IMG/VR virus record: IMGVR_UViG_3300025889_000520
Coordinates: 1-32,752 of that record
Length of the DNA: 32,752 nucleotides
Source: a virus
Direction: 5' to 3' (one strand)
In this document: piece after piece, positions 1 to 32,752 of the stretch
How the letters are laid out: the number at the start of each line of letters is the position of its first letter
Numbering within the stretch: the first letter of the stretch is position 1
Notes under the pieces: model-generated
The model's input: the letters and a program-made list of their open reading frames with translations, nothing else
What the model was told of the DNA's origin: nothing
The model's database searches: none
Program-made: the position numbers and the translations under genes

Positions 1-2
1 GG

Positions 3-407
3 CGGCTTGAAGTCATTCAGTCGCTTCTGGAAGGTGGCAATCAGTTCTACTTGGACAGGGCGGCACTTGCGGAGAACCGCAGGCAGGCCGACCTCGACTA
101 TTCCGCGTCTATGGCTGATGGAGGCAGCAGCAGCGGCGGCGGGAGCAGTAGCGGTGCAAGTGCTGACCCTCCGGGCCGTGACGATTGGGGAGTAGCCCTT
201 CGCAGGCTAGAAAAGAACTTCCCCTATTGGCGCGTCCTAGCCCCAGGCGATTCCGAAAACGCGATGGAAGTCAGCAAGAATCAGTTGATTACCTTTGTTA
301 CGGGACCGGGACAGGATTGGTCAATGCCTGCCGCGAAGAAAGCCGTTGCCCGATGGTATGAAATCCTGAAGCGCAAAGAAGCAGAGCGGGAAAGGCGCAA
401 CTCTTAG
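3..407 (+). CDS. C-terminal part of an unrecognised virion-region protein (5' truncated)
   Basis: The frame is open to the left edge, so the start lies outside the window; a TTG at 51 is only an internal codon. The visible 134 residues have a Gly/Ser-rich linker (GSSSGGGSSSG) followed by a compact C-terminal domain with Trp and Tyr residues and a charged helix ending KRKEAERERRNS. I do not recognise the family. Its stop (TAG) overlaps the GTG start of the next gene by one base, so it belongs to the same late operon and is probably a structural or ejection protein. Confidence 0.7.
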   Translation, partial: RLEVIQSLLEGGNQFYLDRAALAENRRQADLDYSASMADGGSSSGGGSSSGASADPPGRDDWGVALRRLEKNFPYWRVLAPGDSENAMEVSKNQLITFVTGPGQDWSMPAAKKAVARWYEILKRKEAERERRNS

Positions 408-3400
408 TGCCTGGTCCGACTTACAAGGGCAGAACAACTCGTAAGAAGGTCAAGCGTAAGCCTGCCGCTTCGGGCTTTGCCAATGCCCGCGAAGCCGCTA
501 TGTATGGCGGCTCCAAATCAGATCGGCGGCAGAAGGCAGCGAAGGTTGAGCGTTCCCTGCGAACAGGCCGCCGCACCTCTGCCGTAGATCGCTATCGCCG
601 ACTCGGGCCAGATCGGATCAGCGCCCGTGAAGAGGCAATCGCTCTCCGCACATTGGCGCGAGAGGCGACTACCCCCGAAGAGTGGCGCAAGCTGCAAGAA
701 GAATCCGCGACCGGGTTTGCCCTGCCTGAGCTGGAGAAAGGCATTGAGGCACGACGGGCATCTGATCCCGCCAAGAACGAAGGCGATGGCGGAAGTTTCG
801 TAGGTGATGCTCTTGAAGTTCTTATGGAAGTGGATCGCTTTGCCCGCAAGGTTGGACCCGGAATGGCCGCTTTCGATCTCGCAAAGAACGTTCCCTCTGT
901 CACCAATATCCAAGCCCCTGCCGCACTTGACTTCTCGCAGTTTGGCGGCTTTGAGAACAAGAACAAGAGTCTTCAGGACGATATTGACGACGCAAGCCTT
1001 CTCGTAGGAACGGGTGCCGCCGCAGGTCTAGCGCGGCAGGCGCTAAAAGCAGGCGCTCGCAAGGCAGCGCCGAAGGTTCAGCGAGTCGTCGGAGAAGCCG
1101 CAGAAGAAGGCGTAAAGGGAAGCGGATCGGGCGTTCGAGGTGCTACCTCTCGGGCCACGCAGGGAGCGAAGGGCAAGGCAAAGCAGGTGGCAGAACCCGT
1201 TACCAAGTCGCGCCCCGCGCAGTCTGCGAAGGCTGCTACCGAACGGGTCAAATCAACGCGGGCAAAGGTCACAGCCGCAACGCCTAAACCGATCAAGACC
1301 GCAACTAAGGCAGTAACTTGGCCCGTTAGAGGACGGAATAAGGTTTGGAAATCTGCGGCGGTGCTAACGGGTGCAAATGTTGCTGGCTCAATCCCAGGAG
1401 CGGTTGTAGAAGGCGATCCCCTAAAGCCCTTGCGCGTGGTGCTGAAGCCATCTGAAGGCATAGGCACTCAGGCCGTTGTCGGTGCGGCTGTGGCCCTTTC
1501 CCCTACGGAAATTACCGACAATTTTTTCAAGGATTTAGCGGAACTACCAACCGCAATTATTCCCTCCCTTTATCTAACGGGTGACGCAGTTGTAAAGGCC
1601 GTGAATGGAAACGATGAAGAACTAACCGCTATGATGAAAGACTTCGTTGAAAACGGCTTTCTCCCGAATGTGGTTCAGGGTGATTGGGAAGGTGCGAGGG
1701 AGGCTTTCGAGCGCCACCCGCTCTACGCGGCCCTAGAAGTATCGGGAGGGTATGCAGTCGTGGGTCGAGGTGCGGGCGCGGTTGCTCGAAGTGGAGCTGC
1801 TGGAAAGAAGGCAAAATCAGCCGCTTCCACCAAGCGCGAAGACTTGAAGATTGCGCCTGGACTTGCGGCTGAACAACGCTACTCAAAGAACCTTATTACT
1901 AAGGGATTTCAAGTTCTGGGTGAGCGTAAGAAAGTTCGTCGAGGCGAGGACCCATTTCAGGCCACTCCGAGAAAGGCTGAAAAAGAACTTGAACAGCAAG
2001 CAAAGACGGTCGCATCGGGGCAAGAGGGTATGCGACGGGCCAACAGGGAAGAGGCGCGACAAGTGCTGGCTAAAGATCGTCGTCGCGGCGATCCGCGAAC
2101 CGGCGCAAGGTGGGAGGCTCCCAAGTCTCTGCAAGATATTGCGGTCTTTTTTCTTGATGGAACCGTTCGTCAAGCTGATACTTGGCGCGAAGACCTAAGC
2201 GGCGCACTAGCTCGGTTTGAGGCAGAACGAACTCAGGCGAAGGTTGCCGAAAAGAACGGTGAATCACAATGGACAGGCGCACAGTTCAACGAAAATCTGA
2301 GAAATATCAAGGATATTCGTAAGGCGCTGAAAAATGCCACCGACGCAGATGCGGCAAAGATGGTGGAGGTCCGAACTACGATGCGCGAGTTTCAAGACCC
2401 GCAGATGGCCGAAATCATAGATCGCGGCGCTTATGACGCTACTCAGTTCCGCACAGCTCGCGCAAGACCATACGCCGTTGCTCATATGGGCGCTCGATGG
2501 GAACCTCGCTTTGATAACGGTGAAGGCAAGCAGCGCGGAGCATTGGTAGATGAATCCGGCAATAAAATAAGCCTGTCGCAAATTGAGGCACGAATGGCTC
2601 GGGACGAGGTTGATCCTGCCTTTGTTACGCAACGCCCAGGTTTCCGGGGCGCAAAGGGCAATTTCTATCAAGCCGCTTCGTTTGTAAAGGGACGACGCGG
2701 TTCCATACCAAAGGCAAAGCGAACAGGGCGAGCTTCTGAAGCTGGTCTATTTGATGCTTCTCTTGAATCTGCCGTTGAACAGTTGATTTCCAGCACTACG
2801 CTTCTTGACCGACTAAAGGGTATGGACAAGATGTTTGCGTGGGCCGCAATTCGTGAATCGGGCGCTGATGGCGCACCAGCAATCAAGTTCGAGAATCGAA
2901 TGAAAGCTGACGATGCGATCAAAAGCCCAGAAGATTTCGGGCTGCCTACAAATATCCCGCTAAAGGCAGTTCGGATTACGCCGGTTGGAAGCACTGCCGG
3001 CGAAAGGCAGGCCGCTCAACGCTTTCTTGATGACGAAGCAAAGCAAACTGATAATCCGAATATCAGCCAACCCTCCGAAGATGTTCGAGCATTGGAGCGT
3101 CTGGATCAAGAGCTTCTGCGAAAGACAACCGACGATGGGCCTGGCGAGTGGATCGTAGTTCCCGAGAAGGTATTTGATGTTGTAGAGGCGCTGGCAGCTC
3201 CACAAAACACCATTGGTAAGGTTGTTGCGTCATATGCCAATCTCTTCAAGGGCGTAATACTTCCCGTCAGTCTTCGCTGGCTTCTCGGAAACGTTGTGGA
3301 CCCAAATCTTCGGTCTGCGATTGCAGGGCTTACACCGCTAGATTGGGTAGTTGGTCAGCGGTTGCTTGCGGAGCTAAGGAAGTATGACCCGGACGAGGCA

Positions 3401-4558
3401 AAGCGCGTAGAAACTGTATTGGTTGGTGGAACTCAATACGGAACCGCAGGAAGATTGGAAATCCGTAGAACCTCTCCCGACCAATGGGGAGAAAGTCAAG
3501 TGCTAACCAACCTGCTTCGAGGTTGGCTTGCCCTACGAACCGCGCCTGGAGCAAAACAAATAGGAGATACTTATGCTCGCTACCGAGAGTTTATGTTCCG
3601 CAATAACTCTCGATGGTTTGAGCGTCAGCCGCAGATTGCAGCTCTCGGTAAAGAGGCACGACAGCGCCTACGAGATGTGGACGCTTCTTGGCGCGACGGA
3701 CTAAAAGCTGGTGGTGGCGCTTATACGGACCTAGCCAGAGGGCTAACCAATACCAAGACACAAGTTGCTTACGCTCAGGCGATTGAGCGAGTCTTTGGTA
3801 AATGGAATCGTCTTGGGCGACTAGAAAAAGACGTGCTTGGATATTACGTTCCCTTTGGCCTGTGGATTCGTGCCGCATATTCATTTGTTGCCGTAACGCT
3901 TCCGCGTCACCACCCGATCAAGGCGGCAATCGGTTCTGTTATTGAACAAATGACCGAAGAGGACCGCATCGCATTGGGTCTAAGTATGTTTGGAGATGAG
4001 CGTGTGCCGGACTACCACTTGGGGTCAATACCAATCTCCGAAGACTTCTATTTTCGCCCGCAGTATATGACGAGCTTTGGAATGTTTTCCGATCCCTTCG
4101 CGCAGTTGAGTCGAAGCGTATTGCCGCAGATTGACGGTGTTTTTGCTGCGTTTGAGGGGTTGGATTGGAGGGGAGAAGAACTTGTATCAAGAAGTGGTGA
4201 ACCGTTGGGACAGGAGGAAAAGCTCGGCCTAGCCCTTATCAACTTGGCAACTACGAGTATGCCCCTGCTTTCCCTCGGGCTGCGGATTCTCGGTAACGAT
4301 GCGACAGGACTGATTGCTCGCACCCCCTATCCCGCTGATCCCGAACCACTCTCAAAGCGTTTGGAAACCTTCTTGGGACTTTCTTACCTTGATCGAGAAG
4401 GTATCGAGAACGCTAAGAAATATCGCCGCTCGTATTCAATCCGCGTTCCGGGTGTTCCGGGAGGAAGCGGAAGTTCAACCACCCGCGTTCGTCGCAGGCC
4501 TACAGCCCCCGCCGGTTCTAATTACGTCCCAGGCAGAACCAACGTCAAGGGCTTCTAA
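407..4558 (+). CDS. Large internal virion / ejection-type protein
   Basis: A 1383-residue protein starting at GTG in a TAGTG overlap with the preceding gene. The N-terminus is very basic. Residues about 200-320 are Ala/Lys/Arg-rich and low in complexity, then come hydrophobic stretches (about 315-370 and 385-400) and a long mixed-charge region. A more conserved-looking C-terminal third has aromatic and hydrophobic patches (around LRWLLGNVVDPN and YYVPFGLWIRAAYSF). No catalytic motif was found. Size, composition and position as the last large structural gene before lysis fit the internal core or ejection proteins of podoviruses, or a polyvalent virion protein. That role is inference from context; residue-level homology is not recognised. 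Confidence 0.6.
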   Translation: MPGPTYKGRTTRKKVKRKPAASGFANAREAAMYGGSKSDRRQKAAKVERSLRTGRRTSAVDRYRRLGPDRISAREEAIALRTLAREATTPEEWRKLQEESATGFALPELEKGIEARRASDPAKNEGDGGSFVGDALEVLMEVDRFARKVGPGMAAFDLAKNVPSVTNIQAPAALDFSQFGGFENKNKSLQDDIDDASLLVGTGAAAGLARQALKAGARKAAPKVQRVVGEAAEEGVKGSGSGVRGATSRATQGAKGKAKQVAEPVTKSRPAQSAKAATERVKSTRAKVTAATPKPIKTATKAVTWPVRGRNKVWKSAAVLTGANVAGSIPGAVVEGDPLKPLRVVLKPSEGIGTQAVVGAAVALSPTEITDNFFKDLAELPTAIIPSLYLTGDAVVKAVNGNDEELTAMMKDFVENGFLPNVVQGDWEGAREAFERHPLYAALEVSGGYAVVGRGAGAVARSGAAGKKAKSAASTKREDLKIAPGLAAEQRYSKNLITKGFQVLGERKKVRRGEDPFQATPRKAEKELEQQAKTVASGQEGMRRANREEARQVLAKDRRRGDPRTGARWEAPKSLQDIAVFFLDGTVRQADTWREDLSGALARFEAERTQAKVAEKNGESQWTGAQFNENLRNIKDIRKALKNATDADAAKMVEVRTTMREFQDPQMAEIIDRGAYDATQFRTARARPYAVAHMGARWEPRFDNGEGKQRGALVDESGNKISLSQIEARMARDEVDPAFVTQRPGFRGAKGNFYQAASFVKGRRGSIPKAKRTGRASEAGLFDASLESAVEQLISSTTLLDRLKGMDKMFAWAAIRESGADGAPAIKFENRMKADDAIKSPEDFGLPTNIPLKAVRITPVGSTAGERQAAQRFLDDEAKQTDNPNISQPSEDVRALERLDQELLRKTTDDGPGEWIVVPEKVFDVVEALAAPQNTIGKVVASYANLFKGVILPVSLRWLLGNVVDPNLRSAIAGLTPLDWVVGQRLLAELRKYDPDEAKRVETVLVGGTQYGTAGRLEIRRTSPDQWGESQVLTNLLRGWLALRTAPGAKQIGDTYARYREFMFRNNSRWFERQPQIAALGKEARQRLRDVDASWRDGLKAGGGAYTDLARGLTNTKTQVAYAQAIERVFGKWNRLGRLEKDVLGYYVPFGLWIRAAYSFVAVTLPRHHPIKAAIGSVIEQMTEEDRIALGLSMFGDERVPDYHLGSIPISEDFYFRPQYMTSFGMFSDPFAQLSRSVLPQIDGVFAAFEGLDWRGEELVSRSGEPLGQEEKLGLALINLATTSMPLLSLGLRILGNDATGLIARTPYPADPEPLSKRLETFLGLSYLDREGIENAKKYRRSYSIRVPGVPGGSGSSTTRVRRRPTAPAGSNYVPGRTNVKGF

Positions 4559-4580
4559 CCCCCTACTCAGAGAAAGACAA

Positions 4581-4796
4581 ATGGCAGCCGCAAGACCCCC
4601 CAGACACCCAGATCAAGACCGACTCTCTTACCTAGAAACCGCAGTAGCCGTTCACGATACGCAGATCGAGGGCTTGGACGAGGACGTGCGTGATCTCAGC
4701 GAAGCAATCCGAGGATTACGGCAAGCGATTATTGGCTTTGCCCTTACGGTTGCGGCGAGCGCCGCGATCCTAGTCTTCGGAATCAGCCAGGTCTAA
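4581..4796 (+). CDS. Small coiled-coil protein with one C-terminal membrane helix
   Basis: A 71-residue protein. I chose the ATG at 4581 over upstream in-frame codons because they lie inside the previous gene and AGAGAAAGA precedes this ATG. Residues about 14-46 form a charged amphipathic helix (TQIEGLDEDVRDLSEAIRGL). Residues about 48-70 are one transmembrane helix (IIGFALTVAASAAILVFGI). This layout resembles XhlA/hemolysin-like or spanin-like accessory proteins found near phage lysis genes. A lysis accessory role or a small virion membrane protein are both possible. It is coupled to the next gene by a TAATG overlap. Confidence 0.65.
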   Translation: MAAARPPRHPDQDRLSYLETAVAVHDTQIEGLDEDVRDLSEAIRGLRQAIIGFALTVAASAAILVFGISQV

Positions 4797-5134
4797 TGGC
4801 CGCTTGGCAGACAAAAGCGGGCAAGAACCCGAAGGGTGGACTCAATGCCGCAGGTCGAGCATCGCTTCGGGCGCAGGGACAGAACATTCGCCCCGGCGTA
4901 AGAAACTATTCCTCCGCTTCACCCGCCGATAAGCAGCGATGGGTTTCGTGGGCGCGACGGTTCTACACGAACCCGAGCGGTCCAATGACCGACGCTAAGG
5001 GGCGACCCACCCGCCTAGCCCTAACCGCTAGAGCGTGGGGCGAGCCGGTGCCGAAGAGCCGTGAAGCAGCTCAGGCGATTGCTCGCAAGGCGAAGGTTCG
5101 ACAGGCTCGCTTGAAGTCCGTAAAGCGGGTCTGA
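4796..5134 (+). CDS. Small basic phage protein with NPKGGLNAAGR motif (DUF6321-like)
   Basis: A 112-residue, strongly basic protein starting at ATG in a TAATG overlap. The N-terminal KNPKGGLNAAGR, then PGVRNYSSASPADKQRWVSWARRFY and KGRPTRLALTARAWGEP, match a small family I recall from marine and freshwater phages (I believe DUF6321), usually encoded among structural genes. Function is unknown; RNA or DNA contact or a virion-associated role is likely given the charge. It is the last gene before a run of hairpins, consistent with the end of a transcription unit. Confidence 0.6.
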   Translation: MAAWQTKAGKNPKGGLNAAGRASLRAQGQNIRPGVRNYSSASPADKQRWVSWARRFYTNPSGPMTDAKGRPTRLALTARAWGEPVPKSREAAQAIARKAKVRQARLKSVKRV

Positions 5135-5148
5135 TAAGGTTTTCTCGT

Positions 5149-5196
5149 CGCGCAAGGCTTCACCTCCCTGCGCGGTGGTGGATCATTCCACCTTTT
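5149..5196 (+). terminator. Tandem hairpins, second with T tail
   Basis: CGCGCAAGG (5149-5157) pairs with CCCTGCGCG (5166-5174) with one mismatch. Directly after it GGTGG (5177-5181) pairs with CCACC (5188-5192), followed by TTTTCT. The second hairpin has only 5 bp, so as a terminator it is plausible rather than certain. Confidence 0.5.
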
Positions 5197-5203
5197 CTAT
5201 TCC

Positions 5204-5242
5204 GACGAAGCCCCTGGCCTATTCCGGGGGCTTTGTCGTTTC
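5204..5242 (+). terminator. Rho-independent-like terminator before the lysis genes
   Basis: GACGAAGCCCC (5204-5214) pairs with GGGGCTTTGTC (5227-5237) over 11 bp with one G-U, followed by GTTTCT. It sits between the last structural gene and the M15 peptidase, so it would attenuate read-through into the lysis genes. On the other strand the same hairpin has an AATAGG loop followed by GGAATAGAAAAGGTGG, which resembles the leaders of the leftward block. Confidence 0.55.
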
Positions 5243-5274
5243 TGGACACCTACTACCTCTTTAGGAGGCTCTAT

Positions 5275-5637
5275 ATGGCTAAGAAGCCAGCCCGCAAGGG
5301 TGTATTCCCACGCGGCGAAAAGGAGCAGCCCGCTCACGTTTACGCCGAGCGGATCGCTCGTAAGTTCAACCTCTCAATCACTTCTGGCTATCGGAGCAAG
5401 GCCGAGAACGCTGCCGTAGGCGGTGCGCCGAACTCATATCATACACGCGGCCTAGCCTTTGATTTCGTCCCGCAGCGCCCCGGCGCTTGGGGCCAGCTCG
5501 ACCGCGCTAAGGCGTGGGCCTATGCTCGCTTCTCTCGTAAGTTCGCAGAAGTCCTGTGGCGCGTGAGCGGTCACTACGACCATCTCCATATCGCCATCGC
5601 TCCCGGCAAGGCGACCCCGAGCAGGCGCAGGTATTAG
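5275..5637 (+). CDS. M15-type peptidoglycan peptidase
   Basis: A 120-residue zinc peptidase that would cut peptide cross-links or stems in peptidoglycan. The core motifs are visible: SGYRS (37-41), SYHTRGLAFDF (54-64) and YDHLHIA (101-107). By analogy to M15A enzymes, H56, D63 and H105 bind zinc and D102 is the general base. ATG 5275 is chosen because a strong AGGAGG lies 7 nt upstream. There is no signal peptide, so it needs the holin for export or acts as part of the virion. It is about the minimum length for one catalytic domain. The GH24 endolysin follows after 2 nt. Confidence 0.85.
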   Translation: MAKKPARKGVFPRGEKEQPAHVYAERIARKFNLSITSGYRSKAENAAVGGAPNSYHTRGLAFDFVPQRPGAWGQLDRAKAWAYARFSRKFAEVLWRVSGHYDHLHIAIAPGKATPSRRRY

Positions 5638-5639
5638 GT

Positions 5640-6191
5640 ATGAGGGGCCTGAAGCGTAGGCTACGCCGGCTACTTCGCAAGGTCGCCCAAGTGCGCCGTC
5701 AGATAAGGCGGGCAAAGCAGCGGCCAACCGATATCTCAGAGAACGGGGTGGCCTTCATTAGTGAGTTCGAGGGGTTCGAGCCGCGCCCAGCGCCGGACCC
5801 CGTAGGCTATTGCACCGTTGGCTTCGGGCATCTCATTCGCTACGGAGCCTGTCGCCCAGAGGATCGCAAGAAGTTCGGAACCCTGACGCTGAAGCAGGGA
5901 CTTGACCTACTTCATTCTGATCTCAGGGAGTATTCGGACGCTATCCGTGACTCGGTAAGCGTTCCGCTCACGCAGAATCAGTTTGACGCGCTAGTGAGCT
6001 TTGCTTACAACAATGGGGTCGGCGCGTGGCTTTCCAGCACCCTGCGCCGCAAGATAAACGCAAAGGCTCCCGCTTGGGAGATTCGCAGCGAGTTCTCGAA
6101 GTGGGTCAATGCTGGCACTCCCCCGCGCCCGCTCCCTGGATTGGTCAGGCGCAGGAAGGCTGAGGCAGACCTTTTCTATCAGATGCCATAG
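5640..6191 (+). CDS. GH24 endolysin (T4-type lysozyme)
   Basis: A 183-residue muramidase that hydrolyses the glycan backbone. The catalytic triad spacing matches T4 lysozyme exactly: E44, D53 and T59 (FEGFEP, PDPVGY, CTVGFGH), and QNQFDALVSFAYNNGVG (112-128) is the family's second signature. Residues 1-28 form a very basic amphipathic helix with no signal peptide, perhaps a cell-wall or membrane targeting arm. The ATG at 5640 follows the M15 stop by 2 nt; upstream in-frame codons would run into that gene. With the neighbouring peptidase and holin it makes a two-enzyme lysis cassette. Confidence 0.92.
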   Translation: MRGLKRRLRRLLRKVAQVRRQIRRAKQRPTDISENGVAFISEFEGFEPRPAPDPVGYCTVGFGHLIRYGACRPEDRKKFGTLTLKQGLDLLHSDLREYSDAIRDSVSVPLTQNQFDALVSFAYNNGVGAWLSSTLRRKINAKAPAWEIRSEFSKWVNAGTPPRPLPGLVRRRKAEADLFYQMP

Positions 6192-6257
6192 TTTTCCGTC
6201 CGTTTAGCCTGCTTCTATTCATAGAGGTAGTTTTCACCAACCTATTAGGAGGATTCG

Positions 6258-6419
6258 ATGACCCCCAAGAAGAAGGTTGCTGCCGCAGGTATCGGCGGTG
6301 CAGTCACCACCATTCTGCTTTTCGTTCTTTCGCAGTTCAGCGTTGAGGTTCCTGGCGATGTAGGAGCTGCGATTGCAACCGTGATCTCGTTCGCCGCTGG
6401 GTTCCTGAAGGCTGAGTAG
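6258..6419 (+). CDS. Holin
   Basis: A 53-residue protein preceded by a strong TTAGGAGGA 6 nt before ATG. The basic N-terminus (MTPKKK) leads into two hydrophobic segments, about residues 10-25 and 36-50, separated by a short turn (QFSVEVPGD). This is the layout of small actinophage holins and it follows the endolysins directly. It would form membrane lesions that release the lysins. The assignment rests on topology and position. Confidence 0.75.
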   Translation: MTPKKKVAAAGIGGAVTTILLFVLSQFSVEVPGDVGAAIATVISFAAGFLKAE

Positions 6420-6421
6420 CC

Positions 6422-6724
6422 CTGAGCCACTATGCGAGGGGGAGGGCGAAAGAATATGCGGTGCGCGATTGCCTCATTGAACGGGGGTATGAAGTCGTGA
6501 GGGGCGCAGGCTCTAAGGGCGCTGACCTGATCGCAGGTAAGGCAGGCAAGACCTACGCAATCGAGGTCAAGAACACGAAGACCATTTGGAGCGGGTTCGG
6601 CCCCGCTCGCCGTAAAGAGATGCGCCGTATGTGTAAGAGCGCCGGGTGGATCGGGGTGCTAGTTCACTTCGCCCCTGGCGAGACAAAGCCCACTATTGCC
6701 TTCGAGAATGTGTGGCCCGACTGA
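6422..6724 (+). CDS. Holliday-junction-resolvase / VRR-type PD-(D/E)XK nuclease, probably CTG start
   Basis: A small nuclease of 100 residues if started at CTG 6422, or 87 if started at GTG 6461. The core GSKGADLIAGKAGKTYAIEVKNTK has the D...ExK active site of PD-(D/E)XK enzymes, with the GSKG turn typical of HJR-like proteins. The family normally begins with a conserved helix, and the codons before 6461 read SHYARGRAKEYAVRD, which matches that helix. No ATG, GTG or TTG exists between the upstream in-frame stop and this helix, so CTG 6422, with GAAGG about 10 nt upstream, is the best start. It probably resolves branched DNA. It overlaps the next gene by TGATG. Confidence 0.75.
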   Translation: MSHYARGRAKEYAVRDCLIERGYEVVRGAGSKGADLIAGKAGKTYAIEVKNTKTIWSGFGPARRKEMRRMCKSAGWIGVLVHFAPGETKPTIAFENVWPD

Positions 6725-7977
6725 TGGGGGGTAAGTCGAAATACGATTGGCCGAGCGATGAAGACCTAGCCGCATTGGTCAAGAAGTTGGGGCAACACGG
6801 GGCAGCCACTTCGCTAGGGGTCCCGAGGCCCACGCTTCAATCCCGTCTGCAAACGCGGGGTATCACCGCCAGCAAGCAGCGCGAGAAGCTGCCCGAGAAG
6901 CCGATTGACGACCCTGACCGCTTGAAGGTCACGCAGCTCGAAGCCGAGAACAAGGCGATGCGCCGCGACCTGAAGGCTTACTCAACCGCCCTGTCCGATC
7001 AGGAAGCGTTCTTCGAGCGGATCGTAGAGGCAACCAAGATGCCGGTGAAGAAGCCGAACTTCACCCGCAAGAAGCAGCCTAAGGGCAAGCCGAAGAACTC
7101 GGTAGTCCTACCCATCTTCGACCAGCAGTTCGGGCAGTTTGTCCGAGAAGAGGACACGCCCGGTAATAAGGGCAACTACTCGGTTGCTGAGTTCGACCGC
7201 CGCCTTGCTCGCTACATCGAGGGTGTGAAGGGCGTAATCGCAGACCGGGCTGAATCCTACAATCTAGACGAACTCATTATCGCTATGGGTGGCGATCACC
7301 TAGAAGGTGATGAGATATTCGCAGGGCAGGCGTGGCAACTAGAACTTCACCCGATTGAGCAGGCGTGGCAGTTAGCCGGAAAGATGGAGGCCGCGCTACG
7401 AGAACTGACCACTTTCGGTATAAATGAGATTGGTATGAGAAAGGTTGCCGTTTATGGAGTGGACGACAATCACGGGAAAGTCGGAGGTAAAAAGTCCGGC
7501 GCACGTCCCGCTACCTATTCCTGGAACTATCTATTCCTGAACCTTCTCGGGCTTCACCTGCGGGCTGAACCGATAGATCAGTTCGTGATCGAGCCGGGCG
7601 GTGCGCTTTTCTTCCGTTGCGCCGGCCACGAGTTCCAGCTCATACACGGCCACCAGATAAGGGGTTGGGGCGGGTTGCCCTTCTACGGCCTTACCAAGTT
7701 CGACGGGCGCTCTATCCGCCTGCACCAGCGGGTCTATCGCTACCTACTTATGGGCCACCACCACCAGCCCGCCACGATCCCTAACGGGTCGGGCGAAACC
7801 ATTGTCTCGGGCGATTGGGTGGGAGCCAACAACCTTTCAGGAATGATTACCGCAGCATCGCGCCCCCAACAGAATGTTCTCTTCGTAGCCCCCAAGTGGG
7901 GGATCGCCGGGGTGGAGCGCATCTACTTCACGCAAGCAGACGACGCATACGAACCGACACCAATCTACGAAGTGTGA
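6724..7977 (+). CDS. HTH-calcineurin-like metallophosphoesterase fusion
   Basis: A 417-residue protein from ATG 6724 (TGATG overlap). Residues about 12-48 look like a helix-turn-helix (LVKKLGQHGAATSLGVPRPTLQSRL), followed by a Lys-rich linker and then a metallophosphoesterase domain. Visible metal motifs in order are FDQQFG, GGDHLEGD, DDNHGK (in place of GNHE), LIHGHQ and MGHHHQP. This family hydrolyses phosphodiesters or phosphomonoesters with two metals. The DNA-binding N-terminus suggests a nuclease or DNA-end processing role acting with the small resolvase upstream, though the substrate is not known. The metal motifs are complete enough that it should be active. Confidence 0.82.
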   Translation: MGGKSKYDWPSDEDLAALVKKLGQHGAATSLGVPRPTLQSRLQTRGITASKQREKLPEKPIDDPDRLKVTQLEAENKAMRRDLKAYSTALSDQEAFFERIVEATKMPVKKPNFTRKKQPKGKPKNSVVLPIFDQQFGQFVREEDTPGNKGNYSVAEFDRRLARYIEGVKGVIADRAESYNLDELIIAMGGDHLEGDEIFAGQAWQLELHPIEQAWQLAGKMEAALRELTTFGINEIGMRKVAVYGVDDNHGKVGGKKSGARPATYSWNYLFLNLLGLHLRAEPIDQFVIEPGGALFFRCAGHEFQLIHGHQIRGWGGLPFYGLTKFDGRSIRLHQRVYRYLLMGHHHQPATIPNGSGETIVSGDWVGANNLSGMITAASRPQQNVLFVAPKWGIAGVERIYFTQADDAYEPTPIYEV

Positions 7978-7991
7978 GACTAGGAGGGAGA

Positions 7992-8399
7992 ATGAGGGAT
8001 CGAGAGTTCGAGAATGAGTTTCTAAACGCGGCAGCAAGGGAAGCCGCTATTTCCGGCCAGGCGCTTGAAGCCTTCAAGAGTCGAGTCTGGAAGCGATTGG
8101 ATAAGGACGGCCCCGCCGAGTATGGCGGCGACGATGCCTACGCCTCTCGCCCCCCGGACGAGCTTGTGTCGGAAACGATGGAAGAGTCCGAAGATATCGC
8201 TGCGTGGTCACTACTGACCGTTCAGCGGCTCTACGACTACGAGAGGGACGGAGAGATAGATCAGGAGATCGCTCACCTTATCCGTCTGAACCTTCTCTCT
8301 AGCGTGGCTGCGAGCTTGAAGGCTCACGGCTTTCTCACTAACGCTAAGGGCTTGCTGAAGGAATACTCCCGCAAGCCCGCCAAGACTTCAGGCGACTAG
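7992..8399 (+). CDS. Hypothetical acidic helical protein
   Basis: A 135-residue protein with a strong TAGGAGGGAGA upstream of ATG 7992. It is mostly helical and acidic, with a conserved-looking centre (SRVWKRLDKDGPAEYGGDDAY) and a second helical half (AHLIRLNLLSSVAASLKAHGFL). I do not recognise the family. It is the last rightward gene of this segment and is followed by a strong terminator. Confidence 0.65.
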   Translation: MRDREFENEFLNAAAREAAISGQALEAFKSRVWKRLDKDGPAEYGGDDAYASRPPDELVSETMEESEDIAAWSLLTVQRLYDYERDGEIDQEIAHLIRLNLLSSVAASLKAHGFLTNAKGLLKEYSRKPAKTSGD

Positions 8400-8439
8400 C
8401 CGAGGCCCCCCTTCGCCCGGCTCTTCACGCCTGATACAC

Positions 8440-8490
8440 GCCCCCTAACGCGCTACCCGCCCTCCTGCGCGTTGGGGGGCTTCTTTATTT
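8440..8490 (+). terminator. Strong rho-independent terminator overlapping the repressor 3' end
   Basis: GCCCCCTAACGCG (8440-8452) pairs with CGCGTTGGGGGGC (8468-8480) over 13 bp with one G-U, followed by TTCTTTATTT. The T-rich tail is on the + strand, so it ends the rightward lysis/nuclease transcript before the oppositely oriented repressor. The 3' arm lies inside the last codons of the repressor. Confidence 0.85.
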
Positions 8491-8740
8491 CTCCTACCGT
8501 TTCGGCACTTACATCGAGCTCTGAGGACAGCTCACCCGTGAACCAGACTCGGGGTAGCCCTGTCACTTCTGCGATTCCCATTATTTCGATCCACCTAGCC
8601 TGGCGTTCACCCTTTTCGATTCGAGCAAGCGTCGGTTGCGATACCTGAATCTTTTCTGCAAGTTCGTCCTGTGACAAACCCGCATACGCTCTGGCAGCGC
8701 GAACCCTTTTTCCTAACTCTTCTGAACTCATTCCGACCAT
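8453..8740 (-). CDS. XRE-family repressor (cI-like)
   Basis: A 95-residue DNA-binding protein. Residues about 8-62 form an XRE helix-turn-helix (GKRVRAARAYAGLSQDELAEKIQVSQPTLARIEKGER). A short C-terminal tail follows, with no LexA-like protease domain. AGAGAGGG lies about 7 nt before ATG 8740; a second ATG three codons in is possible. It is the only leftward gene between two rightward units and faces the early genes across a 140-nt control region, the usual place for a lysogeny repressor. Without a peptidase domain, induction would need another route. Confidence 0.85.
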   Translation of the reverse strand: MVGMSSEELGKRVRAARAYAGLSQDELAEKIQVSQPTLARIEKGERQARWIEIMGIAEVTGLPRVWFTGELSSELDVSAETVGEIKKPPNAQEGG

Positions 8741-8764
8741 TCTTACACCCTCTCTCTTGGTAGG

Positions 8765-8800
8765 AGCGGGGTTCTGATGATTCTGAAGAACCCGCTTTTT
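8765..8800. promoter_or_regulatory. Hairpin in the repressor upstream region
   Basis: AGCGGG-G-TTCT (8765-8775, one bulged G) pairs with AGAACCCGCT (8787-8796) and runs into TTTTT on the + strand. It contains a tandem TTCTGATGATTCTGA. It could be a rightward terminator of antisense transcripts, an attenuator in the repressor leader, or a palindromic operator. GGTTCTGA recurs near 8873, which favours a protein-binding site. Confidence 0.45.
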
Positions 8801-8854
8801 GCGGCTACCAAATTGGGGGCAACTTAGGCGGGTGCGACTTTTCCGCCGAAGAAC

Positions 8855-8894
8855 TTGATAGTTTTTTTTCTTGGTTCTGAATGAAGACTATCAA
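8855..8894. promoter_or_regulatory. Inverted TTGATAGT repeat, candidate operator/promoter
   Basis: TTGATAGT (8855-8862) and its exact reverse complement ACTATCAA (8887-8894) are separated by 24 nt, including a run of eight T. Each copy contains TTGATA, a plausible -35 hexamer on opposite strands. The right copy lies just inside the 8881 reading frame. This is the expected place for repressor binding that controls the early operon and the repressor itself. No convincing -10 was found. Confidence 0.45.
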
Positions 8895-8997
8895 CTATTG
8901 CCTGATACTCCTAGCCCCCGCTTTCGGACTGATTGCTGCGGGCCTGCGTGATTGGGCGAAGGGAGCAGCAAGCAAATGGCACCAGAAGAAACAGTAG
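8881..8997 (+). CDS. Putative 38-aa membrane peptide
   Basis: The frame ATG 8881 to TAG encodes a hydrophobic helix (INYCLILLAPAFGLIAAGL) followed by a basic tail (RDWAKGAASKWHQKKQ), a single-pass topology. There is no clear ribosome binding site, and the start lies within the candidate operator. It overlaps the next gene's start by 22 nt. It may be the first early gene or chance. Confidence 0.4.
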   Translation: MKTINYCLILLAPAFGLIAAGLRDWAKGAASKWHQKKQ

Positions 8998-9173
8998 CAA
9001 CCGCTACCAACAATGCGGCGGTAGATGCGTTGTTTGATGAAGTGACGCAACTTCGCCGTGACCTGAACGAACTCCAGGGGCAGGTGACGAAGATCGCCAA
9101 GCTCTCCACCCAACTCGCAGGGATTGTCGAGAAGGTGGAACTCGTAGTGAGAAGGGGGCGGGCCAATGGCTAA
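8976..9173 (+). CDS. Small coiled-coil protein
   Basis: A 65-residue protein from ATG 8976, with GGGAG about 10 nt upstream. Almost the whole length is a heptad-like helix (VDALFDEVTQLRRDLNELQGQVTKIAKLSTQLAGIVEKVELV) with a basic end. It overlaps the SSB-like gene by 8 nt, so it belongs to the early replication operon. The function is not recognised. Confidence 0.6.
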   Translation: MAPEETVATATNNAAVDALFDEVTQLRRDLNELQGQVTKIAKLSTQLAGIVEKVELVVRRGRANG

Positions 9174-9690
9174 CTTCCAAGTCACTTGGGTAGGAGACAA
9201 GGTTCGTGAATACACGACGAAGAGCGGTCAGTCCTACAAGTCCTGCCGCATCGCGGTTCGTGACGAGAACGGCAACCGCATTACCAAGCTCGAACTCTCA
9301 CGCCCCGCTGACCGGGAACTCCCGGCGGTGGGCGACGAGATCAGCGGGGGTATAAAGCCCCACGCAAAGTTTGACGATCTTTCAGTCTTTACGGAGGGGG
9401 CGACAGGAGAAGCGTCCACCACCGTAGGCGGCGGGGGTTCTCTCTCTGCCCCCGCCGATACTTCAAGGGATAGGAGCATTGAGCGCCAGGTCGCTGCGAA
9501 GACCGCTGGGGTGGTGGTTTCCGCGATGGTTGGTGCTGGCTTGCTGGATTCCCCAATCGCGGTTCAGGCCGAGATCAAGTCAATGACCGAAACGGTGGTT
9601 GATGCGATCCGGGGGCGAAACGACGCGGAGGGCAAGCCCAAAGAAAAGGCGGAAGGGGGAACCGACCTTGACTCGGATATTCCCTTCTAG
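9166..9690 (+). CDS. SSB-like single-stranded-DNA-binding protein
   Basis: A 174-residue protein. Residues 1-75 read as a small beta-rich domain (FQVTWVGDKVREYTTKSGQSYKSCRIAVRDENG), consistent with an OB fold. A Gly/Ser linker and a helical segment (RSIERQVAAKTAGVVVSAMV) follow. The end is acidic and closes in DLDSDIPF, matching the SSB C-terminal tip that recruits replication and repair partners. I infer it coats single-stranded DNA during replication or recombination with the nuclease encoded at 9957. The fold itself is not proven from sequence. Confidence 0.72.
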   Translation: MANFQVTWVGDKVREYTTKSGQSYKSCRIAVRDENGNRITKLELSRPADRELPAVGDEISGGIKPHAKFDDLSVFTEGATGEASTTVGGGGSLSAPADTSRDRSIERQVAAKTAGVVVSAMVGAGLLDSPIAVQAEIKSMTETVVDAIRGRNDAEGKPKEKAEGGTDLDSDIPF

Positions 9691-9775
9691 TCGTCTGAAC
9701 CCGCAAGAGCGAGAAGTAATGCAGGCCCTTCACGCTGAGTTCGTATTCGGCGGATCGGGGAGGTGGGAGCGATGA
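9668..9775 (+). CDS. Possible 35-aa peptide bridging two genes (TTG start)
   Basis: TTG 9668 follows GGGGGA at 7 nt and opens a frame overlapping the end of the SSB-like gene. It ends in TGA with a 4-nt ATGA overlap onto the next start. The product includes a plausible amphipathic helix (LNPQEREVMQALHAEFVF). The overlap style is the one used throughout this genome, which is the main argument that it is translated. Confidence 0.4.
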   Translation: MTRIFPSSRLNPQEREVMQALHAEFVFGGSGRWER

Positions 9776-9957
9776 AGGCCGCCCACCACTTGAACGAGCG
9801 TGAGATGCGTGGGAAGTGTCTCTGTTGGGATTGCGTTCGTGCTGAAGGCATAACCCCTCCCCTCTCTATGCGCGGCAAGTCCCGTATCTACCCGACCGGC
9901 GAGGTGCCGAAGGGCGTTGGCTTTGACTTCGCCCCGCGCAAGAAGGTAGGTGCCTAA
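9772..9957 (+). CDS. Small protein with a CxCWDC motif
   Basis: A 61-residue basic protein from ATG 9772, with GGGGAGG upstream; a GTG at 9763 is an alternative. It has one Cys cluster (GKCLCWDCVRAEG), half of a zinc site, and ends FDFAPRKKVGA. The function is not recognised. It overlaps the next gene by TAATG, inside the early operon. Confidence 0.6.
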   Translation: MKAAHHLNEREMRGKCLCWDCVRAEGITPPLSMRGKSRIYPTGEVPKGVGFDFAPRKKVGA

Positions 9958-10835
9958 TGGGATACGACCGAATGGAAGGACCGTTCGAGGTCTGGAAGAT
10001 GCCCGCAGGCTACGAGGTGTTCTATCGCCCTGATCCCGACCACACCTATTGGGCGGAAGCCGAGGAGGTAAAGACGGGGTGGAAGGGTAAGGGCCGCGTG
10101 ATCGGCGTTAGCAGCGCCGCTAAGGTGGCTTCCCTTTCCGCTGACGGGCTGATGGATTGGGCCTCTCAGCAAACGCTTGACGGCTGCGCCGAGTTGGTAT
10201 GGAAGAGCATTGAGGAATCTGACGGTCCCGTAGGCGACTCGATCCTCTGGCTATCCAATGGCAACGATGCGTGGCAGACCCTTCGGGCTAACGAGATGAC
10301 GTGGCGACACCGCCGCCAGGCTCGCGCCGATCAGGGTTCTATCGCTCATAACATTCTGGAGCGGGCGCTGACGCAGGGTATTGACACCGCCAAGAAAGCG
10401 GCTCGGCCCCTAAAGGGTGACGCTGCGGGGTTCGCTCAGGCTGCGATCAAGTTCGTAGATGAACGCAAGCCCGAGACTTGCCAAGTAGAGCAAGTCGTCT
10501 ATTCCAAGAAACACAACCTCGCGGGCAGGTTCGATGCGAGGGTTCGTATGGGTGGTGCCTATTGGCTACTCGATGCGAAGACCTCTAAGCGGTCAAGCGT
10601 TCAGCGGTCAGAAGCCTTCTCTTATCAGTTGGCCGCTTACGAGATGTGCCTTGCGGAGTGCGCTCCCGATTGGGAGGTCACTCGCACCGCGATCCTGCGT
10701 CTAGATAAGGACGGCACCTACGAGCTTCACCCCGGCTGCGCGACGGTCGAGGATTTCTTGGCCGGACTTGACCACTTGAAGAATGTGAAGGCGGTTGCTT
10801 CCAAGCTGCGCCGTGTGGCAAGGGAGGCAGCGTGA
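9957..10835 (+). CDS. RecB/Cas4-like PD-(D/E)XK exonuclease
   Basis: A 292-residue nuclease. The motifs appear in family order: GSIAHNILERAL (motif I His), a glutamate-containing VEQVVYSKKHNLAGRFDARV (GxxD), WLLDAKTSK (DxK) and FSYQLAAYEMC (QxxxY). This is the RecB/AddB/Cas4 nuclease core used by phages for DNA-end resection in recombination. The N-terminal 110 residues are less conserved. It lies three genes after the SSB-like protein in a chain of overlapping frames, so a recombination or replication module is likely. No annealing protein of the RecT type was found here. Confidence 0.85.
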   Translation: MGYDRMEGPFEVWKMPAGYEVFYRPDPDHTYWAEAEEVKTGWKGKGRVIGVSSAAKVASLSADGLMDWASQQTLDGCAELVWKSIEESDGPVGDSILWLSNGNDAWQTLRANEMTWRHRRQARADQGSIAHNILERALTQGIDTAKKAARPLKGDAAGFAQAAIKFVDERKPETCQVEQVVYSKKHNLAGRFDARVRMGGAYWLLDAKTSKRSSVQRSEAFSYQLAAYEMCLAECAPDWEVTRTAILRLDKDGTYELHPGCATVEDFLAGLDHLKNVKAVASKLRRVAREAA

Positions 10836-11059
10836 GCGAAGCACTACGCGAAGTGACACGGTATCAGGCGCTCAAAGAAGTGTGCGAGATTCTTACGGGC
10901 GCTTGGGTGCAGGTTCATAAGGCGAGCCAGCGGGCCGATGCCTGCGGCAACCGCGATCTAGCGGCTGAGGCTCGACACGCCTCTGAAGCAACACGGCGGG
11001 CTATGCAGAAGGCCAAGCTCGAAAGGGCGAGGTGGGAAAGGACGCTGGAAGATGAATGA
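10832..11059 (+). CDS. Small helical protein of unknown function
   Basis: A 75-residue protein from GTG 10832 in a GTGA overlap with the nuclease. It is all helical and charged (ALKEVCEILTGAWVQVHKASQRADACG, then RRAMQKAKLERARWERTL). I do not recognise it. Its fixed position behind the exonuclease suggests an accessory role. Confidence 0.6.
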   Translation: MSEALREVTRYQALKEVCEILTGAWVQVHKASQRADACGNRDLAAEARHASEATRRAMQKAKLERARWERTLEDE

Positions 11060-11423
11060 CGCTCCCCACCTAGATACCGCCCGCGCTTGCGCGGCTGAAC
11101 TTGCCCGACTTCACGAACGCTTGGCCTACCTGCCGGCGAAGTGGGCGAAGAAGAGTTCCGAGCTTCACGTCCTAGAACAGAAACTTGAAGCGGCAGAAGC
11201 CGTTGCCTTCTTGGAGGCAGACGGCGGAACCGCTACCGAACGCAAGGCCCAGGCGGTCAAGGCGCTGCAAGACAACCCCGACACTAAGACCCTTGCCGAA
11301 GATGTAGCCCGGCTGCGCGGGGAGGTCGAAGGGTTGCGCCGTGTCTTCTCGATCTACGACCGCCAAAGCTCGATCACGCAAAGCCTTCTCTCCTATCACA
11401 AGGAAGAAGGGCGTTACGAATGA
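11052..11423 (+). CDS. Coiled-coil early protein
   Basis: A 123-residue protein with two long charged helices (about 5-60 and 85-115) and the loop GGTATERKAQAVKALQDNP. Similar coiled-coil proteins occur beside RecB-like nucleases in other actinophages as I recall, without known function. It overlaps both neighbours (8 nt and ATGA). Confidence 0.6.
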   Translation: MNDAPHLDTARACAAELARLHERLAYLPAKWAKKSSELHVLEQKLEAAEAVAFLEADGGTATERKAQAVKALQDNPDTKTLAEDVARLRGEVEGLRRVFSIYDRQSSITQSLLSYHKEEGRYE

Positions 11424-11542
11424 CAACCCGACTAGAGACAGTCGGCGGAAAGGCCCACAACCTGACGGCCCGTAGTGGCGACAGGACGGTTGCGGCACCT
11501 ACCACCACGTTCTCTAGCCGCAAAAAGAAAGGGGAAGGATAG
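11420..11542 (+). CDS. Small 40-aa basic protein
   Basis: ATG 11420 overlaps the previous stop as ATGA. The 40 residues are Thr/Lys/Arg-rich, ending SSRKKKGEG, with no known motif. Coupled overlap and an uninterrupted chain of genes support translation. The next GTG start is 4 nt past the stop. Confidence 0.5.
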   Translation: MTTRLETVGGKAHNLTARSGDRTVAAPTTTFSSRKKKGEG

Positions 11543-11546
11543 AAAG

Positions 11547-12119
11547 GTGAAGACGATAACCGAAGCATCTGATAAGGGACAAAGTAGTTCCGAGGGTATT
11601 CCCTACGCTTCCGAGGGAAACCCTCCGAATAGTGGGGTTAGCGAAGGAGAAAATATTCTTTCTCAAACCCCGCTAACCCCGAGGGAAAACCCCGAGGGTG
11701 ATCCTGATACCCGGTTGGTGTTGTTGCTCCGTCGCTCCCTGGAGAAGCGTAAGGCGATGTTTACCTACGACGAGGCCCTATGGCACGAAGCCGTATGGGA
11801 GCTGCTGGACGATGGCTACTCGCGCCCGGAGATCGAAGCCCTCATTGGCTTCTCGCAAGACGACGAGTTCTGGAGGGGCCAGGTCAATGACTTTCCCCGC
11901 CTTGCCAAGTTCGCAGACAAGATGATTGACCGAGCAAGGCGTTGGCACAATGCCTCTCTACCCGGTGATACTTCGGGTGTCTATCCGGGTCGCTCCCCGT
12001 CGCAGCGCAGCGTCGAGGATTGGTTCGCTATCTACCGAAACATTCTCGACCGCGAAGAGTGGAGCGACGAGGAACTTCGAGGACTCGCGCAGGAGTGCTA
12101 CGACGAGGCGCAACAATGA
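11547..12119 (+). CDS. Replisome-organiser-like replication protein
   Basis: A 190-residue protein from GTG 11547, just after GGGGAAGGATAGAAAG. Residues 1-55 are low complexity (repeated SEG/PEG). The C-terminal half includes LIGFSQDDEFWRGQVNDFPRLAKFADKMID, which resembles the (D)DFWRGN...L..KWD motif at the end of phage replisome organisers and O-like initiators. The usual N-terminal winged helix is absent, so this may be a shortened form. The low-complexity coding segment carries four CCGAGGG repeats and an inverted repeat, like an origin embedded in an initiator gene. Confidence 0.62.
   Translation: MKTITEASDKGQSSSEGIPYASEGNPPNSGVSEGENILSQTPLTPRENPEGDPDTRLVLLLRRSLEKRKAMFTYDEALWHEAVWELLDDGYSRPEIEALIGFSQDDEFWRGQVNDFPRLAKFADKMIDRARRWHNASLPGDTSGVYPGRSPSQRSVEDWFAIYRNILDREEWSDEELRGLAQECYDEAQQ
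11590..11698. other. Candidate replication origin (iterons around an AT-rich palindrome)
   Basis: CCGAGGG occurs four times in the same orientation (11590, 11611, 11679, 11692), two on each side of a perfect 10-bp inverted repeat, GGGGTTAGCG (11634-11643) and CGCTAACCCC (11671-11680). Between its arms lies an AT-rich stretch that itself contains GAGAAA-ATATTC-TTTCTC (11647-11664). The arrangement parallels lambda ori inside the O gene. Low-complexity coding for Glu-Gly repeats is the alternative explanation. Confidence 0.5.
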
Positions 12120-12526
12120 GCCGGGCGCAGCATTGGGAGGCGCTAGATCGGGCTAACGAGGTGCGTTACGCGCAAGCGGAACTACGCCGCGAGATAGCGG
12201 AGATCAAGCCAATGAGCGCCGGGTGCTACGCACTTGCCGACTCGTTGGAGTTGTCTGATCCGACCGCCCCCGGCTACGCCGACTACCTGCGGAATGTGAC
12301 CTGCCTTCGCTACCTGAAGTGGGGTCACGGGATCGGAGTTCAGCGGGCGAACGCAATCCTGCGGGACGCAATCGTGGGACCGCACCGCACCCTGAGCAGC
12401 CTTACTGATCGGGAGCGGAAGTCACTTGCCCGCGCCCTACACGACGCGGCGGAACTGACCCCGCCCAAGAAGAAAGACAGTCTCACTTGGGCCGAAGGCG
12501 TGGTGGAAGAAGTCTCCAATGCCTGA
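12116..12526 (+). CDS. mIHF-like DNA-binding protein
   Basis: A 136-residue protein from ATG 12116 (ATGA overlap). The second half, LKWGHGIGVQRANAILRDAIVGPHRTLSSLTDRERKSLARAL, follows the helix-hairpin and R..L..R.R..L pattern of the actinobacterial integration host factor (mIHF). That protein bends DNA in site-specific integration. The N-terminal half is a helical extension of unclear role. A phage-encoded mIHF-like protein fits with the integrase and attP about 2-3 kb downstream, or it could serve replication. Confidence 0.55.
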   Translation: MSRAQHWEALDRANEVRYAQAELRREIAEIKPMSAGCYALADSLELSDPTAPGYADYLRNVTCLRYLKWGHGIGVQRANAILRDAIVGPHRTLSSLTDRERKSLARALHDAAELTPPKKKDSLTWAEGVVEEVSNA

Positions 12527-12809
12527 TTGCTGGCTTGCCAAGTTCTCGAAGGCTGAGTGCGAGGGGCGTATGGATCGGTGTCACCTGATACCGAAACAGC
12601 GCCTCCGTATTCGCCACGTCGAAGACGTATGGGAGCGGGCTACTTGGGTATGGGGCTGCCGCCGCCACCATACCCTCTTCGATCACAAGTTCCTACACCT
12701 GAAGCGTGAGGACTTGCCAGAAGAAACCGAACTGTGGGCGCAGGCGAATCGCTTCGAGTGGTCCCTTACTAGGGACTACGGCCCGCTGCCGGAGAGGGAA
12801 GAGGCGTGA
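12519..12809 (+). CDS. Small HNH-like nuclease
   Basis: A 96-residue protein. CEGRMDRCHLIPKQRLR, then WGCRRHHTLFDHKFLHL, reads as a compact HNH core: a Cys pair, His26-type general base context, and RHHTLFDHK as the last helix. Typical HNH proteins have a second Cys pair; only a single later Cys is seen, so metal binding is uncertain. It overlaps both neighbours by 4-8 nt in the early operon. Confidence 0.6.
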   Translation: MPDCWLAKFSKAECEGRMDRCHLIPKQRLRIRHVEDVWERATWVWGCRRHHTLFDHKFLHLKREDLPEETELWAQANRFEWSLTRDYGPLPEREEA

Positions 12810-13048
12810 AGGACGAAGACCCTATCCGTTGCCGCGCCAAGTTCGACGACTCCTGCCACGACGAAGAGGATTGTCTGAGCTTTGACAACCCGAACCTTGA
12901 CCCCTGGCGGTATGACCGAACCTACGATGCCGAGAGCGACACAATCGTTTGCGACCATTGCTTTCTCCAGCTCCCCAATAACGGGCGGTTCGATGACCTA
13001 GAAGAACTCGCTCGGCTAATGGTCGAGGTAGTAAGGGAGCCGGCGTGA
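12806..13048 (+). CDS. Small acidic Cys-containing protein
   Basis: An 80-residue protein from GTG 12806 (GTGA overlap). It is strongly acidic with cysteines at RCRAKFDDSCHDEEDC and CDHC, possibly a small zinc-binding fold. The family is not recognised. It overlaps the methyltransferase start by GTGA. Confidence 0.55.
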   Translation: MKDEDPIRCRAKFDDSCHDEEDCLSFDNPNLDPWRYDRTYDAESDTIVCDHCFLQLPNNGRFDDLEELARLMVEVVREPA

Positions 13049-14049
13049 ATGTTGGATCGCTCTTCACAGGAGTCGGAGGGTTTGATCTTGGGCTCGAACG
13101 AGCCGGACACACAATCGCCTTCCAATGCGAAGCCGATGCCAAGTGCCGCGAAGTCCTCCGAAGGCATTGGCCCGAAGTCCCGATCTACGAAGACGTTGTT
13201 ACTTGCAACCCGACCGAACCCACCGACTTACTTTGCGGAGGATTCCCCTGCCAAGACCTCTCAGTTGCCGGAAAGCGAGCCGGACTCGCAGGCGAACGAT
13301 CAGGACTCTTCTTCGAGGCAGCCCGAATCGCTGACGCTTTTCTCGGGGACGGAGGCTGGCTTCTCATTGAGAATGTTCCCGGATTACTTTCCTCACAAGG
13401 CGGAAGAGATTTCGGAATCGTTCTCTCGACGCTTCGGGAACTCGGGTTTTTGGACGGAGCCTGGAGAGTGCTGGACAGTAGATACTTCGGAGTGCCGCAG
13501 CGACGGCGGCGTGTCTTCGTCCTTGCCAGACGTGCTAGAGGCAGACGTGCCGCCGAGGTTCTACTTGAGCCAGAGAGCGGCGGCGGGGATTTTGAGGCGA
13601 GCAGAGCGAAGGGGAAAGGCGCTGCCCGAACATTTGGAGTCGGCGTTGCAGGAACTCTCGGAGCAAGCGGCCATACAGGAAGAAGCCGACCCGACGACCT
13701 CGACGGGCACGGGGCGTTCGTCGCTCCCGCCGTCACCTCCAAGTGGAGAAAGGGAAGCGGAGGGCCAGCAGGAGATGAGTGCCAGAACCTTGTCTCAGGA
13801 CCACTCACCCGCCGATACGGAAAAGGGATCAACACCACCCTTGACGACGGAGCAATCATCTGTTCGTCGCCTGACCCCGACCGAGTGCGAGAGGCTGCAA
13901 GGGTTCCCAGACGGGTGGACGGTGATCTGATGTGCGCCATTGACCCCAAGCCCGATGGCCCACGCTACGCGCAGATGGGAAACGCCGTGACGGTTCAGGT
14001 TGCTGAGTGGATCGGCCACCGCCTTACTAAGTTCGGGGGCGATGAATGA
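13045..14049 (+). CDS. C5-cytosine DNA methyltransferase (Dcm type), motif IX out of frame
   Basis: A 334-residue enzyme from GTG 13045 (GTGA overlap). Motif I SLFTGVGGFDLGLERAG (5-21) binds SAM, motif IV is GGFPCQDLS with catalytic C69, motif VI ENVPG (109-113), motif VIII PQRRRRVFV (151-159) and motif X QMGNAVTVQVAEWIG (310-324). The expected motif IX (RRLTP..CERLQGFPDGW) is missing from this frame: residues about 272-297 read as an unrelated Arg-rich string. Motif IX is instead encoded perfectly in the +1 frame at the same position. The enzyme would protect phage DNA from host restriction, if still active. Confidence 0.85.
   Translation: MNVGSLFTGVGGFDLGLERAGHTIAFQCEADAKCREVLRRHWPEVPIYEDVVTCNPTEPTDLLCGGFPCQDLSVAGKRAGLAGERSGLFFEAARIADAFLGDGGWLLIENVPGLLSSQGGRDFGIVLSTLRELGFLDGAWRVLDSRYFGVPQRRRRVFVLARRARGRRAAEVLLEPESGGGDFEASRAKGKGAARTFGVGVAGTLGASGHTGRSRPDDLDGHGAFVAPAVTSKWRKGSGGPAGDECQNLVSGPLTRRYGKGINTTLDDGAIICSSPDPDRVREAARVPRRVDGDLMCAIDPKPDGPRYAQMGNAVTVQVAEWIGHRLTKFGGDE
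13049..13930 (+). CDS. Overlapping +1-frame protein inside the methyltransferase gene
   Basis: An uninterrupted 293-codon frame wholly inside the methyltransferase gene. Residues about 105-205 read like a folded, phage-conserved domain (SFSRRFGNSGFW, PGECWTVDTSECRS, SLPDVLEADVPPRFYLSQRA, then AAGILRRAERRGKALPEHL). From memory, stretches of this kind occur in proteins annotated near methylases in actinophages. Residues 271-292 are a textbook Dcm motif IX (VRRLTPTECERLQGFPDGW). It ends in TGA overlapping an in-frame-0 ATG (TGATG, 13928-13932). No ribosome binding site of its own is obvious. It could be an overprinted gene or reached by frameshifting. Confidence 0.5.
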   Translation: MLDRSSQESEGLILGSNEPDTQSPSNAKPMPSAAKSSEGIGPKSRSTKTLLLATRPNPPTYFAEDSPAKTSQLPESEPDSQANDQDSSSRQPESLTLFSGTEAGFSLRMFPDYFPHKAEEISESFSRRFGNSGFWTEPGECWTVDTSECRSDGGVSSSLPDVLEADVPPRFYLSQRAAAGILRRAERRGKALPEHLESALQELSEQAAIQEEADPTTSTGTGRSSLPPSPPSGEREAEGQQEMSARTLSQDHSPADTEKGSTPPLTTEQSSVRRLTPTECERLQGFPDGWTVI

Positions 14050-14306
14050 AGCGCCCGTTCGTCACCGCGCAGGAGGCATCTGAATACCTACGCATAGGTA
14101 GGTCCACGATCTATCGAGCGATAGAAACAGGAGAGCTTCCTGCCTACAAGATAGGTCACTATCGGATTAGATGGAGTGATCTGGAGACTTGGCTAGAAAC
14201 CTACAAAGTAAAGAAAGCACCCACGAAAAGACGGCGCACTAGCCAACCTGACTCCCCGGTTATAGACTTCTCGGACTTACTACCAACGAAGGGGGAAGTT
14301 CGATGA
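14046..14306 (+). CDS. Excisionase-like HTH_17 DNA-binding protein
   Basis: An 86-residue protein from ATG 14046 (ATGA overlap). Residues 5-55 (VTAQEASEYLRIGRSTIYRAIETGELPAYKIGHYRIRWSDLETWL) are the winged helix-turn-helix of the excisionase/MerR-like group, with the helix, wing and W-x-x-S-D-L-E-x-W signature. It overlaps the integrase start, so it is the natural candidate for the recombination directionality factor. A transcription regulator of the integrase is the alternative. Confidence 0.8.
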   Translation: MKRPFVTAQEASEYLRIGRSTIYRAIETGELPAYKIGHYRIRWSDLETWLETYKVKKAPTKRRRTSQPDSPVIDFSDLLPTKGEVR

Positions 14307-15418
14307 AGACAGTAGAGCGAGGTATCTACAAGCGTGACGGTATGTTCGAGGTGCGCTGGCGGGAGGGTGGAAGAAACCGTTCCCGCCGCTTCAGCAAGCT
14401 CACCGACGCTCGGGCGTGGAGGGACGAGACACGCCGGCGTAAGCAGATGGGCGGTATGGCCCACCTGCTGCCCGTGAACCTGACGCTGACCGAGTTCACG
14501 CGCAGGTGGCTAGAGGCGAAGATTCCTGACCTCTCGCCCAACACAGTTCGGGGATATGACTTCTTGCTGAACCGCCACGTCCTCCCGTTCTTGGGATCGT
14601 TCCAACTCTCCGAGCTTCGCCCCAGGGTTATTGCTCAATGGCAAGAAGAGCGATTGGCTGACGGGTGCGGGCGGCGTTCAATCGCTCAGGCCCAGGCCCT
14701 TCTCTCCACGATCTGCCGAGCGGCGGTTGCTAGGGAGCTGATGCAGTCAAACCCCTGCGATCCAATCGCTGCGCCGAAGCGAGCGAGGAAGTCCGTGATT
14801 CCTCTGAACCCTTACGAGGTCGAGATGATCCGCGACCATATGTTCTCCGAAGATCAGGTAGCGGAAGCCACCCTTGTCTCGGTAATGGCATACGCCGGGC
14901 TGCGTCCCTCCGAAGCGTTCGCCCTTACTTGGGAAGACTTGGCTAACGACCGCATACGAGTCACGAAGAAGGTAGTCGAAGGTGAGGTGGTGCCTTACAC
15001 AAAGACTCAGGTTCCCCGCAGCGTCACCATTCGGGGGCCGCTTCAGGGTGACTTGGTAGAGCTTGGCATCTTGCAGGACTACCCGACAGATAAGAAGCTG
15101 ATCTTCCCCCGCCCCGATGGTCTGCCAATGACTCGAACGGATATCGGGAACTTCCGGCGCAGGGTATTCGCCCCCGCCAGGATCGCTGCCAATCGCCCGG
15201 ACGCTACGCCCTACCACCTGCGCCATTCATTCGCCTCAATGCTGATAACCGAAGGCGAACTCTCGCTGCCCGAGGTCGCCGCCGAATGTGGACACGATCT
15301 GGCAACGCTTGTCAAGAACTACGCGCACATAGTTCAGGGCGCAAGAACCAATGTTTCTTTCGCTGAACAGGTTCGAGATGCCCGCGAACAAATAACAAAG
15401 AGTCAGGCGGTCGCATAG
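14303..15418 (+). CDS. int: Tyrosine integrase
   Basis: A 371-residue tyrosine recombinase. It has an N-terminal AP2-like arm-binding domain (about 1-50), a core-binding SAM-like domain (about 60-155) and the catalytic domain (165-360). Catalytic residues visible are R201 (AGLRPSEA), probable K234, R307 (PYHLRHSFAS), H331 (ECGHDLATL) and nucleophile Y340 (KNYAHI). The usual HxxR is YxxR here (Y304), a variant common in actinobacterial integrases. It would integrate the phage at a host tRNA-His gene, since an attP core with that sequence lies 88 nt past the stop. It is translated with the excisionase-like gene (ATGA overlap). Confidence 0.95.
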   Translation: MKTVERGIYKRDGMFEVRWREGGRNRSRRFSKLTDARAWRDETRRRKQMGGMAHLLPVNLTLTEFTRRWLEAKIPDLSPNTVRGYDFLLNRHVLPFLGSFQLSELRPRVIAQWQEERLADGCGRRSIAQAQALLSTICRAAVARELMQSNPCDPIAAPKRARKSVIPLNPYEVEMIRDHMFSEDQVAEATLVSVMAYAGLRPSEAFALTWEDLANDRIRVTKKVVEGEVVPYTKTQVPRSVTIRGPLQGDLVELGILQDYPTDKKLIFPRPDGLPMTRTDIGNFRRRVFAPARIAANRPDATPYHLRHSFASMLITEGELSLPEVAAECGHDLATLVKNYAHIVQGARTNVSFAEQVRDAREQITKSQAVA

Positions 15419-15420
15419 GA

Positions 15421-15442
15421 GATGTTCGCGTGGTGTTCGCGG
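15421..15442 (+). other. Integrase arm-type site pair, left
   Basis: GATGTTCGCG, 4 nt, then GTTCGCGG. The same pair with the same 4-nt spacing recurs at 15698 on the other side of the tRNA-like attP core. Paired direct repeats flanking the core are what arm-binding domains of tyrosine integrases recognise. Confidence 0.6.
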
Positions 15443-15814
15443 AAAGGTCAAAGACCCCCCGTATTCCGTCCGTCAGGGTGGGTAAAACCCCTGCTAATGA
15501 TGAAAGGTGGACGACGGGACTCGAACCCGCGACCTCCCGGACCACAACCGAGACAGGCTGGGAAATGGGAGATAGCGTGGGAATGGCGCAGCGATAGCTG
15601 GAGCGCGGCAAACCGCCTGCCTAAGCGGGATCGAGGAACCCTGATCGGTCAATGGGAATGGCCCGCGTTTCCCACAAGTCCAATCCATTCCCCTGACGAT
15701 GTTCGCGCCCCGTTCGCGGTCGGCTCCGAGATAAACGTATGTTCGGAGTGTGGAGCCACGACCATTCAGACCCCCGAAGGGTGGCGATGTGACCGCTGCG
15801 GAGTGTCCTTCTGA
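15422..15814 (+). CDS. Frame across attP ending in a zinc-ribbon domain (start uncertain)
   Basis: The frame opens at ATG 15422, immediately after the integrase, and runs through the attP core, where it reads GGRRDSNPRPPG, the usual translation of an antisense tRNA end. Only the last ~30 residues look like a protein domain: VCSECGATTIQTPEGWRCDRCGVSF, a four-Cys zinc ribbon. No ATG, GTG or TTG lies between the attP core and the ribbon in this frame; CTG codons exist near 15620-15645. Either a non-canonical start is used or the ribbon is made only as the long frame. It overlaps the next gene by TGATG, which supports translation of the 3' end. Confidence 0.4.
   Translation: MFAWCSRKGQRPPVFRPSGWVKPLLMMKGGRRDSNPRPPGPQPRQAGKWEIAWEWRSDSWSAANRLPKRDRGTLIGQWEWPAFPTSPIHSPDDVRAPFAVGSEINVCSECGATTIQTPEGWRCDRCGVSF
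15506..15552 (-). other. attP: attP core: 3' half of tRNA-His(GTG)
   Basis: Read on the minus strand this is the 3' half of a tRNA: anticodon stem CTCGG, loop TTGTGGT with anticodon GTG, stem CCGGG, then a T arm (GCGGG, TTCGAGT, CCCGT) and the acceptor strand CGTCCAC with discriminator C. CCA is not encoded. There is no 5' half (no D arm), so it is not a functional tRNA. It would restore the 3' end of the host tRNA-His gene on integration. It follows the integrase, as attP sites usually do. Confidence 0.85.
15698..15719 (+). other. Integrase arm-type site pair, right
   Basis: GATGTTCGCG, 4 nt, GTTCGCGG, identical to the left pair at 15421 outside the 4-nt spacer. The distance from the core is about 146 nt on this side and 63 nt on the other, a P-arm/P'-arm asymmetry typical of tyrosine-integrase attP sites. 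Confidence 0.6.
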
Positions 15815-16317
15815 TGCTCGCCACGCTTGCGGTTGCTACCGCCCTCTCCCTTACCTCCCCGTCGCAGGCCGGGTGCCAACACCCTGACTTCCCCGAGATC
15901 AACGCAGCGCACAAGCGATGGGTCGAGCGGCTTTACAAGAACCCCTGGCTCCCCAAGAAAGCGGTCGCTAAACACCGTCGCCTTTACCAATGCGCCCCTA
16001 CTTCGGCGCAGCGTCGAGCGATGGCCCGCCGCTGGCGGATCGTCAAGCATCCGACTAAGGGCGTAGCGGTTCCGAACTATCAGACGTGGATTGCAACCGG
16101 GCGTTGTGAACAACCCGGCCCTGGCAGGTGGGGCGTTTGGTGGTCGCACAAGGGCAGCACCTACTCGGGAGGACTCGGCTTCTACAACCAATCGTGGAGC
16201 GCCTTCAAGCTGCCCGGCTACCCCGCCAATGCGGGCGATGCCACTTGGAGACAGCAGATGCACACGGCCAACAACCTGTGGTGGTCGGTCGGCTGGGGCT
16301 GGGGGTGCGGCGGGTGA
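15814..16317 (+). CDS. Secreted Rpf-like transglycosylase
   Basis: A 167-residue protein from ATG 15814 (TGATG overlap). Residues 1-20 look like a signal peptide (LATLAVATALSLTSPSQAG). The C-terminal part WIATGRCEQPGPGRW, then SGGLGFYNQSWSAFKLPGYPANAGDATWRQQM, matches the resuscitation-promoting-factor/transglycosylase fold, with the CE catalytic glutamate, GGLGF and W..F features. It would cleave peptidoglycan from outside the membrane. Rpf domains are characteristic of Actinobacteria and their phages. Location beside attP, away from the main lysis cassette, is unusual. Confidence 0.8.
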   Translation: MLATLAVATALSLTSPSQAGCQHPDFPEINAAHKRWVERLYKNPWLPKKAVAKHRRLYQCAPTSAQRRAMARRWRIVKHPTKGVAVPNYQTWIATGRCEQPGPGRWGVWWSHKGSTYSGGLGFYNQSWSAFKLPGYPANAGDATWRQQMHTANNLWWSVGWGWGCGG

Positions 16318-16520
16318 AGATACCTGAGCTTGTTATCTCGTCTTGGATCATTGTCGCCCTGCTACTAGCCGGACTTGCGGCAACGAGGATTCAGTTCCTA
16401 GAGACTCTGTGGGAAGGGTTTCTCGTTGCGACTGCGGCGATTGCCGGAATCAGTCTGGTCTTGCTGATTGCGGGAATGATTGTTCTCTTGTTTCTCGTTG
16501 GCATCGGAGTAGTTGGGTGA
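16314..16520 (+). CDS. Small two-helix membrane protein
   Basis: A 68-residue protein from GTG 16314 (GTGA overlap). It has two hydrophobic segments, about residues 8-24 and 35-66, the latter long and Val/Leu/Ile-rich. It resembles a small holin or membrane anchor, and its coupling to the secreted transglycosylase suggests a joint function in envelope modification or lysis. No family recognised. Confidence 0.6.
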   Translation: MKIPELVISSWIIVALLLAGLAATRIQFLETLWEGFLVATAAIAGISLVLLIAGMIVLLFLVGIGVVG

Positions 16521-17668
16521 GGAATCGCAAGCTCTACACAAATGACTGTGTTCGAGTGATGCGCGAACTAGAACCCGGAAAGATTTCCTCCGTAGTCACC
16601 GATCCCCCTTACGAGTTGGGATTTATGGGTAAAGGTTGGGACGCATCGGGCATCGCTTACTCGGTTGAGATGTGGAAACAAGCCTTCCGATTGCTGCCAC
16701 CGGGCGGGCATCTAGTCGCCTTCGGAGGCAGCCGCACTTACCACCGAATGACTTGCGCGATAGAGGACGCTGGCTTTGAGATTCGAGACTGTCTGATGTG
16801 GCTATACGGCTCAGGCTTCCCCAAGTCGCGCAACCTTGACGGCGAATGGGACGGCTGGGGAACCGCCCTCAAACCTGCCCACGAGCCGATAGTCCTAGCC
16901 CGCAAGCCGCTGGACGGGACGGTTGCCGAGAATGTCCAAGAACACGGGACGGGCGCACTCAACATTGACGGGTGTCGAGTGGGAAATGAAACCACTATTA
17001 CAACTAAAGGCAAAGGTTTTGCTGGTTCCTTTGAGGGTGGAACTAATAATCAAGGAGGCAAAGAAACAGAAGGCCGCTGGCCCGCCAACCTAATCCTCGA
17101 CGAAGCCGCTGGCGAGATGCTGGACGCGCAGAGTGGGGAGCGTCCCGGAGGTGCTTACCCAACACAGCGAGGGGCTGCGGTAGCAACAGGCTTTGGGCAG
17201 GGGCAGCCCACCGAAGGAGGATCACGGCAGATGGGTGACACAGGCGGTGCCTCCCGCTTCTTCTATTGCGCCAAGACTTCTAAGGCCGAGCGGAACGCAG
17301 GGCTAGAAAGGTTTGAGAAGAAGCAGATTGCTGGTAAAGGCAACGGCCTGGCTCGCACTTGCGCTACTTGTGGAGCATCGGTGCTGGAAGGCTGCGATTG
17401 CCCTGATCGCACCTACGAAAACCCGACGAAGGCTAATCACCACCCGACCGTCAAACCCATAGCCCTAATGCGTTGGCTAGTGCGGCTAGTGACACCGCCT
17501 GGCGGCACCGTTCTTGATCCGTTCACCGGCTCTGGCACTACCGGCTGCGCTGCTGTTCTCGAAGACTTTGATTTCGTAGGCATCGAAAAGGACCGCGAAT
17601 ATGTGCAGATTGCGAGCGCACGAATGAGCCATTGGGCTGCGCAGCCTAAGCAAGAGGTTCTGATATGA
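16517..17668 (+). CDS. Beta-class DNA amino-methyltransferase (DPPY)
   Basis: A 383-residue enzyme from GTG 16517 (GTGA overlap). The DPPY motif (VVTDPPYELGF, about 29-36) comes first and the SAM-binding GTVLDPFTGSGTTG last, the order of beta-class N6-adenine/N4-cytosine methyltransferases. VKPIALMRWLVRL precedes the latter, as usual. Between them lies a long insertion with a Cys cluster (CATCGASVLEGCDC), a likely zinc-binding target-recognition element. It probably methylates adenine in phage DNA; the target sequence cannot be read from sequence. Confidence 0.88.
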   Translation: MRNRKLYTNDCVRVMRELEPGKISSVVTDPPYELGFMGKGWDASGIAYSVEMWKQAFRLLPPGGHLVAFGGSRTYHRMTCAIEDAGFEIRDCLMWLYGSGFPKSRNLDGEWDGWGTALKPAHEPIVLARKPLDGTVAENVQEHGTGALNIDGCRVGNETTITTKGKGFAGSFEGGTNNQGGKETEGRWPANLILDEAAGEMLDAQSGERPGGAYPTQRGAAVATGFGQGQPTEGGSRQMGDTGGASRFFYCAKTSKAERNAGLERFEKKQIAGKGNGLARTCATCGASVLEGCDCPDRTYENPTKANHHPTVKPIALMRWLVRLVTPPGGTVLDPFTGSGTTGCAAVLEDFDFVGIEKDREYVQIASARMSHWAAQPKQEVLI

Positions 17669-17751
17669 GCAGCGAAGCGGTCGGCGCAATCATTAGCGGG
17701 ATCATCGCCTTTCTAATAGGCCTCGCCGTTGCTCTCGGGTGGGGAATGTGA
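17665..17751 (+). CDS. 28-aa membrane peptide between two methyltransferase genes
   Basis: ATG 17665 overlaps the previous stop (ATGA), and its TGA overlaps the next start (GTGA). The product is a single hydrophobic helix (VGAIISGIIAFLIGLAVALGWGM). Coupled overlaps at both ends argue that it is translated. The function is unknown. Confidence 0.5.
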   Translation: MSSEAVGAIISGIIAFLIGLAVALGWGM

Positions 17752-18701
17752 GTCAGGCTAGGGTCATAAATGCCGATGCGATTCAGGGCTTGAAGCAAGT
17801 CAAAGATCAGACCGTTCAGACTTGCATTACTTCTCCCCCCTATTGGGGCTTGCGCGACTACGGTTCGGACGATCAGCTCGGGCTAGAACCTACGCCGGAG
17901 GAATACACCGAGAATCTAGTCTCCGTGTTTCGTGAGGTGCGTCGAGTTCTTCGTGATGATGGGACGCTATGGCTGAATCTCGGTGACTCTTATATCGGTG
18001 GAGGTCGTGGTGGACAGTCGGCAGCCAAACGTTCCGCTGGCTGGCAACCCGACTATGCGTTACGCGGTTATGTGCCTACGGGTATGAAGGCAAAAGACTT
18101 GGTAGGAATCCCCTGGCGGGTCGCCTTTGCACTTCAGGCTGACGGCTGGTATCTCCGCTCGGACATTATCTGGCACAAGCCGAACCCGATGCCGGAGTCC
18201 GTCACCGACCGACCGACTAAGGCGCACGAATACCTGTTCCTCCTAACCAAGTCGCCGCGTTACTACTACGATGTTGACGCGATCCGGGAGGAATATCTGA
18301 CTGACAACGACAAAGGACTGACGAAGGAAGAACGGCTAAGAAGAAATCCTCACTTACGGTCCGGAGTAAGTCGTTCGGCGGTCAAGGGTTTCGGACCGAG
18401 TCAGATGAAGGGTCAACCGGGCGGCCGAAACAAACGCTCCGTCTGGACCGTCACGACCAAGCCATTCAAGGGCGCACACTTCGCAGTCTTTCCCCCTGAT
18501 CTGATCGAGCCTTGCGTATTGGCAGGTTCGGCAGAAGGTGACACGGTTCTTGATCCCTTCACAGGCTCCGGCACTACGGGAATGGTCGCCCTCCGTCACG
18601 GTCGAGACTTCGTAGGCACTGAGCTAAATCCCGAATACGCTGCGATGGCAGAACAACGGATCGCAGAAGACGCTCCCCTACTAAATGAGGTAGCAGCGTG
18701 A
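17748..18701 (+). CDS. Beta-class DNA amino-methyltransferase (SPPY)
   Basis: A 317-residue enzyme; GTG 17748 is preferred over GTG 17739 because it overlaps the upstream stop as GTGA. SPPYWGLRDY at about residue 27-37 is the catalytic motif IV, WHKPNPMPESVTDRPTKAHEYLFLLTKS is a conserved mid-region, and VLDPFTGSGTTG binds SAM. SPPY is the form usual in N4-cytosine methyltransferases, but adenine enzymes with SPPY exist. It is distinct in sequence and specificity region from the DPPY enzyme upstream. Confidence 0.88.
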   Translation: MSQARVINADAIQGLKQVKDQTVQTCITSPPYWGLRDYGSDDQLGLEPTPEEYTENLVSVFREVRRVLRDDGTLWLNLGDSYIGGGRGGQSAAKRSAGWQPDYALRGYVPTGMKAKDLVGIPWRVAFALQADGWYLRSDIIWHKPNPMPESVTDRPTKAHEYLFLLTKSPRYYYDVDAIREEYLTDNDKGLTKEERLRRNPHLRSGVSRSAVKGFGPSQMKGQPGGRNKRSVWTVTTKPFKGAHFAVFPPDLIEPCVLAGSAEGDTVLDPFTGSGTTGMVALRHGRDFVGTELNPEYAAMAEQRIAEDAPLLNEVAA

Positions 18702-18931
18702 GCAAGCGCAAGACGGCGCAGAGTGGCCCGAAGAAACAGGAGCCGGAGTCGAAGCGGCGCTGGGTAATCCTAAATGCCAAGACCAATAAGCCAATGCTCG
18801 GCAACGACGAAGGCGTGAGCAACGAAGAGAAGGCACACCGCCTATCGGACTCTTATCTAATGGAGACAATCGTGGTCCCGCTTTGGGAATGGAGAGGGGA
18901 ACCCGACCCGGACGCTGACCCCGACGAGTGA
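18698..18931 (+). CDS. Small hypothetical protein
   Basis: A 77-residue protein from GTG 18698 (GTGA overlap). It has a basic N-terminus (KRKTAQSGPKKQEPESKRRW) and an acidic C-terminus (EPDPDADPDE). No family is recognised. It lies between the methyltransferase and the HTH protein in the same chain of overlapping genes. Confidence 0.55.
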   Translation: MSKRKTAQSGPKKQEPESKRRWVILNAKTNKPMLGNDEGVSNEEKAHRLSDSYLMETIVVPLWEWRGEPDPDADPDE

Positions 18932-19329
18932 GCGTCGGTCGCCGCATAGATTCCCTGCTCGCAGGTATGGCGGTCGTCGCTGAAGGCAAGGCATCTTCCC
19001 TTGCTCCCACTATCTCGGGAGGTGAGCGTGACTTCTCCCCCCGAGCTGCCGGCGATTCGATGCACGATGAATGGGCCGGACTCTTCGCTCGATTAGCAGA
19101 CCTGGCCGAAGTGGAAGCCGAACGATTCCGGGGCGGCGCTGCCTTTCGTCCCTCCCCCCGTGAAGACAAAGAGCTTCGCAACGCTCGCATACTTGTATTC
19201 GAGGATCGGCATAGCCTCTTCGTTGCCTACGTCACGGGAGTATCGGAGGATACGGTTCGCTCAGTAAGGCAGAAGGCGGGGCGCAACCCGGTCAGCGGTC
19301 GGTTATCTGCGGAGTTTGCGGAGGGGTGA
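18928..19329 (+). CDS. Small protein with a C-terminal HTH-like segment
   Basis: A 133-residue protein from GTG 18928 (GTGA overlap). The middle helix (DEWAGLFARLADLAEVEAERFRG) is followed by LFVAYVTGVSEDTVRSVRQKAGRNPVSGR, which reads as a helix-turn-helix with the recognition helix SEDTVRSVRQKAG. It could regulate the next transcription unit, whose promoter begins inside its last codons. The family is not recognised. Confidence 0.55.
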   Translation: MSVGRRIDSLLAGMAVVAEGKASSLAPTISGGERDFSPRAAGDSMHDEWAGLFARLADLAEVEAERFRGGAAFRPSPREDKELRNARILVFEDRHSLFVAYVTGVSEDTVRSVRQKAGRNPVSGRLSAEFAEG

Positions 19330-19345
19330 CTATCCCTTATATAAT
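19316..19345 (+). promoter_or_regulatory. Sigma70-like promoter
   Basis: TTGCGG (19316-19321), an 18-nt spacer and TATAAT (19340-19345), a perfect -10. It overlaps the end of the upstream gene and would start transcription near 19352, giving a leader of about 210 nt before the TerS-like gene at 19564. Confidence 0.6.
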
Positions 19346-19539
19346 GTTCTCTAACCGACGTGGTAATCTACGCCTGAACTTGGGGAGTAGTGCGCCCATT
19401 CGCACCCCCCGGCATAGTCGTATCCACCCTATGCCCCTTGCCAATAGCGGCACCTCCGGCTTGGCGATCACGCCTCCCGATTGGTCAGCCCCCGTCCGTA
19501 GCGCCGCCGCACTATGCGGTGCGACGACCTTTGGCGCAG

Positions 19540-19555
19540 CCCCCTTCAGCGGGGG
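19540..19555 (+). promoter_or_regulatory. Hairpin over the TerS-like ribosome binding site
   Basis: CCCCC (19540-19544), loop TTCAGC, GGGGG (19551-19555), directly before TAAGG and the ATG at 19564. The G run forms part of the Shine-Dalgarno region, so folding would hide it. The leader 19346-19539 also has a CCGCA-CTA-TGCGG hairpin (about 19506-19519) but no convincing gene. Confidence 0.4.
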
Positions 19556-19563
19556 TAAGGCTT

Positions 19564-20109
19564 ATGAGTAAGACACTTGCTACCACCAAGAAGAAGAACC
19601 CGGCAGGGCCGGCGTGGTCGGTCGAGGATCGGGAAGAAGCTCTCGCTCTACTTGCCCTCTACAACGGGACAGCGACCACCGCTGCCGCCGAGATGACCGC
19701 GCTCAAAGGTAAGGAACTCTCACCTGCCACTCTGCGGTCCTGGAAGTCCCGTCACCGGGATAGATACGAAGAGATAAGGGAAGACCTTCAGCGGCGGGTC
19801 AAGTCCCGTTCAGCGGAGAACCACGCCCGTCTAGCGGAACGTGCCGCTGCCGTAGTGGACAATCTTCTGGAGCGGTTGGAGCAAGAGGGTCACGAAATAC
19901 CGATCAGCCAAGTGCCGACCGCCGCTCGCTCTATCGCTACTGTCGCCGGTATCCATACTGATAAGGCCCGCGACTTGCGTGGTGATCCCACCGTAATCCA
20001 GCACCAGCGGCTAGATTGGAACGCCCTTCAGCGATCCCTCCAGGCTAAGGGCGTGGAGGTAGTAATCGAATCCACCGCCGAGGAAGTCACCGATGAAGAC
20101 ACCGACTAG
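19564..20109 (+). CDS. Terminase-small-subunit-like HTH protein
   Basis: A 181-residue protein from ATG 19564. Residues about 20-62 form a helix-turn-helix with LRSWKSRH as recognition helix, followed by a long helical region and TAARSIATVAGIHTDKARDLRGDPT. That combination is typical of small terminase subunits or similar phage DNA-binding proteins (an N-terminal HTH and a helical oligomerisation region). It would bind the packaging site. It is 6 kb from the large subunit, separated by the leftward block, which is unusual. A general transcription regulator is the alternative. Confidence 0.6.
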   Translation: MSKTLATTKKKNPAGPAWSVEDREEALALLALYNGTATTAAAEMTALKGKELSPATLRSWKSRHRDRYEEIREDLQRRVKSRSAENHARLAERAAAVVDNLLERLEQEGHEIPISQVPTAARSIATVAGIHTDKARDLRGDPTVIQHQRLDWNALQRSLQAKGVEVVIESTAEEVTDEDTD

Positions 20110-20320
20110 CGGCAACCATAACTTCAGAGTCTCGCCCAAGTGGGGCGGCATCTGCCGCAGGTGCAGGTCTGATCTCACGATCCGCACCCGCTTAGACAAG
20201 CGAACCCGGTCCAAGCAGAACTCCAACGGGAGAATCTACTGCTCGAACCGGGCCTGCCTTCACTTCACTCACCCCCACCCGACCGGGAAGCAGCTGAACC
20301 GGGGCGGGCTACTGCCGTAG
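20093..20320 (+). CDS. Small zinc-ribbon protein
   Basis: A 75-residue basic protein from ATG 20093, overlapping the TerS-like gene by 17 nt, with GAGGAAG upstream. CRRC (about 21-24) and CSNRAC (about 50-55) are spaced like a zinc ribbon. It ends 12 nt inside the last leftward gene, so the two transcription units overlap tail to tail. The function is not recognised. Confidence 0.6.
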   Translation: MKTPTSGNHNFRVSPKWGGICRRCRSDLTIRTRLDKRTRSKQNSNGRIYCSNRACLHFTHPHPTGKQLNRGGLLP

Positions 20321-20515
20321 CTCACGCCGACCTTTGACGTATTCCTTTAGGTTGGACAGCGTGAAGTAACTCGCGTTGATCCCGAGGATTCTTGCCTCAG
20401 ATTCCCAATGAACGCGCTTGCGCTCACTATCTTTCGGCAGCTCGGCGTATCGCCACCTCCACTTCACCCAATCTATTTCTTCGGGGTCAAACGCGAACGG
20501 GCCAGGCTTACTCAT
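20309..20515 (-). CDS. Small hypothetical protein, last gene of the leftward block
   Basis: A 68-residue protein, 8-nt overlap with the gene upstream. It has a Trp-rich N-terminal half (DWVKWRWRYAEL) and a segment that could be a helix-turn-helix (SEARILGINASYFTLSNLKEYVKGRRE). Possibly a small DNA-binding protein working with the AlpA-like neighbour. Confidence 0.6.
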   Translation of the reverse strand: MSKPGPFAFDPEEIDWVKWRWRYAELPKDSERKRVHWESEARILGINASYFTLSNLKEYVKGRRELRQ

Positions 20516-20762
20516 TGGCCTCAGCCTCAGCCTTCAGCTCGGTAAGTATTTCTTCCCGAGTCCTCACCTTCCGCTTCGTCTTCTGCCAATGCTCGACGAA
20601 CGCCTTCACTTCATCTGCGTCCCATATCCGACCGCACCGCAGATTCGCCAACGGTTCAGGGAATCCAGGGCGGTCGGCTAGGTATTGGGCCATCGCTTTC
20701 GTCAGCACGTTCTCGTGCCGTATCTCGTAGAGACTGCATAGCCTCCGCTCACGCTCGATCAA
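20508..20762 (-). CDS. AlpA/excisionase-like HTH protein (TTG start)
   Basis: An 84-residue protein. MAQYLADRPGFPEPLANLRCGRIWDADEVKAFVEHW (about 24-59) has the order of AlpA/MerR-like DNA-binding proteins: first helix, FP-P loop, R-W-x-x-x-D-V wing and W-ended helix. The start is TTG 20762, set by a perfect GGAGGACTAC just upstream. It overlaps the micro-gene before it by 14 nt. It may be a second directionality or regulatory factor. Confidence 0.65.
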   Translation of the reverse strand: MIERERRLCSLYEIRHENVLTKAMAQYLADRPGFPEPLANLRCGRIWDADEVKAFVEHWQKTKRKVRTREEILTELKAEAEANE

Positions 20763-20835
20763 GTAGTCCTCCGATCAGATACAGGGCGCAGGAGAACCCC
20801 ACGCCGAACAGGAAACAGTAAGCGCCTTCGGTCAC
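20749..20835 (-). CDS. 28-aa membrane peptide (micro-gene, copy 2)
   Basis: GTG 20835 overlaps the preceding stop (GTGA). The product is one hydrophobic helix with ALYLIGGLLDRA at its end. It shares ALYLIG and the 17-nt DNA CCGATCAGATACAGGGC with the micro-gene directly upstream, so the pair looks like a tandem duplication. Confidence 0.5.
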   Translation of the reverse strand: MTEGAYCFLFGVGFSCALYLIGGLLDRA

Positions 20836-20912
20836 GACAGCACCACCCCGATCAGATACAGGGCAAGGCTAAGGCCGATGCCTACGCTTAGGCATACGAT
20901 CTGTTCGCTCAT
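20832..20912 (-). CDS. 26-aa membrane peptide (micro-gene, copy 1)
   Basis: ATG 20912 follows GGGGGGACT and overlaps the upstream stop (ATGA). The product is a single hydrophobic helix, IVCLSVGIGLSLALYLIGVVLS. It overlaps its twin by GTGA. Confidence 0.5.
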   Translation of the reverse strand: MSEQIVCLSVGIGLSLALYLIGVVLS

Positions 20913-21211
20913 AGTCCCCCCGTTCCTCTCTCTTCTTCTTCATCTTGCAGGGACACCCGCGCTCGATTCAGGTAGCTCCGCAGGAGGCTACTGTTCAGCC
21001 GCTCGAAGTCCCGCCCCTCGTCTTCCGCCAGGAGCCGGGCGCGATCCTCCACCCGGTTCTCCCATTCTTCGGTTGCGCGGTTCTCACTTGCTTCCCGCGC
21101 CCCGTTCTCTTCAGCCCAAGCGTCCCGCGCTGCATCTTCCAACGCTTCCCGCCGGGGATCGTCCAGCCACGCTTCTTTTCTCTTCGCAAGGTCTAGGTCA
21201 CGATTTGCCAT
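20909..21211 (-). CDS. Charged helical protein
   Basis: A 100-residue protein from ATG 21211, with AGGACAGG upstream; an ATG at 21265 is possible but lies well inside the preceding gene. It is very rich in Glu, Arg and Ala (ALEDAARDAWAEENGAREASENRATEEWENRVEDRARLL), a long helix or coiled coil. The function is not recognised. Confidence 0.6.
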   Translation of the reverse strand: MANRDLDLAKRKEAWLDDPRREALEDAARDAWAEENGAREASENRATEEWENRVEDRARLLAEDEGRDFERLNSSLLRSYLNRARVSLQDEEEERGTGGL

Positions 21212-21497
21212 TAGACCTGTCCTTATCGTAGTAGCCGGTGTAGATAACGGCCTGTCCTTCGTCATCGTATTCGACCGTTACCTGGTCGTTCCGAATGGCT
21301 TCGGTAACGAACAACTCGCTGCTACGCTCGCCCTTATTGCGTCGGTTGATCTCGGCCTGAACCGCCTGAACACCTTCAGCATATGCGGTTACATCGTCTG
21401 CGTAGCGTTTGACCTGCTCAGCGTAAGTCTGAATAGTTTCAGACAGCCACCTGTCGGGCACCTCAGCCAACTCTTTTCGGTCAGTCATTATGAACAT
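21198..21497 (-). CDS. Hypothetical protein, helical N-terminus
   Basis: A 99-residue protein from ATG 21497 with GGGAAG at 5 nt; a second ATG three codons in is possible. It has a heptad-rich helix (QTYAEQVKRYADDVTAYAEGVQAVQAEI) then a small beta-like part (DQVTVEYDDEGQAVIYTGYY). No family recognised. Confidence 0.6.
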   Translation of the reverse strand: MFIMTDRKELAEVPDRWLSETIQTYAEQVKRYADDVTAYAEGVQAVQAEINRRNKGERSSELFVTEAIRNDQVTVEYDDEGQAVIYTGYYDKDRSNGKS

Positions 21498-21499
21498 TG

Positions 21500-21685
21500 T
21501 TACTTCCCTCCGTTCTTGTTCTCGATTACCAGCACCGCCGCCACCGCTACGAACAAGGCAGCGGCGGCTACGGTTGCGATGACCGCCGGCAGAAACACCC
21601 CGGCGTGAACCTCCTGCGGAAGCACCGCCCCGGTCAAGACCAGGGCGATGCCTCCGAATACAGCGGGTGGGGTCGTCTTGCTCAC
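21500..21685 (-). CDS. Two-helix membrane protein
   Basis: A 61-residue protein from GTG 21685 (GTGA overlap). It has hydrophobic segments at about 8-23 and 30-54, with a short basic C-terminus (ENKNGGK). It looks like a small inner-membrane protein of an early accessory operon, perhaps involved in superinfection exclusion; that is a guess from position. Confidence 0.6.
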   Translation of the reverse strand: MSKTTPPAVFGGIALVLTGAVLPQEVHAGVFLPAVIATVAAAALFVAVAAVLVIENKNGGK

Positions 21686-21906
21686 TTGCCGATCACCTCC
21701 CGCAGAATCAACTCGGCGGTTGTGATCCCGTTGTATTCGGACGGGTGGCCCCCGTTCTCACGGGTGAACCCTTCCGCTGCCTCTTCCAGCAGGTCAATCG
21801 CCCGCTGAACCTTCTCGACCGCTTGCTCTCGGGCGAACTCCTGCATCTGCCTCTCGGCATCTTGCAGCCTGTCCTCTACGCTTGCATACACCTTCACCTT
21901 TGCCAT
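21682..21906 (-). CDS. Hypothetical helical protein
   Basis: A 74-residue protein. ATG 21906 is chosen because it sits at the conserved spacing after AAGAGGTGAGAAGA that every leader of this block shows; a start at 21933 would read the Shine-Dalgarno as protein. It has a helical body (SVEDRLQDAERQMQEFAREQAVEKVQRAIDLLEEAAEGF) and a short C-terminal region. The function is unknown. Confidence 0.62.
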   Translation of the reverse strand: MAKVKVYASVEDRLQDAERQMQEFAREQAVEKVQRAIDLLEEAAEGFTRENGGHPSEYNGITTAELILREVIGK

Positions 21907-21932
21907 TCTTCTCACCTCTTCTTTTCTATTCA

Positions 21933-21956
21933 CCCACCGAGCTTATTCCCGATAGG
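21933..21956 (-). promoter_or_regulatory. AATAG-loop hairpin, copy a
   Basis: Minus strand CCTATCGGG, loop AATAAG, CTCGGTGGG: nine pairs, several G-U. It lies 26 nt before the ATG at 21906 and 4 nt after the tRNA-like element. Its weak pairing is compensated by many wobbles, which suggests the fold is kept. Confidence 0.55.
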
Positions 21957-21960
21957 TAGG

Positions 21961-22007
21961 GCGCACCCCCGGACTCGAACCGGGGCGCGGGCCTGGAACC
22001 CCTGCGC
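21961..22007 (-). ncRNA. tRNA-like three-way-junction element, copy a
   Basis: On the minus strand the closing stem GCGCA/TGCGC encloses a hairpin with stem GGG/CCC and a 7-nt loop TTCCAGG, then a T-arm-like hairpin CCCGG, loop TTCGAGT, CCGGG. The T loop is identical to a canonical tRNA T loop and base 2 of the first loop is T, as at tRNA position 33. There is no D arm and no CCA. Its 5' end overlaps the TAG stop of the preceding gene. Confidence 0.6.
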
Positions 22008-22249
22008 TAGTCGCCAACCCTCTTGTTCTCTGCCCATTCTCTGGCAACCTGCAGCACCTTTTCACCGCCGTCCGTCATAGACATCTCTTCACCCCAATAC
22101 TTCCAGCCGCGGTCAGCGAACTCGGGAAAGACTTCAGTGACGTGGTAATCCACCCGAGGGGCGCAAGGTTCGTGATCCACGACCTCCCCCGTTTCTGAAT
22201 CCACGCTTAGATATCCGCGCACCGTGTAAGACACTCGCCCTATGGCCAT
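22007..22249 (-). CDS. Hypothetical protein
   Basis: An 80-residue protein from ATG 22249, with AGAGGTGAAGA at the standard distance. It begins with a beta-like segment (GRVSYTVRGYLSVDSETGEVVDHE) and ends with a helix (GGEKVLQVAREWAENKRVGD). No family is recognised. It is the first gene after promoter b. Confidence 0.6.
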   Translation of the reverse strand: MAIGRVSYTVRGYLSVDSETGEVVDHEPCAPRVDYHVTEVFPEFADRGWKYWGEEMSMTDGGEKVLQVAREWAENKRVGD

Positions 22250-22279
22250 TCTTCACCTCTTCCCATTCGTATTGACTTA

Positions 22280-22316
22280 CCTCTACACCGTAGCATATGC
22301 GCCGGCGTAGTGTCGC
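22280..22316 (-). promoter_or_regulatory. Leftward promoter b
   Basis: On the minus strand: -35 GCGACA (22316-22311), 18-nt spacer, extended -10 TGC-TACGGT (-10 at 22292-22287). The surrounding 50 nt (22254-22307) are nearly identical to promoter d, with one base inserted or deleted, down to the Shine-Dalgarno. Confidence 0.6.
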
Positions 22317-22322
22317 CACCCC

Positions 22323-22946
22323 TTAGAAGGGAATGGCGACCTCTTCGGCAGATTCCTCTACCGTCAAGACTTCCCGCTTCGCGTCCGGGGTCTTACTTAG
22401 AAGCTCGACCACCGCTTCCACGCTCCGCTTAGGTTTCCGATCTTCAGCGACCACCGCCGCCCGGATCGCTTCCGCTTCCCCCTCGACCAGACTTAGCAGG
22501 GGTTCAGCCTTCTCCGCTTCCAGCATTGGCGGGGCGTTCACCTGTTCCGCCGTGAACACCGGCCAGGGGTAGAACCCCGGCCCTTTCGTGATATATCCGG
22601 CGGCGGTTGCCCCTTTCGGGATCGTCCCGCCCCACCTCTTCCACTCTTGGAAGGTTCCCGCCATCTTCCCCGGCATCTGATACGCGATTAGCGCGGCATT
22701 CGTAGGCGTAGCGTCCGGGTGTAGGCGTATCGCCTTCAGGATCAGCGGCGCGGCCTTCTCGGGGTCCTCTTCCATCCACCCCACCATCGCCCGCAACCTT
22801 TCGGCGTGGTCGTCCCGAGCTTTCCGCTTCTCCGCTTTCGTGCGGAAAGAATGAAGGGGGCGCTTCTCACTCCCCCCCGCTGCTCGGTAAGAATCGCGCA
22901 GGGCGCGGCGCTCGTCCCTCTCGATCACTTCAGCGGCGCTAGGCAT
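22323..22946 (-). CDS. ArdC N-terminal-domain-like protein (putative antirestriction / ssDNA-binding)
   Basis: A 207-residue protein from ATG 22946, overlapping the preceding gene by 8 nt. The central part GTFQEWKRWGGTIPKGATAAGYITKGPGFYPWPVFTAEQV resembles the ArdC N-terminal domain: a helix with W, the K-G turn (RKGEKG in ArdC), then beta strands leading to VF...EQ. ArdC proteins bind single-stranded DNA and protect incoming DNA from restriction. The ArdC metalloprotease half is absent. N- and C-terminal parts are charged helices; the C-terminus EEVAIPF recalls an SSB-like acidic tip. Confidence 0.5.
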   Translation of the reverse strand: MPSAAEVIERDERRALRDSYRAAGGSEKRPLHSFRTKAEKRKARDDHAERLRAMVGWMEEDPEKAAPLILKAIRLHPDATPTNAALIAYQMPGKMAGTFQEWKRWGGTIPKGATAAGYITKGPGFYPWPVFTAEQVNAPPMLEAEKAEPLLSLVEGEAEAIRAAVVAEDRKPKRSVEAVVELLSKTPDAKREVLTVEESAEEVAIPF

Positions 22947-23157
22947 CCTTGCCCCCGCTCACCCGCTCCAGCTCATACCCGCGCCCGTAAATCTGCACGT
23001 CTTCCATCTCCAGGGCGGGGGCATAAATGACCTCGACCGTTTGCGACGAGATCGGCAAGGTGAACACTCTCACCTCTACGACCTCACCCGTTCCGCCTTC
23101 TTGGTCCCGCACGATATCGCCGGGGCGCAGGTCTTCTACCTTTACCTTCTCGCTCAT
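22939..23157 (-). CDS. Small beta-rich protein
   Basis: A 72-residue protein from ATG 23157 at the conserved distance after AAAGGTGAGAAG. It reads as a small beta barrel (VEDLRPGDIVRDQEGGTGEVVEVRVFTLPISSQTVEVIYAP), like KOW- or Sm-type folds, ending in YELERVSGGKDA. Function is unknown. It overlaps the ArdC-like gene, so the two are coupled. Confidence 0.6.
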   Translation of the reverse strand: MSEKVKVEDLRPGDIVRDQEGGTGEVVEVRVFTLPISSQTVEVIYAPALEMEDVQIYGRGYELERVSGGKDA

Positions 23158-23177
23158 CTTCTCACCTTTCCTATTCA

Positions 23178-23201
23178 CCCCCCCGCCCTATTGCGAGGGG
23201 G
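23178..23201 (-). promoter_or_regulatory. AATAG-loop hairpin, copy c
   Basis: Minus strand CCCCCTCGC, loop AATAGG, GCGGGGGGG: nine pairs with one G-U. It lies 20 nt before the ATG at 23157 and 3 nt after the tRNA-like element. Confidence 0.65.
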
Positions 23202-23204
23202 AAA

Positions 23205-23254
23205 CCCGCGCCGCCGGACTCGAACCGGCCAGGGGCATCTAACCCCGGCGCAGG
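23205..23254 (-). ncRNA. tRNA-like three-way-junction element, copy c
   Basis: On the minus strand the closing stem CCTGCGCC/GGCGCGGG (8 bp, one G-U) encloses GGGG, loop TTAGATG, CCCC, then 2 nt, then GCCGG, loop TTCGAGT, CCGGC. All helices abut with no spare bases except the 2-nt linker. This is the geometry of a tRNA lacking the D arm; the T arm is canonical. It begins 12 nt after the stop of the gene at 23267. Confidence 0.7.
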
Positions 23255-23266
23255 AAACCCCGCCCC

Positions 23267-23542
23267 CTAAACCCGCAGGGCGTCCCGCAGGTTTCGCCAA
23301 TCTTCCCGCCCCTGCGGGGTGCGGTAATCCCTTTCGCTTTCGTGAACCCTTTCGCGCACTTGCGACTTGTCCGGGTAGCGGGTGGCATCTGTCCCGTCAT
23401 ACCCCGGCGCGGTCAGGGTGAACCCGTCTATCTCTTCCCCCCGGAAATAGACGCTAGTCCACTCGCCGCCATACCAGACATAAGTCCGGCCCGATCCGCG
23501 AAAGTGCCACCGCCCCGCTACCTTCTCGCCTTCTCTCGCCAT
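23267..23542 (-). CDS. Hypothetical protein
   Basis: A 91-residue protein from ATG 23542 at the conserved distance after AAGAGGTGAGAAGA. It has an aromatic beta-rich first half (WHFRGSGRTYVWYGGEWTSVYFRGEEIDGF) and a charged helical end. No family is recognised. It is the first gene after promoter d. Confidence 0.6.
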   Translation of the reverse strand: MAREGEKVAGRWHFRGSGRTYVWYGGEWTSVYFRGEEIDGFTLTAPGYDGTDATRYPDKSQVRERVHESERDYRTPQGREDWRNLRDALRV

Positions 23543-23576
23543 TCTTCTCACCTCTTCCTATTCGTATTTGACTTAC

Positions 23577-23611
23577 CTCTACACCGTAGCACATACACCG
23601 GCGGCGCACAA
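23577..23611 (-). promoter_or_regulatory. Leftward promoter d
   Basis: On the minus strand: -35 TTGTGC (23611-23606), 17-nt spacer, extended -10 TGC-TACGGT (-10 at 23588-23583). It is a near-identical copy of promoter b and is followed by the same leader into AGGAAGAGGTGAGAAGA. Confidence 0.65.
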
Positions 23612-23634
23612 TCCCGCCGCCCCTCCTCTTCCAC

Positions 23635-23808
23635 CTATGCCGCCCGGCTGCTCGACGAGCTCAGATAGCCGCCCGCCCTTAGCCTTTGCAACCGTTCCAC
23701 GCATCGCCGGCAGGGTCCAGGACCCCTAACCGCCCCCCGCCCGCAACCTTTGCAGGGGTGGTATTCGCTCAGATACCGGGCGACCTGCGCCCCTTCTCCT
23801 CTTCTCAC
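23635..23808 (-). CDS. Small zinc-finger protein (GTG start)
   Basis: A 57-residue protein. GTG 23808 occupies exactly the place that ATG has in the other leaders, after AAGAGGTGAGAAG. CKGCGRGAVRGPGPCRRC is a compact four-Cys zinc knuckle, and the tail is SSSSS-rich. It is probably a nucleic-acid-binding or protein-interaction module. Confidence 0.55.
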   Translation of the reverse strand: MRRGEGAQVARYLSEYHPCKGCGRGAVRGPGPCRRCVERLQRLRAGGYLSSSSSRAA

Positions 23809-23828
23809 CTTCTCACCTCTTCTATTCA

Positions 23829-23853
23829 CCCGCCGGGCCTATTCCCGGACGGG
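23829..23853 (-). promoter_or_regulatory. AATAG-loop hairpin, copy e
   Basis: Minus strand CCCG-T-CCGGG, loop AATAGG, CCCGGCGGG, with one bulged T. It lies 20 nt before the GTG at 23808 and 3 nt after the tRNA-like element. Confidence 0.62.
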
Positions 23854-23856
23854 CAG

Positions 23857-23906
23857 AGCGCGGGCCGGGGCACGATCCCGGCAGGGGCCACTATCCCCCC
23901 CGCGCT
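23857..23906 (-). ncRNA. tRNA-like three-way-junction element, copy e
   Basis: On the minus strand the closing stem AGCGCGG/CCGCGCT (7 bp) encloses GGGG, loop ATAGTGG, CCCC, one linker base, and GCCGGG, loop ATCGTGC, CCCGGC. Stem sequences differ from copies c and f but the fold and loop lengths (7 and 7) are the same. It begins 11 nt after the stop of the gene at 23918. Confidence 0.65.
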
Positions 23907-23917
23907 AACCTGCGCCG

Positions 23918-24208
23918 CTATTCGGGGCGCAGGTATTCCCCCCGTGACCATTGACCGTTGATCTTCCCCTCCCACCCGATTAGGTAGGCGGGGCGGGCGG
24001 CGAAGGGGGGCAGAATCTCCCCCGCCATACTACGCCGCACATATTCGCCCGGGGTTGCCGGGGCGGAATCTCTTACCACCCGCAATACCTCCCCGGTTGC
24101 GTGACCGTGATGATGCCTAACCCGGTCCCCCCGATAGAAGATCCCCCGCGCATTGTGCGCCTTCCGTTGCCGGGCGAATACCTCTGCCCACTCGCTTTCG
24201 GATATCAT
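23918..24208 (-). CDS. Hypothetical protein
   Basis: A 96-residue protein from ATG 24208, after GGAAGGGGTGAAGA. It has a helical N-terminus (SESEWAEVFARQRKAHNARG), then a His-rich turn (RVRHHHGHATGEVLRVV) and a beta-rich C-terminus (YLIGWEGKINGQWSRGEYL). The small beta domain resembles SH3-like phage proteins, not enough for a family call. Confidence 0.6.
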   Translation of the reverse strand: MISESEWAEVFARQRKAHNARGIFYRGDRVRHHHGHATGEVLRVVRDSAPATPGEYVRRSMAGEILPPFAARPAYLIGWEGKINGQWSRGEYLRPE

Positions 24209-24228
24209 TCTTCACCCCTTCCATTCCA

Positions 24229-24248
24229 CCCCCGCCCTATTGCGGGAG
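24229..24248 (-). promoter_or_regulatory. AATAG-loop hairpin, copy f
   Basis: Minus strand CTCCCGC, loop AATAGG, GCGGGGG: seven pairs with one G-U. It lies 20 nt before the ATG at 24208 and 2 nt after the tRNA-like element. Confidence 0.65.
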
Positions 24249-24250
24249 AG

Positions 24251-24302
24251 TATCGCGCCCCGGTCACGATCCGGGCGCGGGGCATCTAACCCCGGCGCGA
24301 TA
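24251..24302 (-). ncRNA. tRNA-like three-way-junction element, copy f
   Basis: On the minus strand the closing stem TATCGCGCC/GGCGCGATA (9 perfect pairs) encloses GGGG, loop TTAGATG, CCCC (extendable to CGGGG/CCCCG), a short linker and CCCGG, loop ATCGTGA, CCGGG. The closing stem differs from copy c by compensating changes on both sides. It begins 8 nt after the stop of the gene at 24311. Confidence 0.7.
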
Positions 24303-24310
24303 TGGCGCGG

Positions 24311-24526
24311 TTATTCGGCAAACGCTTTGCCGAAACTTTCCAAAGCTTCCGGGCCTATCCGCTTCCACCCGCTCCCGGTCAGCTCGTGAACCTCTACGCC
24401 TGGCGTATGCCACCGCACGTTGCGCTCGTCCAATACATCGAATACCGCGCCAAGATCGTCACACTCTTCTGACCAGATCAGACCGCACCCGCTTTGCTCC
24501 TGACTAACCTCGTAACTGTATGCCAT
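24311..24526 (-). CDS. Hypothetical protein, first gene of the leftward block
   Basis: A 71-residue protein from ATG 24526, after AAGAGGTGAGA. It is acidic, with Trp and Cys residues (GCGLIWSEECDDLGAVFDVLDERNVRWHTPG), a mix of helix and strand. No family is recognised. It is closest to the strongest-looking leftward promoter. Confidence 0.6.
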   Translation of the reverse strand: MAYSYEVSQEQSGCGLIWSEECDDLGAVFDVLDERNVRWHTPGVEVHELTGSGWKRIGPEALESFGKAFAE

Positions 24527-24547
24527 TTCTCACCTCTTCTATTCGCG

Positions 24548-24565
24548 CCCCGCACTATTGCGGGA
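24548..24565 (-). promoter_or_regulatory. AATAG-loop hairpin, copy g
   Basis: Minus strand TCCCGC, loop AATAGT, GCGGGG: six pairs with one G-U. It lies 21 nt before the ATG at 24526, without a tRNA-like element in front; a promoter takes that place. Confidence 0.6.
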
Positions 24566-24573
24566 ACGGTTAG

Positions 24574-24603
24574 AAGATAGCACACTATCCGGCGAATAGG
24601 CAA
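24574..24603 (-). promoter_or_regulatory. Leftward promoter g
   Basis: On the minus strand: -35 TTGCCT (24603-24598), 18-nt spacer, extended -10 TGC-TATCTT (-10 at 24579-24574). It shares the TGC-TAnnnT pattern of promoters b and d and would start RNA just before the AATAG hairpin. Confidence 0.6.
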
Positions 24604-24655
24604 CCGCCCGCAATAGATAGATAAGACTCTCCCCTATTGCCCCCCTCTATATAAG

Positions 24656-24760
24656 GGGCGCAGGGGGCGAAATCGAATAGGGCGCAGGGGTGCAGGGGAT
24701 AGCGTCACCAGGGGCGCAGGGTCAGGGTGGGCGGGTCAGGGACGCGTCACGCCCTGCGCC
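24656..24760 (+). repeat. GGGCGCAGGG repeats, three direct and one inverted
   Basis: GGGCGCAGGG at 24656-24665, 24680-24689 and 24712-24721. CCCTGCGCC, the reverse complement of its first nine matching bases, lies at 24752-24760. Spacing is 24 and 32 nt. Several looser GCAGGGG variants lie between. Repeated boxes near the terminase genes suggest protein-binding sites, for instance of the TerS-like protein. Confidence 0.5.
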
Positions 24761-25014
24761 GCGCCGCACAAAGAGGAGAGCTCCCCCGGCCCCTGGCCCC
24801 GGATCGTGCGCCCCCCGTTAGGTAGCCGGGAGGTCACACACGCCCGCCACACGCCTAGAGAGAATCCCCCCCGCGAACGGGGCGCGATATATCCGGGAAG
24901 GCGAAACCCGATATCCCCCCCGTTGCGGGTGCAGGGGGGGAGGGGAGGGGCGCGCACCCGCCGGCGCCCTAACTACTACCCGGTCCCGTATAGAGATTTT
25001 CCCCCCCAAAGGCC

Positions 25015-25033
25015 CCCCTGCCCCGCGCAGGGG
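25015..25033 (+). terminator. Hairpin before the packaging operon
   Basis: CCCCTGC (25015-25021), loop CCCGC, GCAGGGG (25027-25033). There is no T tail, so it may stabilise or regulate the leader instead of ending transcription. The same 7-bp stem occurs before the scaffold gene at 30530. Confidence 0.4.
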
Positions 25034-25056
25034 CCACACTCGATGAAAGGAAAGCA

Positions 25057-25200
25057 ATGAAGGCACCCTGGGAGCGCCCCCGCCCGAAGGTCAAGCGCAA
25101 GCCCCTTACCCGCGTTCAGCGGGCGGAGGCTAAGGCGCGGGCCAAGCGAGCAGGTAGGCCGTATCCGAACCTCGTAGATAATATGGCGGCAGGTCGCTAG
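25057..25200 (+). CDS. Small basic protein with AGRPYPNLVDNM motif
   Basis: A 47-residue, very basic protein from ATG 25057, with AAAGGAAAG upstream. The ending KARAKRAGRPYPNLVDNMAAGR matches a conserved motif I recall from small proteins of marine and freshwater phages, encoded near the terminase. Function is unknown; the charge suggests nucleic-acid contact. The next gene's ATG follows its stop without a gap. Confidence 0.65.
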   Translation: MKAPWERPRPKVKRKPLTRVQRAEAKARAKRAGRPYPNLVDNMAAGR

Positions 25201-26448
25201 ATGCCCGGCCCACTCGCAGGCGCGGGCAAGCGCGATGTTCGTAAAGCTCGGCGTATTGCCAAAAAAAATCCGAAACTTTCCGGGCCGCAGGTGGCCGCTC
25301 GGGTGAAGACCGCCCCCGGCTATGTGGCCGCAGCGGATATGCGCGGGGGGCAGGCCCGCGCTAGTCGTGACCGTCGCACCATTCGCAAGGCTTACAGCAC
25401 GATCCGCAAGGCTGCCCCGAACAATGGATACGCAGGCACTCAGGGGATTGCCGCCGATCTTGCCGTCCGTATAGGTAAGGAAATGGGCGTAATGCCCTCC
25501 CTGCTTATGGGCCTTATGGAGATCGAGTCGGGGTTCGACCCGAACGCGGTATCCAGCGCAAGCGCAGGTGGACTTACTCAGTTCATTCCTAGCACCGCTC
25601 AGACCTACAACGTTCAATATGGGAACTCTCCGCAGGCGATGGAATCGCAGGTGCGTGGAGCTGCCCGTTACCTACGCGATCTCGGCTTGAAAGACGATGT
25701 TCGCCTGGCCCTTGCCTCCTACAACGCAGGCCCAGGCAATCCTTCTGCCGCCGGCGACTACCCCGAGAATGTTCTTGCTGCCGCGCAGGGCTACCGCGAC
25801 CTCGACCGCCCCGCCCTCACCCCTGCGGTCAAGGCCGCTCGCTCGACCTTGCGGGAAATGGATCAGCCGCTTCCGAAGATGACGGTCAAGGCCAAGCCAA
25901 CCAAGATGGCGACCATTGAGCAAATCGGAAAGATTGCTCAGAAGCGGTTCGGGCTGACGGTCGGAGAGAACGCAGCCTTTACGGGTGTGACCCCGACCGG
26001 GGGCCACGCCGACAATAGTTTCCACTACTCAAATGCCGCGATTGACGTGACGGGTGACTCGGGACAGTTGATGGCTTTCAACAAGTTCGTAGCCCGTAAG
26101 TATGGTGGCGACCTTGAAGAACTCTTCTACGACCCCGGCGTGAACATAAATGATGGTCAACCCAGCTCTCCAATCGGCGGTCACGGATCGCACGTTCACG
26201 TCGCAGAGACAACGGGGGCCGATACGGGCTACTACGGCCCGATAACGGGCAGCGGGGTAGTCGGTGGTTCGACGGGAGGCTCTGGGGTTTTTGATTTTTC
26301 TGCCCCGATAACCGAAGCCGAGCGCCGCCGCCGCCGTCGAGTGCGAGCCATTCGCAACACGCCCCTCCCAACTATCGCAAGCCCTTTGTCGGATACGAGC
26401 GGTTCTGACCTTCAGGCGCTTGCCAAGAAATACGGCATAGCAATATGA
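25201..26448 (+). CDS. Virion-associated lysin: SLT transglycosylase plus M15-like peptidase
   Basis: A 415-residue two-domain protein. Domain 1 (about 85-190) is a lytic transglycosylase: MEIESGFDPNAVSSASAGGLTQF gives the catalytic ES pair (E109) and GLxQ, and ASYNAGPGN (172-180) is the family's AYNAG signature. Domain 2 (about 240-340) has SFHYSNAAIDV (H275, D282) and GGHGSHVHVAE (H331, H333), the zinc-ligand layout of M15-like peptidases. A low-complexity Gly/Ser linker and a poly-Arg stretch follow. The basic N-terminus resembles the neighbouring small proteins. It probably opens the cell wall during DNA entry. Confidence 0.85.
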   Translation: MPGPLAGAGKRDVRKARRIAKKNPKLSGPQVAARVKTAPGYVAAADMRGGQARASRDRRTIRKAYSTIRKAAPNNGYAGTQGIAADLAVRIGKEMGVMPSLLMGLMEIESGFDPNAVSSASAGGLTQFIPSTAQTYNVQYGNSPQAMESQVRGAARYLRDLGLKDDVRLALASYNAGPGNPSAAGDYPENVLAAAQGYRDLDRPALTPAVKAARSTLREMDQPLPKMTVKAKPTKMATIEQIGKIAQKRFGLTVGENAAFTGVTPTGGHADNSFHYSNAAIDVTGDSGQLMAFNKFVARKYGGDLEELFYDPGVNINDGQPSSPIGGHGSHVHVAETTGADTGYYGPITGSGVVGGSTGGSGVFDFSAPITEAERRRRRRVRAIRNTPLPTIASPLSDTSGSDLQALAKKYGIAI

Positions 26449-27914
26449 GCCAGCGCCTCACGGTGCGGGTGAAGGGGGGCAAGCCGGACCCTGAGAGCCT
26501 GCGGAAGATAGAAGAGTTCAATCAAGTTCTCCAGGCTAACCCCCTCTACGCCTATGTCCCGCACGATAAGCAGATGGAGTTCCACGCCTCTACCGACAAG
26601 CTGAAGGCGTTCATCGGAGGAAACAGATCGGGCAAGACTACTGCCGCGATTCTTGACTGCCTGATTCAGTCAGTAGATAAGGACTTTCTGCCCGACAACC
26701 TGAAGCCTTACAAGCACCACGAAGGCGAGTTCTACTGCCGCCTAGTTTCTCCAGACTTCACTTCCACGATGGAAGGCGTGATCTTTCACAAGATTCGCCA
26801 ATGGGTTCCCCGCGCAGCCCTGAAGGGTGGATCGTGGGACAAGGCATACGACAAACAGCGCCGGGTTCTCAGGTTCGCCAACGGTTCGTGGTGGGACTTT
26901 CTCACCTACGAGCAGGACTTGGACAAGTTTTCGGGAGCCGCCCTACACCGCGTCTGCTACGACGAGGAACCGCCCGGAGACAAGGGCGAGGCTATCCGGC
27001 AAGAGTGCCGCGCCCGTCTAGTGGACTTCGGGGGCGACGAAGTATTCGCCTTCACCCCGCTTCTCGGACTCTCCTGGGCCTACGACGCAATCTGGGAGCG
27101 CCGGCACGACGACGATGTGACCGTAGTGCAGGTGGATATGGACGATAACCCCCACCTTGACCAAGACGCAAAGCGTGACTTCTTGGCGGGCCTTACTAAA
27201 GAGGAGGCTGAAGCTCGTAAGTCGGGCAAGTTCGTTCACTTCTCCGGCCTTTTCTATCCCGAGTATTCGGACGAAACCCATCTGCGCGAAGCCCCGAACC
27301 GCGATCACCTGAAGGGCCAAGATATCGTTGTAGGCATTGACCCCGGTTTCCGTCGAACGGGAGTCGTATGGGTTGCCTTCGACAATGACAACGGGGCTTT
27401 CGTCTTTGACGAGTTCTACCCGCAGGAGATGGTGGTAGGCCCTATCTCAGAGGCAATCAAGGACCGCAACGAGTTCTGGGGCGTGGACCCTATCTATGTG
27501 ATTGACCCGTCTGCCCGCAACCGCGCAACGATCAACGCGGAAGGCGTAGAGGCAGAGTTCGCCCGCGAAGGTATCTACTGCGAACACGGGCAGAACGACC
27601 GGGCTTCGGGCATCTTGGAAGTAAAGGCGCGGCTCCAGCAGCACCGCCTAGTTTTTTCGTCCGATTGCCGGAACATACTTTGGGAGATATCGCGCTACCG
27701 CCGCGACCCTCGCTCTAACGACGAGTTCGCGGCCATAAAGAGGGACGATCACCTTCTCGACGCGATGCGATACGCGATTATGGCCCGCGCTTGGGGCAAT
27801 CTCGCACCGAATGTAGGACGACAGAGGCGACGGGGTTTCAGCCCCACTTACGAACCGCCCTGGAGTCCACCTGAAAGAACTGAACAACAAGGCCCGTTAG
27901 GAGTATTCACTTGA
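26445..27914 (+). CDS. terL: Terminase large subunit
   Basis: A 489-residue packaging motor from ATG 26445 (ATGA overlap). The ATPase domain has Walker A GGNRSGKTT (58-66) and Walker B RVCYDEE (169-175, D173-E174). The RNase H-like nuclease domain has VVGIDPG (D299), YVIDPSA (D354) and DDHLLDAMRY (D435/D439). It cuts concatemeric DNA and drives it into the prohead with the portal. Length is normal for the family. Confidence 0.96.
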   Translation: MSQRLTVRVKGGKPDPESLRKIEEFNQVLQANPLYAYVPHDKQMEFHASTDKLKAFIGGNRSGKTTAAILDCLIQSVDKDFLPDNLKPYKHHEGEFYCRLVSPDFTSTMEGVIFHKIRQWVPRAALKGGSWDKAYDKQRRVLRFANGSWWDFLTYEQDLDKFSGAALHRVCYDEEPPGDKGEAIRQECRARLVDFGGDEVFAFTPLLGLSWAYDAIWERRHDDDVTVVQVDMDDNPHLDQDAKRDFLAGLTKEEAEARKSGKFVHFSGLFYPEYSDETHLREAPNRDHLKGQDIVVGIDPGFRRTGVVWVAFDNDNGAFVFDEFYPQEMVVGPISEAIKDRNEFWGVDPIYVIDPSARNRATINAEGVEAEFAREGIYCEHGQNDRASGILEVKARLQQHRLVFSSDCRNILWEISRYRRDPRSNDEFAAIKRDDHLLDAMRYAIMARAWGNLAPNVGRQRRRGFSPTYEPPWSPPERTEQQGPLGVFT

Positions 27915-28213
27915 AGCCCAAGATCGTAGAAACCGCCGAAAAGGTTCCTGCCCGCTGCATCGTAAGTTCGGAGATAGATGGCCCGTTCATTGACACCGGC
28001 ACCTACGCTGGCGAGATGGACCCCTATATCTACCTCTCGGTTGCTTACGTCACCGAAGTAGCCCGCGACCTGCTCGGAATGGTTCCGAAGCAAGAAGTAG
28101 ATGATCTGAAAGAACAGGTCAATGCGATGAAGGTCAAGCTCGAACAGATGGAGAAAGTGGAAGACGCAGTAAAGGTGATCCAAGAGTTCGAGACTGAACA
28201 GGTTCTTTCGTGA
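27911..28213 (+). CDS. Small protein with C-terminal coiled coil (TTG start)
   Basis: A 100-residue protein. TTG 27911 overlaps the terminase stop as TTGA and has AGGAG at 7-8 nt, so the rare start is well supported. It has a compact first half (VPARCIVSSEIDGPFIDTGTYAGEMDPYIYLSVAYV) and a long helix (EVDDLKEQVNAMKVKLEQMEKVEDAVKVIQEF). It may be a head-assembly or accessory protein. The family is not recognised. Confidence 0.65.
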   Translation: MKPKIVETAEKVPARCIVSSEIDGPFIDTGTYAGEMDPYIYLSVAYVTEVARDLLGMVPKQEVDDLKEQVNAMKVKLEQMEKVEDAVKVIQEFETEQVLS

Positions 28214-28500
28214 TCGCCGCCCTTGCGATTCTTTCCGTCCTGTCCCTCGCCCTTGTTGCCCTTGTCGCTTATCGCTTTAGGACTGCGGATCGCAACTTTG
28301 ACTCGCTTCTCTCCGCAACTCAGAGCCTCTTACAAGATACGCAGCGCGAGCGTGAGGCACAGGCGAAGCAAGTCTCAGAACTACTCAACCGAATACAGGC
28401 TCCCGATGTTGCGCCGTATGTAGAAACCGGCGAGTTCGGAAAGCAGCACGTTTCATTCGACAACGACGAAGATTTCTGGCAGACCCAAGATAAGGACTAA
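28210..28500 (+). CDS. Small protein with N-terminal membrane helix and coiled coil
   Basis: A 96-residue protein from GTG 28210 (GTGA overlap). Residues 2-22 are hydrophobic (IAALAILSVLSLALVALVAY), followed by RFRT and a long helix, then an acidic tail (DNDEDFWQTQDKD). Such proteins occur between terminase and portal genes in several podoviruses. It overlaps the portal start by TAATG. The function is unknown. Confidence 0.6.
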   Translation: MIAALAILSVLSLALVALVAYRFRTADRNFDSLLSATQSLLQDTQREREAQAKQVSELLNRIQAPDVAPYVETGEFGKQHVSFDNDEDFWQTQDKD

Positions 28501-30506
28501 TGGCCGAAGCTCCTGTTGATAACACGAACTTGAATGAGGATCAGAAGGTTCCTGCGAAGGTGCAGGAGCGTATTTCGCGTGGGCGCAATCGTATGCGCCA
28601 GGGATCAGCGAAGCGAAACGAGTGCCTGAAGTTCTGGCGCTCAGAGCAATACCATTGGACCGATCAGAAGGGAAATCTCAACTCTCTTCCCACCACCACT
28701 AACTACTACGAGCAATCTGGCAAGCCGCCGCAGCGTCAGCGCACCACCCGAAATCTGATCTTCGACGTGGTAGAGCGAGAGGTTGCGCTTTCAACTTCGC
28801 GGATTCCCTCCTACCAAGTCTCACCTTCCACCACCGACCCCGAAGATATCGGCGCAGCGCGACTCGCTGAGAAGGTAGCCCTCTACGGCTACGACAAGTG
28901 GCATATCCGCGCCGCTACCGAAGAAGTAGTTCGCTACGGCGTAATCGCAGACGAAGGCTTCGCTTGGCCCTACTTCGATAATCAGGTTGGCCCGTTCATT
29001 CAGGGAACCAATGTGGGGATTGGCGATGTGCGTATCCGAGTCTTCGGCCCCAATGAGGTCTATTGGGAGCCGGGTCTGAACTTCGAGGATTCCCGCTGGC
29101 ATTGTGTAGAGCAGGCCCGCGACCCCGAAGCGATCTATCAGATGGAGGGATACACGGGCGGCAAGCTCACCCCGGACGCGCAGGGCAGCGAATCCCTTAC
29201 TTCTGAGTCCACCCCCGAAGCCAAGCTCGTTCTCGTCAGCGAGTATCTGGAACGCCCTTGCCCCGAGTATCCGCAGGGCCGGTGGATCGTGATTGCCAAT
29301 GGCCGCGTTGTGATTCCAGAGCGCCCCTACCCCTGCGCCGACTATGACGGCGAACCGATTGACGAACCCATTCTTCACAAACTTTCCTACGCCCGTGACC
29401 CCGATTCCGACAGGGATCAGGGTCTAGTAAGGCACCTACTTGACGCACAGAGGACAATAAACGCAGCCGCCTCTAAGTCGGTCGAGTGGTTGGTGCTGGC
29501 GTTGAACCCACAGTTGCTCATTCGTAATGGAGGACTTGCGAAGGGGCAGCGACTTACCGACGAGCCAGGCGCGGTGTATAACGTTGTCGGCAACGGCGAG
29601 ATGGAATGGCGACCCGTTCCGCCCGTCCCGCAGGAGCTATTCCAGATCAAGGGACAGGCCGAAAGCGATATTGCCCGCATCGCGGCTCAGAACGATATCC
29701 CCGGCAACGTGGAATCGGCTCGGGGTATTCAAGCCCTGATCGAGCGCGACACCTCACGCCGGGCAGCGTTCATCGCCAACCTCGCAGAGTTCCATTCGCG
29801 CCTTATGCGCCATTGTCTCTACTTGGTAGCCAGGCATTACACCGAAGAAAGGCTTCTGAAGATAAGGGGGCGCTTCGGACCGGAAGCGATCCGCGATTTC
29901 ACCGGCGCTCAGTTGCGCGGGCAGGTAGATGTTCGGGTCTATCCCGACTCTATCGAGCCGCGCACGAAGCAGGCGATGGAGCAACGGATAATGAACTACG
30001 CGCAGCTCGGGTGGGTCAGCCCCGAAGCGGCGATGGCCGCGATCAACTCAGGCACCGCAGAGGGTCTGATTGAGTCCTACGAGCTTGACCTTGCCCGCGC
30101 CAACGATGTAATCCAGAAGATCAAAGACGGTTCCTTTATGGACGAACCAAGTCGGCGCGTCTTCCCCGGTGAAGCGATGGAGATTGACCCGCAGACCGGC
30201 GAAGAGATTCAGGTGGCCGAAGAGGTTCCGGGGTGGATTCCCCGCCCGTTCGACAATGTTCGTGTCCATAAGCAGGTCTTCGAGGACTTTATGAAGACTA
30301 CCGACTATGACGGTCTGGACGAGGTAGGCAAAGAAGCCGCCGCCCTCTACTACGACACGCTTCTGAAACTCGAAGCAGAGCAAGCCGCCCGCGATCAAGC
30401 GGCGCAGCAGCAGATGGCTGAAGGGCTTGGAATGAATAACGCCGCCAAGCCACAGCAGGCAGCCCCCCTCCCGTCCCTGCCCGGCGGAGAAACACCGCCC
30501 CAATAA
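28500..30506 (+). CDS. Portal protein
   Basis: A 668-residue protein from ATG 28500 (TAATG overlap). It lies directly between terminase and scaffold genes and has the layout of P22-like portals: N-terminal helix with W and aromatic residues, RTTRNLIFDVVEREVALSTSRIP, the crown and stem region with QGLVRHLLDAQRTINAAASKSVEWLVL, and GIQALIERDTSRRAAFIANLAEFHSRLMRH. The C-terminal third is acidic and ends in a Gln/Pro-rich tail. It forms the dodecameric DNA-entry channel. The Gln-rich end suggests a barrel domain or flexible tail. Confidence 0.88.
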   Translation: MAEAPVDNTNLNEDQKVPAKVQERISRGRNRMRQGSAKRNECLKFWRSEQYHWTDQKGNLNSLPTTTNYYEQSGKPPQRQRTTRNLIFDVVEREVALSTSRIPSYQVSPSTTDPEDIGAARLAEKVALYGYDKWHIRAATEEVVRYGVIADEGFAWPYFDNQVGPFIQGTNVGIGDVRIRVFGPNEVYWEPGLNFEDSRWHCVEQARDPEAIYQMEGYTGGKLTPDAQGSESLTSESTPEAKLVLVSEYLERPCPEYPQGRWIVIANGRVVIPERPYPCADYDGEPIDEPILHKLSYARDPDSDRDQGLVRHLLDAQRTINAAASKSVEWLVLALNPQLLIRNGGLAKGQRLTDEPGAVYNVVGNGEMEWRPVPPVPQELFQIKGQAESDIARIAAQNDIPGNVESARGIQALIERDTSRRAAFIANLAEFHSRLMRHCLYLVARHYTEERLLKIRGRFGPEAIRDFTGAQLRGQVDVRVYPDSIEPRTKQAMEQRIMNYAQLGWVSPEAAMAAINSGTAEGLIESYELDLARANDVIQKIKDGSFMDEPSRRVFPGEAMEIDPQTGEEIQVAEEVPGWIPRPFDNVRVHKQVFEDFMKTTDYDGLDEVGKEAAALYYDTLLKLEAEQAARDQAAQQQMAEGLGMNNAAKPQQAAPLPSLPGGETPPQ

Positions 30507-30525
30507 ATAAGACTTTCGCGGATCA

Positions 30526-30557
30526 GCGGCCCCTGCCAGATGCAGGGGGTTAGCCGC
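30526..30557 (+). promoter_or_regulatory. Hairpin between portal and scaffold genes
   Basis: CCCCTGC (30530-30536), loop CAGAT, GCAGGGG (30542-30548), with an outer GCGG/CCGC pairing (30526-30529 and 30554-30557) across a bulge. There is no T tail. It has the same 7-bp stem as the hairpin at 25015 and may mark an RNA-processing site or an attenuator that raises scaffold and capsid expression. Confidence 0.45.
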
Positions 30558-30583
30558 CCCGCTCCACAGGAAGGAAGCCAGAA

Positions 30584-31342
30584 ATGGCAGAACAGGCCCC
30601 TGACAATCAGGATCAGCCCCAGAATGAAACCGCCCCCGCACCCGAGTCCACAGAGGCTCCGAATACGGACCAGGCGAACACGGAGGAATCGGCACCAGCA
30701 TTTACCGAGTCCTACAACCCCGACGAGCTGCCGGAAGAAGCCCGAGCCGCTTACGACGCTGCCTACAAGAGATTGCAGGCGGATTACACCCGTAAGACTC
30801 AGGAAGTATCGGCAAAGCGACGGGAAGCAGAGCAAGCGCAGGCGCTTGTATCTGCGCTGCGGAACCCCGCAACCCAAGCCCAAGCCCTTCAGATGCTCGG
30901 ACTCGAACTAGAGGACGACAGCGAAGACACGGGCTATGTGGACCCCGACGAACGCATTGACCGCTTGGAGCAAATGCTTTCCGAGCGCGAGAAGCAGGCG
31001 GCGGAAGAACGTCAGATGGAGCAAGAGGCAACCCTCATTGACTCTGAACTCGCTCGTCTTTCTAAGGCCGATGGCCGAGAGTTGGACGATTCCGAGGTTG
31101 AACTGATCGTTTCTTTCGCGGTCGCAAATCGTCTGGACGATGGCAAGCCGAATGTTGAGGCGGGTTATCGTCAGCTTCAGGCCCTCTACTCAGAGGCTCA
31201 GAAGCGCCACATTGAGTCGAAGCGAAACGCTCCGGCCCCAGGGATCGGGTCTGCCGCAGAAAAGAAATGGCAACTCGACACCGAAGAGGGTCGAAAGCAG
31301 GCTATGGCGGAGATCGCCGCAGCCACTTTCGATCAGTCTTAG
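30584..31342 (+). CDS. Scaffolding protein
   Basis: A 252-residue acidic protein from ATG 30584, with AGGAAGGAAG upstream. The N-terminal 45 residues are Gln/Glu/Pro/Thr-rich and disordered. Long charged helices follow (ERIDRLEQMLSEREKQAAEERQMEQEATLIDSELARL), then a basic C-terminal part. Position just before the capsid gene and composition identify a scaffold that guides prohead assembly and is removed later. No protease gene is in this window. Confidence 0.82.
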   Translation: MAEQAPDNQDQPQNETAPAPESTEAPNTDQANTEESAPAFTESYNPDELPEEARAAYDAAYKRLQADYTRKTQEVSAKRREAEQAQALVSALRNPATQAQALQMLGLELEDDSEDTGYVDPDERIDRLEQMLSEREKQAAEERQMEQEATLIDSELARLSKADGRELDDSEVELIVSFAVANRLDDGKPNVEAGYRQLQALYSEAQKRHIESKRNAPAPGIGSAAEKKWQLDTEEGRKQAMAEIAAATFDQS

Positions 31343-31361
31343 GTAAGGAGAAACAAACCAA

Positions 31362-32567
31362 ATGGCAGCGACTCTCACGGCGTATAACGACGCTCTGAAG
31401 CGCGTTTATACGCAGGACAGGTTGGAGTCCCAGCTTTACCAAGAGAATCCTTTCTTGGACAAGCTCGGAAAGTCCAGCCGTGTCTCCATCGGTGAAGTAG
31501 CCCGTGTTCCGCTCCACGTTTCCCGTAACGGCGGTTTTACCGTTCTTCCGGGAGCAGGTGGAAACCTGAACGCCGCAGGCGAGCAGGGTATCAGCAAGGC
31601 TGAATACAGCTACACGCACCAGCACCAGCAGATTCAGATTCAGGGTTCCGTCCTCGACCAGGCTTCGGGCAACGCTAATACCGTTGCTGATGTTCTGGAG
31701 ACTGAGGTTTCCGGCGCTCTGGACGACCTGCGTAAGCAGATCACCCGTCAGTTGTTCCAGGACGGTTCCGCAAAGATTGTTGCTTGCGGCACCACCTCGT
31801 CCAGCACCACCGTCACGCTGAACGCGACGGAGGGTGTAGAGGTTCTGGAGCGCGGGTGGCTCTTCCCCGGCCAACTCGTAGATATCGGCACCGCCGCTTC
31901 TGAGGCTTCAGTCGCAGACGGCGTTACGATCACCGCCGTTTCCGAGTCCGGCCCAAGTATCACCGTCAGCGGCTCCGCTATCAGCACTTCTTCGTCGAAC
32001 TTCGTTTCGATCAAGAACGCTCGCGCCGGCGCTACCTCCTACGAGGCCAACGGTCTGAGGAATCTTGTCTCAACCTCGGCTTCTTTCGGAGGCGTTGATC
32101 CTGCCACCTACGCTTGGTGGAAGGCAGCCAACGTTGATACCAGCACCACCACCCTGTCGCTGGAAGCGATGCTCACTCAGGAGCAGAAGATCAACCAGCG
32201 CGGAGCGAAGGCTGACTTCGTTCTGACAGGTCTGAAGCAGAGCCGGAAGTTCTACCAGCTCCTTCAGAACCAGGTTCGGTTCGCCAGCGACAACAGCCTT
32301 TCGGCTGGTGCGCAGGACGTTCCGAAGTGGAATGGTCTGGAGATTCACCGTCACCCCGACTGCTACGACGAGGATATGTATTTCGGTGCCTTCAAGCACC
32401 TGTTCATCGTCGCAACGGCAAAGCCGTCTTGGCAGTCCGATGTGACCGGCGGCGAGATTCTGTCGTGGATTCAGGGAACTGATTCCTACGGCGCGAAGCT
32501 CTCCTACCGCTTCAACCTCGGCAGCAACCGCCGCAACGCTTTCGCCCGTCTGGGCGCTTTGGCGTAG
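31362..32567 (+). CDS. Major capsid protein (HK97-fold type)
   Basis: A 401-residue protein from ATG 31362 with AGGTAAGGAG upstream. The start region (ALKRVYTQDRLESQLYQENPFLDKLGKSSRVSIGEVARVPLHVSRNGGFTVLPGAGG) has the N-arm followed by the P-domain/E-loop pattern of phage capsid subunits. The later part shows a Ser/Thr-rich insertion (about 145-220) and the conserved end QSDVTGGEILSWIQGTDSYGAKLSYRFNLG. It follows the scaffold, so it is the major capsid protein. The Ser/Thr-rich segment may be an inserted surface domain. Confidence 0.88.
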   Translation: MAATLTAYNDALKRVYTQDRLESQLYQENPFLDKLGKSSRVSIGEVARVPLHVSRNGGFTVLPGAGGNLNAAGEQGISKAEYSYTHQHQQIQIQGSVLDQASGNANTVADVLETEVSGALDDLRKQITRQLFQDGSAKIVACGTTSSSTTVTLNATEGVEVLERGWLFPGQLVDIGTAASEASVADGVTITAVSESGPSITVSGSAISTSSSNFVSIKNARAGATSYEANGLRNLVSTSASFGGVDPATYAWWKAANVDTSTTTLSLEAMLTQEQKINQRGAKADFVLTGLKQSRKFYQLLQNQVRFASDNSLSAGAQDVPKWNGLEIHRHPDCYDEDMYFGAFKHLFIVATAKPSWQSDVTGGEILSWIQGTDSYGAKLSYRFNLGSNRRNAFARLGALA

Positions 32568-32582
32568 CGGTAAGTATCACCG

Positions 32583-32615
32583 GCCCCTCGCTGGCTTATT
32601 TAGTCGGCGGGGGGC
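32583..32615 (+). terminator. Strong hairpin after the capsid gene
   Basis: GCCCCTCGCTGGC (32583-32595) pairs with GTCGGCGGGGGGC (32603-32615) over 13 bp with three G-U, loop TTATTTA. AACCC follows, not a T tail, so it is more likely a stability or attenuation element that separates high capsid expression from the following gene. Confidence 0.55.
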
Positions 32616-32639
32616 AACCCAACTTCAAGAAAGGAACCC

Positions 32640-32752
32640 GTGACCGTAGATAGGTTCGGACTTCTGCCCGCGACCGTTCGAGCAAATATCGAGCGCGAGC
32701 AGATGGTGGACAACCAACTTCATAAGGCGAAGGCTCTCGCACAAGCCCTGCG
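32640..32752 (+). CDS. Start of the next head gene (3' truncated)
   Basis: GTG 32640 is preceded by AAGAAAGGAA. The visible 37 residues (MTVDRFGLLPATVRANIEREQMVDNQLHKAKALAQAL) run off the right edge. Position after the capsid gene suggests a head-completion or connector protein, but nothing in the sequence proves it. Confidence 0.6.
   Translation, partial: MTVDRFGLLPATVRANIEREQMVDNQLHKAKALAQAL

Follow-up and report, generated by a model that had tools for sequence, protein, structure and literature searches.

The closest described counterparts of the elements reported here are mascRNA and menRNA (RF01684), tRNA-like structures within longer transcripts that have a reduced D arm and a T arm with a tRNA T loop, and that RNase P and RNase Z cleave (PMC11693755). 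Model substrates made of an acceptor stem, T stem and T loop suffice for cleavage by E. coli RNase P RNA (PMC11143913); RNase P can do without the D loop but requires a T loop or something like it (PMC4919913). According to works cited in PMC11143913, the natural substrates of RNase P can include RNAs of phages and operons. In cluster K phages, the SAS is a 13-bp sequence (GGGATAGGAGCCC) located 3–7 bp from the start codon (PMC3203893), and the ESAS is a 17-bp inverted repeat containing a putative promoter (PMC11373665).

In a 32,752-nt stretch of virus record IMGVR_UViG_3300025889_000520 (the window) we confirmed that four tRNA-like three-way junctions, copies A–D, are real (Table 1). All four lie on the minus strand at the coordinates and with the loops described in an earlier note on this DNA, which had placed them 0–12 nt after a stop codon and just ahead of a second hairpin; measured distances from the stop are 0, 12, 11 and 8 nt (copies A–D), and the second hairpin follows each copy within a few nucleotides. 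The identity with a tRNA T loop reported for two copies holds for TTCGAGT in copies A and B; the T loops of copies C and D have A54/T58, the reverse of tRNA. The 7-nt loop reported for hairpin 1 is present in every window copy but can be 6 nt in related copies described below. In copy A, hairpin 1 has only 3 bp and the coaxial helix includes one G.G. Compared with shuffled sequences, the folds of copies B and D stand out strongly (z of −3.1 and −2.6), whereas copies A and C are unremarkable singly (z of −0.35 and −1.4), so that the case depends on comparison among copies.

Table 1 Features of the window operon, in 5′ to 3′ order on the minus strand (arms written stem-loop-stem).
Feature	Position	Strand	Details
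AATAGT-loop hairpin	24548-24565	-	5′ leader of the operon's first gene; no tRNA-like element ahead
g1	24311-24526	-	71 aa; upstream of copy D
Copy D, tRNA-like three-way junction	24251-24302	-	closing TATCGCGCC/GGCGCGATA; hairpin 1 GGGG-TTAGATG-CCCC; T arm CCGG-ATCGTGA-CCGG
AATAGG-loop hairpin	24229-24248	-	follows copy D
g2	23918-24208	-	96 aa; between copies D and C
Copy C, tRNA-like three-way junction	23857-23906	-	closing AGCGCGGG/CCCGCGCT; hairpin 1 GGGG-ATAGTGG-CCCC; T arm CCGGG-ATCGTGC-CCCGG
AATAGG-loop hairpin	23833-23848	-	follows copy C
g3	23635-23829	-	64 aa; after copy C
Promoter-like repeat	23568-23603	-	g3-g4 junction; no tRNA-like element there
g4	23267-23551	-	94 aa; before copy B
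Copy B, tRNA-like three-way junction	23205-23254	-	closing CCTGCGCC/GGCGCGGG; hairpin 1 GGGG-TTAGATG-CCCC; T arm GCCGG-TTCGAGT-CCGGC
AATAGG-loop hairpin	23178-23201	-	follows copy B
g5	22939-23178	-	79 aa; after copy B; overlaps g6
g6	22323-22946	-	207 aa; 80% identical in contig L003
Promoter-like repeat, second copy	22272-22307	-	g6-g7 junction; no tRNA-like element there
g7	22007-22249	-	80 aa; TAG stop directly abuts copy A
Copy A, tRNA-like three-way junction	21961-22007	-	closing GCGCA/TGCGC; hairpin 1 GGG-TTCCAGG-CCC; T arm CCCCGG-TTCGAGT-CCGGGG
AATAAG-loop hairpin	21931-21958	-	follows copy A; upstream of the g8 RBS
g8	21682-21933	-	83 aa; after copy A

A phage contig 86% identical to the window phage, L003, carries five further copies, giving a set of nine with seven distinct helices. 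Across these seven helices 88 of the 91 positions in the T stem and closing stem are paired, where shuffles average 63 and none of 5,000 does as well, and slid partners pair at only 34–51%. Both sides have changed in 10 of the 13 pairs of this helix, and between paralogous copies of a single genome the stem sequences differ for the most part, with pairing retained. In each of the nine copies the closing and T stems form a coaxial helix of 12–13 bp that carries a T loop of tRNA type (G53-C61, T55 C56 G57). A covariance model (R2) recovers all nine, scoring window copies A–D at 53.6, 70.6, 65.1 and 55.5 bits, and a structural descriptor run over 1.38 Mb of loci matched the known copies and one true tRNA-Lys only, with one match in 300 operon shuffles (0.87 Mb). 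The covariance model and covariation test proposed in the earlier note yielded covariation above shuffles and further copies in related phages, the opposite of two of the outcomes that the note had named as refuting. The cassettes of copies A and D are 92–93% identical between the window and L003 and lie between non-homologous genes, which would suit a role at the DNA level as conserved intergenic joints for gene swapping by homologous recombination. We consider such a role very unlikely: paralogous stems differ within a genome, stem covariation and a loop–loop tertiary pair described below require single-strand folding, the strand always tracks transcription, and gene swapping can be a by-product.

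For copies A and B and one Streptomyces copy the nearest Rfam model is mascRNA-menRNA (beside tRNA-Sec for copy B), with E values of 5–6 and scores of 16.8–18.6 bits (17.1 and 16.8 in the window), far below the gathering threshold of 42.5; mascRNA itself differs in having a four-way junction, in being eukaryotic and in occurring as a single copy. The elements share T-arm invariants with tRNA and the tRNA-like domain of tmRNA, and in the wider family a D-loop-like GG, but are shorter and lack an anticodon arm. Cloverleaf detection identified none of them as tRNA or tmRNA except in false calls by ARAGORN; one such call, a 'tRNA-Gly' at 23204–23291, overlies copy B and is a false positive, with 21.8 bits for the tRNA-Sec model against a cut-off of 47. 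Some window copies present two T-loop-like hairpin loops, reminiscent of the interdigitated double T-loop motif of RNase P, the T-box and the L1 stalk, but the loops of hairpin 1 vary in length, and in L003 the pattern is lost. Like SAS and ESAS, which recur in the wide gaps that precede small non-structural genes (PMC3203893), the elements are repeated between small genes, but their sequence and layout differ, and in the phages Anaya and Pixie no match to the element models was found at E < 0.1; we therefore rejected this identity.

Following a blastn match, we found unannotated elements between genes in 113 records of Streptomyces phages, with 925 places in all, and similar elements occur in Mycobacterium, Gordonia and Arthrobacter phages. 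The earlier note was limited to the window and did not notice this wider family. The Streptomyces type consists of a closing stem, a mini-loop A-S-N-GG-C-A-S′ (NGGCA) that matches the tRNA D loop (G18 G19 N20 A21), and a T arm, with a coaxial stack of 11 bp. Among 237 distinct cores the stems covary, and the loop–loop pair between the insert and T-loop position 60 is Watson–Crick in 227, against a shuffle mean of 123; alignment A8 is 100% paired, with a covariation score of 0.587 versus 0.145. In a strict set, G1-C72 is found in 272 of 284 copies and a 3′ flank of ACT or ACG in 231 of 284. Family elements sit on the coding strand, shortly 3′ of stop codons, in operons of small genes, at a density of up to ten in 12 kb. 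At four actinophage loci they are present in 33 of 41 long junctions (gap of at least 70 nt) and in 2 of 37 short or overlapping junctions. At one junction of phage Thumb the element is reduced to a 12-bp hairpin capped by a T loop, with no insert, the same shape as the RNase P model substrates, and hairpin-insert forms stand at equivalent junctions of Arthrobacter phage DanielleIgnace (CCGT-TAGG-ACGG) and Streptomyces phage phiScoe10. Rfam holds no family corresponding to the actinophage elements and the open-access literature searched offers no description of them, so they are apparently undescribed, as the earlier note had supposed; the tRNA likeness, the covariation and the putative punctuation it proposed also stand, and reach far beyond the window phage. 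Several other searches gave no further copies: the exact hairpin GGGGTTAGATGCCCC occurred in viral contigs at 27 chance loci, none with an element; an RBS pattern found 33 viral stretches that beyond L003 contained nothing convincing by covariance model; relatives with roughly 40–70% identical portal proteins showed no convincing copy in the sequence searched; and we found no prophage relative in genome contigs and no copies in plasmids.

The window copies are probably divergent members of this family. A model built from Streptomyces copies only (R3), which detects the Mycobacterium, Gordonia and Arthrobacter copies, scores window copy A at 29.1 bits (E of 3.7e-4) and an L003 copy at 24.1 bits, compared with at most 17.9 bits for 21 real tRNAs and 63–73 bits for core family members; other window copies are absent from its matches at E up to 1. 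By model score the connection between the window type and the Streptomyces type is therefore weak. Window and L003 copies, too, are found between genes on the coding strand, a short distance past stop codons, in a small-gene operon. They do not share the NGGCA insert, in whose place is a 3–5 bp hairpin, and no insert pair to T-loop position 60 was seen in the nine copies; nor do the window copies have the R73-C74-like 3′ flank and G1-C72 preference of the Streptomyces set. As the stack measures 11 bp in Streptomyces-type elements and 12–13 bp in the window, the family does not follow one fixed ruler. We had to revise the view of these RNAs as 'D-armless', which is probably wrong: the insert of the wider family resembles a D loop and covaries with T-loop position 60. 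By this comparison hairpin 1 is somewhat more probably D-like, a stand-in for the D arm, than an anticodon arm, and if the insert is D-like, the missing arm is the anticodon arm. The window loops TTCCAGG, TTAGATG and ATAGTGG, with 7 nt and T at position 2, do fit an anticodon-loop pattern, yet a fold of acceptor, anticodon-like arm and T arm without a D arm appears doubtful to us, as the L003 loops have 6 nt (TTTAGG, ATTAGG and TTAGAG), no consistent anticodon runs through the loops, the wider family has its D-loop-like insert and in one form the insert is missing altogether.

Within the operon, an AATAG-loop hairpin and then an RBS come after each window copy, and every long junction contains either a tRNA-like element or a promoter-like repeat. 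The leader hairpin with no preceding element is repeated in L003 at 7882–7901. The two promoter-like repeats are 92% identical and recur in L003; they may serve as promoters, and they were not called by a promoter consensus scan. No homologue of g1 was found among the L003 operon genes tested, and g6 has no match in Pfam or PHROG. This placement, directly after stops and ahead of RBS hairpins, would also suit passive mRNA structure, a stable barrier on the 3′ side that insulates the translation of neighbouring cistrons, is perhaps bound by a phage or host protein and is not cut by tRNA enzymes. In L003 a TAA stop even lies inside a closing stem, so that a terminating ribosome would open it, and RNase P end signals are missing from the window copies. 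We regard passive structure as possible but on balance unlikely: a plain hairpin would do, and it is left unexplained why T55-C56-G57 is conserved, why NGGCA resembles a D loop and why the loop–loop contact covaries. That hairpins come after genes could likewise point to transcription terminators or integron-like attC recombination sites. The attC half-sites have the consensus GTTRRRY and RYYYAAC, and the first is matched by GTTAGAT of copies B and D; copies A and C lack it, no RYYYAAC partner was seen at the other end, and the integrase identified belongs to the phage tyrosine integrases. There is no T run 3′ of the elements, and none was called by terminator prediction. We rejected both identities and assign them a negligible probability.

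The fold, covariation, position, strand and repetition of the elements, and the large family of similar actinophage elements, are established here. Their best explanation, which we hold at an even chance, is that tRNA-elbow mimics at gene junctions would be read by tRNA enzymes and so separate cistrons. The elements would be cis-acting mRNA structures that mimic the top half of tRNA, with an 'acceptor' closing stem stacked on the T stem, a tRNA-type T loop and a hairpin replacing the D arm, the anticodon arm being absent, and they would label the boundaries between genes in an operon of small genes transcribed as one polycistronic message. Enzymes of the host that recognize the elbow and measure the acceptor–T helix would be drawn to them, RNase P acting on the 5′ side and RNase Z or another nuclease on the 3′ side; the message upstream would then stop close to the element, and the one downstream would start with the AATAG hairpin and RBS. 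Enzyme recruitment and cleavage are the more tentative part of this explanation, and we place them somewhat below an even chance. A stack of about 12 bp with a T loop, a feature of RNase P and RNase Z substrates, is present in the window and L003 copies (12–13 bp), and most Streptomyces-type copies have a tRNA-like 3′ end (R73, C74) and G1-C72. Several points count against the explanation: window copies lack that end and the G1-C72 preference, copies C and D have A54/T58 in place of T54/A58, the coaxial length is not constant, the link to the Streptomyces type is weak by model score, and the relatives found by portal protein showed no convincing copy in the sequence searched. Known natural phage and operon substrates of RNase P are single sites, whereas the elements, as putative substrates, form a family repeated at most long junctions. 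A density of up to ten copies per 12 kb might instead suggest decoys, elbow mimics that titrate or block enzymes of the host that act on tRNA, or defence nucleases that cleave it. Such nucleases usually target the anticodon arm, which the elements lack, and strict placement at gene junctions is needless for a decoy; we find this reading highly improbable.

Our tentative proposal, which falls a little short of even odds, is that tRNA-elbow mimics at most long small-gene junctions constitute a new RNA class, widespread in actinophages, at which host tRNA-processing enzymes would cut the message, the window representing a divergent hairpin-insert form with an AATAG 5′ hairpin. If cleavage is real, punctuation by mitochondrial tRNAs would be its counterpart. 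The proposal is directly testable in phages that are sequenced and culturable (Lannister, Aaronocolus and Thumb), not just in an uncultured contig. If confirmed, the elements would give annotation a new RNA family whose covariation signature is strong and simple, and could serve as a tool for polycistronic constructs in actinobacteria. They would also represent repeated natural sites of RNase P/Z type in phage mRNA, would explain by one signal the unexplained 80–120-nt gaps of many actinophage genomes, and would establish tRNA mimicry as operon punctuation in phages.

The window, a 32.8-kb virus record, encodes terminase and portal proteins distantly related (about 20–33% identity) to those of Arthrobacter, Microbacterium and Cellulosimicrobium phages, so its host is likely actinobacterial. 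Four tRNA-like RNAs, copies A to D, lie on the minus strand inside a leftward operon of small genes to which Pfam and PHROG assign no function, and a check of the sequence confirmed the coordinates of the earlier note as exact. L003, a related 38-kb phage contig about 86% identical to the window across the structural region, carries five further copies in the same operon. Single-copy evidence that the window elements exceed chance is mixed, as copies B and D have far stronger folds than shuffles and copies A and C, tested singly in GC-rich sequence, show no excess; comparison with the L003 copies settles it. We numbered the stacked T and closing stems of the nine copies from the T loop outward. 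Of the 91 cells in the seven distinct helices, 88 are paired (shuffle mean 63, n = 5,000, with no shuffle at 88), and helix partners displaced by 1–3 positions pair in 34–51% of cells. As the earlier note had proposed, the stems covary, with 10 of the 13 helix positions altered on both sides. The helix spans 13 bp in seven of nine copies; copy A and the corresponding L003 copy stop at 12 bp, and no copy pairs at position 14. Hairpin 1, which lies between the closing stem and the T arm, shifts its insertion point from 4 to 6 bp from the T loop, and the helix nevertheless ends at a constant 12–13 bp. A structural descriptor applied to 1.38 Mb matched the nine copies, one true tRNA-Lys and nothing else, and gave one match on 300 operon shuffles.

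In copies C and D and in L003 copy D, the T loop (ATCGTGN) has A54 and T58, a swap of the tRNA T54–A58 pair. At L003 4746–4754, one gene ends with a TAA that forms part of the closing stem's 5′ strand, so that translation termination competes with folding, which a terminating ribosome may delay. ARAGORN calls false tRNA genes over elements at window 23204–23291 and at 4431–4513 of the phiScoe10 locus L153, and some annotated phage tRNAs may therefore be such elements.

Permissive blastn of cassette A (the element plus its AATAG-loop hairpin) against phage records picked up, in Streptomyces phages, a T arm that lies between genes and is not annotated. Those genomes, read directly, contain many copies. 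Their closing stem has 5 bp and their T stem 6 bp, the insert is 11 nt long (A-S-N-G-G-C-A-S′-N-C-N) and the T loop reads TTCGAGN. Across 23 such copies, pairing holds in 100% of the cells of the 13 proposed pairs, with a covariation score of 0.587 versus 0.145 when shuffled and at most 0.10 when slid. Blastn matches fall at 925 places spread over 305 records; Streptomyces phages account for 113 of these records, and many of the Mycobacterium records are weak matches to a real tRNA-His. Unannotated matches occur in Mycobacterium phages Nilo, Rope and Thumb, Gordonia phage Morgana and Arthrobacter phage DanielleIgnace, and reading the sequence showed intergenic copies in Nilo, Thumb, Morgana and DanielleIgnace; a search of plasmids for family copies gave none. 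A scan of viral contigs for the family gave at least 120 stretches. Among 237 distinct cores, the insert S–S′ pair is Watson–Crick in 233 (shuffle mean 100), and a covarying loop–loop contact, between insert position 9 and T-loop position 60, is paired in 227 (shuffle mean 123); control position pairs do not rise above their shuffles. The two pairs are kept in 86 and 82 of 90 cores outside the search pattern, which is therefore not the source of the signal. Among 284 family copies, 272 have the G1–C72 closing pair and 231 have a 3′ flank of ACT or ACG, resembling R73–C74.

The insert differs by class, being the D-loop-like NGGCA, ATGGTCGNA, a hairpin or nothing at all; the insertless Thumb hairpin is shaped like a model substrate of RNase P. 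The window elements had been described as lacking a D arm and retaining an anticodon arm. Given the D-loop-like inserts of the wider family, hairpin 1 is likelier a stand-in for the D arm, which would make the element an acceptor, D-like and T arm without an anticodon arm. Besides the series of insert classes, this reading draws on the L003 hairpin-1 loops (TTTAGG, ATTAGG and TTAGAG), which resemble the TAGG loop of DanielleIgnace, and on model matches in both directions. A Streptomyces-only model scores window copy A at 29.1 bits (E = 3.7e-4) and one L003 copy at 24.1 bits, with 21 real tRNAs at 17.9 bits or less; in reverse, the best outside matches of the window model are mostly family elements, without any of the 21 tRNAs among those listed. 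We call the D-like reading only likely because the model scores link the two types modestly, none of the nine window and L003 copies shows a T60 contact, and copies C and D carry A54 and T58.

Coordinates of tRNA-like elements and associated features
Feature	Source	Positions	Detail
tRNA-like copy A	window	21961–22007	minus strand
tRNA-like copy B	window	23205–23254	minus strand
tRNA-like copy C	window	23857–23906	minus strand
tRNA-like copy D	window	24251–24302	minus strand
AATAG-type hairpins	window	24548–24565, 24229–24248, 23833–23848, 23178–23201, 21931–21958	minus strand
AATAG-type hairpins	L003	7882–7901	plus five others
Promoter-like repeat	window	22272–22307, 23568–23603	roughly TTGYGN-17-TACGGT
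Promoter-like repeat	L003	about 5020–5074, 6589–6625	roughly TTGYGN-17-TACGGT
ATGGTCGNA insert	Thumb, L277	4751–4791, 6067–6106	T loop TTCGACT; distinct from NGGCA
ATGGTCGNA insert	L233, L243, L264		T loop TTCGACT; distinct from NGGCA
Hairpin insert	DanielleIgnace		GGGTGC-CCGT-TAGG-ACGG-CAG-T arm
Hairpin insert	phiScoe10, L153	8114–8163	
Hairpin insert	several viral contigs		
No insert	Mycobacterium phage Thumb, L277	7283–7313	only a 12-bp hairpin, loop TTCGACT, at gene junction

Family elements are structured RNAs that recur at gene junctions on the coding strand, keep the T-loop invariants and mostly lie a few to about 40 nt past a stop codon. They are intergenic in 16 of 17 cases in Lannister and phiScoe10, 10 of 10 in Nilo, Thumb and DanielleIgnace, and 9 of 10 in Aaronocolus; the two exceptions overlap annotated CDS starts (L153 1254 and, in another locus, L280 3713) that may be misannotated. 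In four loci an element is present at 33 of 41 junction gaps of at least 70 nt and at 2 of 37 shorter or overlapping junctions. In the operon shared by the window and L003, junctions without an element have overlapping genes or a promoter-like repeat, which fills the long ones. Each copy there is followed by an AATAGG- or AATAAG-loop hairpin and then a ribosome-binding site (RBS). AATAG-loop hairpins of at least 5 bp number 11 in the window and L003, all within this operon, and one per phage stands at the operon start without a tRNA-like element. The hexaloop (AATAGG, AATAAG or AATAGT) is nearly invariant just 5′ of the RBSs and the stems covary; this is a second structured RNA element, perhaps a protein-binding or 5′-protecting hairpin. 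Cassettes A and D are 92–93% identical between the window and L003, and the genes on either side of them are non-homologous.

No Rfam family passes its threshold in either the window or the Streptomyces loci; mascRNA-menRNA, which comes closest among those of fitting shape, scores far under the cut-off. Among phage repeats, those named SAS/ESAS in cluster K phages are closest in position and unlike the elements in sequence and structure, and literature searches, confined to open-access papers, turned up no account of such elements. The tRNA top half is already known as a building block; within the reach of these searches, a family of such halves repeated at DNA-phage operon junctions is not. 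RNase P RNA cuts acceptor/T-stem hairpins (PMC11143913), RNase P requires a T loop or similar and can dispense with the D loop (PMC4919913), and mascRNA attracts RNase P and RNase Z by mimicking the elbow (PMC11693755). The main rival reading is that the elements act passively, as insulators or barriers between genes. We infer instead that the tRNA-elbow mimics at these junctions would draw RNase P/RNase Z-type enzymes, which would split the polycistronic message at gene boundaries, and in the window the AATAG hairpin would form the start of the downstream unit.
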